A DNA stretch of 64,000 nt from Bacteroidota bacterium (lineage in GTDB: Bacteria; Bacteroidota; Rhodothermia; Balneolales; HLUCCA01): assembly GCA_020832235.1 (NCBI GenBank), contig JAFIEZ010000015.1, positions 1-64,000 on the forward strand, written 5' to 3'. The notes beneath the pieces were generated by a model. That model saw nothing but the letters and a program-made list of their open reading frames with translations, was not told where the DNA came from and did no database searches. Shown one piece after another: positions 1 through 64,000 of this stretch. Numbering within the stretch: the first letter of the stretch is position 1; each line of letters starts with the position of its first letter. Both the position numbers and the translations under genes were made by a program.

Positions 1-817
1 CTACTCTATTGCAACCAAGCTTAACGCACGGGTTGCAGGTTTAAATCAGGCTCTGGCAAACGTAGGCGATGCCAAGTCGGTACTCGATATAGCGGAGTCC
101 AGCTTCGATACCGTCATGGATCAGCTTATTGAAATGAAAGCTTTGGCTACTCAGGCTGCCAACGATACCCTTGGTGACACCGAGCGTGGATTTATTGGCA
201 AGCAAATTAGCGAATTGGCAAACGACATCAACGAAATAGCCAATCAAACGGTATTTCAAGATTTCAGCCTCCTTAACGGTACTACTAATGGTGCATTTAC
301 TGGTAGCCGTGAACTAACCTTCCAGGTAGGTGAGCGTGCTGAGGACATCATCACGACAAATATCGCCGCTGTGAATGTTTCCTCTCTATTTGAAGCTGGA
401 GCTACTGGTATCGGTGGAATAGCAAACGTCACGATCAATACCGTCGCCACTCAAGGTGGTGCTCAAGGTGCGTTGGTATTCTCAAGTGACGCAGCCGACT
501 TTGGTGGCGGAACAGCAGGTACTGCGGCCACCTCTGACGACTTCCGTTCATTCATGGCTGTAATCGATACCGCCATCGAGCGTATGGCCGATCGTGTGAA
601 CGACATCGGGGTAACTCAGTCTTCGCTCACACTTCGTGAGGTGACCTTGTCACAGTCGATCAGTGCCAACAGCTCCGCGGCTAGCCGTATCATGGATACC
701 GACTTCGCCAAAGAGCAGAGTGAGTCTATACGATTGCAGATCCTGCAACAAACTGCCACCTCCGCACTGGCTCAGGCCAACGCCGGACCGCAGTCTGTAC
801 TCGGATTCCTTCGTTAA
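1..817 (+). CDS. fliC: Flagellin, 5'-truncated by window edge
   Basis: Structural subunit of the flagellar filament, exported by the flagellar type III system. The frame is open from base 2, so the gene starts upstream of the window and the N-terminal D0 helix is missing. What remains runs from inside the conserved N-terminal D1 helix (ARVAGLNQALANVGDAKS, then DQLIEMKALATQAAND) through a short, variable Thr/Ala/Gly-rich centre to the C-terminal D1/D0 helices (LRLQILQQTATSALAQANAG, then SVLGFLR). The ends are closely similar to the next gene, so this is one of a tandem family. The middle is short, with no large D2/D3 domain. A hairpin follows the stop codon. Assignment is secure; which flagellin is major cannot be told. 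Confidence 0.95.
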   Translation, partial: YSIATKLNARVAGLNQALANVGDAKSVLDIAESSFDTVMDQLIEMKALATQAANDTLGDTERGFIGKQISELANDINEIANQTVFQDFSLLNGTTNGAFTGSRELTFQVGERAEDIITTNIAAVNVSSLFEAGATGIGGIANVTINTVATQGGAQGALVFSSDAADFGGGTAGTAATSDDFRSFMAVIDTAIERMADRVNDIGVTQSSLTLREVTLSQSISANSSAASRIMDTDFAKEQSESIRLQILQQTATSALAQANAGPQSVLGFLR

Positions 818-833
818 GAGCTAATATGAACGG

Positions 834-880
834 CAAGCCTGGAGCGGAGTCGCAGCACAACTGAAACTCCACCGGGCTTG
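834..880 (+). terminator. Hairpin after first flagellin
   Basis: Long imperfect stem just after the flagellin stop: CAAGCCTGG (834-842) pairs with CCGGGCTTG (872-880) with one G-U pair, and GGAGT (846-850) pairs with ACTCC (866-870) inside it. No clear U-run follows, so it could be a terminator or an mRNA 3'-stabilising structure. Confidence 0.45.
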
Positions 881-1131
881 TCGCTCCATTATAAAGCAGA
901 GCCGGAACAACGGAATCATCCACCGGTTAACCTGCGATAAACACAACACATTTGTATCGCTCAGTCAGGTTTCGCGTCAAAATAACGGCGCCATTGCCGG
1001 TCTGGCGATTTTCTGATTTCTGCAACGTTCTTTCTTTTTCTGAGCCTCCATCCGACAAACACAACACAACCAACGGATTCGGCCACCCATTTAACCATAC
1101 CATGTAATCTTCTTCGCACAGGAGGACAATC
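881..1131. promoter_or_regulatory. Intergenic leader of second flagellin with twin CGAYAAACACAACACA motif
   Basis: Non-coding stretch between two flagellin genes. It holds two copies of a 16-nt motif, CGATAAACACAACACA at 935-950 and CGACAAACACAACACA at 1053-1068. The first part resembles the tail of a sigma28 -10 element (GCCGATAA), and the A/C-rich part would then be the start of the transcript. No good -35 partner is seen for either copy. A strong Shine-Dalgarno motif AGGAGG (1120-1125) precedes the flagellin ATG at 1132. Related ACACAACA strings occur before fliD and before the gene at 12362. Confidence 0.4.
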
Positions 1132-2091
1132 ATGTCGAGTTTCGGAGACATTAACAGGATTAATACCAACATCCTGTCGCTGCAATCGCAGCTATCCCTC
1201 AATAAGACCAACCGGTCTCTGGGCCAATCTATGCTCAAGATGTCGACCGGACTACGCATTAACCGCGCTGAAGATGATGCGGCTGGCTTATCTATCGCCA
1301 ATAAAACGCGAAGTCGTATCGCAGGACTGCAGCAGGCCCTCAGCAATGTGGGTGATTCCAAGTCAGTGCTTGATATTGCTGAATCCAGCTTCGATACCAT
1401 TATGGATCAGCTCGTTGAAATGAAGGCCCTCGCAACACAGGCTGCCAACGATACCCTCGGAAAAACTGAACGCCAATTTATTGCAAAGCAAATTGCGGCA
1501 CTTGGCAATGATATCAACGAAATTGCAGCTCAGACGGTATTTCAAGACACCAATCTGCTGAAAGGTAATGCAGGAGGGAATACCGGTCAGATTTCGCTGA
1601 CATTTCAGGTGGGTGAGCGGGCTCAGGATACGATTACCGCACGCATCGATGCCGTTAACGTGGGCATGCTGTTTAACGGGGCCGGAACAGGTAACGCCGC
1701 GGGAACAACCCAGCTTGGCGCCACCGGCGGTTCTATCACGGTGACCGACCTTGCTTCCTTGAGTGGGACGGAGGCCGGAACGCTCACCTTCGCAACAGAT
1801 GCCAACGGGGCCGACTTCCGGGCATTCATCAGTTCGGTAGATACCGCGATAGAGCGTATGGCCGATCGTGTGAATACCGTTGGAATTTCGCAGCGATCGC
1901 TAAGTATTCGCGAAGTGACGTTATCATCGTCTATCTCAGCGAACAGCTCGGCTGTAAGTCGTATTATGGACCTCGATTTTGCCAAAGAGATGAGCAATAT
2001 GATTCGATTGCAAATTCTGCAACAGACATCAACCTCGGCTTTGGCACAGGCCAATATTGGTCCACAGTCGGTACTCGGATTTTTACGGTAA
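1132..2091 (+). CDS. fliC: Flagellin (second copy)
   Basis: Complete filament subunit of 319 residues. The N-terminal D0/D1 region (MSSFGDINRINTNILSLQSQ, LRINRAEDDAAGLSIA) and the C-terminal D1/D0 region (IRLQILQQTSTSALAQANIG, SVLGFLR) are canonical. The central segment, about residues 150-240, is Gly/Thr/Ala-rich and too small for a folded D2/D3 domain. The ATG at 1132 is preceded by AGGAGG with 6 nt spacing, the best ribosome-binding site of the flagellin cluster, which suggests strong translation. The neighbours are two further flagellins and, on the opposite strand, a giant glycosylation-type enzyme, so surface Ser/Thr residues may be modified (inference). Confidence 0.97.
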   Translation: MSSFGDINRINTNILSLQSQLSLNKTNRSLGQSMLKMSTGLRINRAEDDAAGLSIANKTRSRIAGLQQALSNVGDSKSVLDIAESSFDTIMDQLVEMKALATQAANDTLGKTERQFIAKQIAALGNDINEIAAQTVFQDTNLLKGNAGGNTGQISLTFQVGERAQDTITARIDAVNVGMLFNGAGTGNAAGTTQLGATGGSITVTDLASLSGTEAGTLTFATDANGADFRAFISSVDTAIERMADRVNTVGISQRSLSIREVTLSSSISANSSAVSRIMDLDFAKEMSNMIRLQILQQTSTSALAQANIGPQSVLGFLR

Positions 2092-2289
2092 GCGTTTAAC
2101 CGGCTCAAAACCGGAGAATCTACAGACAGCTCCTAAGCCATCAGGTTTATCTGGAAAAACTTAGGCACAAACCGGAAGGGGAAATGCAATCAACGCCTCC
2201 CCTCCACAAACACTAACTACATTTTGGAAATCACTGGTCAGCTTTGGAGCAGCTTGATCAGGCTGTGACCACATCGTTACGAGGTGGAC

Positions 2290-3477
2290 ATGTCAGCATT
2301 CGCAGACTTTAACAGGATTAACACAAACGTTCAGGCTCTGGATGCGGGCCGAGTGTTAAATCGAACCAACCGCGATATTTCGGTTAATCAACTTAGCCTC
2401 TCTACCGGTAAACGCATAAATAGCGCAGAAGACAATGCTTCTTCTTATGCGATATCGGTAAAGCTACGCGGCAGAACCGAAGGACTCATCACAGCACAAC
2501 GAAATATCGCTGACGCGATTTCGGTACTTGGAATTATGGAGTCGGGCTTTGGCACCATAACCGACAACCTCACCGAAATGAAATCCCTGGCAACACAAGC
2601 GGCTACTGACAGCCTCGGGGAGGCGGAACGACGGTTGATTGGTGCTCAGATTTCCGGACTGGGCGATTCTCTCAATAGCACAGCTGAACAGACTGTTTAC
2701 CAGGGGATTGAATTGCTGAAGGGATTCGAGGGGGGCAATACTGGTGCGCTGGAACTCATTTTTCAGGTCGGTGAGCGATCCGTTGATACCCTCACGAGTT
2801 ATATTCGTGCGGTTAATGTCGGGATGCTATTCAACGGCGCGGGACAGAACAATGCTGCAGGTGACGATCAGCTAGGTGCCGAGGCAGACCGAATTACGGT
2901 CACCCCACTTGCTATGATAACCGGACTGAATCCGGGCAGGCTGGACATTGCTGACAACGCAGATGCTCAGGATTATCGCGTATTTATGTCGGCGGTGGAT
3001 GAGGCTCTTGGCGGCATGATTTCTCGCACGCAGGATGTTGCCAATGCCAGTAAGTCGTTATCGGTTCGGGAGCAAGTTGTTGCGCAGAGTATTGCAGTGA
3101 GTCAGCAGGCGGTAAGTCGACTCATAGACACCGATTTTGCCAAAGCTCAGAGTGAGCGGGTGCAGCTGCAGATATTACAGGCTACATCGTCGGCCGCTCT
3201 GGCCCAAGCCAATGTAAATCCTGCTGCGGTGCTGGACTTGATAAGCCAGCAGAACATGAGCGCTGTCCGCAATGGAGGTGGTGGAGTATCGGCCAATGGT
3301 GGGAGTGGATCTGCTGATAGCGGGGCCGTACGAACCGGTGCCGGAAGCAGTAGCGGCTGGCCACCGCCATTAGCGGGGGAGTCACGCGAACCCATACCCG
3401 TAGCCGGCATCGACATCGACTGGCCACCCGACCTCGCCTACAAGCCAGAACCCAACGACTGGCCCCCGAGTTTGTGA
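2290..3477 (+). CDS. Flagellin with long C-terminal tail (third copy)
   Basis: Flagellin paralogue of 395 residues from the ATG at 2290. An in-frame GTG at 2284 is possible, but the ATG aligns with the start of the second flagellin (MSAFADFNRINTN against MSSFGDINRINTN) and has GAGGTG just upstream. The N- and C-terminal D0/D1 helices are recognisable but divergent (AEDNASSYAIS; VQLQILQATSSAALAQANVN). Ordinary flagellins stop a few residues after this point. Here a tail of about 75 residues follows: a Gly/Ser/Ala linker, then three Trp-Pro-Pro motifs near residues 357, 378 and 391, ending WPPSL. The flagellin C-terminus normally faces the narrow filament channel, so the tail implies a special role (cap-proximal, minor or assembly-limiting subunit) or a fold that exposes it. 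Confidence 0.9.
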   Translation: MSAFADFNRINTNVQALDAGRVLNRTNRDISVNQLSLSTGKRINSAEDNASSYAISVKLRGRTEGLITAQRNIADAISVLGIMESGFGTITDNLTEMKSLATQAATDSLGEAERRLIGAQISGLGDSLNSTAEQTVYQGIELLKGFEGGNTGALELIFQVGERSVDTLTSYIRAVNVGMLFNGAGQNNAAGDDQLGAEADRITVTPLAMITGLNPGRLDIADNADAQDYRVFMSAVDEALGGMISRTQDVANASKSLSVREQVVAQSIAVSQQAVSRLIDTDFAKAQSERVQLQILQATSSAALAQANVNPAAVLDLISQQNMSAVRNGGGGVSANGGSGSADSGAVRTGAGSSSGWPPPLAGESREPIPVAGIDIDWPPDLAYKPEPNDWPPSL

Positions 3478-3486
3478 TGGTACAAC

Positions 3487-3507
3487 TTTTCTATCAACGA
3501 TAGAAAA
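3487..3507. terminator. Short perfect hairpin between convergent genes
   Basis: TTTTCTATC (3487-3495), loop AAC, GATAGAAAA (3499-3507): a 9-bp perfect stem lying between the third flagellin (+) and the giant gene (-). It is symmetric enough to act in both directions, but the stem is AT-rich and there is no long T-run, so termination is only likely. Confidence 0.45.
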
Positions 3508-3553
3508 CTAACATAAATAATAATGCAAGTAGAATGTTCATAGTATTGACTTT

Positions 3554-6500
3554 TTAACTTACTACCGTTTTAGAAATTTGTTGAAAATGATTAAAAGCCA
3601 TTTTTTTGATTTGTGCAAATATTAGATTAACCATTGCAATATCATTTTCTGTTGTTCCTGGTCCATAAGTTGACCTATAACTTCCTCCAACTCTACTCAT
3701 TAATTCTGTTAATAGATTTTTATGATTTATGGTTTCCGGTTTGAACGGCAAATACTTGTCGTCATCTATAGATTTTATCCCCCCGCAAAACTCGAAATCT
3801 ATGAACAGTATTTTTTCATTAGACACTAATATATTTTGCGGTTTCAAATCATTATGTGTATAACCTATTTTATGCATTTTTTTAACAGATTCAATAATTT
3901 CGTCACAATATTTCCAAAATATTTTCCAAAATTCTATTTCTGTAGTTTGATTCATCTTTTGAATAAAGTAATCAACAATATTTATTCCATTTACCCATTC
4001 AGTAGCTAAAACGCTTCGACCGTTAACAATCCCTGAAAATAAAACTTGTGGACATGATAAATCATTCCCATCTATAGTTTTATTCATTTTTATCTCATTA
4101 TCTATTAATTGATTGTATAAGGAGTTATCAAACAACGTTGTCTTAATGAAAAACTCATCAACTTTGAACGCTATCTTATCTGCGTTTTTATAGACTAATC
4201 CTATACTTTTTAGATCATCAATATTTTTACATCTTTCGATATCATTCACTAGTTTATATACAACATCATTTAGATTTCTTTTTGCCACATATAGTGATCT
4301 GACTTCCCCGACGTTATTAGCTTTTTCTGAGTAAACTATACTATAATCACTACAACCGCATAAAGACAGGAATTTATGAATACTTTCTATCATAGAAGAT
4401 TCCGGAAAGTAAGCTTGGATAGAAGATGATGGTTCGTATATAATATATTTCACATTATTTATTACTGGTCTTAATAATTTTGCAACCGTTTCAATCGATC
4501 CATTATCGTACTGTAACCAGTGTTGCACACTATTTAGCACTATTACGTCGAAACCACCATACTGCAAGTTCAGCTTAGTGAGGGCATCCCGAGTTATTCT
4601 ACCACAATAGAAATCTGCATTTTTAATTCCGTGAACAGCTTTTAAACTTTTTGCTATTTTTACAGCACTAATATCGTGATCAATTCCACAGCACTTATCT
4701 GCAACAGTAGCTATGCCAAATGTAAAAAAACCTAAATTGCATCCTAAATCAAGAACCTTAAGACCTGCAAAATCTATTGAAGAAAGTATTGCATTAAGTC
4801 TGCCCGACGATGACGATCGGTGTGTCCCAAATTCTTCATAACCTTTAAATGGTATTTCATGGTATATCTTTTTTGCATCAAGTGAGCTTCCAAAAACCGT
4901 GGGCACACTTTTGTTAGCTAGATACTGTTTTAATTCTTTTTTACTACTGAAATAATCTACATCCTGAAATAAGCTGTCTACAGAATAATACTTATTCTTA
5001 TAATCATTATTCTGAATAATTTTTAATCGTTGATTGAACAAACTCCTGTCTTTTGCATTTCCTCCTCCTGTTAATCCTTTACTAAAATCTACCTCTAGCA
5101 AAGTGATTTTAGGATTATACTCTAACATGTTTTGGATTGATGCAATTACCGTTATTTCATCATCAGCACAGTGCGATTTATATTGACTAAAAAGAATAGC
5201 CTCGTCATATATCTGGTAAATCCAACTCTTACGAACCATGCCAAATGAAGCTATATTCCCTTGCCATTTTCCATCATTAAATGCAAGTAGTCCTTTCCCC
5301 GTTCGTTCTAAATCTTCATACGCCATTTTCAACCAATTCATCCCCCCAAATGCATCTTGCGCAATATAAACTACATATTTGACATCTGCCTTACGAGCGG
5401 TTTCATTTAGTACCTTAATGAAACCCCAACCCAAAGTATCAACTGCAATTATAATTTTGCATTTCATGCCAGCACGTCCTAGCAATTGTTTAGCACATCT
5501 AACACCAGCTTGAATATCAATGCATGGCATTATAACAGCCACACCGTTTACATCTTTGTAGGAATAGCCATTGATGTCTTTAATGTCTATTAAATCAATA
5601 CTTTCACTCAAGTAGTTATCAAATCTGTCATTATTGACAGAGTCTATTTCAACATTCTTATTTTCCTGAACTTCTACTAGGTTAATTGCAACTTCAGGAT
5701 TATCAACTAAAACTGAACGTAATTTATCTTCTGTTTCCCCACTCAAATACCCCGTCAAATCCTTTAACGCGAGCCATGACTCAATCGTACGCACCATCAT
5801 CCATTTTGCAAGGTCGGTTCGTATGGGGGCGCTATCCATAGCTTGTATGGGCAGAAGGAAGGGTAGAGCCACATCCATATTGTCCTGACCCATTTTGCTG
5901 TCCTGCATCAACTTTTGCATAATGGCTACAGCCTGGTCTCGTTTCCCGAGCGTATTCATTACCCGTATGAGCGTCATCGCCACGGATGCACCGCCTTCAC
6001 CAGTATTGTATTTTGAAATTAACTCCTGCGCAGCTACCAATAGCAACGTAGCTTTTTGTGATCTCAGGATCCTATCCGAATTGCCTTCTAGTTTACTATC
6101 CTGATTAGGTTTTGAAAGATTTTCTCCTTGATTAGTATCATCTCCTTTTACCTTTGAAGCCAAATCTTCCGCAGCACATATATAATCCAATGCGCGGTAG
6201 TAGTTCTTATTACCCGGCACCATAGACTGTTTTTCCCAATCGGCAAATAACGTTTCCGTCCACGGCATAGCTTTCAACGTTTTTTTCCAGTAGCCAAGCT
6301 CTGGCTCAGTTACATCGGCATTCTCATCATGAATCCAGCCTTGTTCTGTTAACGCAGCTACCCTATCAGCCTTCACCGCAATTACATTCTGTGCATAGGC
6401 ATCTCGCTGCGACCAATCCTCAACCGGACTCAGAACCCCTACTCCGCCTATGAAATCATAAAAAACAAACTCTTTTTCGGCGAGATAGTCTACCAAAGCA

Positions 6501-9400
6501 GTGGAAATATCACTAGTGGAAAGTATCAGAACCGGTGACTGTTCTGCCAAAACGCGTTCGGCACTTTTTAAAACATCGAACTCTTTGCCATTTACATCGA
6601 CCTTTAGAACATCTATCTCCGGGTTTCCTTCAAAGTCCCACCAACTGTCGAGCGTCACAACCTGAACATCGTTTCCATCCGTCTGAAGAACCGTTAATTC
6701 AGGTGTCGAAGTTGAGCTCAGACCACGCTTTCCGGCTTCATTTCCTAACGCTCTGCCAATGACTTCCAGACTGGTAAGTCCATTTTCAACTTTGCTGATA
6801 TCCAAATGCTTTCGCATGAATGTCACCGGTTCAAAAGCAAAAACCTTCCCGTCCGAACCAACTTTACGAGCGGCTGGCAGAGCATACGCACCAAATCCTG
6901 CACCAATATCCAGTACATTCATCCCCTCCTGGAGGAAATCTGTTATAAAATCGACTTCCGAATCGAACCACTGCCCCTGCTCCAGCATCACGTAGGTCGA
7001 CATCACCTCAATACTACCAGGCACACTGTAAATTAGATTGCGTTGCCCGGTCACCAGCAGATTCTCGTGGTTGCCACGCTTCCAGTTAAAACGAGCTACT
7101 TTTGCGATTTCTTCATCAGTCGACCATGAATTGGTTTCGTTGATTACCGGTGCACTACCTTGGCCAGATAAGGCCGGCGCGGGCACATCGTTACCCATCG
7201 CAGAGACATCGTTACCCGCCACCGGCAGTTCGTTACCAGGCGCAGAGACATCGTTACCCGCCACCGGCAGTTCCTCGCCCATCGGCCGCATATCGCTACC
7301 CACCGCAGCAGATACAGCAATATGATCTTGCTTAAGGCGGCCCTCGATATACGCGTGCCACATCTGGCGGAAGGCGTCGCTCAAAGCTGCGCCGAAGCGC
7401 TCGCCGTCGCACAGGGGCGAGGTCGCTACCTGATCGCGCAGGCGCGTACGGAGCCCGGCGAGTGCCGCCAGATCCCCGGCCAGCCCGGCCGCCACATCAA
7501 CGTAGGCATCCCACGAATCCGCTACCATCTCGGGCAAACCCGCATTCCGCAAATGGGTCACCGAGTGCCGCCCCGCAAAGGTCGGACCTGCATAGGTCAC
7601 CACAGGCACGCCCTGCCACAGGGCCTCGCACGTGCTCAATCCACCCGAATACGGCCACGGATCGAGCGCAATATCTACCTTCGCGTACGCCGCCAGCAAG
7701 TCCTCATGCGGCGACCGTCCTTCAAATATCACACGATCCCGACCAATACCGGCATCCGAAAGCGCCCCAAGAATGCGCTCCTGAAACTCCACACTATCAT
7801 ACTGACCACTTTTCAAAAACAGCTTACTTCCCGGAACCCGCGCCAACAAACGCCCCCACTGAGCCAACAACACCGGATTTATCTTGCTCGGATTATTAAA
7901 GCACCCGAACGTCACAAATCCATTCTCGACAGCCGGCAGCGCCGAAACTTCGGGAGCATACGCCGGAGGCATGAAACAGATATAATCATCGGGCATGCGA
8001 ACCAGCTTCTCGGTGTAGAAATCCTCCACGCCTTCGGGCGTTTCGTGCCAATCGGAGAGCAGGTAGTCAACCGAGCGCAGTCCCGTGGTGTTGAACAACC
8101 CCCCCACCCATTTCATAATGACCGGCGCCGGCTCCATAGCCACCGCCCGCAATCGGTTATCCCCGGCATGTCCCGAAAGCTCCACCAGGATGTCAATTTC
8201 ATCTTCGCGAATCATCTTCGCCACCACCGCGTCGTTGAATCCAACTACCGACCTCCATTTATCGGCACGGGTTGCGATACGCTGGGTAATTTTATCGTTA
8301 ATATTGTTGTTGGTGTAGCAATAGACTTCGAATTCCTCACGAGGCATTTCTTCCAGTCCGCGGGTAATCATCCAGCCCACCGGGTGCGACCGGAATCCGC
8401 CCGATACAAATCCGACACGAAGGCGCTTGGTGGGAGAGCAATCGGAAGGAACAGGACGCTCAGGACGCTCAGCGGGAGCAAAGGTCTCATCCCACTTCTT
8501 GTGGGCTTCAAAAATGTATTCGCGGGTGCGCTCCGGATTGTAATGCATCACCATGAGGTAATTGCTCATGGCTTCCATCATCGTGGGTGGATAATCCAAC
8601 GCACGCAGGTATTCCTTCTCGGCCTCGTCGTAGCGACCCATCTCCTGCAGGCAAAGTCCGTAGTTTACGCGCACACCCGGTATACGCGGATTATCGTCGA
8701 GTACTTCTTTATATAAGGTGATGGCCTCGTCGTATAGTGACTGATCTTTCTTCGAGTCGGCCAGCAGCGACCGGCCTTCCACACTATTCGGATTTCGTTG
8801 GAGGAAGTCGCGCAACAGCGCATCAGACTTCTCAAAATCGCGAGTTTTAATTAGTGCGGAGGCCTTTTCAATCACCGGGGCATGGTAGGTAGCGTCCATC
8901 TGAGCGGCAATATCAAACAGCTCAATGGCTTTATCGAAGTTGCCCAGATTGCGATATACAAGGGCAATATTAAACGCGATAACCGCATTACGTGGATCCA
9001 GCTGATTCGCCCGGGCATAAACCTGCAGCGCCTCCTCGAGACGGGCCTGCGCCTGAAGAATGAGTCCAAGATTGAGCAGGGCCTTCACAAAATCAGGTCG
9101 CATCTGAATAGCCTGCTTGGCAAAAGATTCCGCTTCGGCATAGTTTTCCAGCTTATACAAGGCTACCGACAGCGTGTGAAACGTCTCCGGCTCGGTACTG
9201 CCACCGTCTAACGCGTTGCGCATGGCCTCAGCACAGCGCTCATGATCACCCAAAAGTGCGTACGCCACTCCGGCAAAATGGTAAACCGGCCAAGGCTCCT
9301 GGCCTGTTTTCATGAGGGGCTTTAACTGGGCCAGCGCCTCAATAGGTTTCGGATTTTTACGGTCTAACAGATTCTGGGCGCGTTGAACTTTTGCTTTCAC
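3554..9400 (-). CDS. Giant TPR / GT41 / FkbM / GT-A / WbdD-like multidomain glycan-modification enzyme
   Basis: A single 1948-residue open frame with six recognisable parts. Residues 1-300 are TPR repeats. Residues 326-690 are a SPINDLY-type O-GlcNAc transferase (GT41), with FVSGGFRSHPVGWM, a VELSGHAGDNRL motif and PWPYSGGLSTCEALWQGVPV. Residues 705-750 are a low-complexity linker with a 14-residue repeat. Residues 755-1010 are an FkbM-type methyltransferase (VLDIGAGFGAYAL, FAFEP, DVLKVDVNGKEFDVLK). A helical spacer covers 1030-1240. Residues 1285-1440 look like a GT-A sugar transferase (YIAQDAFGGMNWLKMAYEDL). Residues 1500-1935 have the order and motifs of WbdD: SAM methyltransferase (VLDLGCNLGFFTFG, GID, GRI) then kinase (K1753, E1769, HNDLKPQN 1849-1856, DFE 1868-1870). 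It lies beside the flagellins and has a sigma54 promoter like the flagellar operons, so flagellin is the likely substrate (inference). The DNA for residues beyond about 1240 is markedly AT-rich. Confidence 0.85.
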   Translation of the reverse strand: MKAKVQRAQNLLDRKNPKPIEALAQLKPLMKTGQEPWPVYHFAGVAYALLGDHERCAEAMRNALDGGSTEPETFHTLSVALYKLENYAEAESFAKQAIQMRPDFVKALLNLGLILQAQARLEEALQVYARANQLDPRNAVIAFNIALVYRNLGNFDKAIELFDIAAQMDATYHAPVIEKASALIKTRDFEKSDALLRDFLQRNPNSVEGRSLLADSKKDQSLYDEAITLYKEVLDDNPRIPGVRVNYGLCLQEMGRYDEAEKEYLRALDYPPTMMEAMSNYLMVMHYNPERTREYIFEAHKKWDETFAPAERPERPVPSDCSPTKRLRVGFVSGGFRSHPVGWMITRGLEEMPREEFEVYCYTNNNINDKITQRIATRADKWRSVVGFNDAVVAKMIREDEIDILVELSGHAGDNRLRAVAMEPAPVIMKWVGGLFNTTGLRSVDYLLSDWHETPEGVEDFYTEKLVRMPDDYICFMPPAYAPEVSALPAVENGFVTFGCFNNPSKINPVLLAQWGRLLARVPGSKLFLKSGQYDSVEFQERILGALSDAGIGRDRVIFEGRSPHEDLLAAYAKVDIALDPWPYSGGLSTCEALWQGVPVVTYAGPTFAGRHSVTHLRNAGLPEMVADSWDAYVDVAAGLAGDLAALAGLRTRLRDQVATSPLCDGERFGAALSDAFRQMWHAYIEGRLKQDHIAVSAAVGSDMRPMGEELPVAGNDVSAPGNELPVAGNDVSAMGNDVPAPALSGQGSAPVINETNSWSTDEEIAKVARFNWKRGNHENLLVTGQRNLIYSVPGSIEVMSTYVMLEQGQWFDSEVDFITDFLQEGMNVLDIGAGFGAYALPAARKVGSDGKVFAFEPVTFMRKHLDISKVENGLTSLEVIGRALGNEAGKRGLSSTSTPELTVLQTDGNDVQVVTLDSWWDFEGNPEIDVLKVDVNGKEFDVLKSAERVLAEQSPVLILSTSDISTALVDYLAEKEFVFYDFIGGVGVLSPVEDWSQRDAYAQNVIAVKADRVAALTEQGWIHDENADVTEPELGYWKKTLKAMPWTETLFADWEKQSMVPGNKNYYRALDYICAAEDLASKVKGDDTNQGENLSKPNQDSKLEGNSDRILRSQKATLLLVAAQELISKYNTGEGGASVAMTLIRVMNTLGKRDQAVAIMQKLMQDSKMGQDNMDVALPFLLPIQAMDSAPIRTDLAKWMMVRTIESWLALKDLTGYLSGETEDKLRSVLVDNPEVAINLVEVQENKNVEIDSVNNDRFDNYLSESIDLIDIKDINGYSYKDVNGVAVIMPCIDIQAGVRCAKQLLGRAGMKCKIIIAVDTLGWGFIKVLNETARKADVKYVVYIAQDAFGGMNWLKMAYEDLERTGKGLLAFNDGKWQGNIASFGMVRKSWIYQIYDEAILFSQYKSHCADDEITVIASIQNMLEYNPKITLLEVDFSKGLTGGGNAKDRSLFNQRLKIIQNNDYKNKYYSVDSLFQDVDYFSSKKELKQYLANKSVPTVFGSSLDAKKIYHEIPFKGYEEFGTHRSSSSGRLNAILSSIDFAGLKVLDLGCNLGFFTFGIATVADKCCGIDHDISAVKIAKSLKAVHGIKNADFYCGRITRDALTKLNLQYGGFDVIVLNSVQHWLQYDNGSIETVAKLLRPVINNVKYIIYEPSSSIQAYFPESSMIESIHKFLSLCGCSDYSIVYSEKANNVGEVRSLYVAKRNLNDVVYKLVNDIERCKNIDDLKSIGLVYKNADKIAFKVDEFFIKTTLFDNSLYNQLIDNEIKMNKTIDGNDLSCPQVLFSGIVNGRSVLATEWVNGINIVDYFIQKMNQTTEIEFWKIFWKYCDEIIESVKKMHKIGYTHNDLKPQNILVSNEKILFIDFEFCGGIKSIDDDKYLPFKPETINHKNLLTELMSRVGGSYRSTYGPGTTENDIAMVNLIFAQIKKMAFNHFQQISKTVVS
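7201..7273 (-). repeat. 42-bp tandem repeat in linker of giant enzyme
   Basis: Two 31-bp identical blocks (7201-7231 and 7243-7273) at a 42-bp period encode the repeated ELPVAGNDVSA(P/M)GN unit between the GT41 and FkbM domains. Partial further units flank them. An in-frame period of 14 residues lets copy number change without breaking the frame, so linker length may vary between strains. Confidence 0.85.
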
Positions 9401-9450
9401 GACGATTATCTCTTTATGGTTATGCTGTTTTCACACGATATAGCCACGAT

Positions 9451-9466
9451 TGCAAAAAAGATGCCA
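9451..9466 (-). promoter_or_regulatory. Sigma54 promoter of the giant enzyme gene
   Basis: Minus-strand TGGCATCTTTTTTGCA matches the -24/-12 consensus TGGCAC-N5-TTGCA, with the invariant GG and GC exactly 10 nt apart. The -12 edge is 51 nt from the ATG at 9400, the same spacing as at flgB (51) and flgF (52), which links this gene to the flagellar sigma54 regulon. Confidence 0.8.
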
Positions 9467-9472
9467 AAGCGG

Positions 9473-9488
9473 TGGCACGGATTTTGTA
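9473..9488 (+). promoter_or_regulatory. Sigma54-like promoter facing fliS
   Basis: TGGCACGGATTTTGTA matches TGGCACG-N4-TTGCA except that the -12 GC is GT. It points to fliS but is nearly 400 nt upstream of its ATG. The -12 mismatch makes activity uncertain. Confidence 0.45.
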
Positions 9489-9876
9489 ACTAATTCATAG
9501 GAACGTGCACGATGTGCAACGCAAGATTCGGATGCCGAGAAAAATGAAGAAGCCGTTCCTTGTATACATGCAATTTCTCTGTCGGCATCCAAAAAAGTAT
9601 TGAAGAACGAATATTTGTAACCGATAACCTGAACAGGAATGGTATTGATGCCCGTCATGTGGTTCTATAAAGCAGCGTAAAACCTGTTGAAAATCACAAG
9701 CCAGGCAGTCAATTTCACATAAATAGTGTGGCAGCGCCCTGCGCGTTGACACAGAGCGGGTGAAACACAGACTAGTTCAGGCCGTCTGCTTTGGAGCGAT
9801 TCGTCGCTGGCAAGACGGTTTACCAACACTCGTATCAAACGGATACGCAAACCGGTAACCTAAATCGACATCAGAA

Positions 9877-10197
9877 ATGATTAAGAATCCACATTTAAAA
9901 TATCAGCAGCAAACCGTGCTCAACGCATCCCCGATGAAAATCGTGGTTAAACTCTACGATCTTGCCATACAAGCGAGCTGGCGGGAAGATGACAAGCAGT
10001 TGCGGGAAATTCTTTCCACCCTCATAAAAGGACTCAACTTCGACTACGAAATTTCGGGTCAGCTGTTTTCCTTGTACCAGTATTGTCAGGAATTGGCCCG
10101 CAAGGGTGAGTTTCAAGAAGTACGGGAACTGTTGGAACCGCTGCGTGACGCGTGGGAGCAGGCTGCAAGTACCTCTCCCATTGCTGTAGGACAATAA
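9877..10197 (+). CDS. fliS: Flagellin export chaperone FliS
   Basis: Small cytoplasmic chaperone that binds the C-terminal helix of newly made flagellin and delivers it to the export gate. The 106 residues begin with the family signature (YQQQTVLNASPMKIVVKLYDLAIQA, residues 9-33), followed by three further amphipathic helices. It is slightly shorter than typical FliS (about 120-135). It is followed by fliD, the usual partner, 188 nt downstream. No strong Shine-Dalgarno motif precedes the ATG. Because one flagellin here has a tail beyond the FliS-binding helix, this FliS may have to handle an internal rather than a terminal binding site (inference). Confidence 0.85.
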   Translation: MIKNPHLKYQQQTVLNASPMKIVVKLYDLAIQASWREDDKQLREILSTLIKGLNFDYEISGQLFSLYQYCQELARKGEFQEVRELLEPLRDAWEQAASTSPIAVGQ

Positions 10198-10279
10198 CCT
10201 GCATCCCGGCCTATATGCACAGGGCCGTTGGAGGCAGCAGAGTAAACGTACTGTATTGATGTAGAGCATGGGGGAGAAC

Positions 10280-10319
10280 GGAGGATGCTTCCACTGAAGC
10301 CGCCTCCGGATAAATCCGG
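10280..10319 (+). promoter_or_regulatory. Overlapping hairpins in fliD leader
   Basis: Hairpin A: GGAGG (10280-10284) and GCTTC (10287-10291) pair with GAAGC (10296-10300) and CCTCC (10303-10307). Hairpin B: CCGGAT (10306-10311) pairs with ATCCGG (10314-10319). They share bases 10306-10307, so they compete. This could be an attenuator-like switch, or chance. Confidence 0.35.
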
Positions 10320-10384
10320 TGATGTACATCCAAATAGTCGAATATTTACCTGAATTTAACACAACAACCCGTTGACATACGACC

Positions 10385-11767
10385 ATGAGTATCTCATCCA
10401 TCATCGCCAAAAACAACCCGTTCGAGGGCTTCGTACAGCAGCTCGTCCAGCTCGAGAGCCGTAATAAAATTCAGCTTCAGCAGCAGCAGGCCGCGCAGCG
10501 GGAGCGTAAAACCGCCCTCACGGATGTTAACAATGCGGTGAAGAAGTTCACCGAAAACCTGGAGGCCTTACGAAAAGAAGATGGTCCCAACCCATTCTCT
10601 CCGTTTTCGAACTCCGTTTCCAACGATAAAGCGGTACGTATCAACAGCGTAAATAATTTCAACAACGCGGCTAGTTTCAATCTGAATGTGGAGCGATTGG
10701 CTACCAAAGACATTGCCCTTACGCAGGTTATGAATCGAGAGGGCAACGAACTGGCCACAACCGGGGAAGGAAGCGTAACCATTACTATTGGTGACGTAAC
10801 CGAAACGATTACCATCGATACTACCGACAAAACCAATGCGGAAGTACTTGAAGCACTGGCTGCATCCATAAACGAAACCTTCGGTGAGCAGGCAGGGGCC
10901 TCCCTTTTCAACGTGAACAGCGACGAGATCCAATTCTCCATGAAGTCGAACGAGAGTGGTTTTGAAAACCGAATTCAGTTCGATGGATTTACCGGTGATC
11001 TGGCAGCGCTTGATATCACTAAATTGGCGCCGGAGAATGAACTGGATGCACGGTTTACGATTGACGGAGTTACGTTCACAAGAGGCAGTAATCAGGTAGA
11101 TGATGCCATTAACGGTCTCAGCTTTACTATGCTGCGCGCCTCAGAAGACACGGTAACGATGGATATTACCCGTGATATTGAAGGTGCACGAAAAAAGGTA
11201 GATGAATTCATTTCGTCTTTTAACAACGTTAACAGAACTATACGTGACCGTACATTTCTGGATGCAGAAAACGACCGCCGTGGTCCTCTGCAGAATATGC
11301 GGGTGGTACGTAACCTGACTGTAAATCTGCGTCAGATTGGTATTCTGCCCGACGGTGCCGCCGGTGAGGGTGATATTTCCCGCCTCTCAGATATCGGTAT
11401 TGAGTTTGAGCGGAATGGTACCATGAAAGTTGGTGATTCTGCTAAACTAAACGAATTTCTGGAAAGCAATCCGGATGCGTTGCAACGATTCTTCACATCA
11501 GAGGATAGTCCCATTACGGCGATGCTCAACGAAGCAAAATCGTATACTGAGCCTAAAACAGGTCTTATTGCGACATTAACCGACGGCGTAGACCAGCGAA
11601 TAGATAACCTGGGCCGACGAATTAGTCAGCAAGATCGTTTTCTGGCACAATATGAGGAAAGACAGCGGGCCGAATTTGCAAAACTTCAGATGATTATTGA
11701 TCAGGGCCAGCAGCAATTTGCTGAAATCATGGCGTTCCAGGGTCAGTTTATGGGAGGACGTTTCTAA
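10385..11767 (+). CDS. fliD: Flagellar filament cap protein FliD
   Basis: Cap protein (hook-associated protein 2) that sits at the filament tip and folds incoming flagellin. The 460 residues show the FliD layout: N-terminal helical region with Gln-rich coil (IQLQQQQAAQRERKTALTDV), a FlgE-like variable centre (about residues 75-270), and a C-terminal helix pair (LGRRISQQDRFLAQYEERQR, AEFAKLQMIIDQGQQQF). The N-terminus NPFEGFVQQLVQLE replaces the common GLxSGLD-type start but is positioned the same. Upstream are fliS and a structured leader with an AACACAACAAC motif; downstream lie two small flagellar-type genes. The start is the ATG at 10385. Confidence 0.93.
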   Translation: MSISSIIAKNNPFEGFVQQLVQLESRNKIQLQQQQAAQRERKTALTDVNNAVKKFTENLEALRKEDGPNPFSPFSNSVSNDKAVRINSVNNFNNAASFNLNVERLATKDIALTQVMNREGNELATTGEGSVTITIGDVTETITIDTTDKTNAEVLEALAASINETFGEQAGASLFNVNSDEIQFSMKSNESGFENRIQFDGFTGDLAALDITKLAPENELDARFTIDGVTFTRGSNQVDDAINGLSFTMLRASEDTVTMDITRDIEGARKKVDEFISSFNNVNRTIRDRTFLDAENDRRGPLQNMRVVRNLTVNLRQIGILPDGAAGEGDISRLSDIGIEFERNGTMKVGDSAKLNEFLESNPDALQRFFTSEDSPITAMLNEAKSYTEPKTGLIATLTDGVDQRIDNLGRRISQQDRFLAQYEERQRAEFAKLQMIIDQGQQQFAEIMAFQGQFMGGRF

Positions 11768-11922
11768 TCAACGGAACGTTATCATTCTGGCATGATTTTC
11801 GCCTGATTGTATAGGTAAACTTTTTTTGTTTATGTCCGAATTTTAGTGAAATATTAAAAACACTTAATAGTTTTACACTTGCAAGCTATTGATTTTTATT
11901 GGCTTGCATTTATTTATTAAAA

Positions 11923-11950
11923 TTTAACTCCTGCAGGTAACTGCCGATAA
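11923..11950 (+). promoter_or_regulatory. Sigma28 (FliA) promoter
   Basis: TTTAAC (11923-11928), 14 nt, then a perfect GCCGATAA -10 element (11943-11950). The same TTTAACT and 14-nt spacing recurs upstream of motA. The expected transcription start is only a few nt before the GTG at 11961, so the message may be nearly leaderless. Confidence 0.7.
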
Positions 11951-11960
11951 TTTATATACA

Positions 11961-12341
11961 GTGAATCAGATAGTCGAACAATTGGATACGCTCGTTCAAC
12001 TTAGCCGGCAAATTTTGCTGGAACTGGATGCGCAAACTCCCTCGGTTGACGATATCGAATCGTTAATTATAGCAAGGGAGCAGCCATCTAAGAAGTTGGG
12101 TGAATTATCGGTGACGTTTGATTCAAAAGCAGCTACAGATGAACAGCTTATTGAGATTTCCGAACGGTTCAAAGAATTTGAGGACCTCAACAAGATGATC
12201 ATCCCTAAACTGCACGCTTTAAGGAACAAGCAAGGAGGAGTGGTTAACCGGGCCCGTTTGCACACACAGGCTCAGCATAAGTACCACGGCACCGAGCAAC
12301 AAAAAGTTCTGGAAAAGCCGGATATTTCGTATTATAAATAA
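11961..12341 (+). CDS. Small helical protein, FliT-like candidate
   Basis: 126-residue, mostly helical protein with no clear signature. It follows fliD, where FliT (the FliD export chaperone) is often found, and has the size and heptad-like helix pattern of FliT-type chaperones (residues 1-90: QIVEQLDTLVQLSRQILLEL, then EFEDLNKMIIPKLHALRN). The C-terminus is basic and polar (HTQAQHKYHGTEQQ). The start is GTG at 11961 without a Shine-Dalgarno motif, only 10 nt after a perfect sigma28 -10 box, so a leaderless transcript is possible; no ATG is available nearby. The next gene begins 20 nt downstream. Expression as a late flagellar gene is well supported; the chaperone role is inferred from position. 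Confidence 0.55.
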   Translation: MNQIVEQLDTLVQLSRQILLELDAQTPSVDDIESLIIAREQPSKKLGELSVTFDSKAATDEQLIEISERFKEFEDLNKMIIPKLHALRNKQGGVVNRARLHTQAQHKYHGTEQQKVLEKPDISYYK

Positions 12342-12361
12342 CACAACACAGAAGAATCCTC

Positions 12362-12733
12362 ATGGATATCAACAGACTCAGCAATATAATTACCGATACC
12401 CAGTCTGCGGGCATGGGCCAGAAGGCAGCCAACGTTGGCAGTAATGCCCAGGTTCAGGATGTAAGCCAGCAGTCGAAGTCGACCAACGAAGTGGCCGATA
12501 AGGTGTCTATTGATTCAAGTCGCGTTCGTAACGAGGCTGAGTTCGCTAAAACCGAGCTCGATAAGCTTTCTAGAGGTTCATTTGATAAAGTACGTGCCAT
12601 GAAGGCCGAGCTTACCGAATATCAAACCGCGATGAAATCTTCACCGGAAGCCGCAGCCAACACAACGCTTGGCGCGAAACTGAACGATCCGGCCGTATGG
12701 GAAGATATCGCTGATGCTATGCTCGGCAGATAA
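12362..12733 (+). CDS. Small polar protein, FlgM-like candidate (anti-sigma28)
   Basis: 123-residue, soluble, disordered-looking N-terminus (Ser/Gln/Asn-rich to residue 45), then VADKVSIDSSRVRNEAEFAK and SFDKVRAMKAELTEYQTA. FlgM anti-sigma factors have a similar layout: a disordered first half, a D-x-V-x-(L/I)-S motif, then helices with KV-x-x-(L/M)-K. The C-terminal WEDIADAMLG matches FlgM's final IAdsLl helix only loosely. It is preceded by AACACAACACA (12339-12349) and followed by a strong terminator, so it ends the fliD unit. A FlgM role would fit because fliA is in the window and no better FlgM was found. Similarity is weak. Confidence 0.4.
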   Translation: MDINRLSNIITDTQSAGMGQKAANVGSNAQVQDVSQQSKSTNEVADKVSIDSSRVRNEAEFAKTELDKLSRGSFDKVRAMKAELTEYQTAMKSSPEAAANTTLGAKLNDPAVWEDIADAMLGR

Positions 12734-12754
12734 TAACATAGCCATCATAATTTT

Positions 12755-12787
12755 AAGGCATTGCAGCTTCGTTGCAATGCCTTTTTT
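12755..12787 (+). terminator. Rho-independent terminator
   Basis: AAGGCATTGCA (12755-12765), a 7-nt loop, TGCAATGCCTT (12773-12783), continuing into a run of six T. A perfect 11-bp stem with a T tract ends the fliS-fliD unit. Confidence 0.92.
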
Positions 12788-12946
12788 GTTGTACCTAAAT
12801 GCAGTATATCCTGATAAGACACTGTATTATAGCTGAAATAAATCGCGGTTTTTTTAGTATGTTTAAGAAGTAGCGTGCCCGATTAATGTTGAAAGAAATC
12901 ACTTAGTTTTGTCACATTTGTCCACTAACGAAAGGTTATCAATTGC

Positions 12947-14356
12947 ATGAACGGTCGAGTAGTACTGATTGACGACGATAATCTGCTTATTTCCTTTATG
13001 GAAGAGCAGCTTACACTTAACGGGTATTCAGTTAAGGCGTTTGTTTCGCCGGTCGATGCCATGGACTATCTCGCAGAGAATAAAACCGATCTGGTGGTCA
13101 CCGATGTCAAAATGAACGAAATGACCGGTGATGAAGTCCTCGATAAAATCATGAGCGACCACCCCGACATAGGCGTTATTCTTATCACAGGATTCGGTAA
13201 TGTTAACCACTCGGTTAATGCTATGCGTAAAGGGGCCTTCGACTACATCACCAAGCCTTTTACCCCACAGGAATTTTCGTACCGCATCAAACGCTTCTTC
13301 GATAACCGGTCGAACGGTGAACAAACTCAGAAGCAAGGCCATACCTCCGCTTCTACAACTTCCGCTCCACGTAAGGAACTCCGCGAACAAACCGCCTATG
13401 TGAGCAAGTCGAGCGGCAGCGAACCTAATACCGTGATGGTCGGCGAAACGCCCACCATGAAACGCCTCCTGAGCATCCTGCCTAAAATCGCCCGAAACGA
13501 TGCCCCCGTACTCATCCAGAGCGAGAGCGGGACCGGTAAGGAAGTCTACGCAAAATTATTGCATCTGAACAGCAACCGGGCAACGGGTCCATACGTCAAA
13601 ATCAATTGCGCAAACCTGCCTACCGAACTGGTTGAAAGTACGCTTTTTGGCCACATGAAAGGTTCCTTTACTGGAGCTATAGCCGATAAAAAGGGAGCCT
13701 TTGATGAGGCCGATGGCGGTACTCTCCTGCTCGATGAGATTACCGAAATCGATATCAACGTACAGGCAAAACTGCTGCGCGTGTTGCAGGAAAAAGAATT
13801 TCAGCGGGTTGGAAGTCAGAAACCTACCAGTGTGGATGTGCGCATTATTGCCACATCCAATCGAAATATAGCTCAGGCTATAGGTGATGGTGACTTCCGG
13901 GCCGACCTTTACTACCGCCTCAACGTTTTCCCAATTACCATCCCGCCTCTGCGCGAACGTCGTGAAGACATCCCCCTGCTCGCCAACTATTTTTGCGACA
14001 ACTATACCGAGCAGTATAATTTGCCGAAAAAGCAGATTTCTGAGGAGTTAATGCAGAATCTGGTTCAGCGCGAGTGGAAAGGTAATGTTCGGGAGCTGGA
14101 TAACCTCATCCATCGCGGTGTAATTCTGTCTAATGAAGAAACCGAAGTCGGCGTCGACCATGTGGATAATAATATGTTCTCGGGCGTTGACCACCAGATG
14201 GGTCGCGAAGTGCTTTCTGACCTGCCGCTGATGCCTATTGAGGAAATGGAGCTGCAGCTGATTAAAAAGGCTCTGGAGCGCACCGGTGGCAATCAGAAAG
14301 AAGCTGCCAAGATTTTGGGTATTTCCGACCGAACCATCCGCAATAAGCTGAAATAA
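12947..14356 (+). CDS. NtrC-family sigma54 activator, flagellar master regulator candidate (FlrC/FlgR-like)
   Basis: 469-residue response regulator. The receiver domain (1-118) has acidic pocket D9-D11 and phospho-acceptor D53. The central AAA+ domain (about 168-400) has Walker A (SESGTGKE), a sigma54-contact loop with Ser for Ala (GSFTGA), Walker B (GTLLLDEI) and the arginine-rich sensor region (RADLYYRLNVFPI). The C-terminal Fis-type helix-turn-helix (GNQKEAAKILGISDRTIRNK) ends right after NKLK, a little shorter than usual. It would activate RNA polymerase with sigma54 (RpoN not in the window). Four sigma54 promoters stand before flagellar operons here, so this is the obvious activator. A likely partner kinase lies at 49984-51036. 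Function as flagellar regulator is inferred from context; the family is certain. Confidence 0.93.
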   Translation: MNGRVVLIDDDNLLISFMEEQLTLNGYSVKAFVSPVDAMDYLAENKTDLVVTDVKMNEMTGDEVLDKIMSDHPDIGVILITGFGNVNHSVNAMRKGAFDYITKPFTPQEFSYRIKRFFDNRSNGEQTQKQGHTSASTTSAPRKELREQTAYVSKSSGSEPNTVMVGETPTMKRLLSILPKIARNDAPVLIQSESGTGKEVYAKLLHLNSNRATGPYVKINCANLPTELVESTLFGHMKGSFTGAIADKKGAFDEADGGTLLLDEITEIDINVQAKLLRVLQEKEFQRVGSQKPTSVDVRIIATSNRNIAQAIGDGDFRADLYYRLNVFPITIPPLRERREDIPLLANYFCDNYTEQYNLPKKQISEELMQNLVQREWKGNVRELDNLIHRGVILSNEETEVGVDHVDNNMFSGVDHQMGREVLSDLPLMPIEEMELQLIKKALERTGGNQKEAAKILGISDRTIRNKLK

Positions 14357-14427
14357 TCCTGCTTTGTTACGGAGCCTGAAAACTGCTGAGTCAGAAGTCC
14401 ATGAGCAAGCCGCTGATGTATGATACA

Positions 14428-14554
14428 TCTAAGGCAGCAAGCTTCAGATTGATGTTGCAGCTAAGTTTGCAAGTCTCAGATTGATGCTGCATCTAAGGCA
14501 ACAAGCGTAAGATTGATGCTGCACCTAAGGCAACATGCCTCAGATTATCCAGCA
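14428..14554. repeat. Four degenerate 32-bp tandem repeats
   Basis: Units at 14428-14459, 14460-14491, 14492-14523 and 14524-14554 share the pattern CTAAGGCAACAAGC then CAGATTGATGCTGCA. They fill most of the 235-bp gap between two convergent genes. No spacers, so not CRISPR. Further fragments (CATCAG, GGTGCTGCATG) continue to about 14600. Confidence 0.85.
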
Positions 14555-14591
14555 TACATCAGGTGCAGGATAACGTCGGGTGCTGCATGCA

Positions 14592-15929
14592 TCAGATGTC
14601 GCCCAGTACACTGAGTCCGCGGAAGATGGCCTTTGCTTCGTTAAGCCGCTTGGTTTTGGATAATCCCGCAATCAGCGCCCGCCGATAATCCGGATTAGCC
14701 GGGTCCACCTCGAATAGCTTGATGAAATGATCTGTGGCGTAATCGTACCAGTCCTTTTGCATAAACATCTGCAGGCTATCCATAATTTCTTCCCTCGACT
14801 CATCGTCTAATCCGTTGGGAATGAGCTGGCCGTAGAGTACTTCAAAATAGTAGGTAGATTTTTTAAAGTTGTTGAGCTCCACAGCAAACACGAACAACAG
14901 CTTGATGTGCTGCTGATCTACAGCGCCTTGCCTGAAATGAAATATCTGCTCATAGTAACGGAACGCTTCCTCGCGCAGACCAGCCTTAAAGGCCATATCC
15001 GCAAGTTGTAACAACAGCGTTTCTGATGCCATCCCTACGTCGAATCCGGCCCGTGAAGGCCAGCCCGCCAGGGACTTGAAATCTTCCAGGGCATTTAAGG
15101 CTCCTTTCCAGTTTTTTTCCAGCTGATAGATCCGGAACTGAATAAGGTATGGAAGGTACTGCTGTGCTTCCGCTTCAATTGATTGTCGGGCCAGATCGAG
15201 CGCCTGCGACCAGCGGTGTTGCTCCGCCATACTGCTGGCCAATCCGTTAATGGCTGCCAGTCGATCAAACGGCAGCACGTGCTCGCGTTTAAGCAGGGAG
15301 CGATAGGAGGCTGCTGCTTCAACGTAACGACCTTCATCAAAATATTGTTTCCCCATAACAAGGTAGGCTTGCATGGGGGTTTTCAGTGCCGAAAACTCCT
15401 CTTCCGGAGCAACAGACTTATATAACGGGGTTGTTCTGCGTATAGGCAGGACAAAGTCGCGCATTTCCAGGTTCAGATTGTAAATGGTTCGTGTGGCATC
15501 GGGCAACATCAAGCCTGCAAAAACGTCCGTTATATTGCGGCTTCGTAAGTTGGGCAGAAATCGAACCTGATAATAGATCTGACGTTCACCCCGGTCGGCG
15601 GTCTGAATTCGAACAGGAAAAAAGCTACCGGCATCCATCTGATCCAAATCGGGCATATGATAGGCATCAAAGCGCTCGTCATCTTCCAGAAAAAGCGTGT
15701 AACCGGTGTTTACCTCCTTCAGAATATCATTCCACACAGCGGTTTTACTTTCATCAGATGCATACTGGGTAAGCTGCGCACCTTCCGGTACCACTTCTTC
15801 GGGTAATTCAGGAGACAATATGTGCACTTCGTGGGCCATTTCCAGCCATTGTTTCACGGCATCACCGTCAACAAAACGGGGATCGGTCACAAAGTGTATA
15901 ATGGCTAAATCTTGTTTCTTACCCTCCAT
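14592..15929 (-). CDS. Glycosyltransferase-like / TPR protein at end of flgKL operon
   Basis: 445-residue soluble protein. The first 120 residues resemble the start of a GT-A fold: a beta strand (LAIIHFVTDPRF), then YTLFLEDDERFDAYHM with an acidic DxD-like triplet at residues 82-84, and strands continuing to about 170. The remainder (about 180-445) consists of TPR-like helical hairpins (YFDEGRYVEAAASYRSLLKR, LDLARQSIEAEAQQY). The ATG at 15929 has a good ribosome-binding site (AAGGAGA). It is the last gene of the flgF-flgL operon, 75 nt after flgL. Similar GT/TPR proteins modify flagellins in other phyla, so a filament glycosylation role alongside the giant enzyme is plausible (inference). The GT region is short, so it could also be a non-catalytic scaffold. 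Confidence 0.6.
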   Translation of the reverse strand: MEGKKQDLAIIHFVTDPRFVDGDAVKQWLEMAHEVHILSPELPEEVVPEGAQLTQYASDESKTAVWNDILKEVNTGYTLFLEDDERFDAYHMPDLDQMDAGSFFPVRIQTADRGERQIYYQVRFLPNLRSRNITDVFAGLMLPDATRTIYNLNLEMRDFVLPIRRTTPLYKSVAPEEEFSALKTPMQAYLVMGKQYFDEGRYVEAAASYRSLLKREHVLPFDRLAAINGLASSMAEQHRWSQALDLARQSIEAEAQQYLPYLIQFRIYQLEKNWKGALNALEDFKSLAGWPSRAGFDVGMASETLLLQLADMAFKAGLREEAFRYYEQIFHFRQGAVDQQHIKLLFVFAVELNNFKKSTYYFEVLYGQLIPNGLDDESREEIMDSLQMFMQKDWYDYATDHFIKLFEVDPANPDYRRALIAGLSKTKRLNEAKAIFRGLSVLGDI

Positions 15930-16004
15930 CGGGTCTCCTTAATTCATTCAGTAGATCAGTGCATCGTAATGGTTATCGGTCGAAGCGCAGTTTTTCCTAA
16001 GCCC

Positions 16005-16901
16005 TTAAATATAGTCGAGCAAGGTGTTGTTAATCATGCGCGTCTGTACGGCCATGGAGGCTTCATAAGCTGTCTGGGTGCGTTGCATTTGCGAAATAGC
16101 TTCGGCAAAGTCGGTATCAACCAGTCGGCTGACATCCGTTTGGTATACAATCTTCGTAGACTCGTATTGCTCGAACATGAATTCCATCCGGTTAAGATTG
16201 CCACCGAGCCGGGATATCGCTATGGTGGCCGAGTCTATCGCCGCGTCAATTCTTGATAGTTGCCCGTTAACAGCCGCACCATCGTTATCTCTGAGGGCTT
16301 GTTCGATATCAGCCATGAGCTGGAACAAATTTTCACCATTACCTAAATCGGTTATCTCCCGACCTGAAATACTGATATCTATGCGTACGCTGTCGGCTAC
16401 TGCTACACTCGGTGCCTTGTTATTGGCCAATGATTGTACACCAGAGGGTTGGGTGTCATCAAGTACGAAAGGGGGTTCGCTTGAGTTGGTACCACCAAAT
16501 AAATAACGGTCGCCATAGCTGCTGTTTAGTGAGGCTACCATAGAGTCGCGTATGTTGCGAATCTGGTCGGCCATACTGATTCGTGCCGTCTCACTATTAG
16601 AGGCAGTGGCACCTCCGGTTGCAAGTCTTTTGGTTTCAATAAGCAGATCGAGCACTTCATCAACGGCTTCCTGCGCCAGACGTCCCTGACGTAAGCCACT
16701 ACTCAGGTTATCCTGATATTGTTCGGCTTTACGCAGATTCTCCTCGATATTGCGACTTCGCACGAAGTTTATCGGGTTATCGGAGGGTAGGCGAACCGAC
16801 TTCCCGCTGGATAAATCCGACTGGATTTTAGCCATCTGGGTGCGGTTTCTGGTAATATCCCTCAGAAAGTCGTCGTAAATAATTTTTTGTGTAACACGCA
16901 T
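16005..16901 (-). CDS. flgL: Hook-filament junction protein FlgL
   Basis: Hook-associated protein 3 joins the hook to the filament. The 298 residues carry the flagellin-like N-terminal helix (MRVTQKIIYDDFLRDITRNR, SGKSVRLPSDNP) and the C-terminal helix (DTDFAEAISQMQRTQTAYEA, INNTLLDYI) that pack like D0/D1. The centre is short. It starts 5 nt after flgK and is part of the flgF-to-flgL minus-strand operon. Length is close to E. coli FlgL (317). Confidence 0.95.
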   Translation of the reverse strand: MRVTQKIIYDDFLRDITRNRTQMAKIQSDLSSGKSVRLPSDNPINFVRSRNIEENLRKAEQYQDNLSSGLRQGRLAQEAVDEVLDLLIETKRLATGGATASNSETARISMADQIRNIRDSMVASLNSSYGDRYLFGGTNSSEPPFVLDDTQPSGVQSLANNKAPSVAVADSVRIDISISGREITDLGNGENLFQLMADIEQALRDNDGAAVNGQLSRIDAAIDSATIAISRLGGNLNRMEFMFEQYESTKIVYQTDVSRLVDTDFAEAISQMQRTQTAYEASMAVQTRMINNTLLDYI

Positions 16902-16906
16902 AATGT

Positions 16907-18268
16907 TTACCTCACCAGACCTAACAGGGTGTCATACATTTGCTGGGCAGAAGCAAGTACCCGGGCTGAACCCTGATAGGCATTCTGAAATTGAATCATC
17001 ATGCCCAGTTCTTCATCCAGATTCACACCCGATTCGCGCTCCTGCTGAACTTCCAACATGCGAAGCTCCGCTTCACGGGTTTCAATTGTGGTTTGAAGTT
17101 CACTCATACGGGCGCCTGGCTGACTGATCAGCTCAATGGCAAAATCCACCATTTTTCTTCCGTTGATGGCAACCAGATTTCTGATATCGGCAATGTCTGC
17201 AGCAATATCTCCATTACCGGACTCCCCCACTGCCGAGGAAGCGGCAATATTTCGAAGGTTACCACTCACCTCAGGATTCAGACGTATACTTTCGGCTGTT
17301 ACCCCGTCGGGATCAAAAAAGTTTCTGCTGAAGTTATCATCTAAACCGAAACCCTGACGGTGCAGGTCATTAAACATCGTTACAATGGTTGAGGCCATAG
17401 TATCCAGTTTATTCTGAATATCAGGTATTTCCTTTGTGTACATTTCAATACCCCCTGCCAGACTGCCTCCGTCTGGGTTGAGGATTTTCCCATTCTCTTG
17501 TAACCTGAGGTTAACATTATTGAATGCCGGATTGATTTCTGCACGCAGCGCATGTGCTTTGCTTTGATCTACAACCAGGATGCCACCGATGCGCAGTTCC
17601 AGAGAACCTTTTTCAGAAACATGTTTTTCGAACGAGACCAGGTTGGCCAGCTCCTCCAGTTTCTGTAACTGCAAATCCATGCTGCGAAAATCAGGCTTTG
17701 AAATTGCCTGCGATGAGGTTATCGTCTGATTCAGCGAAGCGATATCACGCAGTAAATTGTTAACCTGCGTAACATCATCGGTGATGTTACGCATAGCAAG
17801 CTCGGTACTTACGCCAATACTACGATTCATATCGTGAAATTTATCCACGAGCTGACGGGCGTCTGCAAGCAAACCGTTTCTAACACTTACATCTTGCGGG
17901 TCGGAAGCAACTTTAGAGAAGGCATTAAATACTCGGCCTACGTACGCATCCAGGTCGCCACCGGTGTCGGAGGCAAGCGTAGACTGAAGTTGCTCGAAAA
18001 TGGCGCTTTTACTGAGCATATAGCCCATGTTCATACGCTTATCCATGAGCTGGGTATCTACCAGATCGTTTCGCATCCGGTTAACCTGACTTACACTAAC
18101 TCCAAGGCCGAGTTGACCATGCCCCATTCTCACAGCAACCGGCGTGGTTTCCACACGCTGACGGGAATAGCCCGGCGTATTGGCGTTCACGAGGTTATGG
18201 GCCGTAGTTCCGAGCTGGCGCTCGGCAGTGTACATACCCGATTTAGCTGATTCAAATAGTGCCCGCAT
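16907..18268 (-). CDS. flgK: Hook-filament junction protein FlgK
   Basis: Hook-associated protein 1, the first junction zone between hook and filament. The 453 residues begin with the rod/hook-type signature (GMYTAERQLGTTAHNLVNAN, TPGYSRQRVET) and end with the FlgK C-terminal helix (MMIQFQNAYQGSARVLASAQ, QMYDTLLGLV). It is shorter than the E. coli protein (547), with less central domain. Stop and start are close to flgN upstream (2 nt) and flgL downstream (5 nt), which suggests translational coupling. Confidence 0.95.
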   Translation of the reverse strand: MRALFESAKSGMYTAERQLGTTAHNLVNANTPGYSRQRVETTPVAVRMGHGQLGLGVSVSQVNRMRNDLVDTQLMDKRMNMGYMLSKSAIFEQLQSTLASDTGGDLDAYVGRVFNAFSKVASDPQDVSVRNGLLADARQLVDKFHDMNRSIGVSTELAMRNITDDVTQVNNLLRDIASLNQTITSSQAISKPDFRSMDLQLQKLEELANLVSFEKHVSEKGSLELRIGGILVVDQSKAHALRAEINPAFNNVNLRLQENGKILNPDGGSLAGGIEMYTKEIPDIQNKLDTMASTIVTMFNDLHRQGFGLDDNFSRNFFDPDGVTAESIRLNPEVSGNLRNIAASSAVGESGNGDIAADIADIRNLVAINGRKMVDFAIELISQPGARMSELQTTIETREAELRMLEVQQERESGVNLDEELGMMIQFQNAYQGSARVLASAQQMYDTLLGLVR

Positions 18269-18270
18269 GA

Positions 18271-18780
18271 TCAGGCCTCCTGATTAATGGCCACGCCCGA
18301 TGAGAATGTAGCTTTTTGTCCGGTGTTGCTGTAATGAACACTTTTTTCGTTTTCGATGGTGTACATGGCCCGCATCATCGTAGAATTCTGACGTTGAGCA
18401 AATTCCAGCAGCTGCACGAGCTGACCCTGATGTCGTTGGAGCCATTTGATGTTTCGCCCGAGCGAATCTTGCCAGCTTTCAAGAAAATCTTGATACTGCG
18501 GATAAATCGATTTCAACGCCGTAAGCGTGAGCGGAGTAGCGTCGCGCCGCTCTTCAGGAATACAATTGCGCAGCTCTTCAATGAAGCTCTTCTCCTGCTT
18601 ACGGAATGTACTGTGTTGAGCAGCGTGCTGCTCCGTTAACAGTTCTATTCGATTTACATCCTGCATGATGATGGCATCGATCTGTTCGTCAATTGTTTTG
18701 AACAACAGCTCGAACGTTGTATTTAAGTTGTGAACTTGCTCAGAAAGCGCGTTCAATGGGCTTTGATTGATGGCTGACAT
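18271..18780 (-). CDS. flgN: FlgK/FlgL export chaperone FlgN
   Basis: Helical cytoplasmic chaperone for FlgK and FlgL, which are the next two genes. About 169 residues, with FlgN-type amphipathic helices (LLFKTIDEQIDAIIMQDVNR, RIELLTEQHAAQHSTFRKQE) and a C-terminal helix (LLEFAQRQNSTMMRAMYTIE) in place of the usual YG-x-x-G end. I chose the ATG at 18780; the longer frame starts at a TTG (18801) that overlaps the previous gene. Identification rests on the helix pattern and on position between flgJ and flgK. Confidence 0.75.
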   Translation of the reverse strand: MSAINQSPLNALSEQVHNLNTTFELLFKTIDEQIDAIIMQDVNRIELLTEQHAAQHSTFRKQEKSFIEELRNCIPEERRDATPLTLTALKSIYPQYQDFLESWQDSLGRNIKWLQRHQGQLVQLLEFAQRQNSTMMRAMYTIENEKSVHYSNTGQKATFSSGVAINQEA

Positions 18781-18790
18781 TGGCGTAGGA

Positions 18791-19108
18791 TTACGAATCA
18801 ATTTTGTTGGTTTCGTTGTCGGCGGCGTTCCAGTGCCGGAGTATCATATCGGCCATTCCCAGCTTTCGCTGAGCGGCCAGCGTTGTAGACAACGCATCGG
18901 TTACAAACTCACGGTACATGCTCGCCGAAGAACCTCCGACGCCACTCATATTATCGGTCATATTGAAATTATTTTTAGTCATTTCCGATACTAAGTGGCG
19001 GGCGAATAGCTCCTCAAACTGAATAGCAGTTTGTTCGCGGCGAATTTCTTCGCGGCGTTCCGCGCTGATGGCGGTCTGGTTAAGTGATATGATGGAATCT
19101 ACCTTCAT
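18791..19108 (-). CDS. flgJ: Rod-binding protein, FlgJ N-terminal domain only
   Basis: 105-residue protein matching the rod-binding half of FlgJ (FEELFARHLVSEMTKNNFNM, GGSSASMYREFVTDALSTTL AAQ split over residues 31-80). It caps and helps assemble the proximal rod in the periplasm. The C-terminal muramidase domain of enterobacterial FlgJ is missing, as in many other phyla, so a separate peptidoglycan hydrolase would be needed; none is seen in this window. It lies between flgI and flgN in the operon. Confidence 0.85.
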   Translation of the reverse strand: MKVDSIISLNQTAISAERREEIRREQTAIQFEELFARHLVSEMTKNNFNMTDNMSGVGGSSASMYREFVTDALSTTLAAQRKLGMADMILRHWNAADNETNKIDS

Positions 19109-19164
19109 AAATATTCACGTTTTGTGAATTAATTTCGTTGTGTATGTGGTTACAAGCTTCATCA

Positions 19165-20340
19165 TTACATGACAATAAGCTGTCCACGTAAGGCTCCGGC
19201 GCGGTCTATTGCCTGAAATATGGCGATAATGTCGCGTGGACTAAGTCCCAGAGAGTTGAGCGATGCCGCCAGTTGCTGTACGTTGGTGTCTTCGGCCAGT
19301 ACCAATGTCTGGGCAGCCTCTTCACTGATTTCCACACGGGGAATTTCACCTACTACCGTCTCACCGGCAGCGAAAGGATTGGGCTGTACCACGAAGGGCT
19401 GTACCTGCGTTCGTACCGATACGTTACCGTGCGATACCATTACCTCACCGATGCGAACAGCACCTCCGGCTACGATGGTACCGGTACGCTCGTTGATCAC
19501 AACGCGGGCCGGAGTTTCAACCCGAATTTCCTGCTCCATGATGATGCTTAGAAATATGTTGGCATTTTCCATGGTCTGAAACGCCTGTGGCCAGGTAACT
19601 TGTACCAGTCCGGCATGGCTTACCCAGGCGAGATCTTCATCAAAAGCCGTGTTAACCACTTCGGCAATACGACGTGCATTGGTGAGATTCGGCTGACGTA
19701 AAACCAGACCCAATGGCAATTCTGTATTGAGTGAGAAATCCAGATTGGTTTCAACGATTCCTCCACCGGGTATAGTGGCAGAGAGCGTCTGATTTCGGGT
19801 AACACGGGTTTCGGATACTTCAGCCGTAAGTCCACCCACAATCAGCGGTCCCTGAGCTTTTACGTACACATCCTGATTGTCGGGATCAAATAAGGGTGTT
19901 TGCAGGAGGATGCCGCCCTGAAGACTACTGGCATCACCCAGCGAACTCACCGTCACGTCAATACCACTGCCCGGCGCATGAAAAGGACTCAGCCTGGCCG
20001 TAACCATAACTGCAGCTACGTTTCGTGTACGGAGTCGCTCCGGATCTACGGTTATACCGAAATTCTCGAGCATGTTGGCCACCGACTGTACGGTAAACAC
20101 CGATCCCCGGGTACCTGTCGTTCGGTCGCCGGAGCGGTCCAGACCGGTTACCAGTCCATAACCGATCAGCTCTTTATTATGAGCATGCTGAACTTCAACA
20201 AGATCAGATAAGCGGGTTTGTGCCAGGGCAGGTTGCACATCCTGTAAGAGCAACACAACAATAAACCCCAACAGAACCAAGCCCTGGCACGCCGCTATTT
20301 TTGATTTCGCCCGTTGGCGATGTAAATGGACTGTTTTCAT
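19165..20340 (-). CDS. flgI: Flagellar P-ring protein FlgI
   Basis: Periplasmic P-ring subunit surrounding the rod in the peptidoglycan layer. An N-terminal signal peptide (hydrophobic stretch then PALAQ-TRL) is followed by the family core: RLSDLVEVQHAHNKELIGYG, LVTGLDRSGD, VMVTARLSPFHAPGSGIDV, RVVINERTGTIVAGG. About 391 residues, near the usual 365. I prefer the ATG at 20340; a GTG at 20349 is also possible. The presence of FlgI and FlgH shows a Gram-negative, diderm flagellum. Confidence 0.95.
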   Translation of the reverse strand: MKTVHLHRQRAKSKIAACQGLVLLGFIVVLLLQDVQPALAQTRLSDLVEVQHAHNKELIGYGLVTGLDRSGDRTTGTRGSVFTVQSVANMLENFGITVDPERLRTRNVAAVMVTARLSPFHAPGSGIDVTVSSLGDASSLQGGILLQTPLFDPDNQDVYVKAQGPLIVGGLTAEVSETRVTRNQTLSATIPGGGIVETNLDFSLNTELPLGLVLRQPNLTNARRIAEVVNTAFDEDLAWVSHAGLVQVTWPQAFQTMENANIFLSIIMEQEIRVETPARVVINERTGTIVAGGAVRIGEVMVSHGNVSVRTQVQPFVVQPNPFAAGETVVGEIPRVEISEEAAQTLVLAEDTNVQQLAASLNSLGLSPRDIIAIFQAIDRAGALRGQLIVM

Positions 20341-20446
20341 AAATTTCACACGACTGATTGTACTCGTTTACCATGTTATGGCAATATTCATACCCAAAAT
20401 GCGGTGGAGGTCGAAAAAATCGCCTCCGGGACTCAAAAAAATGCTT

Positions 20447-21061
20447 CTATCTGAATTCTCTCAGTAAAACGGCCCCTACCAGGGTAGCACCGATGCCATA
20501 CATCACGGCTCTTCGGATTTTTCCGGGTCTTCGCCAGGCCTGCTGCAACGATTCTTCCTTCAGGTAGGAAATTTCTGCATTGGCAACCCGGAAGGAAAGT
20601 ACACTGTTGGTATTGTCAACATCAGATGGCCGAACCAATCCCGATAGTTTTACCCAATGCTTTTCTCCATTAATTTCAGTAGATCGTGAACCTTCTACTA
20701 CCAGATCGCCATTGGGCGTTACATCGATAATGCGAACACTGAGGTTCCCTTGCAGCAACTGCTGCTGATTGGCCAGAAAATTGGAATTCATATTGGAGCT
20801 GACGCTGGCATCGGAGCTGAAAAATGGCTCCAGCGGCATGATGTTTCCACCAAGCGATCCTTGCAGCTGTCCCGTTTGGTTGGAGGTTGCGCGTTCGTCG
20901 CGGGTTGAACTTCCGGAAATGTTTTCCACAAGTACAACAGTGATGACATCGCCAATCTGACTAGCTTTATTATCGCGGTAGAGCGAGCGCTGTGCCATTG
21001 CAGGCAGCGCTGTCGTCAGTATCAGCATAAAGGCGAAAATATAGATAATGCTGTTTTTCAT
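20447..21061 (-). CDS. flgH: Flagellar L-ring protein FlgH, without lipoprotein cysteine
   Basis: L-ring subunit, normally an outer-membrane lipoprotein. The family core is clear (IGDVITVVLVENISGSSTRD, GNLSVRIIDVTPNGDLVVEG, INGEKHWVKLSGLVRPSDVD, VANAEISYLKEESLQQAW). The ATG at 21061 overlaps the flgA stop by 4 nt and gives a standard signal peptide ending PAMAQ. There is no cysteine anywhere in the protein, so it cannot be lipidated as in E. coli. The C-terminus carries an added hydrophobic segment (AVMYGIGATLVGAVLL) that might help anchor it instead. Family assignment is secure; the anchoring idea is inference. Confidence 0.92.
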   Translation of the reverse strand: MKNSIIYIFAFMLILTTALPAMAQRSLYRDNKASQIGDVITVVLVENISGSSTRDERATSNQTGQLQGSLGGNIMPLEPFFSSDASVSSNMNSNFLANQQQLLQGNLSVRIIDVTPNGDLVVEGSRSTEINGEKHWVKLSGLVRPSDVDNTNSVLSFRVANAEISYLKEESLQQAWRRPGKIRRAVMYGIGATLVGAVLLREFR

Positions 21062-21876
21062 AACGTTTGTTTCCATAGTACTTCTCCCGGCCCGTTTACT
21101 TCGGCCAGATAGGTTTTGCGGGTTTCGGAACTGTAAATTCGAATGACGTCACCGGTCTGACCGTCTTGACGGGCGGTTGCCGGTATGGTGATTTGCATAA
21201 ATTCGGTGGCAAAAACCAACGTTACCACATCGCCGGCAGCTACGGCCGGAGGCGTCCAGATATCAGACTGGCGTACGGGCTGACCGGCCAGCAGGGTTCT
21301 GCGCAGCTGCATCCCATCCAGTTGATGCATTTCGGTGACATAATCGTGCTGAAGACGGGTTACATCCACCCATTCCATCACAAATTGTGATGTTTCTGGC
21401 TGCGAGCCGGATATCAGCCGGGTTGAAGCCACCGGTATTTTACGCGTAAGGGTTATCTGAAGCTGGATTTCCACAATGCCCGACGGAGTGAGTACATCAA
21501 AGAGGGTGTATTCACGAATGTCGCCGGTTTTGGGGGTTACCGACCGGATCTGACCGGGCTGCAGCTGAGCAATGCGATTGGGGACCCAGCGCGGTGCGAG
21601 GTTGAAACGAGACGTCTCTGTTTCCAGTCCTCGGTCAATGAGCGCTTCCGATGCCTTTTGCAGGATGGTTTCAATCACTGCATCACGGTTATCACTAATC
21701 TCCAAAGCAGGCGGGATCGTGATCGTGGCATAGGTGGAAGCGGTCGCTGTTGCGCCGGTGTCCCCGGTTTTCGCATGTAACTGTTGGGCGATGATGCCCA
21801 CCAAAAGTAACAGGGCAACATCCATCAGCAGCAGGGTTCGCCCTTTACGCTTTATATTGGAGTGATGCTGTTTCAT
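21058..21876 (-). CDS. flgA: P-ring assembly chaperone FlgA
   Basis: Periplasmic chaperone for FlgI polymerisation. 272 residues with an N-terminal membrane/signal segment (LLLMDVALLLLVGIIAQQLH) and a C-terminal SAF-type domain (LDGMQLRRTLLAGQPVRQSD, AGDVVTLVFATEFMQITIPA, DVIRIYSSETRKTYLAEVNG). It stands directly upstream of flgH (4-nt overlap) and near flgI, its client. The 116 nt between flgG and flgA hold nothing obvious apart from a Shine-Dalgarno-like AAAGGAG. Confidence 0.9.
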   Translation of the reverse strand: MKQHHSNIKRKGRTLLLMDVALLLLVGIIAQQLHAKTGDTGATATASTYATITIPPALEISDNRDAVIETILQKASEALIDRGLETETSRFNLAPRWVPNRIAQLQPGQIRSVTPKTGDIREYTLFDVLTPSGIVEIQLQITLTRKIPVASTRLISGSQPETSQFVMEWVDVTRLQHDYVTEMHQLDGMQLRRTLLAGQPVRQSDIWTPPAVAAGDVVTLVFATEFMQITIPATARQDGQTGDVIRIYSSETRKTYLAEVNGPGEVLWKQTL

Positions 21877-21992
21877 TGGTTAAAAGGAGTTATGGGTGTT
21901 TGGGTAAACCGTTTTGTTTTAGTCGCTGGCGAAGGGCCGTATGAGTTCACGATGCCGGTCGTTCCGGCGTGTGTATCAGCCCGGGAGCCAGA

Positions 21993-22787
21993 TTATCGTT
22001 TGATGCCGTTGGTTACCTGCATCATGTCTTCTGCCGTCTGAACCATTTTGGAATTGGTTTCATAGGCTCGCTGTGCTTCAATGAGCTTTACCATTTCGGT
22101 AACGATATCTACGTTCGACTGCTCCAGGAAGCCCTGACGTATTACACCAAAGCCTTCTGAACCGGCCATACCGATGATGGGCAGCCCCGAAGCCTCCGTT
22201 TCAGCGAACAGGTTATCACCCAAAGCGGCAAGTCCGCCCGTGTTCACAAACTTCGCCAGTTCAATCTGACCAAGATCCATGAGACCCTGATTTCCGGGCA
22301 TCTGGGCGGTAACTACACCATCCTGAGAAATCATAATACCGATGGCATCCATAGGAATTTCAATCTGGTCGGCCAGAGGCAAACCGGAGTTATTGACAAT
22401 CAGTCCGGACGCATCCCGGTTGAAGTTTCCATCCCGGGAATACCCGATAGATCCGTCGGGAAGCTCAATCTGGAAGAAACCTTCACCGCTGATACCCATG
22501 TCCAGAGGGTTGTTGGTTTCGGTGAGTGGCCCCTGCATAAAGTTTCGTATGGTAGCCACAGCACGCGATCCGTGACCAATCTGCAGAGATGGCGCATCGT
22601 TGGTAGGACGGTTGGCCGCCGCACCCTGTCGCGAAGTGGCGATGTTCTCGTAGAACATATCCTGAAAGGCGATGGTACTACGCTTGAATCCCGTAGTGTT
22701 GACGTTGGCCAGGTTGTTGGCAATGTTATCTACGGTTTTCTGCTGAGAACTCATCCCCAGCGCTCCGGTGGTTAATGCACGTAACAT
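21993..22787 (-). CDS. flgG: Distal rod protein FlgG
   Basis: Subunit of the distal rod that crosses the periplasm. The 264 residues match E. coli FlgG (260) throughout: ALTTGALGMSSQQKTVDNIA, NNLANVNTTGFKRS at the start, and SNVDIVTEMVKLIEAQRAYE, NSKMVQTAEDMMQVTN at the end. It starts 18 nt after flgF. FlgF and FlgG lead this operon, while flgB and flgC sit in another one at 48.8-49.7 kb. Confidence 0.96.
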   Translation of the reverse strand: MLRALTTGALGMSSQQKTVDNIANNLANVNTTGFKRSTIAFQDMFYENIATSRQGAAANRPTNDAPSLQIGHGSRAVATIRNFMQGPLTETNNPLDMGISGEGFFQIELPDGSIGYSRDGNFNRDASGLIVNNSGLPLADQIEIPMDAIGIMISQDGVVTAQMPGNQGLMDLGQIELAKFVNTGGLAALGDNLFAETEASGLPIIGMAGSEGFGVIRQGFLEQSNVDIVTEMVKLIEAQRAYETNSKMVQTAEDMMQVTNGIKR

Positions 22788-22805
22788 AATGCTGCGTTTT
22801 TGATT

Positions 22806-23546
22806 TTAGTATTGACCTAATTTGTTGGTTGCCTGAGAGAGCATTTCATCGGCGGTGCGAAGGGCACGTTGGGCCGACTCGAACATCTGCATGGTTTGCA
22901 TCATATCTACCATTTCTTCCAGCGTGTTTACGTTGCTCTTCTCGAAATAGCCCTGGAGCACGGTACTGCGCTCATCATCGTTCAGGGTTACATATTCTTC
23001 ATCGGCATGGAAATACATGCCGGCATGGCGTTGCAACCTGTCCATGTTGTCGGGTTCCACCATTCGGAGGCGATCACGAATTCGATCGTTCACACGGATC
23101 GTTCCGTCGGAACCTACCTCGAACTTAACCTCGCGGTTTTCGCCAATGGCCTGATTCAGCTCAGGCAGGGTGATAGGTCCGTCCTGACCCATGACCTGGC
23201 CGCCACGTTCGTTGCGAAGTGATCCGTTCCCGTCCAGGGTAAATCGGCCGCTTCGGGTAAGAAACTCACGTCCGCCTTCTTCCACTACAAAGAATCCACG
23301 GCCGTTAATGGCAAAATCAAAATCGTTGCCCGTCTGCTCAAACACACCTTGAGTCATCACCGGGCGGGACCCGGTTTGTACGGAGGTGAACACTTCTCCG
23401 TCAATCTCCTCATTGAGGATACTCTGGAACATTTTCCCGCTTTTGAATCCGGCGGTGTTGATGTTGGCCAGGTTGTTCGCAGTAATTTCTTGTGCACGCT
23501 GCAGGGTTTGCATAGCCTGCATGTGCGTTCGAAAACGATCAATCAT
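22806..23546 (-). CDS. flgF: Rod protein FlgF
   Basis: Proximal rod subunit of 246 residues with the common rod motif (AQEITANNLANINTAGFKSG), a FlgE/F/G-type core (FAINGRGFFVVEEGGREFLT, RSGRFTLDGNGSLRNERGGQ), and a C-terminal helix (SNVNTLEEMVDMMQTMQMFE). It is the first gene of the long minus-strand operon and is driven by a sigma54 promoter 52 nt upstream of its ATG. flhB is divergent. Confidence 0.93.
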   Translation of the reverse strand: MIDRFRTHMQAMQTLQRAQEITANNLANINTAGFKSGKMFQSILNEEIDGEVFTSVQTGSRPVMTQGVFEQTGNDFDFAINGRGFFVVEEGGREFLTRSGRFTLDGNGSLRNERGGQVMGQDGPITLPELNQAIGENREVKFEVGSDGTIRVNDRIRDRLRMVEPDNMDRLQRHAGMYFHADEEYVTLNDDERSTVLQGYFEKSNVNTLEEMVDMMQTMQMFESAQRALRTADEMLSQATNKLGQY

Positions 23547-23597
23547 GACACTGATATATTGACTTTTGAACTTTGAAACACGTTACACCCAAGCCTA

Positions 23598-23613
23598 TGC
23601 AAAATGTATGCCA
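23598..23613 (-). promoter_or_regulatory. Sigma54 promoter of flgF operon
   Basis: Minus-strand TGGCATACATTTTGCA. The -24 TGGCA and -12 TTGCA are intact, with GG and GC 10 nt apart. Edge-to-ATG distance is 52 nt, matching flgB and the giant enzyme gene. Confidence 0.85.
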
Positions 23614-23693
23614 TCCTTTTTGGTATCAATTTTGATAGATATAGGGCAAGTCGATGTGTTCGTGATATGGCATTGCAGCAAAAAGAGCCTGAG

Positions 23694-23709
23694 TGGTCAA
23701 CCTGCTGCC
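23694..23709 (+). promoter_or_regulatory. Possible weak sigma54 promoter of flhB operon
   Basis: TGGTCAACCTGCTGCC keeps GG-N10-GC and lies 47 nt before the flhB ATG, close to the spacing of the other sites, but matches the consensus less well (TGGTCA and CTGCC). Confidence 0.4.
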
Positions 23710-23755
23710 ACATTACCCACATATATAATCGTGTAACCATCAGTCAAATACGGCA

Positions 23756-24832
23756 ATGTCCGAGAAGAGCGACGACGCAGAAAAAACCGAAGAACCAACC
23801 GCGCGGAAAATTGAAAAGGCTCGTGAGGATGGAAATGTTAGTATCAGCAAGGAAATCTCTTCCGTTATATTGCTGTCTGCGGCATTAATGACCCTGGCGG
23901 GTTTCGGGGCTTCGATGTACGGATATATGGAGGGCCTCTTCGAGCACTTTTTCAACAATGCCGGGGCCCCTATTGAAAATATAGATCATGCGCTAGAGCA
24001 CCTTGAACTGGCATTTTGGTATGGATTCAGGCTTATTTTACCTCTGCTCATCTTGCTGGTAGGTGTCGCGCTGTTGGTAAATACGGCCCAAACCGGTTTC
24101 AATTTCACCTTCAAAGCTCTGGAAGTTAAAGGTTCAAAGCTGAATCCGATTAAAGGTCTCGGAAAAATTGTTTCGATGCGCAGTATTGTTGAGCTGGTAA
24201 AGGGCCTCACCAAACTGGCCATTGTAAGCCTCGTGATTTATTATACCGTTCAGAACGATGTAGATAATTTTCTGGCCTTCACTGTTATGCCGCTTGGTCA
24301 TACGCTGAGTGAAACCGGCAGCTACGTACTCATGTTCGTCACGCGCATACTCACAGCCCTGTTTTTACTGGCCCTGGCGGATGCAGCTTATCAGCGGTTT
24401 CAGTATCACAAAGACCTTCGCATGACCAAGCAGGAAGTAAAAGACGAGTTCAAGCAGATGGAGGGCGACCCTCATGTGAAGGCCAAGCGGAAGCGTTTCG
24501 GAATGCAGTTACGGCAGAAAAAACGGCTCGACCATGCCGTACTCGCCTCCGATGTGGTTGTAACCAACCCTACGCACTACGCCGTGGCCCTCAAATACGA
24601 CCCCGAGCAAAATGAAGCTCCCATCGTAATGGCTAAGGGTCAGCGAAAGAAAGCGTTAAAAATTCGTGAACTTGCCACCAAGTATGGCATACCAATTGTA
24701 GAGAATAAGCCTGTAGCGCGTGCACTGTTCGCCACAGCCGAGGAAGACCAATACATTCCCGGCGATATGTTCCGTGCCGTTGCCGAAATTCTGGCCTATG
24801 TGTATAAACTCAAGCAGAAGAAAATTTCATAA
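23756..24832 (+). CDS. flhB: Flagellar export switch protein FlhB
   Basis: Inner-membrane export-gate protein that switches substrate class from hook to filament. 358 residues: N-terminal DDAEKTEEPTARKIEKARED, four membrane segments (about 35-55, 88-110, 150-170, 190-212), and a cytoplasmic domain with the self-cleavage motif NPTH at residues 271-274. The gene starts a plus-strand export/regulation operon; its TAA is directly followed by the flhA ATG. Length is close to E. coli FlhB (382). Confidence 0.97.
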   Translation: MSEKSDDAEKTEEPTARKIEKAREDGNVSISKEISSVILLSAALMTLAGFGASMYGYMEGLFEHFFNNAGAPIENIDHALEHLELAFWYGFRLILPLLILLVGVALLVNTAQTGFNFTFKALEVKGSKLNPIKGLGKIVSMRSIVELVKGLTKLAIVSLVIYYTVQNDVDNFLAFTVMPLGHTLSETGSYVLMFVTRILTALFLLALADAAYQRFQYHKDLRMTKQEVKDEFKQMEGDPHVKAKRKRFGMQLRQKKRLDHAVLASDVVVTNPTHYAVALKYDPEQNEAPIVMAKGQRKKALKIRELATKYGIPIVENKPVARALFATAEEDQYIPGDMFRAVAEILAYVYKLKQKKIS

Positions 24833-26941
24833 ATGGGAAAGACCGGATTTGATCTGAAGTTTTTGAAGAAGATGTTCTTCCGCACCGACGTTATTGTATC
24901 GTCGAGTGTGGTGGGCATTCTGCTGATCATGATTCTGCCTATTCCTGCAGTGCTGCTGGATTATCTGCTGGCTATTAGTGTATCGTTGTCGTTGCTGGTA
25001 TTGCTCGTTGCCTTCTATACCCTCAAACCGCTTGAATTTGCGGTTTTTCCGGGGATGTTGCTTGTTTTAACCCTGTTCAGATTATCGCTGAATATCGCAA
25101 CCACCCGACTTATTCTGAGCGACGGGTACGCCGGAGAGATGATTCAGAGCTTCGGGGGCTTCATGACCCAGGGCAATTTTGTTATCGGTATTATCATCTT
25201 CGCCGTGCTTATCATCATCAACTTTGTGGTGATCACCAAAGGTGCTACCCGTATTGCCGAAGTTGCGGCCAGATTTACCCTTGATGCCATGCCGGGCAAA
25301 CAGATGGCCATCGATTCGGATCTCGCTGCCGGCCTGCTTACCGATGAAGAAGCCAAAAAACGCCGTAGCGATGTTTCACGCGAGGCCGATTTCTACGGTG
25401 CCATGGATGGTGCCAGTAAGTTCGTGCGTGGTGATGTAGTAGCATCCCTTCTCATTACGGCTATTAACATCATAGGCGGTCTCATTATCGGTACGCTGCA
25501 GCAGGGAATGGCTATAGGCGACGCTGCCGAGCTCTACACCGTTCTTACCATTGGTGACGGACTTATTTCGCAGGTTCCTGCCCTGCTTATTTCAACCGGT
25601 GCCGGTATTCTGGTATCCCGGGCCGCCTCCGAGGCCAACCTCAGTGAGGAAATGAGCACCCAGGTTCTGGGAAATCCCAAAACCGTAATGATAGCCGCAG
25701 CATTTATCTTCTTAATTGGCACCATGCCCGGTCTGCCAACCATGCCGTTCTGGACACTCAGTGGGCTGTTCGTATTTGTGGCCCTCAAGAACTATAACGC
25801 CGAGGAGAAGAAAATAGCCGACGACATAGAAGCGGAGGCCGCGGAGGTCTCTACACATAAACCCGACGATCCGGTGGAGAACTACCTCCTGCTCGATACC
25901 CTCGAACTGGAAATTGGCTACAGCCTCATCCCTATGATTGAAGCCGATCAGGGCGGTGACCTTCTGGAACGGATTTCCTCCCTGCGGAAACAGTTGGCGG
26001 CTGAACTGGGTATTATTATTCCTCCCATCCGCATTCGTGACAATGTGCAGCTGGATGCCAACAAGTACAGCATTAAGATGCGTGGTATAATACAAGGTGA
26101 GGGCGAATTGATGACGGGTTACCACATGGTACTGCTTCCGTCTGATTTCCGTCCTGAAATTCAGGGTATCCAAACCAAAGATCCAACCTTCGGTATGGAC
26201 GCGTTGTGGATCAGCAGCAAGAATAAGTCTCAGGTTGAGAAGTATGGTCTTTCTGTGATTGAGGCGGGAGCGGTACTCACCACTCACCTGATGGAGCTGC
26301 TGCGCAAGAATGCGCACAAATTGGTGGACCGACAGACTATGAAGCGCCTCATCGACAACGTTAAAGAGCACTCGCCTGCTTTGGTAGAAGAGCTCATTCC
26401 GGATCAGCTGAAACTCGGCGACATCCAGAAAGTGGTGAAACGACTGCTTCGCGAGCGCATTACCGTGAAAGATATGGTTACCATTTTGGAGACCCTGGCC
26501 GACCAGAGCTCCCAAACGAAAAATGTGGATGTGCTCACGGAATACTGCCGTAATGCCCTGGCGGAGACCATCACCAACATGTATCGCACACCTGAAAACG
26601 AACTGCATGTGGTCGTGCTCAATTCCCAGCTGGAGAGTCATCTTATTGGTCAGGCACAACAGGGTATGCTGAATTCCAACACCCTCGGACTCACCCACGA
26701 TACCTTGGAAACCTTATATCGCAATGCATCCAAAGCCTTTGAAACCATGATGCAGAGCGGGCATGAGCCGGTTTTACTAACTTCTCCGGTACTTCGCGCA
26801 ACCTTGTTCGACTTTCTCGTTCCGATGTTACCGGAAATAACGGTATTGTCGTATAATAACATCAGTACGGATGTGCAGATTAAAACCTTTGATCGCATTG
26901 CGATGACCCAGCCTGAACTTGCTGAAGAAGCCTCCACATGA
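24833..26941 (+). CDS. flhA: Flagellar export gate protein FlhA
   Basis: Central export-gate subunit that forms the nonameric ring and takes part in proton-driven secretion. 702 residues: eight predicted membrane helices in the first 325, with the conserved cytoplasmic loop ARFTLDAMPGKQMAIDSDLA, RREADFYGAMDGASKFVRGD region (here VSREADFYGAMDGASKFVRG), then the four-part cytoplasmic domain (PIRIRDNVQLDANKYSIKMR, YGLSVIEAGAVLTTHLMELL). It begins at the base after the flhB stop, and its stop overlaps the flhF ATG. Confidence 0.97.
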   Translation: MGKTGFDLKFLKKMFFRTDVIVSSSVVGILLIMILPIPAVLLDYLLAISVSLSLLVLLVAFYTLKPLEFAVFPGMLLVLTLFRLSLNIATTRLILSDGYAGEMIQSFGGFMTQGNFVIGIIIFAVLIIINFVVITKGATRIAEVAARFTLDAMPGKQMAIDSDLAAGLLTDEEAKKRRSDVSREADFYGAMDGASKFVRGDVVASLLITAINIIGGLIIGTLQQGMAIGDAAELYTVLTIGDGLISQVPALLISTGAGILVSRAASEANLSEEMSTQVLGNPKTVMIAAAFIFLIGTMPGLPTMPFWTLSGLFVFVALKNYNAEEKKIADDIEAEAAEVSTHKPDDPVENYLLLDTLELEIGYSLIPMIEADQGGDLLERISSLRKQLAAELGIIIPPIRIRDNVQLDANKYSIKMRGIIQGEGELMTGYHMVLLPSDFRPEIQGIQTKDPTFGMDALWISSKNKSQVEKYGLSVIEAGAVLTTHLMELLRKNAHKLVDRQTMKRLIDNVKEHSPALVEELIPDQLKLGDIQKVVKRLLRERITVKDMVTILETLADQSSQTKNVDVLTEYCRNALAETITNMYRTPENELHVVVLNSQLESHLIGQAQQGMLNSNTLGLTHDTLETLYRNASKAFETMMQSGHEPVLLTSPVLRATLFDFLVPMLPEITVLSYNNISTDVQIKTFDRIAMTQPELAEEAST

Positions 26942-28968
26942 TTCTGAAGAAAATACAAGGTAAAAACGTTGATGAAGCCCGGGATGAAGCCCGCCGGCTT
27001 TACGGTGAGCATGTTGTGGTGATGGAAACCTTTGCCGGTAACGGGAAAAATGAACCCGCCAGCGTAACGGTTCTGGTTGATAAGCCGGTGCGGGAGCGTA
27101 CCGTAACCGATGCTACTCCTCCCGGGAATTTCCGAAATGTTTTTTATAAGCGTAGTGATATCGCGCGGGTGCGGCGGAATATGCCGGAGGTTGACTTTTC
27201 TGCACGTACGGGCGGAGGAGATGGGGTTGAACGTTCGGGAAGGGAGAATGACGGAGCTGATGCAGCCCCTGGCAGAAAAGGTGCGGAACCCATGCAACGG
27301 TCAGAACGTACGAACCCCATGCAGCCGTCAGAACGTGCGGAACCCATGCAACAGTCAGCAAGTCAGGATTCGGATGAACAGATTCAGTTTAGACGCACGG
27401 AAAGGGGGCAGCCCGATGAGACGGTTCAATTTAAGCGTCCGGCGAGGCCGAGTTCGCGGCAGGAGTCGGGTCAGACCCTGCGTAGTGCTTCGGTAGCCTC
27501 AGGGAATACCGGTACCGCCTGGTTTATGCCGGAAGAGCCCATGCCCACGCGTTTTGAACCCCGTCCGCAGGGTACATCCCGCCTGGAGGCGCTGCGTCGT
27601 TATGCCTCCGAAACCGATACCTCAGAAAGTAAGCGCCTGCTCGATCACAAGCCCCAATCTCAGCGATTTCAGTTTAATGCAGGCAGCGACATTCCAGCCG
27701 TTGATAGACATACGCCAACGAGCCAGCCTGGAGCCTCTCCGCGCTTTGGAGCTAACGTGGCAACGCATCACACGGAGACGGACAACACCCCTGATCTGCA
27801 TAACGCTCAGAACAGATCTTCTTCCCCTGTTGACCTCTCCTCTCAAGATGACGAAGTACCAAACAGAAGAGCAGCACAATCGGATGATAACAGATCCAGC
27901 GAACCATCCCCGCAAAACATACGGTCGCAAAGAGACCCCAGAGCTACTAAAGCTTCTGAATCTGCGCATAACGAGCTGCCACTGGCTGAGCCACGGGGTA
28001 CCGGATCGGCACTGGAGAGCATCCGTAACACGGCCCTCCGCGGACAGGAAGAACAGTCGCGCAGAGAAATAGCCGCACTTCACAAGCGCTTCGATCGTCT
28101 CGAGTCACTGCTGGATAATAATCTTGTTGCTGCCGACATCGATCTGGTGGCCCATCCGGCGTTTCAGCAATTAACGCAGTCGGGTATTCGCCCTGCCCTG
28201 GTCTCGCGCTGGTTTTCAGGCATTATCAAAAAAGGGGTACATCCGGCCGATCAGCCAGAGCGATTCCTCAACGAGCTATCGCTTGTGGTGAGAAATGCTC
28301 TGGAGAAGCAAACCGATAAGCCAGCCTCTCCCATACAGGTATTTGTTGGCGCTGCGGGGGCCGGAAAAACCAATCTGGTGATGCTGCTGGCATTATATGC
28401 CCGCCGACATGGAAAAAATGTAGCCATTGTGGCCGTGCAGCCACCCGGTGATGCGCCGTACTACAGCGTTTTAGAATTATTCTGCTCCAGTGAGGAAATG
28501 TCGTTTATTCGCTCAAGCAGCGAGCAGGGCATACTCGAATTACAGGAAAATATGCAGGATTTCGACATGGTGCTGGTAGATACACCATCGTTGCCCATGA
28601 GCAAAGACAAAGCCTGGAGATCGGTGTGGTCGCTGCGGCAACAGTGGTCGGTTCCCGGCGTTAAAGGAAGTCCGAACGGACCGGTAACCCAGGATATTCC
28701 GCCCCTGCCTGCCGAGATTAACTACGTAGCAAACGCGGCAACCGGTGCATCGGCATTGAATTACCTTACATCCCTGCATCATACCCTGGAACCCGACGTG
28801 GTGAGTTTTACCCATCTGGATGAAATCACACTTTGGGGCTCTATCATCCCGTTTATGGATGAAATGAATGCCCCGTGCCGTTATTTAAGCGCAGGAACTG
28901 ATGAAGAAAATGGCATCCGACCGTACGACGCCACTGAAGTTGCCCGTAATATATTAAAGGATAGCTGA
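26938..28968 (+). CDS. flhF: FlhF-like SRP-type GTPase with long disordered linker and degenerate G motifs
   Basis: FlhF sets where (usually at a pole) the flagellum is built. Overlaps the flhA stop by 4 nt and precedes flhG, as expected. Residues 1-50 match the FlhF N-terminus (MILKKIQGKNVDEARDEARR). Residues 60-360 are Pro/Ser/Arg/Gln-rich and look disordered, with three 9-residue repeats (EPMQ-x-SER). A helical N domain (370-460) leads to the G domain: P-loop GAAGAGKT (471-478), but the usual DTAG motif reads DTPS and TKLD reads THLD, and the G5 region is altered. At 676 residues it is much longer than typical FlhF (about 370-430). GTP hydrolysis may be weak or lost; localisation could depend on the linker. 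Confidence 0.85.
   Translation: MILKKIQGKNVDEARDEARRLYGEHVVVMETFAGNGKNEPASVTVLVDKPVRERTVTDATPPGNFRNVFYKRSDIARVRRNMPEVDFSARTGGGDGVERSGRENDGADAAPGRKGAEPMQRSERTNPMQPSERAEPMQQSASQDSDEQIQFRRTERGQPDETVQFKRPARPSSRQESGQTLRSASVASGNTGTAWFMPEEPMPTRFEPRPQGTSRLEALRRYASETDTSESKRLLDHKPQSQRFQFNAGSDIPAVDRHTPTSQPGASPRFGANVATHHTETDNTPDLHNAQNRSSSPVDLSSQDDEVPNRRAAQSDDNRSSEPSPQNIRSQRDPRATKASESAHNELPLAEPRGTGSALESIRNTALRGQEEQSRREIAALHKRFDRLESLLDNNLVAADIDLVAHPAFQQLTQSGIRPALVSRWFSGIIKKGVHPADQPERFLNELSLVVRNALEKQTDKPASPIQVFVGAAGAGKTNLVMLLALYARRHGKNVAIVAVQPPGDAPYYSVLELFCSSEEMSFIRSSSEQGILELQENMQDFDMVLVDTPSLPMSKDKAWRSVWSLRQQWSVPGVKGSPNGPVTQDIPPLPAEINYVANAATGASALNYLTSLHHTLEPDVVSFTHLDEITLWGSIIPFMDEMNAPCRYLSAGTDEENGIRPYDATEVARNILKDS
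27286..27360 (+). repeat. 27-bp in-frame repeats in flhF linker
   Basis: Three consecutive 9-codon units encode EPMQRSERT, NPMQPSERA and EPMQQSAS. They lie in the disordered linker and point to slippage-driven length change. Confidence 0.75.
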
Positions 28969-28981
28969 CAAGCTTACATTC

Positions 28982-29794
28982 ATGAACAAACCGTTAAAAA
29001 ATAAACCCTTTATAATGGCCACCGTCAGCGGGAAGGGTGGTGTTGGCAAGAGTCTTGCCAGTGTTAATATTGCCGAAACACTGAAGTTACTGGGTTACCG
29101 CGCTGCTATACTTGATGTTGATGCCGGTATGGCCAATGTAGCAACCATGTTTAACCAGTACCCATCTTACAGTGTAACCGACTGGATTGAAGATCGGTGT
29201 GAATTGAGTCATATACTGCAGGATGTCGGTGGAATTACATTGGTAACGACGGCCAATGAACCCGGTCCGCTCACCGATAAATACGAGATTTTAATTCAGG
29301 CGCTCGACCAGGTGCTTGATGCGCTGGCGGCATCGCACGATTTTATTATCATCGATACACCGGCCGGACTTGGGGAGCTGAACCTCTGGGCGTTAGACCG
29401 GTCCAGGCTGGGGGCTATTATGCTGGTTGATGAACCCACTTCGGTTTCAGATGTATATCGCTTTTGTAAATATGTACTGGGGATCGACCCATCGTATCCG
29501 TTTGCCGTGATTGTTAATATGGCAGCGAATGATGAAGCAGCTGCACAGATTCATCAGAAGTTCAATCAAATCGTCAAATATTTCCTTCAAACGGAAATTC
29601 CTTCGATGGGCTATATCCCATATAGTGAATCTATACGGGAATCGATCAGAAAACAGATGCCTGTTATGCGAATGGAAGCCGAAGAAGAGATAGAAAGGGA
29701 GTTTTCTTACATCGCACAGAACATCGTAGCCCTTGCCAGAGAAATGCAACGCAGAGAACTGCATAAAAGCACGGAAACACGTGCAAAAAAATAA
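28982..29794 (+). CDS. flhG: MinD/ParA-type ATPase FlhG (FleN/YlxH)
   Basis: Controls flagellar number, partnering FlhF and the C-ring. 270 residues with deviant Walker A KGGVGKS (18-24), DVDAGMANVATMF (switch I/A' region), DFIIIDTPAGLGELNL (Walker B-like) and a basic amphipathic C-terminal helix (AREMQRRELHKSTETRAKK) like the membrane-targeting sequence of the MinD family. It starts 13 nt after flhF. FleN-type proteins often restrain an NtrC-like flagellar activator, which this organism has at 12947-14356; that link is inference. Confidence 0.93.
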   Translation: MNKPLKNKPFIMATVSGKGGVGKSLASVNIAETLKLLGYRAAILDVDAGMANVATMFNQYPSYSVTDWIEDRCELSHILQDVGGITLVTTANEPGPLTDKYEILIQALDQVLDALAASHDFIIIDTPAGLGELNLWALDRSRLGAIMLVDEPTSVSDVYRFCKYVLGIDPSYPFAVIVNMAANDEAAAQIHQKFNQIVKYFLQTEIPSMGYIPYSESIRESIRKQMPVMRMEAEEEIEREFSYIAQNIVALAREMQRRELHKSTETRAKK

Positions 29795-29889
29795 TTTTTT
29801 CGGGGGCAATTCAAGGCGGAACGGTCTGGTTTTTGCAGTTATATGGTATCAGGTGCCATCATCACAGGTGGCCATAATCGGAAGTTAGC

Positions 29890-30186
29890 ATGCAGGCAAT
29901 CGGTGCTATTCCGGTTTTTAACTGTAAACAACCATCAGAACTGACTAAAATTATGTTATTTCGATTTATTTCTACGGTTTCATTGCTCATATTTTTGCTA
30001 CTTTCCATTTCGGGGACTGCAATTGAGTTAGCAGTGTTTCGAAGTTTGGTAGTGTTTACTATGTTGTTTGTGGTTTCGTACATTGCGTACTTTACCGCTA
30101 GTGTGATTCAAAAGAAAGCTGAGCATGGTCAGCCTGAAACTGCAAATGCAACTTCAGAGACGTCCGCGCCGCAACCTGAACAATAA
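29890..30186 (+). CDS. Small two-helix membrane protein between flhG and fliA
   Basis: 98 residues (76 if translation starts at the ATG at 29953). Two predicted transmembrane helices (ISTVSLLIFLLLSISGTAIE; LVVFTMLFVVSYIAYFTASV) with a short polar loop, then an acidic/polar tail (AEHGQPETANATSETSAPQP). I do not recognise the family. It ends 2 nt before the fliA ATG, so it is very likely co-translated with the sigma factor. Small membrane proteins of unknown role are common at this position in other flagellar operons. Confidence 0.6.
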   Translation: MQAIGAIPVFNCKQPSELTKIMLFRFISTVSLLIFLLLSISGTAIELAVFRSLVVFTMLFVVSYIAYFTASVIQKKAEHGQPETANATSETSAPQPEQ

Positions 30187-30188
30187 AT

Positions 30189-30956
30189 ATGACAAATCAA
30201 TCGATCCAGGAGCTGGTCGACCTGTACTTCCAGGAGCCGTCTGAAAGTCTTCGGAACGCTATTATTACGCGTTCGTTGCCTTTGGTGCGGAGTATTATCG
30301 GGAAGATTAACAGACCAGACCTTCCTCTCACCCAGTGGGAGGACCTGGAAAGTGCGGGCATATCAGGTTTGCTGCAGGCGATTGATTCATACGATACCGA
30401 AAAAAACATCCAGTTTAACACCTTCGCCTACTATCGTATACGCGGAAGCGTTATTGATTATCTTCGGAAAATTGATAACATGCCCCGCCTGCAGCGATCA
30501 ACCTATGGCAAAGCTCAGGAAGTTATCGACAGACTGAGTCAGCAATTGGGTCGTGTTCCGGAAGACCTGGAGGTTGCTGCGGAGATGGAAATCACGCTCG
30601 AGGAGTACCATCAACTGTTAAATAACGTACAGCAGCGGAATGTTCTTTCGCTGGATGGTGCCCTGGGTGATGAGGGCAAGGCTACCATGTACGATACGGT
30701 GGCCGATCCGGATTCCGAAAATCCCGATGCCAGCTATGATCGGAAAGCCATGCTCGACAAGCTCAAGAAGCTTATCGGAGATCTTGACGAGCGCGACCGC
30801 CTTATCTTAACTTTGTATTATTTCGAAGACATGACCCTCAGCGAAATCGGATTATTGCTGGATCGCTCAGAGGCTCGTATTTCCCAGATTGTGGGCAAGC
30901 TCATCCTGCAAATGCGGCATTCTATGAAAAAAGATGCGGAGTTTTTTCGGTCTTAG
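30189..30956 (+). CDS. fliA: Flagellar sigma factor FliA (sigma28)
   Basis: 255-residue group 3 sigma factor for late flagellar and chemotaxis genes. Region 2 (LPLVRSIIGKINRPDLPLTQ, EDLESAGISGLLQAIDSYD, FNTFAYYRIRGSVIDYLRK), region 3 (DRLSQQLGRVPEDLEVAAEM) and region 4 with helix-turn-helix (MTLSEIGLLLDRSEARISQI) are all present. No Shine-Dalgarno is seen; the ATG sits 2 nt after the preceding stop. Candidate sigma28 promoters with GCCGATAA -10 boxes occur in this window upstream of motA, the gene at 11961, the MCP and the gene at 61454. Confidence 0.96.
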   Translation: MTNQSIQELVDLYFQEPSESLRNAIITRSLPLVRSIIGKINRPDLPLTQWEDLESAGISGLLQAIDSYDTEKNIQFNTFAYYRIRGSVIDYLRKIDNMPRLQRSTYGKAQEVIDRLSQQLGRVPEDLEVAAEMEITLEEYHQLLNNVQQRNVLSLDGALGDEGKATMYDTVADPDSENPDASYDRKAMLDKLKKLIGDLDERDRLILTLYYFEDMTLSEIGLLLDRSEARISQIVGKLILQMRHSMKKDAEFFRS

Positions 30957-31155
30957 TCAGAGTGAAGCGCACATCTCTTCAACAGTGTTTTCATCCAAAT
31001 ATTTTATACAAGTAACCCAACACAACAACGTGTGAATTCTACGTGATTGAACATTCCGGTACGTTCGCGGTATGACGACGGCGATATGATGTAACAGCTG
31101 GTGCTCAACACGAAACCTGTCTTTATGGTATCTGCGTGGCGAAAATCGTAATCAA

Positions 31156-31935
31156 TTACAGCCGCCCACCCATTACATCAATAATAGTTGACAGGAAGTC
31201 GAACATGCGGGTGAACATCCCGTCGAAGGCTACGGGAAGGTATGGCATGACCATATGCAGCAGTATAATGGCGATACCCATTTTCACAGGTAACGCAATG
31301 AAAAAGATGTTCGCCTGAGGCATAATTCGAGCGAAAATAGCAAATGAAAGGTTGAGCAGAAATAGTACTATAAGAAACGGCGCTGATAACTGTACCCCGA
31401 TCATGAACAGATACACCGCAATCTGCAGAAAGTATGGCGTGGTAAGATGAAGTTCAGCCCCACTGATGGGTATCACATGAAAGCTGTACACCAAGGCCTG
31501 CAAATACATGTAATCTCCACCAATGGTGAGGAAGAAGAGCACCGCAAGTGTGGTATAGAAATTACTAACTACCGTATTCTGTATTTCAGAGGTTGTATCT
31601 ACGATGTTTGCAAAGCTAAGAGCGGCCTGTACAGCAATGAGCTGGCCACCCATTTCAATCCCGGCAAAGATGAGCTGACCAACCAGCCCCATTGCCACAC
31701 CGGTAAGAATTTCCGAAACCATAATCGTAAGCAGGAACAGGGCACCCTGATTCATAACCGGGGCTACCGATTCAGCGGGGATTACGGGAAACAGTAAAAT
31801 TGAGGTAATTGCTGCAAAGAAAAGTTTTACCCGCGTCGGAAAAACAGCCACGTTGAAGAAAGGAGCGGTCATGATCATAGCCCCTACCCGCACAAAAATA
31901 AAGAAAGCACCTACTATAAAGTCAATCGACTCCAT
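31156..31935 (-). CDS. fliR: Flagellar export protein FliR
   Basis: Core export-gate membrane protein that nests with FliP and FliQ. 259 residues with about six membrane helices (DFIVGAFFIFVRVGAMIMTA, VKLFFAAITSILLFPVIPAE, FFIALPVKMGIAIILLHMVM) and the conserved GQLIFAGIEMGGQLIAVQAA segment. Last gene of the motA-fliR operon, 7 nt after fliQ. It is convergent with fliA; the 199-nt gap between them holds an AACACAACAACG string (31019-31030) but no recognisable terminator. Confidence 0.95.
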   Translation of the reverse strand: MESIDFIVGAFFIFVRVGAMIMTAPFFNVAVFPTRVKLFFAAITSILLFPVIPAESVAPVMNQGALFLLTIMVSEILTGVAMGLVGQLIFAGIEMGGQLIAVQAALSFANIVDTTSEIQNTVVSNFYTTLAVLFFLTIGGDYMYLQALVYSFHVIPISGAELHLTTPYFLQIAVYLFMIGVQLSAPFLIVLFLLNLSFAIFARIMPQANIFFIALPVKMGIAIILLHMVMPYLPVAFDGMFTRMFDFLSTIIDVMGGRL

Positions 31936-31942
31936 GTGAACG

Positions 31943-32212
31943 CTACCGCGCTATCTGCGGGATGAAATCAAACACCCGCTCTGTGAAATTGATGGCATAT
32001 TGAAGCATAAATCCAAACAATAGGAACATAATGATCACTACTACCAGCATTTTGGGTACAAAGCTGAGCGTCATTTCCTGGATGGAAGTTGCCGCCTGAA
32101 ATATAGCTATGGCAAGTCCGATTGCCAGCGCACCGATGAGTATGGGTGCAGAGAGAACAACCGCTGCGGTAAGTGCTTCCTGAATCCAGTAAACGCCAAT
32201 ATCGGTATTCAT
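31943..32212 (-). CDS. fliQ: Flagellar export protein FliQ
   Basis: Small export-gate subunit of 89 residues with two membrane helices (ALTAAVVLSAPILIGALAIG, PKMLVVVIIMFLLFGFMLQY) and the family motif AIFQAATSIQEMTLSFVPKM. Length equals E. coli FliQ (89). It lies between fliP and fliR with short gaps, in the conserved fliPQR order. Confidence 0.96.
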   Translation of the reverse strand: MNTDIGVYWIQEALTAAVVLSAPILIGALAIGLAIAIFQAATSIQEMTLSFVPKMLVVVIIMFLLFGFMLQYAINFTERVFDFIPQIAR

Positions 32213-32225
32213 TTAAATCCTCTCT

Positions 32226-33110
32226 TTAATTAAAACTTCGGACCATACTCTGCACCAGCAGGTACCATCCGTCTGTTAGTACAAAAACCAGAATCTTAAA
32301 CGGCAGCGATACCAATACCGGCGGAAGAAACATGATACCCATCGCCAGCAGGATAGACGCAATCACCAGATCGATAACCATGAATGGCAGATAAATCATA
32401 AACCCAATCTGGAAGGCAATTCTAAGCTCACTCATGATGTAAGATGGTACCACCACAAACAGGGGCAGATCGCTGATTTGCCCTACCGTATTGATACCGG
32501 CCATATCCATGAAAAAGATGAGATCTCTCTCCCGTGTTTGTCGCACCATAAACTCCTTCAACGGAGTGGCTGCGGCATTCAAGGCTTCCATCTGCGTCAT
32601 TTCTTCGTTGATGTACGGCTGTATGGCCTGCTCGTTTATCTGGTTGAACGTTGGCATCATAATGAAGATGGTCATAAAAAGGGCCAGACCAATAAGAACC
32701 TGATTCGGTGGCGACTGCTGCGTTCCCAGTCCCATCCTCAGAAAGAAGAAAACCACAATAATGCGTGTAAAACTGGTCATCATGGTTACAAAGGCCGGAC
32801 CGAACGACAACACGGTAATAATAACAAGGGCCTGTATAGCCAGAGAAAGGTCTCCGTCTTCACCACCGATTGAAAGATCAATCTGAGGAATACCCTGCGC
32901 CAGGGCGGTAGACGCTCCTATGGTCATGCCAAGGGCCAGAAACAACAGCAGAAATCCGAACACATTGCGCAAAAACGTTCTTACCGCAAAGTATCCACGG
33001 TATTTCGTTGATGTTGATGTTGCTGCATTATTCATAGACTTCAACGATATACCGTCATCATATCGGGAACCCCAAAGCAGGCGGAGCATATACACACGTA
33101 GTGCCGTCAT
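32226..33110 (-). CDS. fliP: Flagellar export protein FliP
   Basis: Core export-gate subunit forming the pore with FliQ and FliR. 294 residues: an N-terminal extension with a signal-like segment (FLLLFLALGMTIGASTALAQ), then membrane helices and the conserved motifs PAFVTMMTSFTRIIVVFFFL, RMGLGTQQSPPNQVLIGLAL and a C-terminal FMIYLPFMVIDLVIASILLA. The ATG at 33110 overlaps the fliO stop by 4 nt; a second in-frame ATG about 25 codons later may be the true start, because the first 25 residues look atypical. Confidence 0.94.
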   Translation of the reverse strand: MTALRVYMLRLLWGSRYDDGISLKSMNNAATSTSTKYRGYFAVRTFLRNVFGFLLLFLALGMTIGASTALAQGIPQIDLSIGGEDGDLSLAIQALVIITVLSFGPAFVTMMTSFTRIIVVFFFLRMGLGTQQSPPNQVLIGLALFMTIFIMMPTFNQINEQAIQPYINEEMTQMEALNAAATPLKEFMVRQTRERDLIFFMDMAGINTVGQISDLPLFVVVPSYIMSELRIAFQIGFMIYLPFMVIDLVIASILLAMGIMFLPPVLVSLPFKILVFVLTDGWYLLVQSMVRSFN

Positions 33111-33667
33111 GACTGTTTTCCTTTGAACATCTCTAAAAATGTGGCTTTATCAGCACTTTGCGAAACGGGTTGAAGGTCATCGTTCCATTCGTCTTTATCG
33201 TATCGGTGCAAAAGGCTGATATTCGCATTGGTGATTCCCATCACCCATATTTCGTTGTTAATTTCCATTACTTGAATGTATTGACCGGGCCCTAGCATAT
33301 GCCTGTCTTTTTCGGCGAAGCGGGATGTTTGCGAGGATGTGTGCAAAGGTCCGCCTTTGCGGGCAAGCCAGAGCCAGGCTCCTCCGATGAGAACAACCAG
33401 CACAAAGAATGTGGTTACACCATTGCTGATGATATTACTCCCTCGCTCATCATGCTCGGGCAGAGCTTCCATTTCGCCACGCAGCGAGCGTACGCTTTCG
33501 AGGCGTTCGCGGTCAATTTCATTTTCGGGGAGAGCAGTGGGTGCCGGCGTGGAACCCATTCGGATAATAAATAGAAGCCAAAGGAGCAGCATGACCCCCG
33601 ATATCCCGATGACAAGAGACAGGACCTTCTTAGGCGGTTTATTGGGAAATGTGCTGCGAAGGTCCAT
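33107..33667 (-). CDS. fliO: Flagellar export assembly protein FliO
   Basis: Membrane protein that helps FliP assemble. 186 residues: one membrane helix near 16-36 (LSLVIGISGVMLLLWLLFII), a periplasmic stretch, a second helix (TTFFVLVVLIGGAWLWLARK), then a cytoplasmic beta-rich FliO domain (GPGQYIQVMEINNEIWVMGI, NANISLLHRYD). Two helices rather than one is a variant also seen in other phyla. The fliY-fliO-fliP gene order supports the call. Confidence 0.82.
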   Translation of the reverse strand: MDLRSTFPNKPPKKVLSLVIGISGVMLLLWLLFIIRMGSTPAPTALPENEIDRERLESVRSLRGEMEALPEHDERGSNIISNGVTTFFVLVVLIGGAWLWLARKGGPLHTSSQTSRFAEKDRHMLGPGQYIQVMEINNEIWVMGITNANISLLHRYDKDEWNDDLQPVSQSADKATFLEMFKGKQS

Positions 33668-33729
33668 CTTTGTGCGTTATCGGGTTATCTGCGAAAAGGC
33701 AGGTTTTTCCGGTTACCTGCTGGTTTCTG

Positions 33730-34701
33730 CTAGTTTAGTTTTGCTTTTGCCAGACGTTCTCGGGTAGAAACCAGGTTTACTATGCGTACACCAAAGTGTT
33801 CATCGATTACCACAACTTCACCCTGTGCAATACGATGTCCGTTTACCAGAATATCTACCGGTTCACCGGCCAGTTTATCGAGTTCAAGCACGGCGCCCTT
33901 GGTAAGCTGAAGTACTTTACCCAGTGGCATCTGAATCTGTCCGAGTTCAACGGAAACATCCAGGTTCACGTCTTTCAGAAGCTCAATATTGGTACCATCC
34001 AGCTCTTCAAAGACATTGGTTGCTTCTCCGAAATCGACAAATTCTACACGCTGGGCGTTGACCATTTCATCGGGCGCCATTTCTTCTTCGCCTTCAGATG
34101 GCTTGCTCTTTCCATTCGTTTTCGTGCCATTTGCGTTGTCGCCATTAGTCGCCTCTGCCTCGGGCTCTTCTACGGGCTCGGGTTCGTCAACTTTAATAGC
34201 TGCAGGATCGCCCAGAATAATTCCAGCCCTTACATCATCATCGGCAACACCGTGCACAGCCAGGGTTACACCGAAGTACTGAGTATGCGTTAATTCGTTC
34301 TCGAGCTGAGCAGCCGTAAGTACCTGCAGGTTTTCAGGCTTAACGGTTAAATCATTCTCAGCCAGTTTTTTGACCAGGATATCTTTAAGCTCATTGCCAA
34401 ACTTGAGAAGCAGGTCGCGTGTTACCTCATTCAGCGCCTTTTCTTCGATACCGAGCATAATGGAAGACAGCAGACCAAACCAGGCTTCATCCATCAAAAT
34501 GACGATGTCTGCATTGTGTTCCGTATCGCGGGCATACAAGAAGATATCGGTTTTTACCGCACCCTCCAGCATTTCCTCGTGAGTCAGCGTAACCTGCTTG
34601 TTCACTTCAATACGCGTTTCTTCGTATGTCACCGAAGTGATATATTGCTCCACATCCTCGCGGAGTACATCAAAAAGTTCTATCAGTTTTTCCAGATTCA
34701 T
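33730..34701 (-). CDS. fliY: Flagellar switch protein FliN, FliY-like with CheC-type N-terminal domain
   Basis: C-ring component of 323 residues. The N-terminal half (about 1-165) resembles the CheC/FliM middle-domain fold (HNADIVILMDEAWFGLLSSI, FGNELKDILVKKLAENDLTV); a Glu/Asn/Lys-rich linker (170-205) follows; the C-terminal SpoA domain (about 235-320: LLKDVNLDVSVELGQIQMPL, LELDKLAGEPVDILVNGHRI) is typical of FliN. Bacillus FliY has such a two-domain layout and dephosphorylates CheY. The canonical E-x-N phosphatase signature is only partly visible here (GNELKD). No EIDALL-type CheY-docking peptide is seen at its N-terminus. Overlaps the fliM stop by 4 nt. Confidence 0.88.
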   Translation of the reverse strand: MNLEKLIELFDVLREDVEQYITSVTYEETRIEVNKQVTLTHEEMLEGAVKTDIFLYARDTEHNADIVILMDEAWFGLLSSIMLGIEEKALNEVTRDLLLKFGNELKDILVKKLAENDLTVKPENLQVLTAAQLENELTHTQYFGVTLAVHGVADDDVRAGIILGDPAAIKVDEPEPVEEPEAEATNGDNANGTKTNGKSKPSEGEEEMAPDEMVNAQRVEFVDFGEATNVFEELDGTNIELLKDVNLDVSVELGQIQMPLGKVLQLTKGAVLELDKLAGEPVDILVNGHRIAQGEVVVIDEHFGVRIVNLVSTRERLAKAKLN

Positions 34702-35630
34702 AACAGTTCACTTTCTTTTATTTCGGTGTAGACATCGTAAATTTTTACTGCCCGGCGGGTTTTTACCGTCCCGGGATAAGCGGCCATTTTTGGCTTGCCG
34801 TTAATGGTAACATCCAGCGGCTTTTGCACTTTCTGATCTAATGGAATGATGTCGCCCTCTTCCAGATGCAGTAAATCCCAGACCGAAAGCCGGGTTTTAC
34901 CCAACAATGGGCGAATATTGACGCCAATTTGCTTGAGCGTCATTTTAAAGGCATCCAATGCTTCTGCAGATAGCTCTTCTTTACGGGGATGCGAGCCGAC
35001 GCGAAGAATCATCTCATTGAGTGATTCCTTTAGCAGCGTGTAGGGGTATACAAGACGGATGGGTGCACGCTGACCGCCAACCTCAATTTCGTATTCGGCA
35101 ACAACAGCAGGATCATCATTAATGAGGTGCACATTTTCGGGCTTGCTTTCGTACACCATACTCTTCACGGTGAAATTCATATACGGTTCCCATGCCGCAA
35201 TCACATCATTATTCACGCGCTTCATTACACGCGTCATAATTTTTTCTTCGATAGTGGTGAATGTTCGGCGTTCGGCAAGGTCAGAACCACGTCCACCACT
35301 TTGTCGCTCTACAATATATAAGCATAATCCGGGCGGCAGCTCCAGAATGATATCTCCGCCCAACTCTTCAATAGATAACACATATAACGCTCCGGGGGTT
35401 TGAATACCACTGATGAATTCACTCATTACCACCTGGTTGATTCGGGTAAGCTGTACATCAACCTTATTTCGCAGGGTGCTGTTGAAGGTACGGCCCAAGC
35501 TGCGCGCCAATGCCTCATGCAGCGCCCTGAGGGTACGCATGATTTCCTTACTAAAAAGCTTGGGGTGTTTGAAGTCGTATGTTTCTACAAACTTACGCCT
35601 TCTCCCACGCTGGATTTGCGGAAAACTCAT
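34698..35630 (-). CDS. fliM: Flagellar motor switch protein FliM lacking CheY-docking peptide
   Basis: C-ring switch protein of 310 residues: middle domain (KLFSKEIMRTLRALHEALAR, GALYVLSIEELGGDIILELP, FTTIEEKIMTRVMKRVNNDV) and C-terminal SpoA domain (LSVWDLLHLEEGDIIPLDQK). The usual N-terminus has LSQDEIDALL, the site bound by phospho-CheY. Here the protein starts MSFPQIQRGRRRKFVETYDF, directly at the middle domain. It cannot be longer: upstream in the same frame the fliL stop codon occurs 12 codons before the ATG. Either CheY-P binds elsewhere (FliY or the middle domain) or switching works differently. Confidence 0.95.
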   Translation of the reverse strand: MSFPQIQRGRRRKFVETYDFKHPKLFSKEIMRTLRALHEALARSLGRTFNSTLRNKVDVQLTRINQVVMSEFISGIQTPGALYVLSIEELGGDIILELPPGLCLYIVERQSGGRGSDLAERRTFTTIEEKIMTRVMKRVNNDVIAAWEPYMNFTVKSMVYESKPENVHLINDDPAVVAEYEIEVGGQRAPIRLVYPYTLLKESLNEMILRVGSHPRKEELSAEALDAFKMTLKQIGVNIRPLLGKTRLSVWDLLHLEEGDIIPLDQKVQKPLDVTINGKPKMAAYPGTVKTRRAVKIYDVYTEIKESELL

Positions 35631-35657
35631 AACAGTGTACTGACCGATTGTTGTGCA

Positions 35658-36170
35658 TCATTGCATTATGTATCGGGTGAAGTACAAATTGCGTACCGAA
35701 GTGAGTCCTGTTATGTTATTTATTTCCTGAATCATTTCCTGGCGCATTTTTTCGCGCTCTTCAAATACCACCAATTCATTGACTGTGCGTGACGCTACGA
35801 TTCGTTGCATGTTTTCTTTGATCCGGGTCATGTTCCGTTCAATGTGTGGAATATGGTCGTGATGGAACAAATCAAGGCTCATACCTATTACAAGGAAGCG
35901 CTGACCATTTGACCGGGCTGGATTGACCACAATATCTTCCATCTGAAACTCGGTAGAAAAGTCGGGTAAACCTCCAAAAATACTCACATAAATACGCTCG
36001 TAATTTTCATCTACCAGAGTATACGCTGCACCCACCTGGAAAATAATCGCCGCCAGAATCAGGAAATATTTTCCAATGGTAAGGAATTTTGAACTCTTCC
36101 CACCACCCGATGAGCCCGCCGCGCCCGGTTCACCGGGTTTGGTTACGTTATTTAAATCATTCTCTGCCAT
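35658..36170 (-). CDS. fliL: Flagellar basal-body protein FliL
   Basis: Single-pass membrane protein that supports the stator. 170 residues: a Gly/Ser-rich cytoplasmic start, a membrane helix (FLTIGKYFLILAAIIFQVGA), and a periplasmic stomatin-like domain (FQMEDIVVNPARSNGQRFLV, MTRIKENMQRIVASRTVNEL). It sits between motB and fliM, the usual context. The stop lies in the fliM frame with 27 nt between genes. Confidence 0.92.
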   Translation of the reverse strand: MAENDLNNVTKPGEPGAAGSSGGGKSSKFLTIGKYFLILAAIIFQVGAAYTLVDENYERIYVSIFGGLPDFSTEFQMEDIVVNPARSNGQRFLVIGMSLDLFHHDHIPHIERNMTRIKENMQRIVASRTVNELVVFEEREKMRQEMIQEINNITGLTSVRNLYFTRYIMQ

Positions 36171-36197
36171 ATCTCATTCTCCATTTCAAAAAGGTGG

Positions 36198-36923
36198 TTA
36201 CCTTCCCTGCCGCTCGTCTTCCATCGCAAAAGATGGCACCCCGCCACCTTGCTGCATTAATTCTGTATATCGAACATAAATTTCAACTCTTCTGTTTCGC
36301 TGACGGTTCTCTGCGGAATCATTTTCTCTTAAAGGACGATATTCCCCGAAACTTGTCGCACGAAATCGTCGAGATTCTACGCTGCTGTTATTTATAAGTA
36401 CCTGCACAACCGAAACCGATCGGGCGGCACCCAAATCCCAGTTGGATCTGAACCGTGAGCCGGAGCCAATAGGAACATTATCGGTATGACCCTGTACTTC
36501 GATTTCATGAATATCATCGCTCAGAATGGTTGCAATTTCGGCTAGTATCTCCATCGCCCGGGGTATTAAATCGGCCGAACCGCTCGGGAATGTAACCCCC
36601 TCACTGAGTGAAATACGTATGCCCTCAGGGGTTAGTTCCAGCTCAACCTGATCGCGCAACTCATTATCTTCGATAAAATCTTGCAGGCTTTGCATCTGCT
36701 GAGCCTGCTGATTCAAAGAAGAAACAAGGTCTTGCGGGTTGATAATTGATTGATTCTCCATGACCATTCTGCTGCCTTGAAACGGAATCAGAAACTCCTG
36801 AAACTTAGTAGGTTCAATCCCCGGTGTCATCGTATACAACACCACAAAGAAAACCATCAGGAGGGTGACCAGGTCACCGTAGGTCATTAACCAACCTCCA
36901 GTATCTTTCTTAGATCGTCCCAT
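36198..36923 (-). CDS. motB: Stator protein MotB (PomB/MotS-like)
   Basis: Peptidoglycan-anchored half of the stator. 241 residues: one membrane helix containing the ion-binding aspartate D17 (WLMTYGDLVTLLMVFFVVLY), a linker with plug helix, and an OmpA-like domain (VQGHTDNVPIGSGSRFRSNW DLGAARS region). The residues around D17 (GDLVTLLMVFFVVL) resemble sodium-driven PomB/MotS more than proton-driven MotB, so sodium coupling is possible (inference). Its start overlaps the motA end by 37 nt, so translation is coupled. Confidence 0.93.
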   Translation of the reverse strand: MGRSKKDTGGWLMTYGDLVTLLMVFFVVLYTMTPGIEPTKFQEFLIPFQGSRMVMENQSIINPQDLVSSLNQQAQQMQSLQDFIEDNELRDQVELELTPEGIRISLSEGVTFPSGSADLIPRAMEILAEIATILSDDIHEIEVQGHTDNVPIGSGSRFRSNWDLGAARSVSVVQVLINNSSVESRRFRATSFGEYRPLRENDSAENRQRNRRVEIYVRYTELMQQGGGVPSFAMEDERQGR

Positions 36924-37765
36924 GTGCTGTTTTGTTGATTTTTCCAGAGACGATACAGTTTCTCTTCACGTTCTTTCGTGCTTCGTACTGTATCATAGTA
37001 TTTTAAATATTCTGCCCGACTACGAGGATCTACAAAGTTGAGCATTTTCTTTTCCATAATGCGTGGATTCTCCTGTTCCAGCATAGAAAGAATTGCCGAA
37101 CGAAACATGTATTTCCGGTTCAGATCCAGTTCCGAAAGGTAGTCCAGCTTTCCGGCCAGGGGTGCAAAAAACAGGTTTGCCATGATTGCACCATACAGCG
37201 TTGTAAGCAAAGCTACTGAGAGCCCCTTCCCAAGGGACTCTGCATCGGATATATTCTGCAACATCAATATCATCCCGATTACGGTACCCACCATACCGAA
37301 CGCAGGAGCATACGAGGCCATTGAGTAAAGCAGGTTAACCGTCATTTCAATGCGGCCTTTGGCTGCCTGAATCTGGTCACCTAAAATTTCTTCCAGATTT
37401 TCCTTTTTTACTCCGTCTATTGCGAGCTGAAGCCCATTACGTAAAAAGGAATCGTCTACATCACTTACATCACCTTCAAGCGCCAAAAGCCCGTCACGTC
37501 GGGCACGCTTGGCGAAAAGATTGAGCAGTTCAATATCGGTGCGCAAATCAACATCCTGAGCTCGAATCATACCTGTAATGGTAGGGAAACTTTCGCGGAT
37601 GTCTGTAAAACTATAATTCACCATAGTGGATGCAATTACACCCCCACCAACTATAATAAAGGAAGCCACACTGATGAATGGCACCAATGAACCTTGCGTA
37701 ATGATGGCAAGAATTACCAGGCTGGAGCCCGCAAGTAAACCTATTATGGATGATTTATCTAACAT
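36887..37765 (-). CDS. motA: Stator protein MotA (PomA-like)
   Basis: Ion-channel half of the stator. 292 residues with four membrane helices (GLLAGSSLVILAIITQGSLV, FISVASFIIVGGGVIASTMV, then SYAPAFGMVGTVIGMILMLQ, LLTTLYGAIMANLFFAPLAG) and a large cytoplasmic loop that contacts FliG. It is shaped like PomA/MotP. It heads the motA-fliR operon and has a sigma28-type promoter whose -10 ends 8 nt before the ATG, so the mRNA may be leaderless. A terminator upstream separates it from flgE. Confidence 0.94.
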   Translation of the reverse strand: MLDKSSIIGLLAGSSLVILAIITQGSLVPFISVASFIIVGGGVIASTMVNYSFTDIRESFPTITGMIRAQDVDLRTDIELLNLFAKRARRDGLLALEGDVSDVDDSFLRNGLQLAIDGVKKENLEEILGDQIQAAKGRIEMTVNLLYSMASYAPAFGMVGTVIGMILMLQNISDAESLGKGLSVALLTTLYGAIMANLFFAPLAGKLDYLSELDLNRKYMFRSAILSMLEQENPRIMEKKMLNFVDPRSRAEYLKYYDTVRSTKEREEKLYRLWKNQQNSTWDDLRKILEVG

Positions 37766-37772
37766 AGTACAC

Positions 37773-37800
37773 TTATCGACATAATGAACCGTCAGTTAAA
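37773..37800 (-). promoter_or_regulatory. Sigma28 promoter of motA operon
   Basis: On the minus strand TTTAAC (37800-37795), 14 nt, then GTCGATAA (37780-37773), one mismatch from GCCGATAA. Same -35 hexamer and spacing as the promoter at 11923-11950. Confidence 0.7.
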
Positions 37801-37816
37801 CCCTCTTTTTATACAA

Positions 37817-37849
37817 AAAACCCCGACGCGTTTTACACGACGGGGTTTT
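37817..37849 (-). terminator. Terminator after flgE
   Basis: AAAACCCCG (37817-37825) pairs with CGGGGTTTT (37841-37849), loop 15 nt. Read on the minus strand the stem is followed by a run of six T. It ends the flgB-to-flgE unit just before the motA promoter. Confidence 0.88.
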
Positions 37850-37874
37850 ATAAAACATGATTGTAAGAAATTGT

Positions 37875-39506
37875 TTAACGTTTCAGATTTACCGTTTCCA
37901 GGAGCATTTCATCGGATACAGAAATTACTCTGGCGGATGATTGATATGCCCGTTGGGAGGTAATCATTTCGGTGAATTGTTTAGCAAGGTCTACGTTAGA
38001 GGCTTCAAGTGCCCCAGCAGTTATAGACGTTCCGGAAAAGTCAGATGCTGTGTTCGTAAACATCTCCCCGGCTGCAAATGTAGCGCGATAAAGTCCGGCG
38101 CCCATCATTTCAAGACCATTCTGATTTTGTACCTGTGATACAGCAAGCTGAGCCAATACTCGAGACTTACCATTATCAAATACACCTTGAACACGGCCTT
38201 CACCGTCAATTTGCATATCTATGAGAGCCCCTTGCTGGTATCCATCCTGACGAAATACCTTAGCTGAGTTATTTCCTGCATATTGAGTAAAGCTGATACC
38301 TTGTTCAAGATCGCCAAGTTCTACTTCAAATGTGGTAGCCAAAGCACCGTTACCTGGTTCAAAAGTTACGTTGAATGTACCGCCACTGAGCAGGTTACCC
38401 AGTTCATCAAAACTAACTTGAGGATAGGGTGGTGTAGCGGGCTGTGTCACCGGCTGACCGTCGGTAAATCTGGCTTCGTACTCCCATAGGTTATCGCCAA
38501 TCTGCCGGAATTCCAGCAGCATACTATGCGGACGACCAAGGTCGTCGTAAACCGATGTACTCATAATGCGGTTTCCTGTGAACCCTTCCTGCGCTACCTG
38601 AAACGGTGGGAGCGATACTACTCCGCTTCCCGTAACTTCTACATTTGATATTCGGAATGAACTGTCACCCATTGTTGCAGATCGAACAGAAAGCATCCCA
38701 TCCTGAAGGGCCATACGTCCCTCTTCAGGGGTGAGCTCCGTATTAAATGTATTCACGAGATCTTGAACAGTGGCACCTGCAGTATAGTTAAAGCTTACTG
38801 TGCGGGCTGTACCATCATGCAGTGTCATCTGAAAATTAATACTATCGCCAGGTTCAAGGTTTGTGGTTACTTGAGCCAGGTCATTCAGAGATGTAGTAGC
38901 TCTCGCGGGTTGACCCGCATTGGTTGTGAGTGAACTTACCGACTGCAAGGTTTGTGTTTTACTGGTATTTGAATCCAGGTTACCGGCTAATTTTACTTTT
39001 TCTGTAGATTTTGGAGGAAAAACATTCTCGAAATCTACGTAAATATCACTGGTAGTACCCGCGCGCAATACATTCCCCTGTCGGTCGGCAAGAAACCCTT
39101 GAACGGTTCTACCCGCAGGATCTACCAAAAACCCCCCCTTGTTGAATACAAAATTACCTGCACGGGTGAGGTAGGTCTGTGATTCATCCTTAACCGAAAA
39201 AAAGCCTTCGCCTTCGAGAGCGACATCGGTATTTACGCCGGTGTTATTCAGTACACCCTGAGAGAAATCACGGTCGATGGAGGCTACACGCACACCAAGA
39301 CCTATCTGATTGGAGAGCTGAGGGGCCGAATCGCCACTTTGACCCGAACGGCCGAGTCGCTGGGTCATAAGCTCAGCAAATGTAGTACGGGATGATTTAA
39401 AACCTGTAGTTTCAACGTTGGCTATATTATTACCGATAACGTCCATTTTGGTTTGAAAGGCCCGAAGACCACTCACACCAGAATTCATTGCTTTGATAAG
39501 AGACAT
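37875..39506 (-). CDS. flgE: Flagellar hook protein FlgE
   Basis: Subunit of the hook. 543 residues (E. coli 402), enlarged in the central domains. Start MSLIKAMNSGVSGLRAFQTK, NIANVETTGFKSS; C-terminal helix ASNVDLAKQFTEMITSQRAY, ISVSDEMLLETVNL. The core has the FlgE/F/G signature DVALEGEGFFSVKDESQTYL, TRAGNF. It has its own sigma54 promoter in the gap after flgD, so hook synthesis can be boosted separately from the upstream operon. Confidence 0.96.
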   Translation of the reverse strand: MSLIKAMNSGVSGLRAFQTKMDVIGNNIANVETTGFKSSRTTFAELMTQRLGRSGQSGDSAPQLSNQIGLGVRVASIDRDFSQGVLNNTGVNTDVALEGEGFFSVKDESQTYLTRAGNFVFNKGGFLVDPAGRTVQGFLADRQGNVLRAGTTSDIYVDFENVFPPKSTEKVKLAGNLDSNTSKTQTLQSVSSLTTNAGQPARATTSLNDLAQVTTNLEPGDSINFQMTLHDGTARTVSFNYTAGATVQDLVNTFNTELTPEEGRMALQDGMLSVRSATMGDSSFRISNVEVTGSGVVSLPPFQVAQEGFTGNRIMSTSVYDDLGRPHSMLLEFRQIGDNLWEYEARFTDGQPVTQPATPPYPQVSFDELGNLLSGGTFNVTFEPGNGALATTFEVELGDLEQGISFTQYAGNNSAKVFRQDGYQQGALIDMQIDGEGRVQGVFDNGKSRVLAQLAVSQVQNQNGLEMMGAGLYRATFAAGEMFTNTASDFSGTSITAGALEASNVDLAKQFTEMITSQRAYQSSARVISVSDEMLLETVNLKR

Positions 39507-39664
39507 AATTTACTCCGATTTAATGCACTACAACGAGGTCACCAAAGTGCGCTCCGGCGGGTAACCGGGCGTATCCGTTGTTGATGTTTTTTTGACTTTA
39601 ATTTGACTGTACTATCCGGCGAACACACTTGCCGGCAACTTTTTTGAACTCACGAAATATTCAA

Positions 39665-39680
39665 TGCAAAAATACTGCCA
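39665..39680 (-). promoter_or_regulatory. Sigma54 promoter of flgE
   Basis: Minus-strand TGGCAGTATTTTTGCA, with intact GG-N10-GC and TTGCA, in the gap between flgD and flgE. The -12 edge is 159 nt from the flgE ATG, giving a longer leader than the other three sites. Confidence 0.78.
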
Positions 39681-39684
39681 GAAT

Positions 39685-40368
39685 TTATCCGGCCGACGGC
39701 ATACGTATTTCTTCTACATCACTGATGTGTACGGGCACACCTCTGACGGTAAGAAATACCCCGTTAGCGGTATAACTTACCTTGCTGGCCAGGCCAGTTA
39801 CAAATGGTAACGCATCTACTCGAGAGTCACCTGCTTTTGCTTCTACGGTCACGGAATACGATCCTTCAGGCATCCGATCGCCTGCATTATTTCGTCCGTC
39901 CCACTGCCACATGTTATCTCCCATAGGCATACTGTTTACCGTTTCACGGCGCACTTCGGCACCCGTCTGATTCCGGATAACAATAGTTACTTCACTGGCA
40001 GAAGATCCCAGTCTGTAGTTAACCATCGTTGACTCACCCTGCGGGAGGTACACACCGTTACCATAAGCCTTCACTTCTTTACCGGTAAGCGACGCAGCCA
40101 GGGAGTTGGTCAACCCGGCACTCATTACATCCTGTGAACCCTGCAAGGTTTTTATACCTGAGTTAACATTAATGAGCTGCTCTACCGTGTTAAACTGTGC
40201 CAGCTGGGATGCAAATTCAGCTCCGTTCATAGGGTTGGTAGGATCCTGATTTCGCATCTGAGCTACCAGCAATTGCAGAAACTGCTGCTGGCCCATTTCG
40301 TTTCCACGCCCGGCATTTTGTGCCGTGCTGATAAACGAAGTCTGATTGTTGATTGAATTGATATTCAT
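39685..40368 (-). CDS. flgD: Hook assembly scaffold FlgD
   Basis: Hook cap used while FlgE polymerises. 227 residues: N-terminal FlgD motif (FLQLLVAQMRNQDPTNPMNG, EFASQLAQFNTVEQL), then the FLG/Tudor-like and FnIII-like domains (NQTGAEVRRETVNSMPMGDN, WQWDGRNNAGDRMPEGSYSV). It stands between fliK and flgE, the standard order. E. coli FlgD has 231 residues. Confidence 0.95.
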   Translation of the reverse strand: MNINSINNQTSFISTAQNAGRGNEMGQQQFLQLLVAQMRNQDPTNPMNGAEFASQLAQFNTVEQLINVNSGIKTLQGSQDVMSAGLTNSLAASLTGKEVKAYGNGVYLPQGESTMVNYRLGSSASEVTIVIRNQTGAEVRRETVNSMPMGDNMWQWDGRNNAGDRMPEGSYSVTVEAKAGDSRVDALPFVTGLASKVSYTANGVFLTVRGVPVHISDVEEIRMPSAG

Positions 40369-40380
40369 GGCGACTGATTG

Positions 40381-42267
40381 TTAGGCTGTCCACTCATTCC
40401 TGTTGTACCCAAAGTACCGCACGGAATGTGTCTGTTGAGGCTTAATATTGATTTCCCTGGCTTTAAGCAGGTCGTTAAGTCCGTTCTGATATGGAGATTT
40501 TCCTTTGCTGTCTCCAAAAGCTCCTGCCAGAGAAGAACCTTCTTCCGCTCCCTTGCCAAACTGGAGATCAATCTCTATGGCAAGGGTTTCCTTCAAATGC
40601 TCCTCTATTTCGCGAGCATACTCCTCAAGCAAGCGGGAAAGTTCGGGGTTGGAAGAACTCAGTTTCAGGTGCATTACACCCTCAACCTGTCTCACCATTA
40701 CATCTACGCGCTGACCGTCATCCATCATAAAATTGTGCTTCTGCCAGGTCTCGGGGGCAGATTTTGCCGCATCAGCAACTTGTTTAACGATTTGCTGCAA
40801 GGCCGGCAGCACCTCACGCCTTAGCGCTACATTCGGTATAGCAATCTGAGAAAGCCTTGAAAACCCATCCACTGAAGATTCCGTTGAACGCAGTACTTCG
40901 AGTCCGGTAGTGTTTACCGCTTCCTTCCACGACGCTATATCCTTAGCTTCTAACTCAGCAGGATTTATCAGCATTTCGGGCACCTGCGCTCCAAACATAT
41001 TCTGACCAAACGACAATCCACCGCCTCCGGTTGAAGTATTGCCCGTTACTGCCGACGCCGTTGCATCTTGTCTGATGTTCTCTACAGCCGCTCGATCGGT
41101 TCCGGGTTGCACGTGCCGTTCAGAACGTGGTATAGACGACTTTAATGCTGCCTGTAGCTCAGCTTCCGGTACATCTTCGTCAACAAAATCTGCTGAAGAA
41201 CTATGTTGCTGTACCTGAGCTACACGCTCTGATGAATTAGGCGAGTTAACCACAGCTGATGCAGTGTTAACCGCAGCTGAAGTAGGGTTAACCGTAGCGG
41301 CTGAGTCCGGTTTAGCCGAAGTATTGCGTTCACCCCTGTCATCTGCCGGGACAGCTGCATTTGCAGTATCAGGCTTAATTGCTTCTGTTAATGGTGTTGA
41401 GGTTGTGGCCGCTTTGGTTTTATGCTCAACAGAATTTAGATTTTCGATAACGGGTGTACCAAGTCCCGGTGTAACACTATTGTTTGTAGTAGCTCCACCT
41501 ACAGAGGCTGCATTTTCGCCAATGGACGTGCTTTTATCTGAGATAACACTATTTTCTGCAGACGGACTCACATTAACACGCTGGTTACCATCGGTGGTTG
41601 TTTCACTTGCGTTTGCCTGTGCCAAACCAGCAGATCTTTCAGATGCTTCGCTACCCATAGCATCTTGCGATGTGGCGTCGGTATGATTCGCGCCAGCAGC
41701 TGTTGCCTGCCCCTGCTCGGCAGCCTGTGCTACGAAATCCTTTTGTGTATTCGTGCTGTTCGCGTCTACAAGATTAGGCGTTGCAGATGTATGATTTACA
41801 GACTTTTGAGCAGCAGCAACCTGCTCCGCATCACTAGTTTCTTCAGATGAAATGAGCCCTCCATTCAATTGAGAATCGGATAGCGTAAGCATCTTGTCAG
41901 GGTCAGCATCCAGCGTGGCGTCTGAGTTCACCGTTTCATCGCCTGGTGTAGCAACCGAATTGCGTTGATTCGTAAAATCTTCCTCAGCAACTTGAAATGC
42001 AGTATTACTCAGAAAATTACTTACTTCATGAGTAGCCTCATCAGCACTCTCCTGCTTATAGGTCACAAGCAGCTCGTTTTCGTCATCGTCCTGGCCTGTA
42101 TGGGTGCTGGTTATACTCACATTACCTGATGACTCTTCGTCTAGTAATGCTGTGAGCATGGATGAAAACCATCTCGATTTGTCAGCTGCTGCATCCGCTG
42201 ACTGCGATGGTTTTAACAGGTTTCCACCAAGGTCGGCTACCGCTAATTTAGCTGCAATATTGTTCAC
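40381..42267 (-). CDS. fliK: Hook-length control protein FliK
   Basis: Measures hook length and triggers the FlhB switch. 628 residues: a long Ser/Thr/Ala/Asn-rich, low-complexity N-terminal region (to about 430), a proper length for a molecular ruler, and a compact C-terminal domain (about 490-590) with the FliK signature (HLKLSSSNPELSRLLEEYAR, IEEHLKETLAIEIDLQFGKG). Its ATG overlaps the stop of the MotE-like gene by 4 nt. At 628 residues it is longer than Salmonella FliK (405), which predicts a longer hook, if hook length follows the ruler model. Confidence 0.85.
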   Translation of the reverse strand: MNNIAAKLAVADLGGNLLKPSQSADAAADKSRWFSSMLTALLDEESSGNVSITSTHTGQDDDENELLVTYKQESADEATHEVSNFLSNTAFQVAEEDFTNQRNSVATPGDETVNSDATLDADPDKMLTLSDSQLNGGLISSEETSDAEQVAAAQKSVNHTSATPNLVDANSTNTQKDFVAQAAEQGQATAAGANHTDATSQDAMGSEASERSAGLAQANASETTTDGNQRVNVSPSAENSVISDKSTSIGENAASVGGATTNNSVTPGLGTPVIENLNSVEHKTKAATTSTPLTEAIKPDTANAAVPADDRGERNTSAKPDSAATVNPTSAAVNTASAVVNSPNSSERVAQVQQHSSSADFVDEDVPEAELQAALKSSIPRSERHVQPGTDRAAVENIRQDATASAVTGNTSTGGGGLSFGQNMFGAQVPEMLINPAELEAKDIASWKEAVNTTGLEVLRSTESSVDGFSRLSQIAIPNVALRREVLPALQQIVKQVADAAKSAPETWQKHNFMMDDGQRVDVMVRQVEGVMHLKLSSSNPELSRLLEEYAREIEEHLKETLAIEIDLQFGKGAEEGSSLAGAFGDSKGKSPYQNGLNDLLKAREINIKPQQTHSVRYFGYNRNEWTA

Positions 42268-42869
42268 AGTAATACCTCCTGCATAAGTCGTGCGGCGCGA
42301 TTAGCGGGCAGTGATCGCAATAACTTTTCTCGTTGCTGATTACTGGCTACACGGTAAAGGGTTTTAAGTTGTTCGTTACTTAGTTCACGTACGATAGGCG
42401 CCATTTCTTCTTCATCCAGATTCAACAGGCTATTAACCTGCGTACGGATCGCTGCATCATCAACAGGCGGGGGCTCCGCTGGCGACCCCGGTATATTTGC
42501 AGCAAGCGTTGCTCCGGCATCCGGCTCGGGCAGGGTGTCTGGATCTACCAGTCCACGGGCTGCAATAGCAGCATCAATGAGTGAGTCCAGCACCTGGGGA
42601 TTTATCCCGGCGGTTAAAACGGTAAGGGAGTCTACCACACCACGCAGCTGCGCATTATGATCTTGGAGGCGCTCAAGTTCCTGGTTCAATGCCATAAACT
42701 CTTCCCGATTATAACGGGATGTAGTACCAACAATACGGCCGTCCTCATCGCGAGGCATCACGATTTCTTCGTACCTCTCCGCATTGAGATAGGGATACAG
42801 GAAAAAGACTGCAGCCAGCATCACAATGAAGGAGCCAATAAAAGCACCGATGATTTTCAGAATGCCCAT
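42264..42869 (-). CDS. MotE/FlbB-like membrane coiled-coil protein with MgtE-N-type domain
   Basis: 201 residues: an N-terminal membrane helix (IIGAFIGSFIVMLAAVFFLY), a periplasmic coiled coil (REEFMALNQELERLQDHNAQ, LRGVVDSL), a Pro/Ala linker, and a C-terminal helical MgtE N-domain-like module (LDEEEMAPIVRELSNEQLKT, RVASNQQREKLLRSLPANRA). This layout fits the MotE/FlbB family found between fliJ and fliK in many bacteria, a MotB/PflB-associated or FliJ-region accessory protein. Position (fliJ, this gene, fliK) supports it. Exact function here is unproven. Confidence 0.65.
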   Translation of the reverse strand: MGILKIIGAFIGSFIVMLAAVFFLYPYLNAERYEEIVMPRDEDGRIVGTTSRYNREEFMALNQELERLQDHNAQLRGVVDSLTVLTAGINPQVLDSLIDAAIAARGLVDPDTLPEPDAGATLAANIPGSPAEPPPVDDAAIRTQVNSLLNLDEEEMAPIVRELSNEQLKTLYRVASNQQREKLLRSLPANRAARLMQEVLL

Positions 42870-42891
42870 ATACGTTGAGACTTAAACACGT

Positions 42892-43323
42892 TTAACGGCG
42901 GTTTACTATCTGTGCCGCCACTTCATCCATCTGCCCTTGCTCTATCTGACCAACCTGATAGGTGAACGTCTTCTTTTCTTTCGATTTCATCGTTTCCATC
43001 ATGTGGGTTTTGCGATGCGCTTCAACAAGCTTGCGACGCTCCACTTCCACACGTTCATCTACCAAAGTCAGCTCTTTTTCAAGTTTTCCAATTTCTACGT
43101 GCATTTGCTCGAGTACACCATAACGGGCTCTGAATGCATGAATGCTGTTTAACTGGTAGCCAGGCTCTGAGGTATCTTCCCGATTTACCTGATTGCGCAA
43201 AGACGAAATTTTGTCTTTGATCGACTGCATTTGCTGAACTTGAGCCGCATACTTTTGCTGCTGCTGTTTTTCGCGATGTTCGTTGACTTTTAAAACGGGT
43301 TCGAGAGAAAACTTGAAGGTCAT
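42892..43323 (-). CDS. fliJ: Flagellar export protein FliJ
   Basis: 143-residue coiled-coil stalk of the export ATPase (FKFSLEPVLKVNEHREKQQQ, KYAAQVQQMQSIKDKISSLR, VEVERRKLVEAHRKTHMMET). The N-terminal F-x-F-x-L-E-P-V-L start is typical. It lies directly after fliI, whose ring it enters. Sequence similarity in this family is low by nature, but length, coiled coil and position agree. Confidence 0.88.
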   Translation of the reverse strand: MTFKFSLEPVLKVNEHREKQQQQKYAAQVQQMQSIKDKISSLRNQVNREDTSEPGYQLNSIHAFRARYGVLEQMHVEIGKLEKELTLVDERVEVERRKLVEAHRKTHMMETMKSKEKKTFTYQVGQIEQGQMDEVAAQIVNRR

Positions 43324-43342
43324 ATGGACTCAGGATGACGAT

Positions 43343-44692
43343 TTATGAATCGGTTATTTTCTGTAAGGCCGTCCAGAGATCCTGGTTGAAGTCGGCCTCG
43401 TCCATACCCTGCTTCAAAAATGATACCAAAGCCGGATACTTTTTGATGGAATCATCAATTTTAGGATTAGACCCTTTCACATAGGCCCCAATATTGATCA
43501 AATCCTCGGCTTCGCGGTAGGTTGCCAGCAATTCCCGGGCTTTCATCGTAACGGTGCGTTGTTCCGGCTTCACAATTTGAGGCATTACACGGGAAATACT
43601 TTCCAGCACATCAATTGCCGGATAATGCCCCTTATGCGCCAATTTTCGTGACAATACAATGTGCCCATCCAAAATAGACCGCACGGTATCGGCAACAGGC
43701 TCATTCATATCGTCATTTTCAACGAAAACGGTATACAATCCGGTAATACTTCCCACATTAGTTTTTCCAGCTCTTTCCAGCAATTTGGGCAGCATGGCGA
43801 ATACACTGGGGGTGTATCCTTTGGTAGTGGGAGGTTCACCCGCAGCCAGACCAATTTCACGCTGGGCCATAGCTACACGGGTAACCGAATCCATCATCAG
43901 CAGGACATTTTTTCCCTGATCGCGGAAATATTCCGCTATGGCTGTGGCGGTAAACGCACCTTTAATTCGGTTCATGGCAGCATTGTCTGATGTGGCTACA
44001 ACAACCACCGACCGTTTGAGGCCTTCTTCACCGAGAGCATCGGTTATAAACTCTCTTACCTCTCGACCACGCTCACCAATGAGTGCAATTACATTGATAT
44101 CGGCCGATGAATTTCTCGCAATCATTCCGAGGAGCACACTTTTCCCTACCCCCGAGCCGGCAAATATCCCCATCCTTTGTCCTTTGCCCAAGGTATTGAT
44201 GGCATCAAAGGCACGCACTCCGGTGTACATAATTTCGTTGATGCGACCTCGCTCCAGGGGACCGGGCGGTTCGTTGTGAATGGTCTGCTCAGCCTCTGCA
44301 CGAACCTGTCCTAATTCATCGATGGGCGCCCCATTCGAGTCAAGTACTCTCCCGAGCATATCATCACTAATAGGAATTGTAAGCGGCCTGCCAAACAGCT
44401 CAACAAGACATCCAAGCTGCATCCCTTCAACACGGTCGTAGGGCATGAGCAAGGTTTTGGAATCGCGCAAGCCAACAACTTCTGCCTGAACAACCTTGCC
44501 GATTTGTGAATGAATACCGTAGACCTCTCCAACACAGGCGTTTAGTCCCTCAACTTCCACCATGGTACCTACCACAGAAGAAACACGGCCGTAATGTTTG
44601 GGAGGCAGTGTTCCTCTGGAAACACGTTTGCGAATTTCCGTGATATAACCACGTAGTGACTGTCGGCCGGCGGGAGTAATTACGGGTGTCAT
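43343..44692 (-). CDS. fliI: Flagellar export ATPase FliI
   Basis: ATPase that energises substrate unfolding for export. 449 residues, like F1-beta: Walker A AGSGVGKS (178-185), Walker B (NVLLMMDSVTRVAMAQREIG) and TTKGYTPSVFAMLPKLLERA. N-terminal domain ends near 110. E. coli FliI has 457 residues. In operon fliF-G-H-I-J. Confidence 0.97.
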   Translation of the reverse strand: MTPVITPAGRQSLRGYITEIRKRVSRGTLPPKHYGRVSSVVGTMVEVEGLNACVGEVYGIHSQIGKVVQAEVVGLRDSKTLLMPYDRVEGMQLGCLVELFGRPLTIPISDDMLGRVLDSNGAPIDELGQVRAEAEQTIHNEPPGPLERGRINEIMYTGVRAFDAINTLGKGQRMGIFAGSGVGKSVLLGMIARNSSADINVIALIGERGREVREFITDALGEEGLKRSVVVVATSDNAAMNRIKGAFTATAIAEYFRDQGKNVLLMMDSVTRVAMAQREIGLAAGEPPTTKGYTPSVFAMLPKLLERAGKTNVGSITGLYTVFVENDDMNEPVADTVRSILDGHIVLSRKLAHKGHYPAIDVLESISRVMPQIVKPEQRTVTMKARELLATYREAEDLINIGAYVKGSNPKIDDSIKKYPALVSFLKQGMDEADFNQDLWTALQKITDS

Positions 44693-44743
44693 TGTTGTAG
44701 ATTTATTGCGTGTAACCGGTAATTTGCAGGCCTTGGGAATGGG

Positions 44744-45454
44744 TTAACCTGCAGGATGTGGGAGGGCAAGGCTTTCGCGAAAATCATTCAGAATAACCTT
44801 GTAATCACGTACTACTTTCTCTTTATTGGTTTCAAGCTGATATTCGCCGGGCTTGCAGGTACTTCCAACACGCAGGATAATTCCCGAGCGGCCTCCATAC
44901 TCTTCCACCAGCGATTCAACAAACTCGAAGTCTTCACGAGCCACCCACAGAACCGGCTGAGAGATACTGTCGAGCTCTTGTATCATTGAAACTAGCTCCG
45001 ATTCTATCCGCTGTTTGATTTCAGGTAGCTTAAGCGGTACGCCAACAACGGCCTCGGCAATCTCAAACGCAAGTGAAAGGATGTCTCCTTTTAAAATGTC
45101 CTGATTTTGCTGCCAGGCTTTATGAGCATCTCGAAGGGCCTCCTCTAAAAAAGCAACTTTATGCTGCATATCATCGGTTGCTTTGGCATAGCCCTCCTTA
45201 TGACCCTGACTGCGACCTTCTTCGAAGGCTTCATTACGGGCTTTCATAAGATTGCGTTCCTCCTCCAGCCTGCGCTGGTGAAGAATTTCTTCGATATCAG
45301 GGGTTTCCGGTGCCGGAGCCTCTCCTGATTCTGCTACATGATCGTGCTTCGCGTCTTTCTTTGCCGTACCATCAAAAATTAGCTGATAATTTAGCTTTGA
45401 GCTGGACTGCTCCTGCCAATTGATGGCTTTTTTATCAATTACGCGGCGTGACAT
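44744..45454 (-). CDS. fliH: Flagellar export ATPase regulator FliH
   Basis: Peripheral-stalk-like partner of FliI that tethers it to the C-ring. 236 residues: charged N-terminus, a helical region with the repeat-like EEGRSQGHKEGYAKA (G-x-x-x-G type), and a C-terminal domain (LAFEIAEAVVGVPLKLPEIK, YGGRSGIILRVGSTCKPGEY). It is bracketed by fliG and fliI with 3-nt and 51-nt gaps. Confidence 0.88.
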   Translation of the reverse strand: MSRRVIDKKAINWQEQSSSKLNYQLIFDGTAKKDAKHDHVAESGEAPAPETPDIEEILHQRRLEEERNLMKARNEAFEEGRSQGHKEGYAKATDDMQHKVAFLEEALRDAHKAWQQNQDILKGDILSLAFEIAEAVVGVPLKLPEIKQRIESELVSMIQELDSISQPVLWVAREDFEFVESLVEEYGGRSGIILRVGSTCKPGEYQLETNKEKVVRDYKVILNDFRESLALPHPAG

Positions 45455-45457
45455 AGG

Positions 45458-46498
45458 TTATTCAACGAGCTCTGCTTCGGTGGTTTTACGGGTTGATATC
45501 GTACCGGCATCTTCAAGCTGCTTGATTTTCTGGATGATGCGCTGTTGAGCCTTCTCCACTTCTTTGATGTGTACCGGTCCCAGAGCTTCCATATCGTCGC
45601 GCATCATATCTTTGGCGCGGGCCGACATATTGTTGAGGAATTTGTTGATCAGATCGTCTGATACGCCTTTGAGACCCAATACCATGTCGGATTTGTCCAT
45701 CTCGTTGATAATCAGGCGTACCGTACGGTCGTCGAGGTGAACAATATCTTCGAAGAGGAACATCTGATTTCGAATTTTCTGTGCCAGAATCGGATCTACG
45801 TCGTCGATGCTCTTGATAACATTCTTCTCCACCGAAACATTGGCTTCGTTAAGGATCGCTGCAACGGCATCGGCGCCACCTTTCACACGCTCACCAAGAG
45901 CGTCAATTCCGCCGATATGCTCTTTAATTACCTCTTCTATTTCGGCTATAACTTCAACCGAGATCTGGTCCATGGAAGCCAAACGATAGGTTACCTCAAA
46001 CTGAAAACGCTCATCCAGATATGAGAGAATTTCAGCCGAGCGAGACGGTTTAAGCTGCGATAAAATAAGCGCGGCAACCTGAGGGTGCTCGTTTGAAATG
46101 AACTGTACAATATTATTGATGTCGCTGGTTTCGAATACCCCAAAGACATTGGTCCCGGTTTTTGTTTCGATTTTTCTAAAAATTTCATTGGCTTCTTTAC
46201 TGCCCAATGCTTCGGCAAGTATCGTTTTCGCGTACCCAATACCGCCTTCCAGGCCGAACTGCTTGTTCTGCATCTGCATGTAAAACTCTTCTACCACCGC
46301 ATCGGCCACTTCAGGACTCAGGTTGTTCATCATCGCAATTTCCAGCGACACTTTTTCGACTTCATGATCGCGTAGATTCTTGAGCAGCTTCGATGCTGTT
46401 TCCAGTCCAAGGGTAATCATGAGAATGGCAACTTTCTGAACTCCAGTAAGATTGGCTACTTCAAGTTGTTTGTTTGCGGCGGTTGCAATTGCAGACAT
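45458..46498 (-). CDS. fliG: Flagellar motor switch protein FliG
   Basis: C-ring protein that contacts MotA and carries torque. 346 residues: N-terminal FliF-binding domain (LTGVQKVAILMITLGLETAS), middle domain with EHPQVAALILSQLKPSRSAE, and the C-terminal charged torque helix (LDDRTVRLIINEMDKSDMVL, LNNMSARAKDMMRDDMEALG). All major switch motifs present. Length equals the family average (331-346). Confidence 0.97.
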   Translation of the reverse strand: MSAIATAANKQLEVANLTGVQKVAILMITLGLETASKLLKNLRDHEVEKVSLEIAMMNNLSPEVADAVVEEFYMQMQNKQFGLEGGIGYAKTILAEALGSKEANEIFRKIETKTGTNVFGVFETSDINNIVQFISNEHPQVAALILSQLKPSRSAEILSYLDERFQFEVTYRLASMDQISVEVIAEIEEVIKEHIGGIDALGERVKGGADAVAAILNEANVSVEKNVIKSIDDVDPILAQKIRNQMFLFEDIVHLDDRTVRLIINEMDKSDMVLGLKGVSDDLINKFLNNMSARAKDMMRDDMEALGPVHIKEVEKAQQRIIQKIKQLEDAGTISTRKTTEAELVE

Positions 46499-46516
46499 AA
46501 TGTTAATTTTAGTACG

Positions 46517-48163
46517 TTATCTGGTCATCATATTTCGGATCAGATTGGTGGCTTCTTCGCCCTGATCTCCAACAAACTTTCTGATTTCATCCAGCATCAT
46601 CGATTTTTCAGCAAGCTGCCGACGAGCAGACTTACTCAGTTTCTTAGACATGAAGTCATCAGGGGAAATTTCAAGCTCGTCGTCGTCAGAACCAGCATTC
46701 GCAATGGCCTCAGCCAGCTGGTCCTGCTCCTGCATAACTTCACCCTGAGGCTTGAACATCACATCAAGCGACTCTTGATTGATTCGGCGTGTCATGCTGT
46801 AAACCAGGCCAACAACGACAAGCAACGCAATCAAAATCATGACATATCGTACAATTTCGTTCCATTGAGTAGGCTGCTGTAACCAGAAAGCATACTCCAT
46901 ATCCTGGTTTGGATCGTAGAATTGAATCTGGGTGATGGTAATTTCATCGCCTCTTCCGGGCTGAATACCCAGCGCAGTACGTATTACGTTCTGCAGCTCC
47001 TGAATTTCCTGCTGGGTGTACGGTTCATAGTTCACGATGGGTTCCTGACCATCTTCCTGAATTACAGTAGTACGTTTGTAATTAAGCAGTACAGAAGCCG
47101 ATATACGTCGAAGCTCGCCCGGACCCCGCTCGTGAATTTCACGGGTTTGATTAACCTGATAGTTACGTGTTCGTACCGTCTGCTCATTATTCCGGTTACC
47201 CATTAAAACCGTCTGGCCACGCAAGTTGATAGGAGTAAAATCATCGATAGGAACCTGCTGAAACGATTCGTCGGTATTGGTGGTAGTACGTTGTTCTTCG
47301 GATATTACAATACGACTATCGGGATCCAGAAGGTCAGACTCACGCAGGATGCGGTCAAAATCATGTTCAGCAGCTACTCTAAGAATAGCGTTCCCCGGCC
47401 CTAAGACGCGGTCGAGCATACTCTGGCCCCGCTCAGTCAGGTACGATTCGGTTCGTTGACGAAGCTGAATCTGGGTATTTCCACTGGCGAACTGACCATC
47501 AGCCCCTCCCTCGTCGGTCAGCCGATTTCCATTTTGGTCGAGTACGGTTACATTAGCTACACTCAGACCTTCTACACTACCTGCAATTAACGAGGTAATA
47601 CCTTCAACCTGCTGGCGCGAGAGCTGCTGACCACGACGCAGGCTCAGAATTACCGATGCTGTTGCCTGTGATTCTTGTTGCTGAAAAGCGGCTCGTTCGG
47701 GCATTACCAGGTGAACACGAGAAAATTCAACCTGCTCAATGGTATTTATAGATCTGGATAGCTCCCCTTCCAGAGCCCTTTTGCGATTTACCTGTTGCAT
47801 GAAGTCGGTCATTCCAAGCGTATTGGAATCAAAAAGTTCATACCCCTGAACACCCGGGCCGGCTGCGGTGGTGGATGCGAGTTTCATTCTCATTTCATGC
47901 ACTTTATCGGATGGAATGAAAATACTTCGCCCCCCGTCTTCAATGCGATACGGAATTTTATTCCTGTCTAATTCTTCTACAATTTCAGCCGCAATTTCGG
48001 GCTGAAGACTTCCGTATAGAATAGAGTAGTCTGGCTGGAGCGTCCAGCGAATCAAAAGTCCTACAAGAAGCAGAACCAGTGCAACCATCAACCCGAACAT
48101 GATACGTTGGGCCGGGCTTAAAGGCTCAATAAATTTCTTGAAGTTATTGATGAAGGTTTCCAT
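46517..48163 (-). CDS. fliF: MS-ring protein FliF
   Basis: Builds the MS ring, base of the flagellum in the inner membrane. 548 residues: first membrane helix near 20-42, ring-building domains (TASVILSLRRGQQLSRQQVE, AGSVEGLSVANVTVLDQNGN), second membrane helix (IVRYVMILIALLVVVGLVYS) and a C-terminal FliG-binding peptide (IRKFVGDQGEEATNLIRNMM). It follows fliE closely, as expected. Confidence 0.96.
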   Translation of the reverse strand: METFINNFKKFIEPLSPAQRIMFGLMVALVLLLVGLLIRWTLQPDYSILYGSLQPEIAAEIVEELDRNKIPYRIEDGGRSIFIPSDKVHEMRMKLASTTAAGPGVQGYELFDSNTLGMTDFMQQVNRKRALEGELSRSINTIEQVEFSRVHLVMPERAAFQQQESQATASVILSLRRGQQLSRQQVEGITSLIAGSVEGLSVANVTVLDQNGNRLTDEGGADGQFASGNTQIQLRQRTESYLTERGQSMLDRVLGPGNAILRVAAEHDFDRILRESDLLDPDSRIVISEEQRTTTNTDESFQQVPIDDFTPINLRGQTVLMGNRNNEQTVRTRNYQVNQTREIHERGPGELRRISASVLLNYKRTTVIQEDGQEPIVNYEPYTQQEIQELQNVIRTALGIQPGRGDEITITQIQFYDPNQDMEYAFWLQQPTQWNEIVRYVMILIALLVVVGLVYSMTRRINQESLDVMFKPQGEVMQEQDQLAEAIANAGSDDDELEISPDDFMSKKLSKSARRQLAEKSMMLDEIRKFVGDQGEEATNLIRNMMTR

Positions 48164-48173
48164 CGGTTATCCT

Positions 48174-48605
48174 TTAAATTTGCATTCGGCTAAGTTCCTG
48201 GTAGGCCTCAATGGCTTTATTTCTCACTTCTACAAGCATCTGAAAACTCAGCTGGGCACGTTGCATATTGATCATCACGTCGTGCACATTATCCGTTCTT
48301 CCGGCGATGAAATCCTGTCCGCTTTTGTCGGCTTCTTTCATGGAGGCATCAACCGATTGGATAGCGCGGTTAACCATACTACCGAACGATTCGCCGCCCG
48401 AGACACCACTTACGCGTGGGCCAAGCGGACCCATGCGCTCGGGGCCCATGTCGATGCGCTGCGGACCTCCGTTTATACCTTCCAGCCGGGCGCCTGTCAG
48501 GTCTGCCGGCAGCTGCTCTCTGAGTTGATTCAGATTTTGTGGCAGGTTTACTCCACCTACGTTATTGGGCAGGGTGATGCTGTTTATATTGATGGGTAGA
48601 TTCAT
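48174..48605 (-). CDS. fliE: MS ring-rod junction protein FliE with extended N-terminus
   Basis: Connects the MS ring to the rod. The FliE domain is in the C-terminal half (SFGSMVNRAIQSVDASMKEA, MINMQRAQLSFQMLVEVRNK, AYQELSRMQI). At 143 residues it is longer than E. coli FliE (104); the extra 40 or so are Asn/Gly/Pro-rich. It lies between a small unknown gene and fliF. Confidence 0.93.
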   Translation of the reverse strand: MNLPININSITLPNNVGGVNLPQNLNQLREQLPADLTGARLEGINGGPQRIDMGPERMGPLGPRVSGVSGGESFGSMVNRAIQSVDASMKEADKSGQDFIAGRTDNVHDVMINMQRAQLSFQMLVEVRNKAIEAYQELSRMQI

Positions 48606-48617
48606 AATCTCGTAATC

Positions 48618-48845
48618 TTAGACTTTGATATCTATTCTGCTGCCGCGTACGGCCATCTGCTCTTCGTGCTTACTACCATTATTGGTATACCAGGTCATGG
48701 TTTTTCCGGCAGGAAACTGCTTGGAAATCATATTGACCTCGTCGTCTGAAAGTTTGGGAGGAGCGACTACTTCGGCAGCCGATCGCAGACTCGATGTGCG
48801 CGAGACGTCAGATAATTGCTGTGCTTGAAGTGATTGAATATTCAT
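48618..48845 (-). CDS. Small conserved-context protein between flgC and fliE, unknown
   Basis: 75 residues, polar, no signal or membrane segment. Helical first half (LQAQQLSDVSRTSSLRSAAE), then SDDEVNMISKQFPAGKTMTW and YTNNGSKHEEQMAVRGSRID. I do not recognise it. It is tightly packed in the flgB-flgC-fliE operon (6 nt after flgC, 12 nt before fliE), so it is almost surely expressed with rod and basal-body genes; a role as a minor rod, assembly or regulatory protein is only a guess. Confidence 0.6.
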   Translation of the reverse strand: MNIQSLQAQQLSDVSRTSSLRSAAEVVAPPKLSDDEVNMISKQFPAGKTMTWYTNNGSKHEEQMAVRGSRIDIKV

Positions 48846-48851
48846 AAGAGC

Positions 48852-49358
48852 TTAGATTTCTAAGGATCGTCGGATAATTTGTTTTTCGGCTTCAACAACG
48901 CTCAGGTTAGCCTCATACAGTCTGTTGGCACTGATGAGCTGGGTCATTTCTGTGATAAGGTCGATATCGGGATAACGTACCATACCGTTTTGGTCGGCAT
49001 CGGGATGGTTGGGATCAAATTCGTATCTGAAAGCATCGGTTTCTACTACTTGAATCTGCGGACCCAAGTTATGCGTAAATGCAGCCTGTGGATTCCCGTT
49101 ATTTCCGTTGGCATCCAGTCGGCGCGGTGCGTTGGCCTGTTGCAGGTTCTGAACGTTATCTAGCAGCATGCGCTGGAAATTTTGTTCTTCCCCCAGGGAT
49201 GTGACAACAGATTGAGGGCGGTAAACGCCTTCATTTCCGGGTCGGGATGAGGTATTGGCATGGGCGATATTTCTACCGGCAACGGCAATTTTTTCTCGCT
49301 GTACAGCCAGACCCTGGGCGGCGGTTCGGAACGTAGTAAACATGCGATCGGGTAACAT
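48852..49358 (-). CDS. flgC: Proximal rod protein FlgC
   Basis: Rod subunit of 168 residues. N-terminal rod motif (LAVQREKIAVAGRNIAHANT) and C-terminal helix (DIDLITEMTQLISANRLYEA, NLSVVEAEKQIIRRSL). Slightly longer than E. coli FlgC (134), with the extra in the middle. Follows flgB in the usual flgB-flgC-fliE order. Confidence 0.95.
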   Translation of the reverse strand: MLPDRMFTTFRTAAQGLAVQREKIAVAGRNIAHANTSSRPGNEGVYRPQSVVTSLGEEQNFQRMLLDNVQNLQQANAPRRLDANGNNGNPQAAFTHNLGPQIQVVETDAFRYEFDPNHPDADQNGMVRYPDIDLITEMTQLISANRLYEANLSVVEAEKQIIRRSLEI

Positions 49359-49374
49359 GACAACTCCTCAGGGT

Positions 49375-49719
49375 TTAACGGTTATTTCCGGTAACGCCTA
49401 TACGCATCAGATCAAAGTGATGCCTCAGGCTTCGGGTTAGCATATGCACACGGATTTGGGTATCGGCCATTTCCATGAGTTCATCTTCCAATACAACCGG
49501 TTGGTCGGTCTCTTCAATACTGGCCGTTACATCACGCATAGCACGTGAATTGCCGGAATCTTGCACACGACGCAGTTCATCTTCAAAGTTTACCTGATGC
49601 CGGCGATACCCGGGTGTGTCGGCATTGGCCACATTGGCGGCAGTTATGCGCTGCCGCAATGTCATGGCATCCATGGCCCGACCCAGTAATTTAGAATGAT
49701 CGCTATCGATGAGTTTCAT
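49375..49719 (-). CDS. flgB: Proximal rod protein FlgB
   Basis: Rod subunit, 114 residues. MDAMTLRQRITAANVANADT, PGYRRHQVNFEDEL at the start and MADTQIRVHMLTRSLRHHFD at the end are typical. First gene of the long flgB-to-flgE operon (13 genes), driven by a sigma54 promoter 51 nt upstream of the ATG. Confidence 0.95.
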   Translation of the reverse strand: MKLIDSDHSKLLGRAMDAMTLRQRITAANVANADTPGYRRHQVNFEDELRRVQDSGNSRAMRDVTASIEETDQPVVLEDELMEMADTQIRVHMLTRSLRHHFDLMRIGVTGNNR

Positions 49720-49769
49720 CGTAAGAATACAGATAAATGAACATTGAACACGTTGACTGTAATACCCTC

Positions 49770-49785
49770 TGCAATAGTTATGCCA
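49770..49785 (-). promoter_or_regulatory. Sigma54 promoter of flgB operon
   Basis: Minus-strand TGGCATAACTATTGCA. Strong match (-24 TGGCA, -12 TTGCA, GG-N10-GC). The -12 edge is 51 nt from the flgB ATG. The remainder of the 264-nt divergent gap to the kinase gene is AT-rich with no further clear signal. Confidence 0.85.
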
Positions 49786-49983
49786 TGATGCACGACAAAT
49801 TGCCCCAAAATTTTGTCTTGTTACTAATGATCTGTTTTTTTTCTACATTACAGCATAACAGAATCACATTGTAGTCGTTATAACTTCAGAAGTTGTTGAA
49901 ACAAGTAATCAGTTCACTTTTGGTTTTTTCCGGCATTTCCTGCTTACGGCAATTTTTTCCACCCGCAACCCATTCAATAAAAA

Positions 49984-51036
49984 ATGCTTAAGGGTTTTAA
50001 GAAGTCGGCTGATAACGATTGTAACAAACAATCCGACACTCTCAAAGATTCTATTATGCTTAGCCCTGCGTTTTTAACTGAAGCAAAACTGGATATCAGA
50101 AGTTTGCAAATCCTCATCGACGATAGTGCAAACCCTACCTTCATAATTGATGCACATACACACGAAATTGTGTGTGCCAATGAAGCGGCGGTTACAGGAT
50201 GCGGCACAGAACATGTAGCCGGATGGTCGTTGTCTACCTTTATGGTATCTACCTCCGAGTCCAGTTTCGGAGAGCTCGTTTACTTCGACAACCAATGGTT
50301 ACGCATTCATCATACACCGTTTAACTACACAGGCGTGAAGCTGGTTAAAGTAGTTGTTAAGCCCGATGAACAGTTACCCACACAGGAAATGCTTTCGCAG
50401 GTTAGCGACTTAAATGCACTGTTGCTCCATCGTTTCCGCTCGCCGCTTACCGGAATTCAAGGATTCGTACATCTGTTGAAAAATCCAATGTATGCCGACA
50501 GGGCCGATGTATATGTTGATAAAATCAGTGAAGGAATCAATCAGATTATCGAAATGCTCGAAGAATTGGATTTACTTCAAAGTCTTGAACGCGAGCGCGA
50601 GGTTCTTTATTCAAACGAGCAGGTAGCTATAGGTCTTACAGCCGAACAGGTTGCCAACGCTGCAGTATCTTCCAGCGGGAAGCCCGTTGTGGTACAGCGA
50701 TCAAGACAAGAGCCTTTAGTTTACACAAACGAATCTAAGCTGCAGCACGCATTGCGTATTCTTGTACAAAATGCAGTTCACTTCAATGCATCCGACAAGC
50801 CGGTACGAGTGGAGATTGACCAAAACCGTATTCGGGTGATCAATTATGGCACTACCATACCTACAGAGATCGCCCAAAGAGTTTTTCATCCTTTTATTAC
50901 TACAGAATCTCAACGCCTGGGTATTGGTCTTACTCTTGCACACATCCTGTTACGACAAATTGGCTCGTCTGTGTTCCTTAAGCAAAATGATGCACAGAAA
51001 GGCGTACTATTCGAAATAATGCTGCCACCACAGTAG
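49984..51036 (+). CDS. PAS-containing sensor histidine kinase, FlrB/FleS-like
   Basis: 350-residue soluble kinase without membrane segments. A PAS-like sensor region (about 38-125: SLQILIDDSANPTFIIDAHT) precedes a HisKA-type phospho-acceptor (LLLHRFRSPLTGIQGFVHLL, His149) and an ATPase domain with N box (LQHALRILVQNAVHFNASDK), and a reduced G2-type stretch (RLGIGLTLAHILLRQIG); the G1 DxGxG motif is not clear (INYGTTIP). Divergent from the flgB operon. Cytoplasmic PAS kinases such as FlrB and FleS activate the NtrC-type flagellar regulators; the one at 12947-14356 is the likely partner, although 35 kb away (inference). Confidence 0.85.
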   Translation: MLKGFKKSADNDCNKQSDTLKDSIMLSPAFLTEAKLDIRSLQILIDDSANPTFIIDAHTHEIVCANEAAVTGCGTEHVAGWSLSTFMVSTSESSFGELVYFDNQWLRIHHTPFNYTGVKLVKVVVKPDEQLPTQEMLSQVSDLNALLLHRFRSPLTGIQGFVHLLKNPMYADRADVYVDKISEGINQIIEMLEELDLLQSLEREREVLYSNEQVAIGLTAEQVANAAVSSSGKPVVVQRSRQEPLVYTNESKLQHALRILVQNAVHFNASDKPVRVEIDQNRIRVINYGTTIPTEIAQRVFHPFITTESQRLGIGLTLAHILLRQIGSSVFLKQNDAQKGVLFEIMLPPQ

Positions 51037-51061
51037 TACAGCGTGTGGTAATATTCAATCT

Positions 51062-51105
51062 GCGATTGGTCACCTTTAAGTAACACTTTATTAGTGACCA
51101 ATCGC
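51062..51105. terminator. Bidirectional hairpin between kinase and cheB
   Basis: GCGATTGGTCAC (51062-51073) pairs perfectly with GTGACCAATCGC (51094-51105), 12 bp, loop 20 nt, between convergent genes. No long T-run, but position and stem strength support termination on both strands. Confidence 0.65.
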
Positions 51106-51174
51106 GTGATTCTTTACGGCTGCTTTTGTACCCTTGCTAACACAATTATTCGGATAGCCTGCCTTTATAACTGT

Positions 51175-52698
<1,524 letters not shown>

Positions 52699-52706
<8 letters not shown>

Positions 52707-53082
52707 GAATAACCCCCGTTGCTTTTTGGATTTCATCACGGAGCAGCTCGGGAGTAAATGGTTTGTGAACAAACCCCGCTCCTTTTTGCTCAATCGCACT
52801 GATACGCTTCTCCTGACTTTCAGATGATACCATAATAATGGGTAAGTCTTTGGTTTCCGGATTTGCACGTACAATATCCAATAACTCGAGACCGCTCATG
52901 ACCGGCATATTAATATCCAGCAACATAAGGTCAACCCAGTTATTGTTCAGCACTTCAAGTGCATCTTGCCCGTGGGCAGCCTGGAAAATTTCAGCGATAT
53001 CAATATCACTGAGGTTAAGTACTTTGATGATAATATTCCTCATCAGGGCGGAATCGTCAACTACTAATACATTTAGTGCCAT
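52699..53082 (-). CDS. cheY: Single-domain response regulator, CheY-like
   Basis: 127-residue receiver domain: acidic pair VVDDSALMR, phospho-acceptor Asp in LMLLDINMPVMSG, Ser in VSSESQ, Lys in HKPFTPE. Placed next to a CheX-like phosphatase and cheD. Two CheY proteins in the same operon (the other at 58314-58766) suggest one switches the motor while the other acts as phosphate sink or in adaptation; which is which cannot be told. Confidence 0.92.
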
Positions 53083-53099
53083 AATTTTTAACCTTACGT

Positions 53100-53627
53100 T
53101 TACCGGTTTGCGGCGAGCGGAATTCCCGCGGATGCCTGCGCACCATCTCTTGCCTGTTCAATTGGTTTTTTGTTAATGGTAACAAGACCATTACTTAAGT
53201 GCATGGCCATCGTTCTTGATATACCCCCGCCCACATCCTGGGCATGGATCATCAGACCGTTTTTCCATAGCAGTTTTCGAAGTACTGTAAAGTTTCGCTG
53301 ACCAATTTTGAAATAGTCGTCGGATGTCAGGTTTTTCATACTCGCACCGCCGGCCACCGAAATAACAAGATTATCTTTCTTGGCTCCTTTAGCAAATAGT
53401 TCGCGCATTAACAGTGCAAAGCCTGAATCTACATACATTGCAGGCCGGGCTTTGGCTTTAGATGGATCTGCGTTCGATAGCGGAAGCATAGCATGCAGCA
53501 ATCCGCCGATTCTCAAAACAGGGTCATACGCCGTAATACCCAGGCAGCTTCCCAATGCGTAGGTAATCAGAACGTCTGAAGAAGTTGTCGAGATTTTTAT
53601 GTCGCCTACCCCAATAATGTGTGACAT
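53100..53627 (-). CDS. cheD: Chemoreceptor glutamine deamidase CheD
   Basis: 175 residues. Catalytic Cys in ITYALGSCLGITAYD (C29-32 region) and His in GGLLHAMLPLSN, the CheD pair, then MRELFAKGAKKDNLVISVAG and ASMKNL. It deamidates chemoreceptor glutamines and in Bacillus interacts with CheC, whose relatives are also in this operon. Ends 17 nt before the second cheY start. Confidence 0.93.
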   Translation of the reverse strand: MSHIIGVGDIKISTTSSDVLITYALGSCLGITAYDPVLRIGGLLHAMLPLSNADPSKAKARPAMYVDSGFALLMRELFAKGAKKDNLVISVAGGASMKNLTSDDYFKIGQRNFTVLRKLLWKNGLMIHAQDVGGGISRTMAMHLSNGLVTINKKPIEQARDGAQASAGIPLAANR

Positions 53628-53640
53628 ATCTCATTTATCC

Positions 53641-54468
53641 TTATTTCTTTTGATACGCTGCCGGACGAACACTCACAAAGCCGGGATTCGGACCCGAAAT
53701 AGTTTCTGAGTGACCTAAAAACAAATGACCACCGGGTTCCAGCAAATCATAGAAACGCTTTATTAGTTTTTGCTGGGTATCTCTATTAAAGTAAATCATT
53801 ACATTGCGGCACATGATTATATTAAACGGCCCTTTCATAGGCCAGCTCTCTTGAAGATTAAGTCTTCCGAACTTAATCATTGAGGCAATACGATCGTCTA
53901 CCTGCCACGCTTCCGGATTCACACCAATGCGTGTAAAGTACTTTTTGAGCCAGGCATCGGGTATGTCACGCACATGCTCAGCGCTGTAAATTCCTTCCTT
54001 GGCACGTTGAAGAACCAGGCTGGAAATATCGGTCGCCAGAATTCGTAAGTTTCCTCTGCCTTTTTTATACTGCAGATAGTTCATTGCCAATGTATATGGC
54101 TCTTCCCCCGATGAACACCCTGCGCTCCACCAAGCCACTTCACGATCATTGATGGTCGGCATAACCACGTCATTAATATAATCGAAATGTTGCGACTCGC
54201 GGAAAAAGCTGGTCTTATTGGTTGTAAGAACATCTACAAGCGACAAAAACTCGACCCCGGACTTATCTGACTCGATATAATCGAAATAATCGTCAAAATC
54301 GTACAGGCCAAGCCGTCGGAGACGCTTTAACAGGCGGGCTTTTACCAATGCTTCTTTACCTTCGGCCAGAAAAATTCCACTATAATCATGGAGCATTTTC
54401 TTGACACGGGAAAAGTGGGCCTGCGTCAGTACCGCCTTGATCAAATCTTGTTGAGATCTTCCTATCAT
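53641..54468 (-). CDS. cheR: Chemoreceptor methyltransferase CheR
   Basis: Adds methyl groups to chemoreceptor glutamates using SAM. 275 residues: N-terminal helical domain (KKMLHDYSGIFLAEGKEALV, RLLKRLRRLGLYDFDDYFDY) and catalytic domain (TSFFRESQHFDYINDVVMPT, EVAWWSAGCSSGEEPYTLAM, PFNIIMCRNVMIYFNRDTQQ). Its ATG directly follows the cheW stop. Confidence 0.96.
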   Translation of the reverse strand: MIGRSQQDLIKAVLTQAHFSRVKKMLHDYSGIFLAEGKEALVKARLLKRLRRLGLYDFDDYFDYIESDKSGVEFLSLVDVLTTNKTSFFRESQHFDYINDVVMPTINDREVAWWSAGCSSGEEPYTLAMNYLQYKKGRGNLRILATDISSLVLQRAKEGIYSAEHVRDIPDAWLKKYFTRIGVNPEAWQVDDRIASMIKFGRLNLQESWPMKGPFNIIMCRNVMIYFNRDTQQKLIKRFYDLLEPGGHLFLGHSETISGPNPGFVSVRPAAYQKK

Positions 54469-54960
54469 TTAAATATCCATCAAAACAGCGTCCGGTACGT
54501 CAAAAAGTACTTTTTCAACATCCAGAAGTAATTTTACAGAGGTTTCAAATTTACCAATACCAGACAGGTACTCGTTATTCATGGCACCACCCAGGTTTGG
54601 CACTTCTTCAATCTGCTTCGTGTCAATTTCAGCTACTTCTGAGACTTTATCTACTACTACACCCATCAGGTAATTACCCGACTGAACCACTACGATACAG
54701 GTTTCCTCAGTGTCTTCTACCGGCATGAGACCAAAACGAAGACGAAGTTCCATTACAGGAATAATTTTCCCACGAAGATTTAGTACTCCCCGAATGTAAC
54801 CGGGCATATTGGGCACTGGCGTAATCGGCATCATGCCTATTATTTCCTGAACCTTCAGGATTTCCAGAGCATACTCTTCTTTCCCGAGAAAAAAGGTCAA
54901 AAACTTTCCACCTTCAACGTTCAGTTTACTTTCACTTTGGGATGTTACTTGCGTTGCCAT
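54469..54960 (-). CDS. cheW: Chemotaxis coupling protein CheW
   Basis: Links receptors with CheA. 163 residues: GGKFLTFFLGKEEYALEILK, VQEIIGMMPITPVPNMPGYI, RGVLNLRGKIIPVMELRLRF and VVDKVSEVAEIDTKQIEEVP are typical. Immediately precedes cheR. Confidence 0.96.
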   Translation of the reverse strand: MATQVTSQSESKLNVEGGKFLTFFLGKEEYALEILKVQEIIGMMPITPVPNMPGYIRGVLNLRGKIIPVMELRLRFGLMPVEDTEETCIVVVQSGNYLMGVVVDKVSEVAEIDTKQIEEVPNLGGAMNNEYLSGIGKFETSVKLLLDVEKVLFDVPDAVLMDI

Positions 54961-55010
54961 AATTTTCTAATGTTTAGTCCAAGTTTGTTATCATATTATC
55001 GTTTGGCAGG

Positions 55011-57785
55011 TCAGTTTACTAAAGCTACCGTATCTAAAATCAGACCTACGCGGCCATCACCCAGAATGGCACCGCCAGAGATATTTTGAAGTTTCACCGG
55101 CATATTAATCGACTTTCCAACGAGATGTTGCTGCCCAAGTACCTCATCTATTAGCAGCGCATATTTTTTGCGATTACTGTTAATTACCATCAGCACGCCC
55201 TCGCTAATGTCCTCCGCAGCACCAACTACATTAAACATACGATGAAGGCGAATTACAGGTATAGAGCTTCCTCTGAACATGACATTTTCGCTGTTTCCAA
55301 GAATGGTGAAGTTTGCCGATTCTTCAGGGCGGAACGTCATGTCAATATTGATAGTAGGAATAATGAAACGCTGTTCGCCAACGCGAACCAGCATTCCGTC
55401 GGTAATGGCTAGTGTAAACGGAAGCTCGATGGAAACCATAGATCCCATTCCTGTTTCCGAACTTACATCCACCTTACCCTGTAGCTTGTCGATAGATCGT
55501 CTAACCACGTCCATTCCTACACCCCGGCCCGACAAGTCGGTTACCACATCGGCTGTTGAGAAGCCCGGCAAAAAGATAAAGTTATGAATCTCAGTATCGG
55601 TGTAGTTTTTGTTAGGCTCTATAATTTCTTTTTCAAGAGCTTTTGCATAAATCTTCTCTGTGTTAAGGCCGCGGCCATCGTCTTCAATTTCAATAACAAC
55701 TTTTCCGCCCTGCTGATAGGCTCGTAAATAAACGTTCGCTACCGAATCTTTACCCACCTTAAGGCGCTGATCGGGCGTTTCAACGCCATGATCAAGTGAA
55801 TTGCGCAACATGTGCACCAGCGGCTCGCTGATCACATCAACCATATTACGGTCTATTTCGGTATCATCGCCAACTGTGTGAAATGCTACTTGTTTTCCCG
55901 CTTTTCTTGAAAGATCACGTACCAGCCTGTTCATTTTCTGGAAGGTTGACTTCAACGGTACCATCCGCAATTTCAAACTAATATCTTGCAGTTCGCGTAA
56001 GATTTTACTGGAGTGGGTAACTTTTCGAAGCAAATCACTGTCAGATGCAACAATACCGTCTTGCGCAACCACGGAGTGGGCAATTACCAGCTCGCCAACC
56101 ATATCAATGAGTCGGTCGAGTCGCTCCGTGTTCACCCTAACGGTTCCCTCCGACTCCGGTTTAGGCTGTGCTCCATTTTTGGATGCACCATTTGAACGAG
56201 CTGCGTTGTTTCCAGTAGAAGCTGGTTTAACATCTTTGCTTTCGGAAGACGGTGCAGCGTCAGACCAATCATCCATTTCATCTTCTTCGCCGGAATCTTC
56301 CACCTGTTCGGATACTGGTGCAGATGCTACTTTTTCGTTAGATACAGATGCTGATGTAGGTATCTGATCTGCATCGCCAGATTTAATCTCATGGATATCG
56401 GCTTCACCGAATTCACCGTGTGCTTCTACATACTTCAAACGGGTAATAAGTGAATCGTATGCCGGTGGGATATGTAAAAACTTGCCGGGTGACAAGGTAG
56501 GCACTTCCTGAACCATTAATTTGATGGTATCCAGAGAATCCAGTGTCATATCGGCACACTGATTGGTATAACCCAACTGATCTTCCCGAACCATCATTAG
56601 AACCGTCTCTACATAGTGGGCAAATTCGGAAATAGGCATAAGCCCCAGAAAGGCAGCGGTGCCCTTAATTGTATGAAAAGCACGGAATACCTGGTTTATT
56701 AGCTCATCGTCGTCAGGATTATTTTCGAGGTCCAGCAAGGCTTCTTCGGCAATACCGATCAATTCAGAACATTCTGTATAAAACTCCTGAAGCATTTCTA
56801 TATCAGCGTCATCCGGAATTTCAAAATCCGGGGTGCGTTCTGCATCTGGTTGCTCGTCTTGCGGTGCTGGTTTTTCCTTTGCTGAACTGCTGGCTACTGG
56901 CGGTATTTCCGGAGTATTGACCGGAGTTTCCGTTTTGGGTTCCGCTGCAACCGGTTCAGGTTCAGTCGCAACCGTCTCAGGAACGTCCGTAACGGACGTT
57001 GATTCGGCCGTGGTTTGTTGTGGGTCACCGTCTGCATCAGAAGCACCCTTCTCGGGCTGACTTCCCGAATCATCAACCGCTGTAGCCTGTGATTCGGCTA
57101 CAAACTCCAGCATCATTTTTGCTTCAGAAGCTTCCTCCAGCTTATGACCAACGGAGGCAATCATTGTTTCCGGATCGGGGGCTTCTGTTAAAGCAACTAC
57201 AGCCTCCTGCAAGATTTGTCCCAGTTCATTTTCCTGCTGATCGGCCGCCGTTTCAAGCAGGTTATAGAAGTTTCTTAGTAAGTCGGGCGTTAATGATGTT
57301 GCATCCAGTTTCATAAAAGCTGCATTCACATCATCGAGCGTAACCGGCTCCACAGGTTTAGACACAGGCGTCACGGGAATCGTGTCGGTATCAACCGTTG
57401 TGGTTTCTGTAGGTAATTCAATAATTTTATCTGCCGACTCAGCGTCACCTTTCAGGGCTTTGATCAGATTTTCACAAGCCCGCTCAAATTCACGCACTTC
57501 CATATCACCGTTGGTAAGAGCATACTCTCTGATGGTATTCACTGCCTGCAGCGTTGCCATCTTAACGGTCATGAAAAATGTATCTTTAGAATACAGATGC
57601 TTGATACCTTCCCAGGCCAGCTCAATTAACCTGCTGAGCTGCGTTGAGTCGCCGAATCCCTCGATAGCATCTTCCAGCTTAGCTCCTGTTTGCGCAATAA
57701 GATCCTGGTCTGCAGGACTCACATTAGCCAACATTTGCATCACTTCGGCAAGGTCATCAATCTGTTTTTGGTATTGGGCACTCAT
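55011..57785 (-). CDS. cheA: Chemotaxis histidine kinase CheA with extra N-terminal helical region
   Basis: 924-residue kinase. The HPt phospho-acceptor domain is displaced to residues 324-430 (His371 in FRAFHTIKGTAAFLG) by an N-terminal region: helical 1-120, a linker, a second helical block 145-235, then Pro/Glu/Thr-rich 236-320. After HPt, no clear CheY-binding P2 domain; a Ser/Asn/Lys linker leads to the dimerisation domain (548-610, VNTERLDRLIDMVGELVIAH), the HATPase (610-780: HMLRNSLDHGVETPDQRLKV, DDGRGLNTEKIYAKA, GRGVGMDVVRRSIDKL) and the CheW-like C-terminus. Central to the operon, followed by cheW. CheA usually starts directly with HPt. Confidence 0.95.
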   Translation of the reverse strand: MSAQYQKQIDDLAEVMQMLANVSPADQDLIAQTGAKLEDAIEGFGDSTQLSRLIELAWEGIKHLYSKDTFFMTVKMATLQAVNTIREYALTNGDMEVREFERACENLIKALKGDAESADKIIELPTETTTVDTDTIPVTPVSKPVEPVTLDDVNAAFMKLDATSLTPDLLRNFYNLLETAADQQENELGQILQEAVVALTEAPDPETMIASVGHKLEEASEAKMMLEFVAESQATAVDDSGSQPEKGASDADGDPQQTTAESTSVTDVPETVATEPEPVAAEPKTETPVNTPEIPPVASSSAKEKPAPQDEQPDAERTPDFEIPDDADIEMLQEFYTECSELIGIAEEALLDLENNPDDDELINQVFRAFHTIKGTAAFLGLMPISEFAHYVETVLMMVREDQLGYTNQCADMTLDSLDTIKLMVQEVPTLSPGKFLHIPPAYDSLITRLKYVEAHGEFGEADIHEIKSGDADQIPTSASVSNEKVASAPVSEQVEDSGEEDEMDDWSDAAPSSESKDVKPASTGNNAARSNGASKNGAQPKPESEGTVRVNTERLDRLIDMVGELVIAHSVVAQDGIVASDSDLLRKVTHSSKILRELQDISLKLRMVPLKSTFQKMNRLVRDLSRKAGKQVAFHTVGDDTEIDRNMVDVISEPLVHMLRNSLDHGVETPDQRLKVGKDSVANVYLRAYQQGGKVVIEIEDDGRGLNTEKIYAKALEKEIIEPNKNYTDTEIHNFIFLPGFSTADVVTDLSGRGVGMDVVRRSIDKLQGKVDVSSETGMGSMVSIELPFTLAITDGMLVRVGEQRFIIPTINIDMTFRPEESANFTILGNSENVMFRGSSIPVIRLHRMFNVVGAAEDISEGVLMVINSNRKKYALLIDEVLGQQHLVGKSINMPVKLQNISGGAILGDGRVGLILDTVALVN

Positions 57786-57797
57786 TGCTGGTACTTC

Positions 57798-58301
57798 TTA
57801 ATGTCTTTGTGATTCGTATAAAGCCAGATACAACCAGAAATCACCATCGGCGCTGGAGAATCGCAAACGGGCAGATGGCGGTTTATTGGGCAAGAACAGA
57901 CTCAAATCACTGCCCCGGGTTGCTGTTGGCAAAGATGATTGTCCACGAAACCCAATGGTTTCTACATTCATGGCAACCTCTCCGGCAAGTATGTTGGATA
58001 TTTCACCAATTAAGTCGCCAATATCATCACTGTCGAATTCGAGTTCGAAGCCTACAAATTTGACAGAAAGGGATACAGAAGTTTCCTTTGGCATGGCCAG
58101 CATCATAGAAAGTGTGTGTTCGTGGTTGAATACAGCAATGTTGCCGATGATGCCGTTCATGGGTTGAAGTTCATGAACTTGTTCTACCAGAGCGGGTTCT
58201 TCACCGCTGATAGAAGAGAACGTATTTTTTACCGACTGCACGACTTTGTCGAGCATGATGTCGGGAATTTCAGAAATTTCGCTTAGCCTGCTGGGTAACA
58301 T
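57798..58301 (-). CDS. CheX/CheC-like CheY phosphatase (second)
   Basis: 167 residues. GDLIGEISNILAGEVAMNVE contains the E-x-x-N-x-x-x-G phosphatase signature. The N-terminal helix (IPDIMLDKVVQSVKNTFSSI) and beta sheet (NGIIGNIAVFNHEHTLSMML) match the CheC fold. Lies between cheY and cheA. With the gene at 52251, a two-paralogue phosphatase set; one could favour each CheY. Confidence 0.75.
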   Translation of the reverse strand: MLPSRLSEISEIPDIMLDKVVQSVKNTFSSISGEEPALVEQVHELQPMNGIIGNIAVFNHEHTLSMMLAMPKETSVSLSVKFVGFELEFDSDDIGDLIGEISNILAGEVAMNVETIGFRGQSSLPTATRGSDLSLFLPNKPPSARLRFSSADGDFWLYLALYESQRH

Positions 58302-58313
58302 CTCTTTATGGCT

Positions 58314-58766
58314 CTACTTAAGGTTTAACATGTCTTTAAAGAAACTCTTTTTCTGGGTTGAAGCGCCGCCCAACTTGAAGTTTCCATCTTCATCGATATA
58401 CTTTCCAAGCGCTGTAAACAGTTGATCGGCTGTGAATGGCTTGGTAACATAGGCATTGGCACCGCCTTCATTAAGGGCTGTATCAACTTTACCCATAGAT
58501 TTTTCAGCGGTTACCATAATAATGGGTATGTGTGAGGTACCCTCCATCTGACGAACGGCTTTAGAAAACTCTACGCCGGTCATTTTAGGCATATTCCAAT
58601 CGACGAAAACGATGTCGATCTCCAGGGAGAATTTGTCTAGTGCGTCTTCTCCGTCCATCGCTTCAATGTACTCGAATTCAGCCAGCTGCAACTGATCCAG
58701 CGTTCGCTTAACTGCACTCCTCATGATTTTTGAATCATCAACAACAAGTGCTTTGATCTTACTCAT
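58314..58766 (-). CDS. cheY: CheY-type response regulator heading the che operon
   Basis: 150 residues: receiver domain (VVDDSKIMRSAVKRTL; phospho-acceptor Asp in IVFVDWNMPKMTG; Thr in MVTAEK; Lys in VTKPFTAD) followed by a 20-residue basic tail (GGASTQKKSFFKDMLNLK). First gene of the operon. Because FliM here lacks its docking peptide, how this CheY-P reaches the switch is open. Confidence 0.92.
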   Translation of the reverse strand: MSKIKALVVDDSKIMRSAVKRTLDQLQLAEFEYIEAMDGEDALDKFSLEIDIVFVDWNMPKMTGVEFSKAVRQMEGTSHIPIIMVTAEKSMGKVDTALNEGGANAYVTKPFTADQLFTALGKYIDEDGNFKLGGASTQKKSFFKDMLNLK

Positions 58767-58870
58767 TCGAAATCTCCGGTATTACTATTATAGATTACCA
58801 ATTTTGTGCTGCTTTCGTTGGAAGGGCTCTGTTATGAATTCCCGTGTATTCGGGTATTCTAAAGCAGACA

Positions 58871-58886
58871 GACAAATATCGTGCCA
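58871..58886 (-). promoter_or_regulatory. Sigma54-like site upstream of che operon
   Basis: Minus-strand TGGCACGATATTTGTC has a perfect -24 TGGCACG, but the -12 GC is GT. About 105 nt before the cheY ATG. A sigma28-like TACGATAA (minus strand, 58934-58927) lies further up. Which one drives the operon is not clear. Confidence 0.4.
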
Positions 58887-58983
58887 GCTCTGGCATCTCG
58901 TTACCCCCAACGATTTTGCAAGGCTATTATCGTAACAATGCGAAATTAACTTAAGTGCGAGGTAAAAAAAAGTTGCCGGGTTT

Positions 58984-59017
58984 GTCAGTCGGGCGATTTT
59001 AATATCACCCGACTGAC
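58984..59017 (-). terminator. Hairpin after chemoreceptor gene
   Basis: GTCAGTCGGG (58984-58993) pairs with CCCGACTGAC (59008-59017), 10-bp perfect stem, loop 14 nt, just downstream of the MCP stop. Minus-strand T-run (eight T) begins about 12 nt after the stem. Confidence 0.7.
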
Positions 59018-59044
59018 GTATTCCGGGTTAACCTCAACGTTACC

Positions 59045-61093
59045 TTAGAAGGATGCCATTTCTTCGTCATCCAGAGGAATTAACATCTCTGGTTTCGAAG
59101 ATCGTGATCCATTTCCATTTGTACTGGCTTTTGGCTTTGAGTGGCCATTAGACGCGGGTTTGGAAGCTGGTGCAATAGCTTTTCGTTCCTGCGACTTAAA
59201 TCGCCAGTCGGTATTGCTCTGTCTGCGCTGAACCGGGACACTGCCGCCGTCGGATCCGCCAACCAGTTGCACAAGCTGACCAACCATGCCTTGAAGTTCT
59301 ACGGCCTGGGCTGCGAGTTCTTCAGCTGCAGATGCCGACTCTTCGGAGCTGGAAGCATTACGTTGTACGGCTTTATCCATTTCGCTCATGGCAGTATTTA
59401 CCTGACCGATTCCAGAAGATTGTTCTTTTGCAGCGGCCGCAATTTCTACTACCAGTGTACTAACACTTGCGGTAGCCTCGCGAATAGCCGACAGACTTTC
59501 CGATACTTCTTTTACTACTTGTGTACCACTAACAGAACTGTCAAGTGAACGTTTGATAAGGTCAGACGTATTTTGAGCTGCCTGTGCGCTACGCTGCGCC
59601 AGATTACGAACCTCTTCAGCAACAACAGCGAAACCTTTACCAGCCTCTCCGGCACGGGCGGCTTCAACGGCTGCATTCAGGGCTAATAGATTGGTCTGGA
59701 AGGCAATATCATCAATAGTCTTGATAATCTTGGATGTTTCCTCCGCAGACTGTTCAATATCCGACATGGTGCGTGTCATGCGCTCCATAGAAGATACGCC
59801 ACGCTCTACCAATTCGAGTGACTGCTTCATCTGATTTTCAGCCTGTATAGCATTTTCTGCTGTTTGCTTGGTTTGTGAAGACATTTCTTCCATTGAAGAA
59901 GAGGTTTCTTCCAAGCTTGCGGCCTGTTCGCTGGCTCCTTCAGATAGCTCCTGAGATGTTGATGAAAGCTGGCCAGATGCTGCAGTAACCTGCTCGGCAC
60001 CACTGTTAAGTCCGGCAACGATTTCATTAAGAACTTTATTGATACCCTTCGTTATGAAGAATGCAAGCAGCGAGGCAATTACGATACCACCTACCAATAT
60101 CACCAAGGCAACTGTTCCTAAAGTTGCTGCAAGCGACATTCCGTCTTCTGATGAGGCATCAGCGACGGCTTGCTGATACCGTACGATAGATACCAGGTTA
60201 TCCATGACCTCATCGTGTGCGATTCGGGCATCTTGCATAGCTAACTGGGTCATTCGGTCGAACCGTTCATCGGTTTGACCTGCTACGGCAATAAGTTGAT
60301 CAAAACCTGCAAATGTCTGTCGTGCAGCGGGCTGCATCTGCTCTGCAAATACCGTTCTGGCCTGATTCACGTTACCGGCACTAGCTAATGATCGAATTTC
60401 GCGAACACTTGCATGAAAAACCTCATGTGGCCCCTGAAGAGCAGCAATCATTCGATTCACATCGGCATTTGTACTGGAAAATCCGCTTAGCCAGCGACCA
60501 AAATTACAAGCTGTATGGTCATCACCGCCAGTGAACGCATTATTATTCAATAATAAGTCTGATACATTGAGCTCTACGGCCAGGTGATCTCCCCTGAATT
60601 GCTGAAGTTCAGCTACGAGTTGCTGAGGATTGGCTATTCCAGCCTGATCAATTTCTCTGTTCAGAGTCACAACCTGCTCATTAAGCCTGTTCAGCTCATT
60701 CATTCTTGCTGTAACGGTGCTCCAAAAACGCTCTTCTTCTGCGCTTCTCGGCATGGGTTCATATACATTTCTCGCACGCTGAAATGCGGCACTAGCCTGC
60801 TCAATACGATCGTATTGTCGCTGGCGGGTAGCCAGATCATTTCCAGGGATGATTAATGTTCGTTGAGCTGCGCTCATTTCTGTGAGCTGCAACTCCATTC
60901 TAAGTGCACTAGCCACACTAGGAAGGTTATACACCCCAATCTCTTCAACTGTTTGGCTGAGCTGGTTTACCCCAACATAGCTGTTTATCCCCAAAACCGC
61001 CACAATCGCAATCATGGCTCCAAAAGCTGCACCTAATCGCTTGGCTATGGTCCACTGACCGCTTTTGCCATTTTGCATCGATAGTTTTTCCAT
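59045..61093 (-). CDS. Methyl-accepting chemotaxis protein with periplasmic CZB zinc-binding domain
   Basis: 682-residue chemoreceptor. First membrane helix about 21-40, periplasmic region 44-320, second helix about 323-347. The periplasmic part has a four-helix bundle start (about 44-160) and then a CZB-type motif set: H170, C196 in TACNFGRW, H223 and H227 in [10 protein letters not shown], the three-His/one-Cys zinc ligands. CZB domains mostly sit in the cytoplasm; here it is between the membrane helices. The cytoplasmic coiled coil has the signalling tip ([40 protein letters not shown]). No clear HAMP domain and no NWETF-type CheR-binding end (ends DDEEMASF). It lies upstream of the che operon and has a sigma28 -10 box. 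Confidence 0.92.
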
Positions 61094-61112
61094 TTTGCTT
61101 CCTCAAATACAT

Positions 61113-61120
61113 TTATCGGC
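61113..61120 (-). promoter_or_regulatory. Sigma28 -10 element of chemoreceptor gene
   Basis: Minus-strand GCCGATAA, perfect, 19 nt before the MCP ATG. The -35 region is not convincing (a TAAA lies 20 nt upstream). Confidence 0.55.
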
Positions 61121-61453
61121 CAACACGTCTTCCCCCCTTTTTTACCTTGGCAGGCTGTTCGAACGTATCAACCATGTTTCTTACTACAGGTTAATTGATG
61201 CTTGATCTATTTATTCCACTATTAACTACTTGATTACTAGTATCGACAATTTTACAACTAAGGTTAAGCTTTGGAAGCATTTTCCTCTCCGATTGCCTCC
61301 AATAGCCATATTCCCCATTCAAAATCACTCAATATGGCATTGCCAGACCGGGCTCTGCCATAAAATCAAACTATTCCTTGATAATGCAAGATTCATGCCG
61401 ATAACGTGATTATACATAGACAAGTAATTCAATTACTAATCTGGTTTATAGCC
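61121..61453. promoter_or_regulatory. Divergent gap between MCP and orphan gene
   Basis: AT-rich stretch of about 330 nt with no gene. Contains a perfect plus-strand GCCGATAA (61397-61404), 49 nt before the ATG of the gene at 61454, and two inverted repeats: TTGGAAGC (61271-61278) with GCCTCCAA (61295-61302), and ATGGCA (61335-61340) with TGCCAT (61356-61361). Confidence 0.5.
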
Positions 61454-61936
61454 ATGTTTCAGAACAGCTTCAGTCCAATCTCACAAATAACCTCAGCCCT
61501 GGCCGAGTTTATTCAGATGGAGCCCCCTACACCTCCAGTGCCGGAGATGGAGCGTTCATACGAGTCAAATTTCAATCTCTTCAAAGACTCTGAGAAACGA
61601 GAAAAAAAGAAAAAAGAGGAGGAGTCCGGCGAGTATAATGATCAGCAGAACCATACCGACGATATGATGCTGCCTCAGCTTATGCTCATGGCCGTAAACA
61701 GGGATATGCGTGAAATGTTGCGTCATCTCTTCCGTCCCGAGCAGCAAACTGTATTTATGTCGCGCTACCACTTACGGGAATCGCTGGGCTTTGAAGCCGA
61801 GAAATTATTCTCGCCCCTATATATGCAATATTCGGATATCGACGTTGTAAGAACCCGACAATACCTTATCCAACAGGATATTGCAAAGCTGTTGGCTCGT
61901 AGAACACTCATGATTTTCGATAATAAACCGAACTAA
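61454..61936 (+). CDS. Unknown soluble protein, likely sigma28-controlled
   Basis: About 160 residues from the ATG at 61454 (a GTG at 61406 gives 16 more, but lies directly after the sigma28 -10 box, so the ATG is preferred). Pro/Glu-rich start (EPPTPPVPEMERSYE), a highly charged stretch (SEKREKKKKEEESGEYNDQQ), then a helical domain (MMLPQLMLMAVNRDMREMLR, LIQQDIAKLLARRTLMIF). No signal peptide or membrane helix; I do not recognise the family. The perfect GCCGATAA 49 nt upstream and position beside the MCP point to motility or chemotaxis, for instance an adaptor or motor-brake-like factor (guess). Confidence 0.6.
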   Translation: MFQNSFSPISQITSALAEFIQMEPPTPPVPEMERSYESNFNLFKDSEKREKKKKEEESGEYNDQQNHTDDMMLPQLMLMAVNRDMREMLRHLFRPEQQTVFMSRYHLRESLGFEAEKLFSPLYMQYSDIDVVRTRQYLIQQDIAKLLARRTLMIFDNKPN

Positions 61937-62072
61937 TACAGTTTCGTACCCTTACACGTATCACAGGTACGTAAGATGGCATCAGTTTGAATAGCCTGTC
62001 TGGCAATACGCCTTATTGTCAGATTTGAAACCAGTAAGAGCAGATACTACTGGTACGGGGTAGCCCGGAACC

Positions 62073-63143
62073 CTATCCCGTTTGCTGTATACTACTTTGA
62101 ATTGGTAATTTCAGCCTGAAGGTAGAGCCTTCTCCCGGTTCGCTCTCCACCTCTATCTTTCCTCCAAGCTGACGGGCCAGCGACGCGTTTACATATAACC
62201 CCAAACCGGTAGACTTCTTATTATACAAGTCAAATTTCTGCAACTTGGCATTCATTCGGAAAATTTGCTCGTGTTTCTCTTGAGGTATTCCAATACCGGT
62301 ATCGGTAACGGCCATGTAGGCCTGGTCATCTACAATACCAACTTCAACCACAATTTCTCCCCTTTCTGGTGTGTAGCGTATAGCATTACTAATAAAGTTG
62401 TATAAAATACGCTTGAGGTGGGGTATGTCTACACTGACGTAAACCGGGTACTCGAATGGTTTGTATATTAGTATGTGATATCGGCTTTGTGCAGCACCTT
62501 GCATGATATCACATACTTCCCTTGCTACCCAGTTTAAATCTACATCAAGGCACAACTCATCTTCTTCTTCTCGCATGCCATTTTGTGCATTACGCATGTG
62601 GTCTAGTATGGTACTGATATCCTGTACACCACTCCTGATTTTCTGACTATAGTCGTTGAGCACTCTTGATGAGTGCTGATCTCCAAACTGTGTCTTCATC
62701 AGGTCGAGGTATCCCTTTATCGCCGTTATGGGCGACATCAGATCGTGCATTCCTAAACCTATTTTACGGTTTAGCAAAAGATGATTCGACTCGAGCAGCG
62801 TACGTTTGAGTACATAAGGTAGTTTACCAATCGATTCTTTATGGATGTAATCAGACGCACCCAGTTCCATAAATTCAACACCAATTTGCTCGTCAAGTTG
62901 ATTAGCGAGGAGTATGAAAGGTATATCCGGATAGTTTGTGGTTACGAAATTAAGAAGATCGGCGGCAGAATAATCGTTTATAGTAAAATCACAGATTATC
63001 GTTGCATAGGTATGCGTCTGCAACCGATCCAGAGCGCTTTTATAGTCAATAACATGGTCTACCCTCAGATCTGCTATTGCTCGTACCGAAACACGAACCT
63101 GATCTGCAATATTTGGACATGTATCTACTAAAAGTACCCGCAT
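62073..63143 (-). CDS. Receiver-histidine kinase hybrid (REC-HisKA-HATPase)
   Basis: 356 residues from the ATG at 63143 (the frame extends 24 codons further, but those lack sense). Receiver domain first (1-115: D7, phospho-acceptor D52 in IICDFTINDYS, Lys in SDYIHKES), then HisKA (His133 in GLGMHDLMSPITAIKGYLD), and ATPase with N box (RILYNFISNAIRYTPERGEI), DTGIGIP and TGLGLYVN. Soluble, no membrane segment. The order REC-kinase suggests that it integrates a phosphate signal from another kinase. No partner gene is beside it; the operon is single. Link to motility is only by proximity. Confidence 0.85.
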   Translation of the reverse strand: MRVLLVDTCPNIADQVRVSVRAIADLRVDHVIDYKSALDRLQTHTYATIICDFTINDYSAADLLNFVTTNYPDIPFILLANQLDEQIGVEFMELGASDYIHKESIGKLPYVLKRTLLESNHLLLNRKIGLGMHDLMSPITAIKGYLDLMKTQFGDQHSSRVLNDYSQKIRSGVQDISTILDHMRNAQNGMREEEDELCLDVDLNWVAREVCDIMQGAAQSRYHILIYKPFEYPVYVSVDIPHLKRILYNFISNAIRYTPERGEIVVEVGIVDDQAYMAVTDTGIGIPQEKHEQIFRMNAKLQKFDLYNKKSTGLGLYVNASLARQLGGKIEVESEPGEGSTFRLKLPIQSSIQQTG

Positions 63144-63752
63144 GACTGTTTGTGACTTACAATTTCTACTTAACTGAGCGGTTAAGCCTGGTATCGACCA
63201 GCAATGCCCCAGCATTTACTACGATCTTATAGCCTTGCTAAAAATTTGAATTTTAACATCTACAGCTACCTAGCTCCAACAGCTTTTGAACACACAAATT
63301 ATATTTTGACTGATGGGTATTAGAGCACTAATACCCATCCACTACGAATATAAGATATTCTTAAGGTTTATTAAACCAAGAATCTTAAAATTTTCTAATA
63401 TTTTATGGGTATTCAAAAACCATCCGTCGTATCTCATTTGACATCAGTCACTTAGAAGCTAAGTTATTAAGAGAAAGCTATTACCATTAACATTATTCAA
63501 AAATAAATTTCTCTTAATGCAAATCTGAACGGAAGCAAAAAATAATCGAGACGAAGCGTGTTGAAATATCCCACTAATTTGAGGCACACTGCTTATTTCG
63601 ACTGACGTTTTTATAGAATATTTTATTATTTGACTAAATAATGGAACAAATTACACACTTCCACCGTTGTATATAGTATAGAAAAACGTATTTATGCCAA
63701 TTTTATTAGTAAATACGACACGAATTTTGACGCTAAAAAAAGGAGAGACATA
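63144..63752. other. AT-rich intergenic region with hairpins
   Basis: About 600 nt without a gene. Two structures: GATGGGTATTAG (63312-63323), loop AGCA, CTAATACCCATC (63328-63339), a 12-bp perfect stem; and TTCTT..GGTTTA / TAAACC..AAGAA (63358-63382) with a two-base bulge. A further ATGGGTATT occurs at 63405-63413. No T-run follows the first stem. AGGAGA (63741-63746) is the ribosome-binding site of the next gene. Confidence 0.55.
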
Positions 63753-64000
63753 ATGGAAAACGCTAAAATTTTTGCCGGAGCACTAGTGGGAGCTGCAATT
63801 GGAGCCGCTTTGGGAGTATTATTTTCACCAGCAAAAGGAAGTACAACACGACGCAGACTAAAGAGAAGAGGCCAAGACTTTGTAGATGAAGTTGAAGACA
63901 ACCTGAGCGAGTTTTACGATGAAGTGAGCAAAAGTTATTCAACCGTACTTGATGAGGCACAAGCACTTGCTGAAAAAGGCAAGGACGCCGTAAGCTCTAA
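63753..64000 (+). CDS. YtxH-like membrane-associated protein, cut by window edge
   Basis: First 82 codons of a small protein. An N-terminal glycine-zipper-like hydrophobic segment (FAGALVGAAIGAALGVLFSP) followed by AKGSTTRRRLKRRGQDFVDE and an amphipathic acidic helix is the YtxH layout, often linked with stress or general envelope function. A clear ribosome-binding site AGGAGA precedes the ATG by 6 nt. The stop is outside the window. Not obviously part of the motility island. Confidence 0.75.
   Translation, partial: MENAKIFAGALVGAAIGAALGVLFSPAKGSTTRRRLKRRGQDFVDEVEDNLSEFYDEVSKSYSTVLDEAQALAEKGKDAVSS

Follow-up and report, generated by a model that had tools for sequence, protein, structure and literature searches.

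A predicted flagellin glycosyltransferase of Balneolales with a conserved chassis and apparently exchangeable C-terminal cassettes

What does a single polypeptide of 1948 residues, carrying several glycan-modifying domains, do beside a set of flagellin genes? The gene lies at 3554-9400 on the minus strand of the window (the whole 64,000-nucleotide stretch that was analysed; positions are given in it throughout unless a relative's locus is named) and is a single uninterrupted open reading frame with a GTG start. Its nearest named relatives are found in Balneolales (Bacteroidetes bacterium HLUCCA01, Balneola sp. and Gracilimonas mengyeensis). As the first-pass annotation had described, three flagellins, all candidate substrates, stand next to it on the plus strand: one at 116-817 whose N-terminus is lost at the contig end, a second at 1132-2091, and a third at 2284-3477 that is convergent with the giant gene. 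The third flagellin also has an extra Gly/Ser/Pro-rich stretch of ~77 residues past its normal C-terminal end (3244-3477, plus strand), which is odd for a part packed inside the filament. The annotation had proposed a six-module enzyme that attaches a sugar, methylates it, extends it and caps it with a methylated phosphate.

Five of these six modules scored over Pfam cut-offs. The N-terminal TPR domain (residues 1-290, 8531-9400) matches Pfam TPR families and is predicted to dock flagellin by analogy with FlmG (PMC7591256). It is followed by a GT41 glycosyltransferase of the SPINDLY/OGT type (residues 312-690, 7331-8467; Pfam Glyco_transf_41, 138 bits), a variable and mostly unconserved linker with short repeats (residues 695-790, 7031-7318), an FkbM-family methyltransferase core (residues 829-961, 6518-6916; TIGR01444, E=3e-21, and PF05050, both over cut-off) and a conserved helical domain (residues 1105-1238, 5687-6088). 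Further toward the C-terminus are a class I methyltransferase resembling that of WbdD (residues 1540-1645, 4466-4783; Pfam match over 1545-1645, E=7e-16) and a kinase core (residues 1764-1880, 3761-4111; Pkinase over 1764-1876, E=3e-8). All of these are encoded on the minus strand.

The sixth module, a GT-A-like glycosyltransferase at residues 1285-1440 (5081-5548, minus strand), did not fare as well. Its best evidence was a Pfam Glycos_transf_2 match at E=0.07-0.08, under the cut-off; there was no clear DxD, no meaningful match in PDB or PHROGs, and nothing was found when its profile was compared with the GT2 tails of relatives. AlphaFold2 models made from the single sequence, without an alignment, had pLDDT values of 37 for residues 1258-1497 and 34 for residues 1492-1948, which made them unusable for fold search. 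A GT-A module here is possible; because the segment is unproven, the proposed extension of the sugar is left without support.

For the GT41 domain the assignment is firm. It carries the conserved His, Lys and donor-loop residues, in the motifs HPVG (H339), SGH (H411), SK506 and GGL(S/T)T, and retention of H339, H411 and K506 in 29-30 of 30 relatives argues that the assignment is not due to chance. In phmmer searches of PDB it lay about equally near to SPINDLY (7y4i, E=8e-102) and to an OGT-like protein of bacterial origin (5djs, E=6e-93), which leaves UDP-GlcNAc and GDP-fucose as candidate donors. A nonulosonic acid is an improbable donor, since NeuB was not found in this genome (97% complete); 9 of 14 control genomes were positive. 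The chemistry of the chassis FkbM domain is uncertain as judged from its motif: DxNG replaces the usual DxEG in ~23 of 30 relatives (6569-6610, minus strand; residues 931-944). The second FkbM domain found in some relatives retains DxEG in the sequences read.

The kinship of the C-terminal part with WbdD and kinases, claimed for residues 1500-1935, was borne out. The best PDB match to residues 1491-1948 is WbdD (4azw, E=2e-8), a single collinear alignment covering both methyltransferase and kinase, and the same residues are also collinear with plasmid genes annotated as WbdD and WbdD-like. The catalytic Asp of WbdD, D351 (PMC3482155), corresponds to D1851 in the catalytic loop HND1851LKPQN, and an IDF metal-binding motif is present. 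The likeness does not extend to the whole of WbdD. In the alignment, which is weak, Y230 stands opposite Leu and W355 opposite Gln; retention of the catalytic Asp together with loss of these two acceptor-positioning residues would fit an acceptor other than that of WbdD. Residues 460-708 of WbdD follow its kinase and form a coiled-coil ruler, on which its control of chain length depends, and a region that binds the polymerase WbdA (PMC3482155), and here no such region exists, the protein stopping at 1948, ~70 residues past the kinase core. WbdD, the chain terminator of E. coli O9a, phosphorylates first and then methylates the phosphate (PMC3482155). No other genome searched, 394 of the phylum among them, yielded a WbdD-like tail of this kind, and none turned up in the viral contigs and phages scanned; a plasmid scan returned only distant collinear WbdD-like genes.

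Comparison with relatives brought out a feature that was absent from the first-pass annotation and that we consider more important than the WbdD-like half. As read from the alignments, a cassette that can be exchanged makes up the C-terminal part and is attached to a conserved chassis running from residue 1 to ~1238 (TPR-GT41-FkbM-helical). Across 30 relatives, with chassis identities of ~40-85%, the four chassis domains are conserved up to residue ~1238, and beyond it nothing is. The FkbM part is shortened or more divergent in a few relatives (L039, L040, L043, L045 and L127-L129). The sister genome G002 shows the junction most sharply: it is ~80% identical up to residue ~1230 (TPR 84%, GT41 89%, FkbM 73%, helical 81%) and has an unrelated tail from the same residue onward, DNA homology stopping at gene nucleotide 3708 (residue 1236; 5687-5693, minus strand), beyond which GC drops to 32%.

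Tails of the 30 relatives were sorted by Pfam and mutual BLAST into about ten classes. A second FkbM domain is the commonest (seven relatives), followed by GT2 plus methyltransferase, GT56, GT4-like, and GT2 plus GT4 (three relatives each), a kinase joined to a nucleotidyltransferase-like part that was read by eye and had no profile match (two relatives), and an APH-type kinase with or without a methyltransferase (two relatives, L034 and L045). Others are single cases, and the WbdD-like tail occurs in this genome only. Sister chassis bear different tails (the window gene and L033; L136 and L054, 80% identical, L054 being Gracilimonas mengyeensis DSM 21985 with a GT56 tail; L126 and L037, 82-85%), and the same tail class recurs on distant chassis. 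On the GT41 tree, 11 tail labels require 17 changes when the minimum is 10, and yet they remain more clustered than shuffled labels (21.4 changes), as expected of cassettes that are inherited and sometimes exchanged. Within the open reading frame GC falls from 55.6% in TPR-GT41 to 47.4% in FkbM-helical and 32.3% in the tail, and third-position GC from 63% to 45% to 25%; tail GC was below GT41 GC in all 25 relatives compared. Purifying selection acts on the tails of relatives, with pN/pS of 0.15-0.32 in six pairs of them. Synonymous divergence of tails relative to neighbouring genes, a comparison affected by GC differences, gave no clear sign of recent transfer. A shufflon-like store of silent cassettes was also considered; it receives no support because the helical domain at the junction occurs once in the genome. 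Two relatives have a second gene downstream of the main one, of 920 aa, with the chassis FkbM-helical part and a GT4-like tail (L119:4810-7569 and L122:4279-7038, both on the minus strand).

The gene belongs to flagellar biology. Its divergent neighbour is the flagellin chaperone gene fliS (9877-10197, plus strand; Pfam FliS, E=2e-12), followed on the plus strand by the filament cap gene fliD (10385-11767) and by the cluster's own sigma-54 activator, of NtrC type and conserved in relatives (12947-14356). A match at E<=1e-60 is present in 39 of 129 genomes of the order. When 60 relatives were searched both for the gene and for FliD over its cut-off, the flagellar form of the gene was found in 15 of 20 FliD-positive and 0 of 40 FliD-negative genomes (Fisher p=3e-10, a 31%-identical GT41-only protein of G031 not being counted). 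Five FliD-positive genomes are without a chassis. One flagellated relative without it has instead 1277-aa FkbM-GT2 and 475-aa GT2-TPR proteins before its flagellins (L137:2305-7424, plus strand), another type of fusion in this position. A flagellar cluster surrounded the gene in all 33 Balneolales relatives examined, so that homologues are anything but confined to places away from flagellar loci. In the window, flgL and the NtrC regulator have beside them, as in most relatives, a protein of 445 aa that matches TPR families weakly (14592-15929, minus strand); its residues 1-150 match no Pfam family and look GT2-like by eye (LFLEDDERF), which makes it a candidate for another flagellar glycosyltransferase.

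Regulation points the same way. A perfect -24/-12 sigma-54 promoter-like site, TGGCATCTTTTTTGCA, precedes the gene at 9451-9466 on the minus strand, ~50 bp upstream of the GTG; the first-pass annotation had noted a flagellar-type promoter. A sigma-28 type promoter was searched for and not found. Two more perfect sigma-54 sites occur in the window, before flgF (23598) and before a rod-protein gene (49770). In 15 of 33 relatives a site with no more than one mismatch lies near the start, and several others have the variant TGGCATTTTATTTGT. Window-wide, 10 one-mismatch sites were found where 5.65 were expected, a count that is not significant alone; the argument thus rests on position and recurrence.

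Gene order of this kind speaks for association with the flagellum and not for a particular acceptor, and the enzyme might act on FliD or on a hook protein. In Listeria, GmaR is a glycosyltransferase coupled to flagellar gene control, and by analogy the target here could be another axial or regulatory flagellar protein, such as FliD, FliS or an assembly regulator. The near-invariant neighbour is indeed fliS-fliD and not a flagellin gene: the pair lies divergently upstream in 32 of 33 loci, within 700 bp in 30, and in L124 the gene sits between the NtrC-type regulator and fliS-fliD/flagellin. However, flagellins are downstream in 19 of the 33 loci, and the contigs or examined stretches of the others often end too soon. 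In four relatives from Proteobacteria (Alcaligenaceae, Brenneria, Bordetella genomosp. 7 and Aidingimonas) the gene directly adjoins flagellin and has C-terminal extensions, GT2 and GT56 among them, the tails are accompanied by sugar-nucleotide pathways typical of surface glycans, and their diversity suits an exposed surface. We therefore regard a target other than flagellin as unlikely. Proteobacterial GT41 proteins linked to flagellin (L059, L060, L061 and L062) have in common a domain of ~250 aa near the C-terminus, without a match in Pfam; two of them continue beyond it with GT2 or GT56.

The neighbours of each tail class give clues to what the tails might do with flagellin as acceptor. 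Behind tails that would transfer special sugars lie sugar-nucleotide genes: those for a DegT aminotransferase and a hexapeptide acyltransferase after GT56 tails, and those for DegT, an NTP transferase and WbqC after GT4 and GT2+GT4 tails. Where a tail would require nothing beyond SAM or ATP, flagellin mostly comes next or after one gene; the APH tails are an apparent exception. Four non-flagellar GT41 relatives have tails of just 5-13 aa. One may ask whether the chassis acts on flagellin while the tail serves other glycans (lipopolysaccharide or exopolysaccharide) and is fused just for co-expression. GT56 enzymes have a role in O-antigen or enterobacterial common antigen synthesis. WbdD likewise works in O-antigen synthesis (PMC3482155), which lends this idea some weight. 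In contrast, every tail class is fused to the chassis, tails stand under a flagellar sigma-54 site, and in four genomes the GT56 module is on a separate protein that adjoins a shorter chassis and has its own TPR, related to that of the chassis. Such a protein suggests that TPR docking brings each module to flagellin, and we judge a tail devoted to other glycans to be quite unlikely. That the WbdD-like tail is a recent, non-functional acquisition is very improbable: its very low GC (32%) and its occurrence in a single genome of those searched would allow it, but it has more than 700 intact codons with methyltransferase and kinase catalytic motifs kept, other tail classes are under purifying selection, and the low-GC tail of the sister genome is matched at 50% identity by a homologue from another family.

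We consider it likely that the protein is a cytoplasmic flagellin O-glycosyltransferase built of a chassis and an interchangeable cassette, its late steps being swapped by recombination. The N-terminal TPR would bind cytoplasmic flagellin monomers ahead of export, GT41 would add the first sugar to Ser/Thr from a nucleotide sugar other than a nonulosonic acid, and FkbM would O-methylate that sugar. The C-terminal cassette, tethered near the same acceptor by the shared polypeptide, would then perform a strain-specific last step. Here the kinase of the WbdD-like tail would phosphorylate the sugar and its methyltransferase would methylate the phosphate, in the WbdD order, and in relatives the cassette would supply a further methyltransferase, a kinase, a glycosyltransferase or a pair of them. 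Recombination that replaces cassettes at a fixed point after residue ~1238 would change flagellar surface chemistry in one event. Our more specific and more tentative proposal, to which we give somewhat less than an even chance, is that the gene is a fixed-site, in-frame module-exchange locus, where recombination rewrites the flagellar surface (phospho-methyl, extra methyl, amino-sugar or multi-sugar) and where a WbdD-type methyl-phosphate cap is placed on a protein glycan.

Several known systems resemble parts of this design. FlmG of Caulobacter crescentus is a TPR plus GT-B flagellin glycosyltransferase whose TPR has been shown to bind flagellins; it shares the N-terminal TPR, the GT domain after it, the flagellated organism and the cytoplasmic flagellin modification (predicted here), whereas it has only 596 aa without tailoring modules such as the FkbM and methyltransferase-kinase parts seen here, and uses pseudaminic acid made with NeuB, which this genome does not have (PMC7591256). 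The enterobacterial flagellin glycosylation islands of De Maayer and Cowan (PMC4875605) have SPINDLY-type GT41 proteins beside flagellins, mostly fused to methyltransferases, and variable tailoring genes. Variation there was reported mainly between separate genes; here the C-terminus is exchanged within one polypeptide, and kinase and glycosyltransferase modules are in the exchanged part. WbdD shares the order of methyltransferase and then eukaryotic-like kinase (PMC3482155), and differs in not being fused behind a GT41 chassis. The K. pneumoniae single-chain O-polysaccharide machines, O7 ORF6 and O12, carry several GT modules per polypeptide, in an order that varies between serotypes, and O7 ORF6 has a methyltransferase-kinase terminator in the same chain (PMC11231755). 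They make lipid-linked O-polysaccharide with a coiled-coil ruler, in contrast to the protein O-glycosyltransferase start and flagellar cluster here. For the product, there is a precedent in C. difficile type A flagellin (PMC4441256), where a flagellin GlcNAc bears a phosphorylated, N-methylated group and so carries both phosphate and methyl. In that case threonine holds the methyl, and the part of the abstract that was covered describes no comparable single fused enzyme. Literature naming both WbdD and flagellin appears, by title, to concern other matters.

TPR-GT flagellin transferases, GT41-methyltransferase fusions and multi-module O-polysaccharide chains with a methyltransferase-kinase (PMC11231755) were thus already known. 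As far as we have searched, two features are new: the exchange of whole C-terminal catalytic cassettes in one flagellin-linked polypeptide, and a methyltransferase-kinase cassette at that C-terminal position. If the proposal is true, it offers a single-gene route to flagellin glycan diversity, and a single gene may determine the flagellum's chemical 'coat'. Variation falls mainly on the portion that would make the outermost groups, as selection by flagellum-binding phages, grazers or immune receptors would lead one to expect. The ~ten natural chimeras also pose the question of whether a TPR-docked, tethered enzyme can gain new chemistry by a tail swap, which is directly useful in glycoprotein engineering. 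For this genome the prediction is a methyl-phosphate on the flagellin glycan, with a sugar + CH2 + HPO3 + CH2 attached to Ser/Thr.

Two further observations concern sulfate. The gene behind the GT2+methyltransferase tail of L125 belongs to a sulfotransferase family (L125:10805-11527, plus strand; Pfam Sulfotransfer_2, E=3e-11), and in L124 a gene that looks by eye like a sulfotransferase, without a Pfam match, abuts the chassis gene (7095-8117, minus strand). Sulfated flagellin glycans are conceivable.
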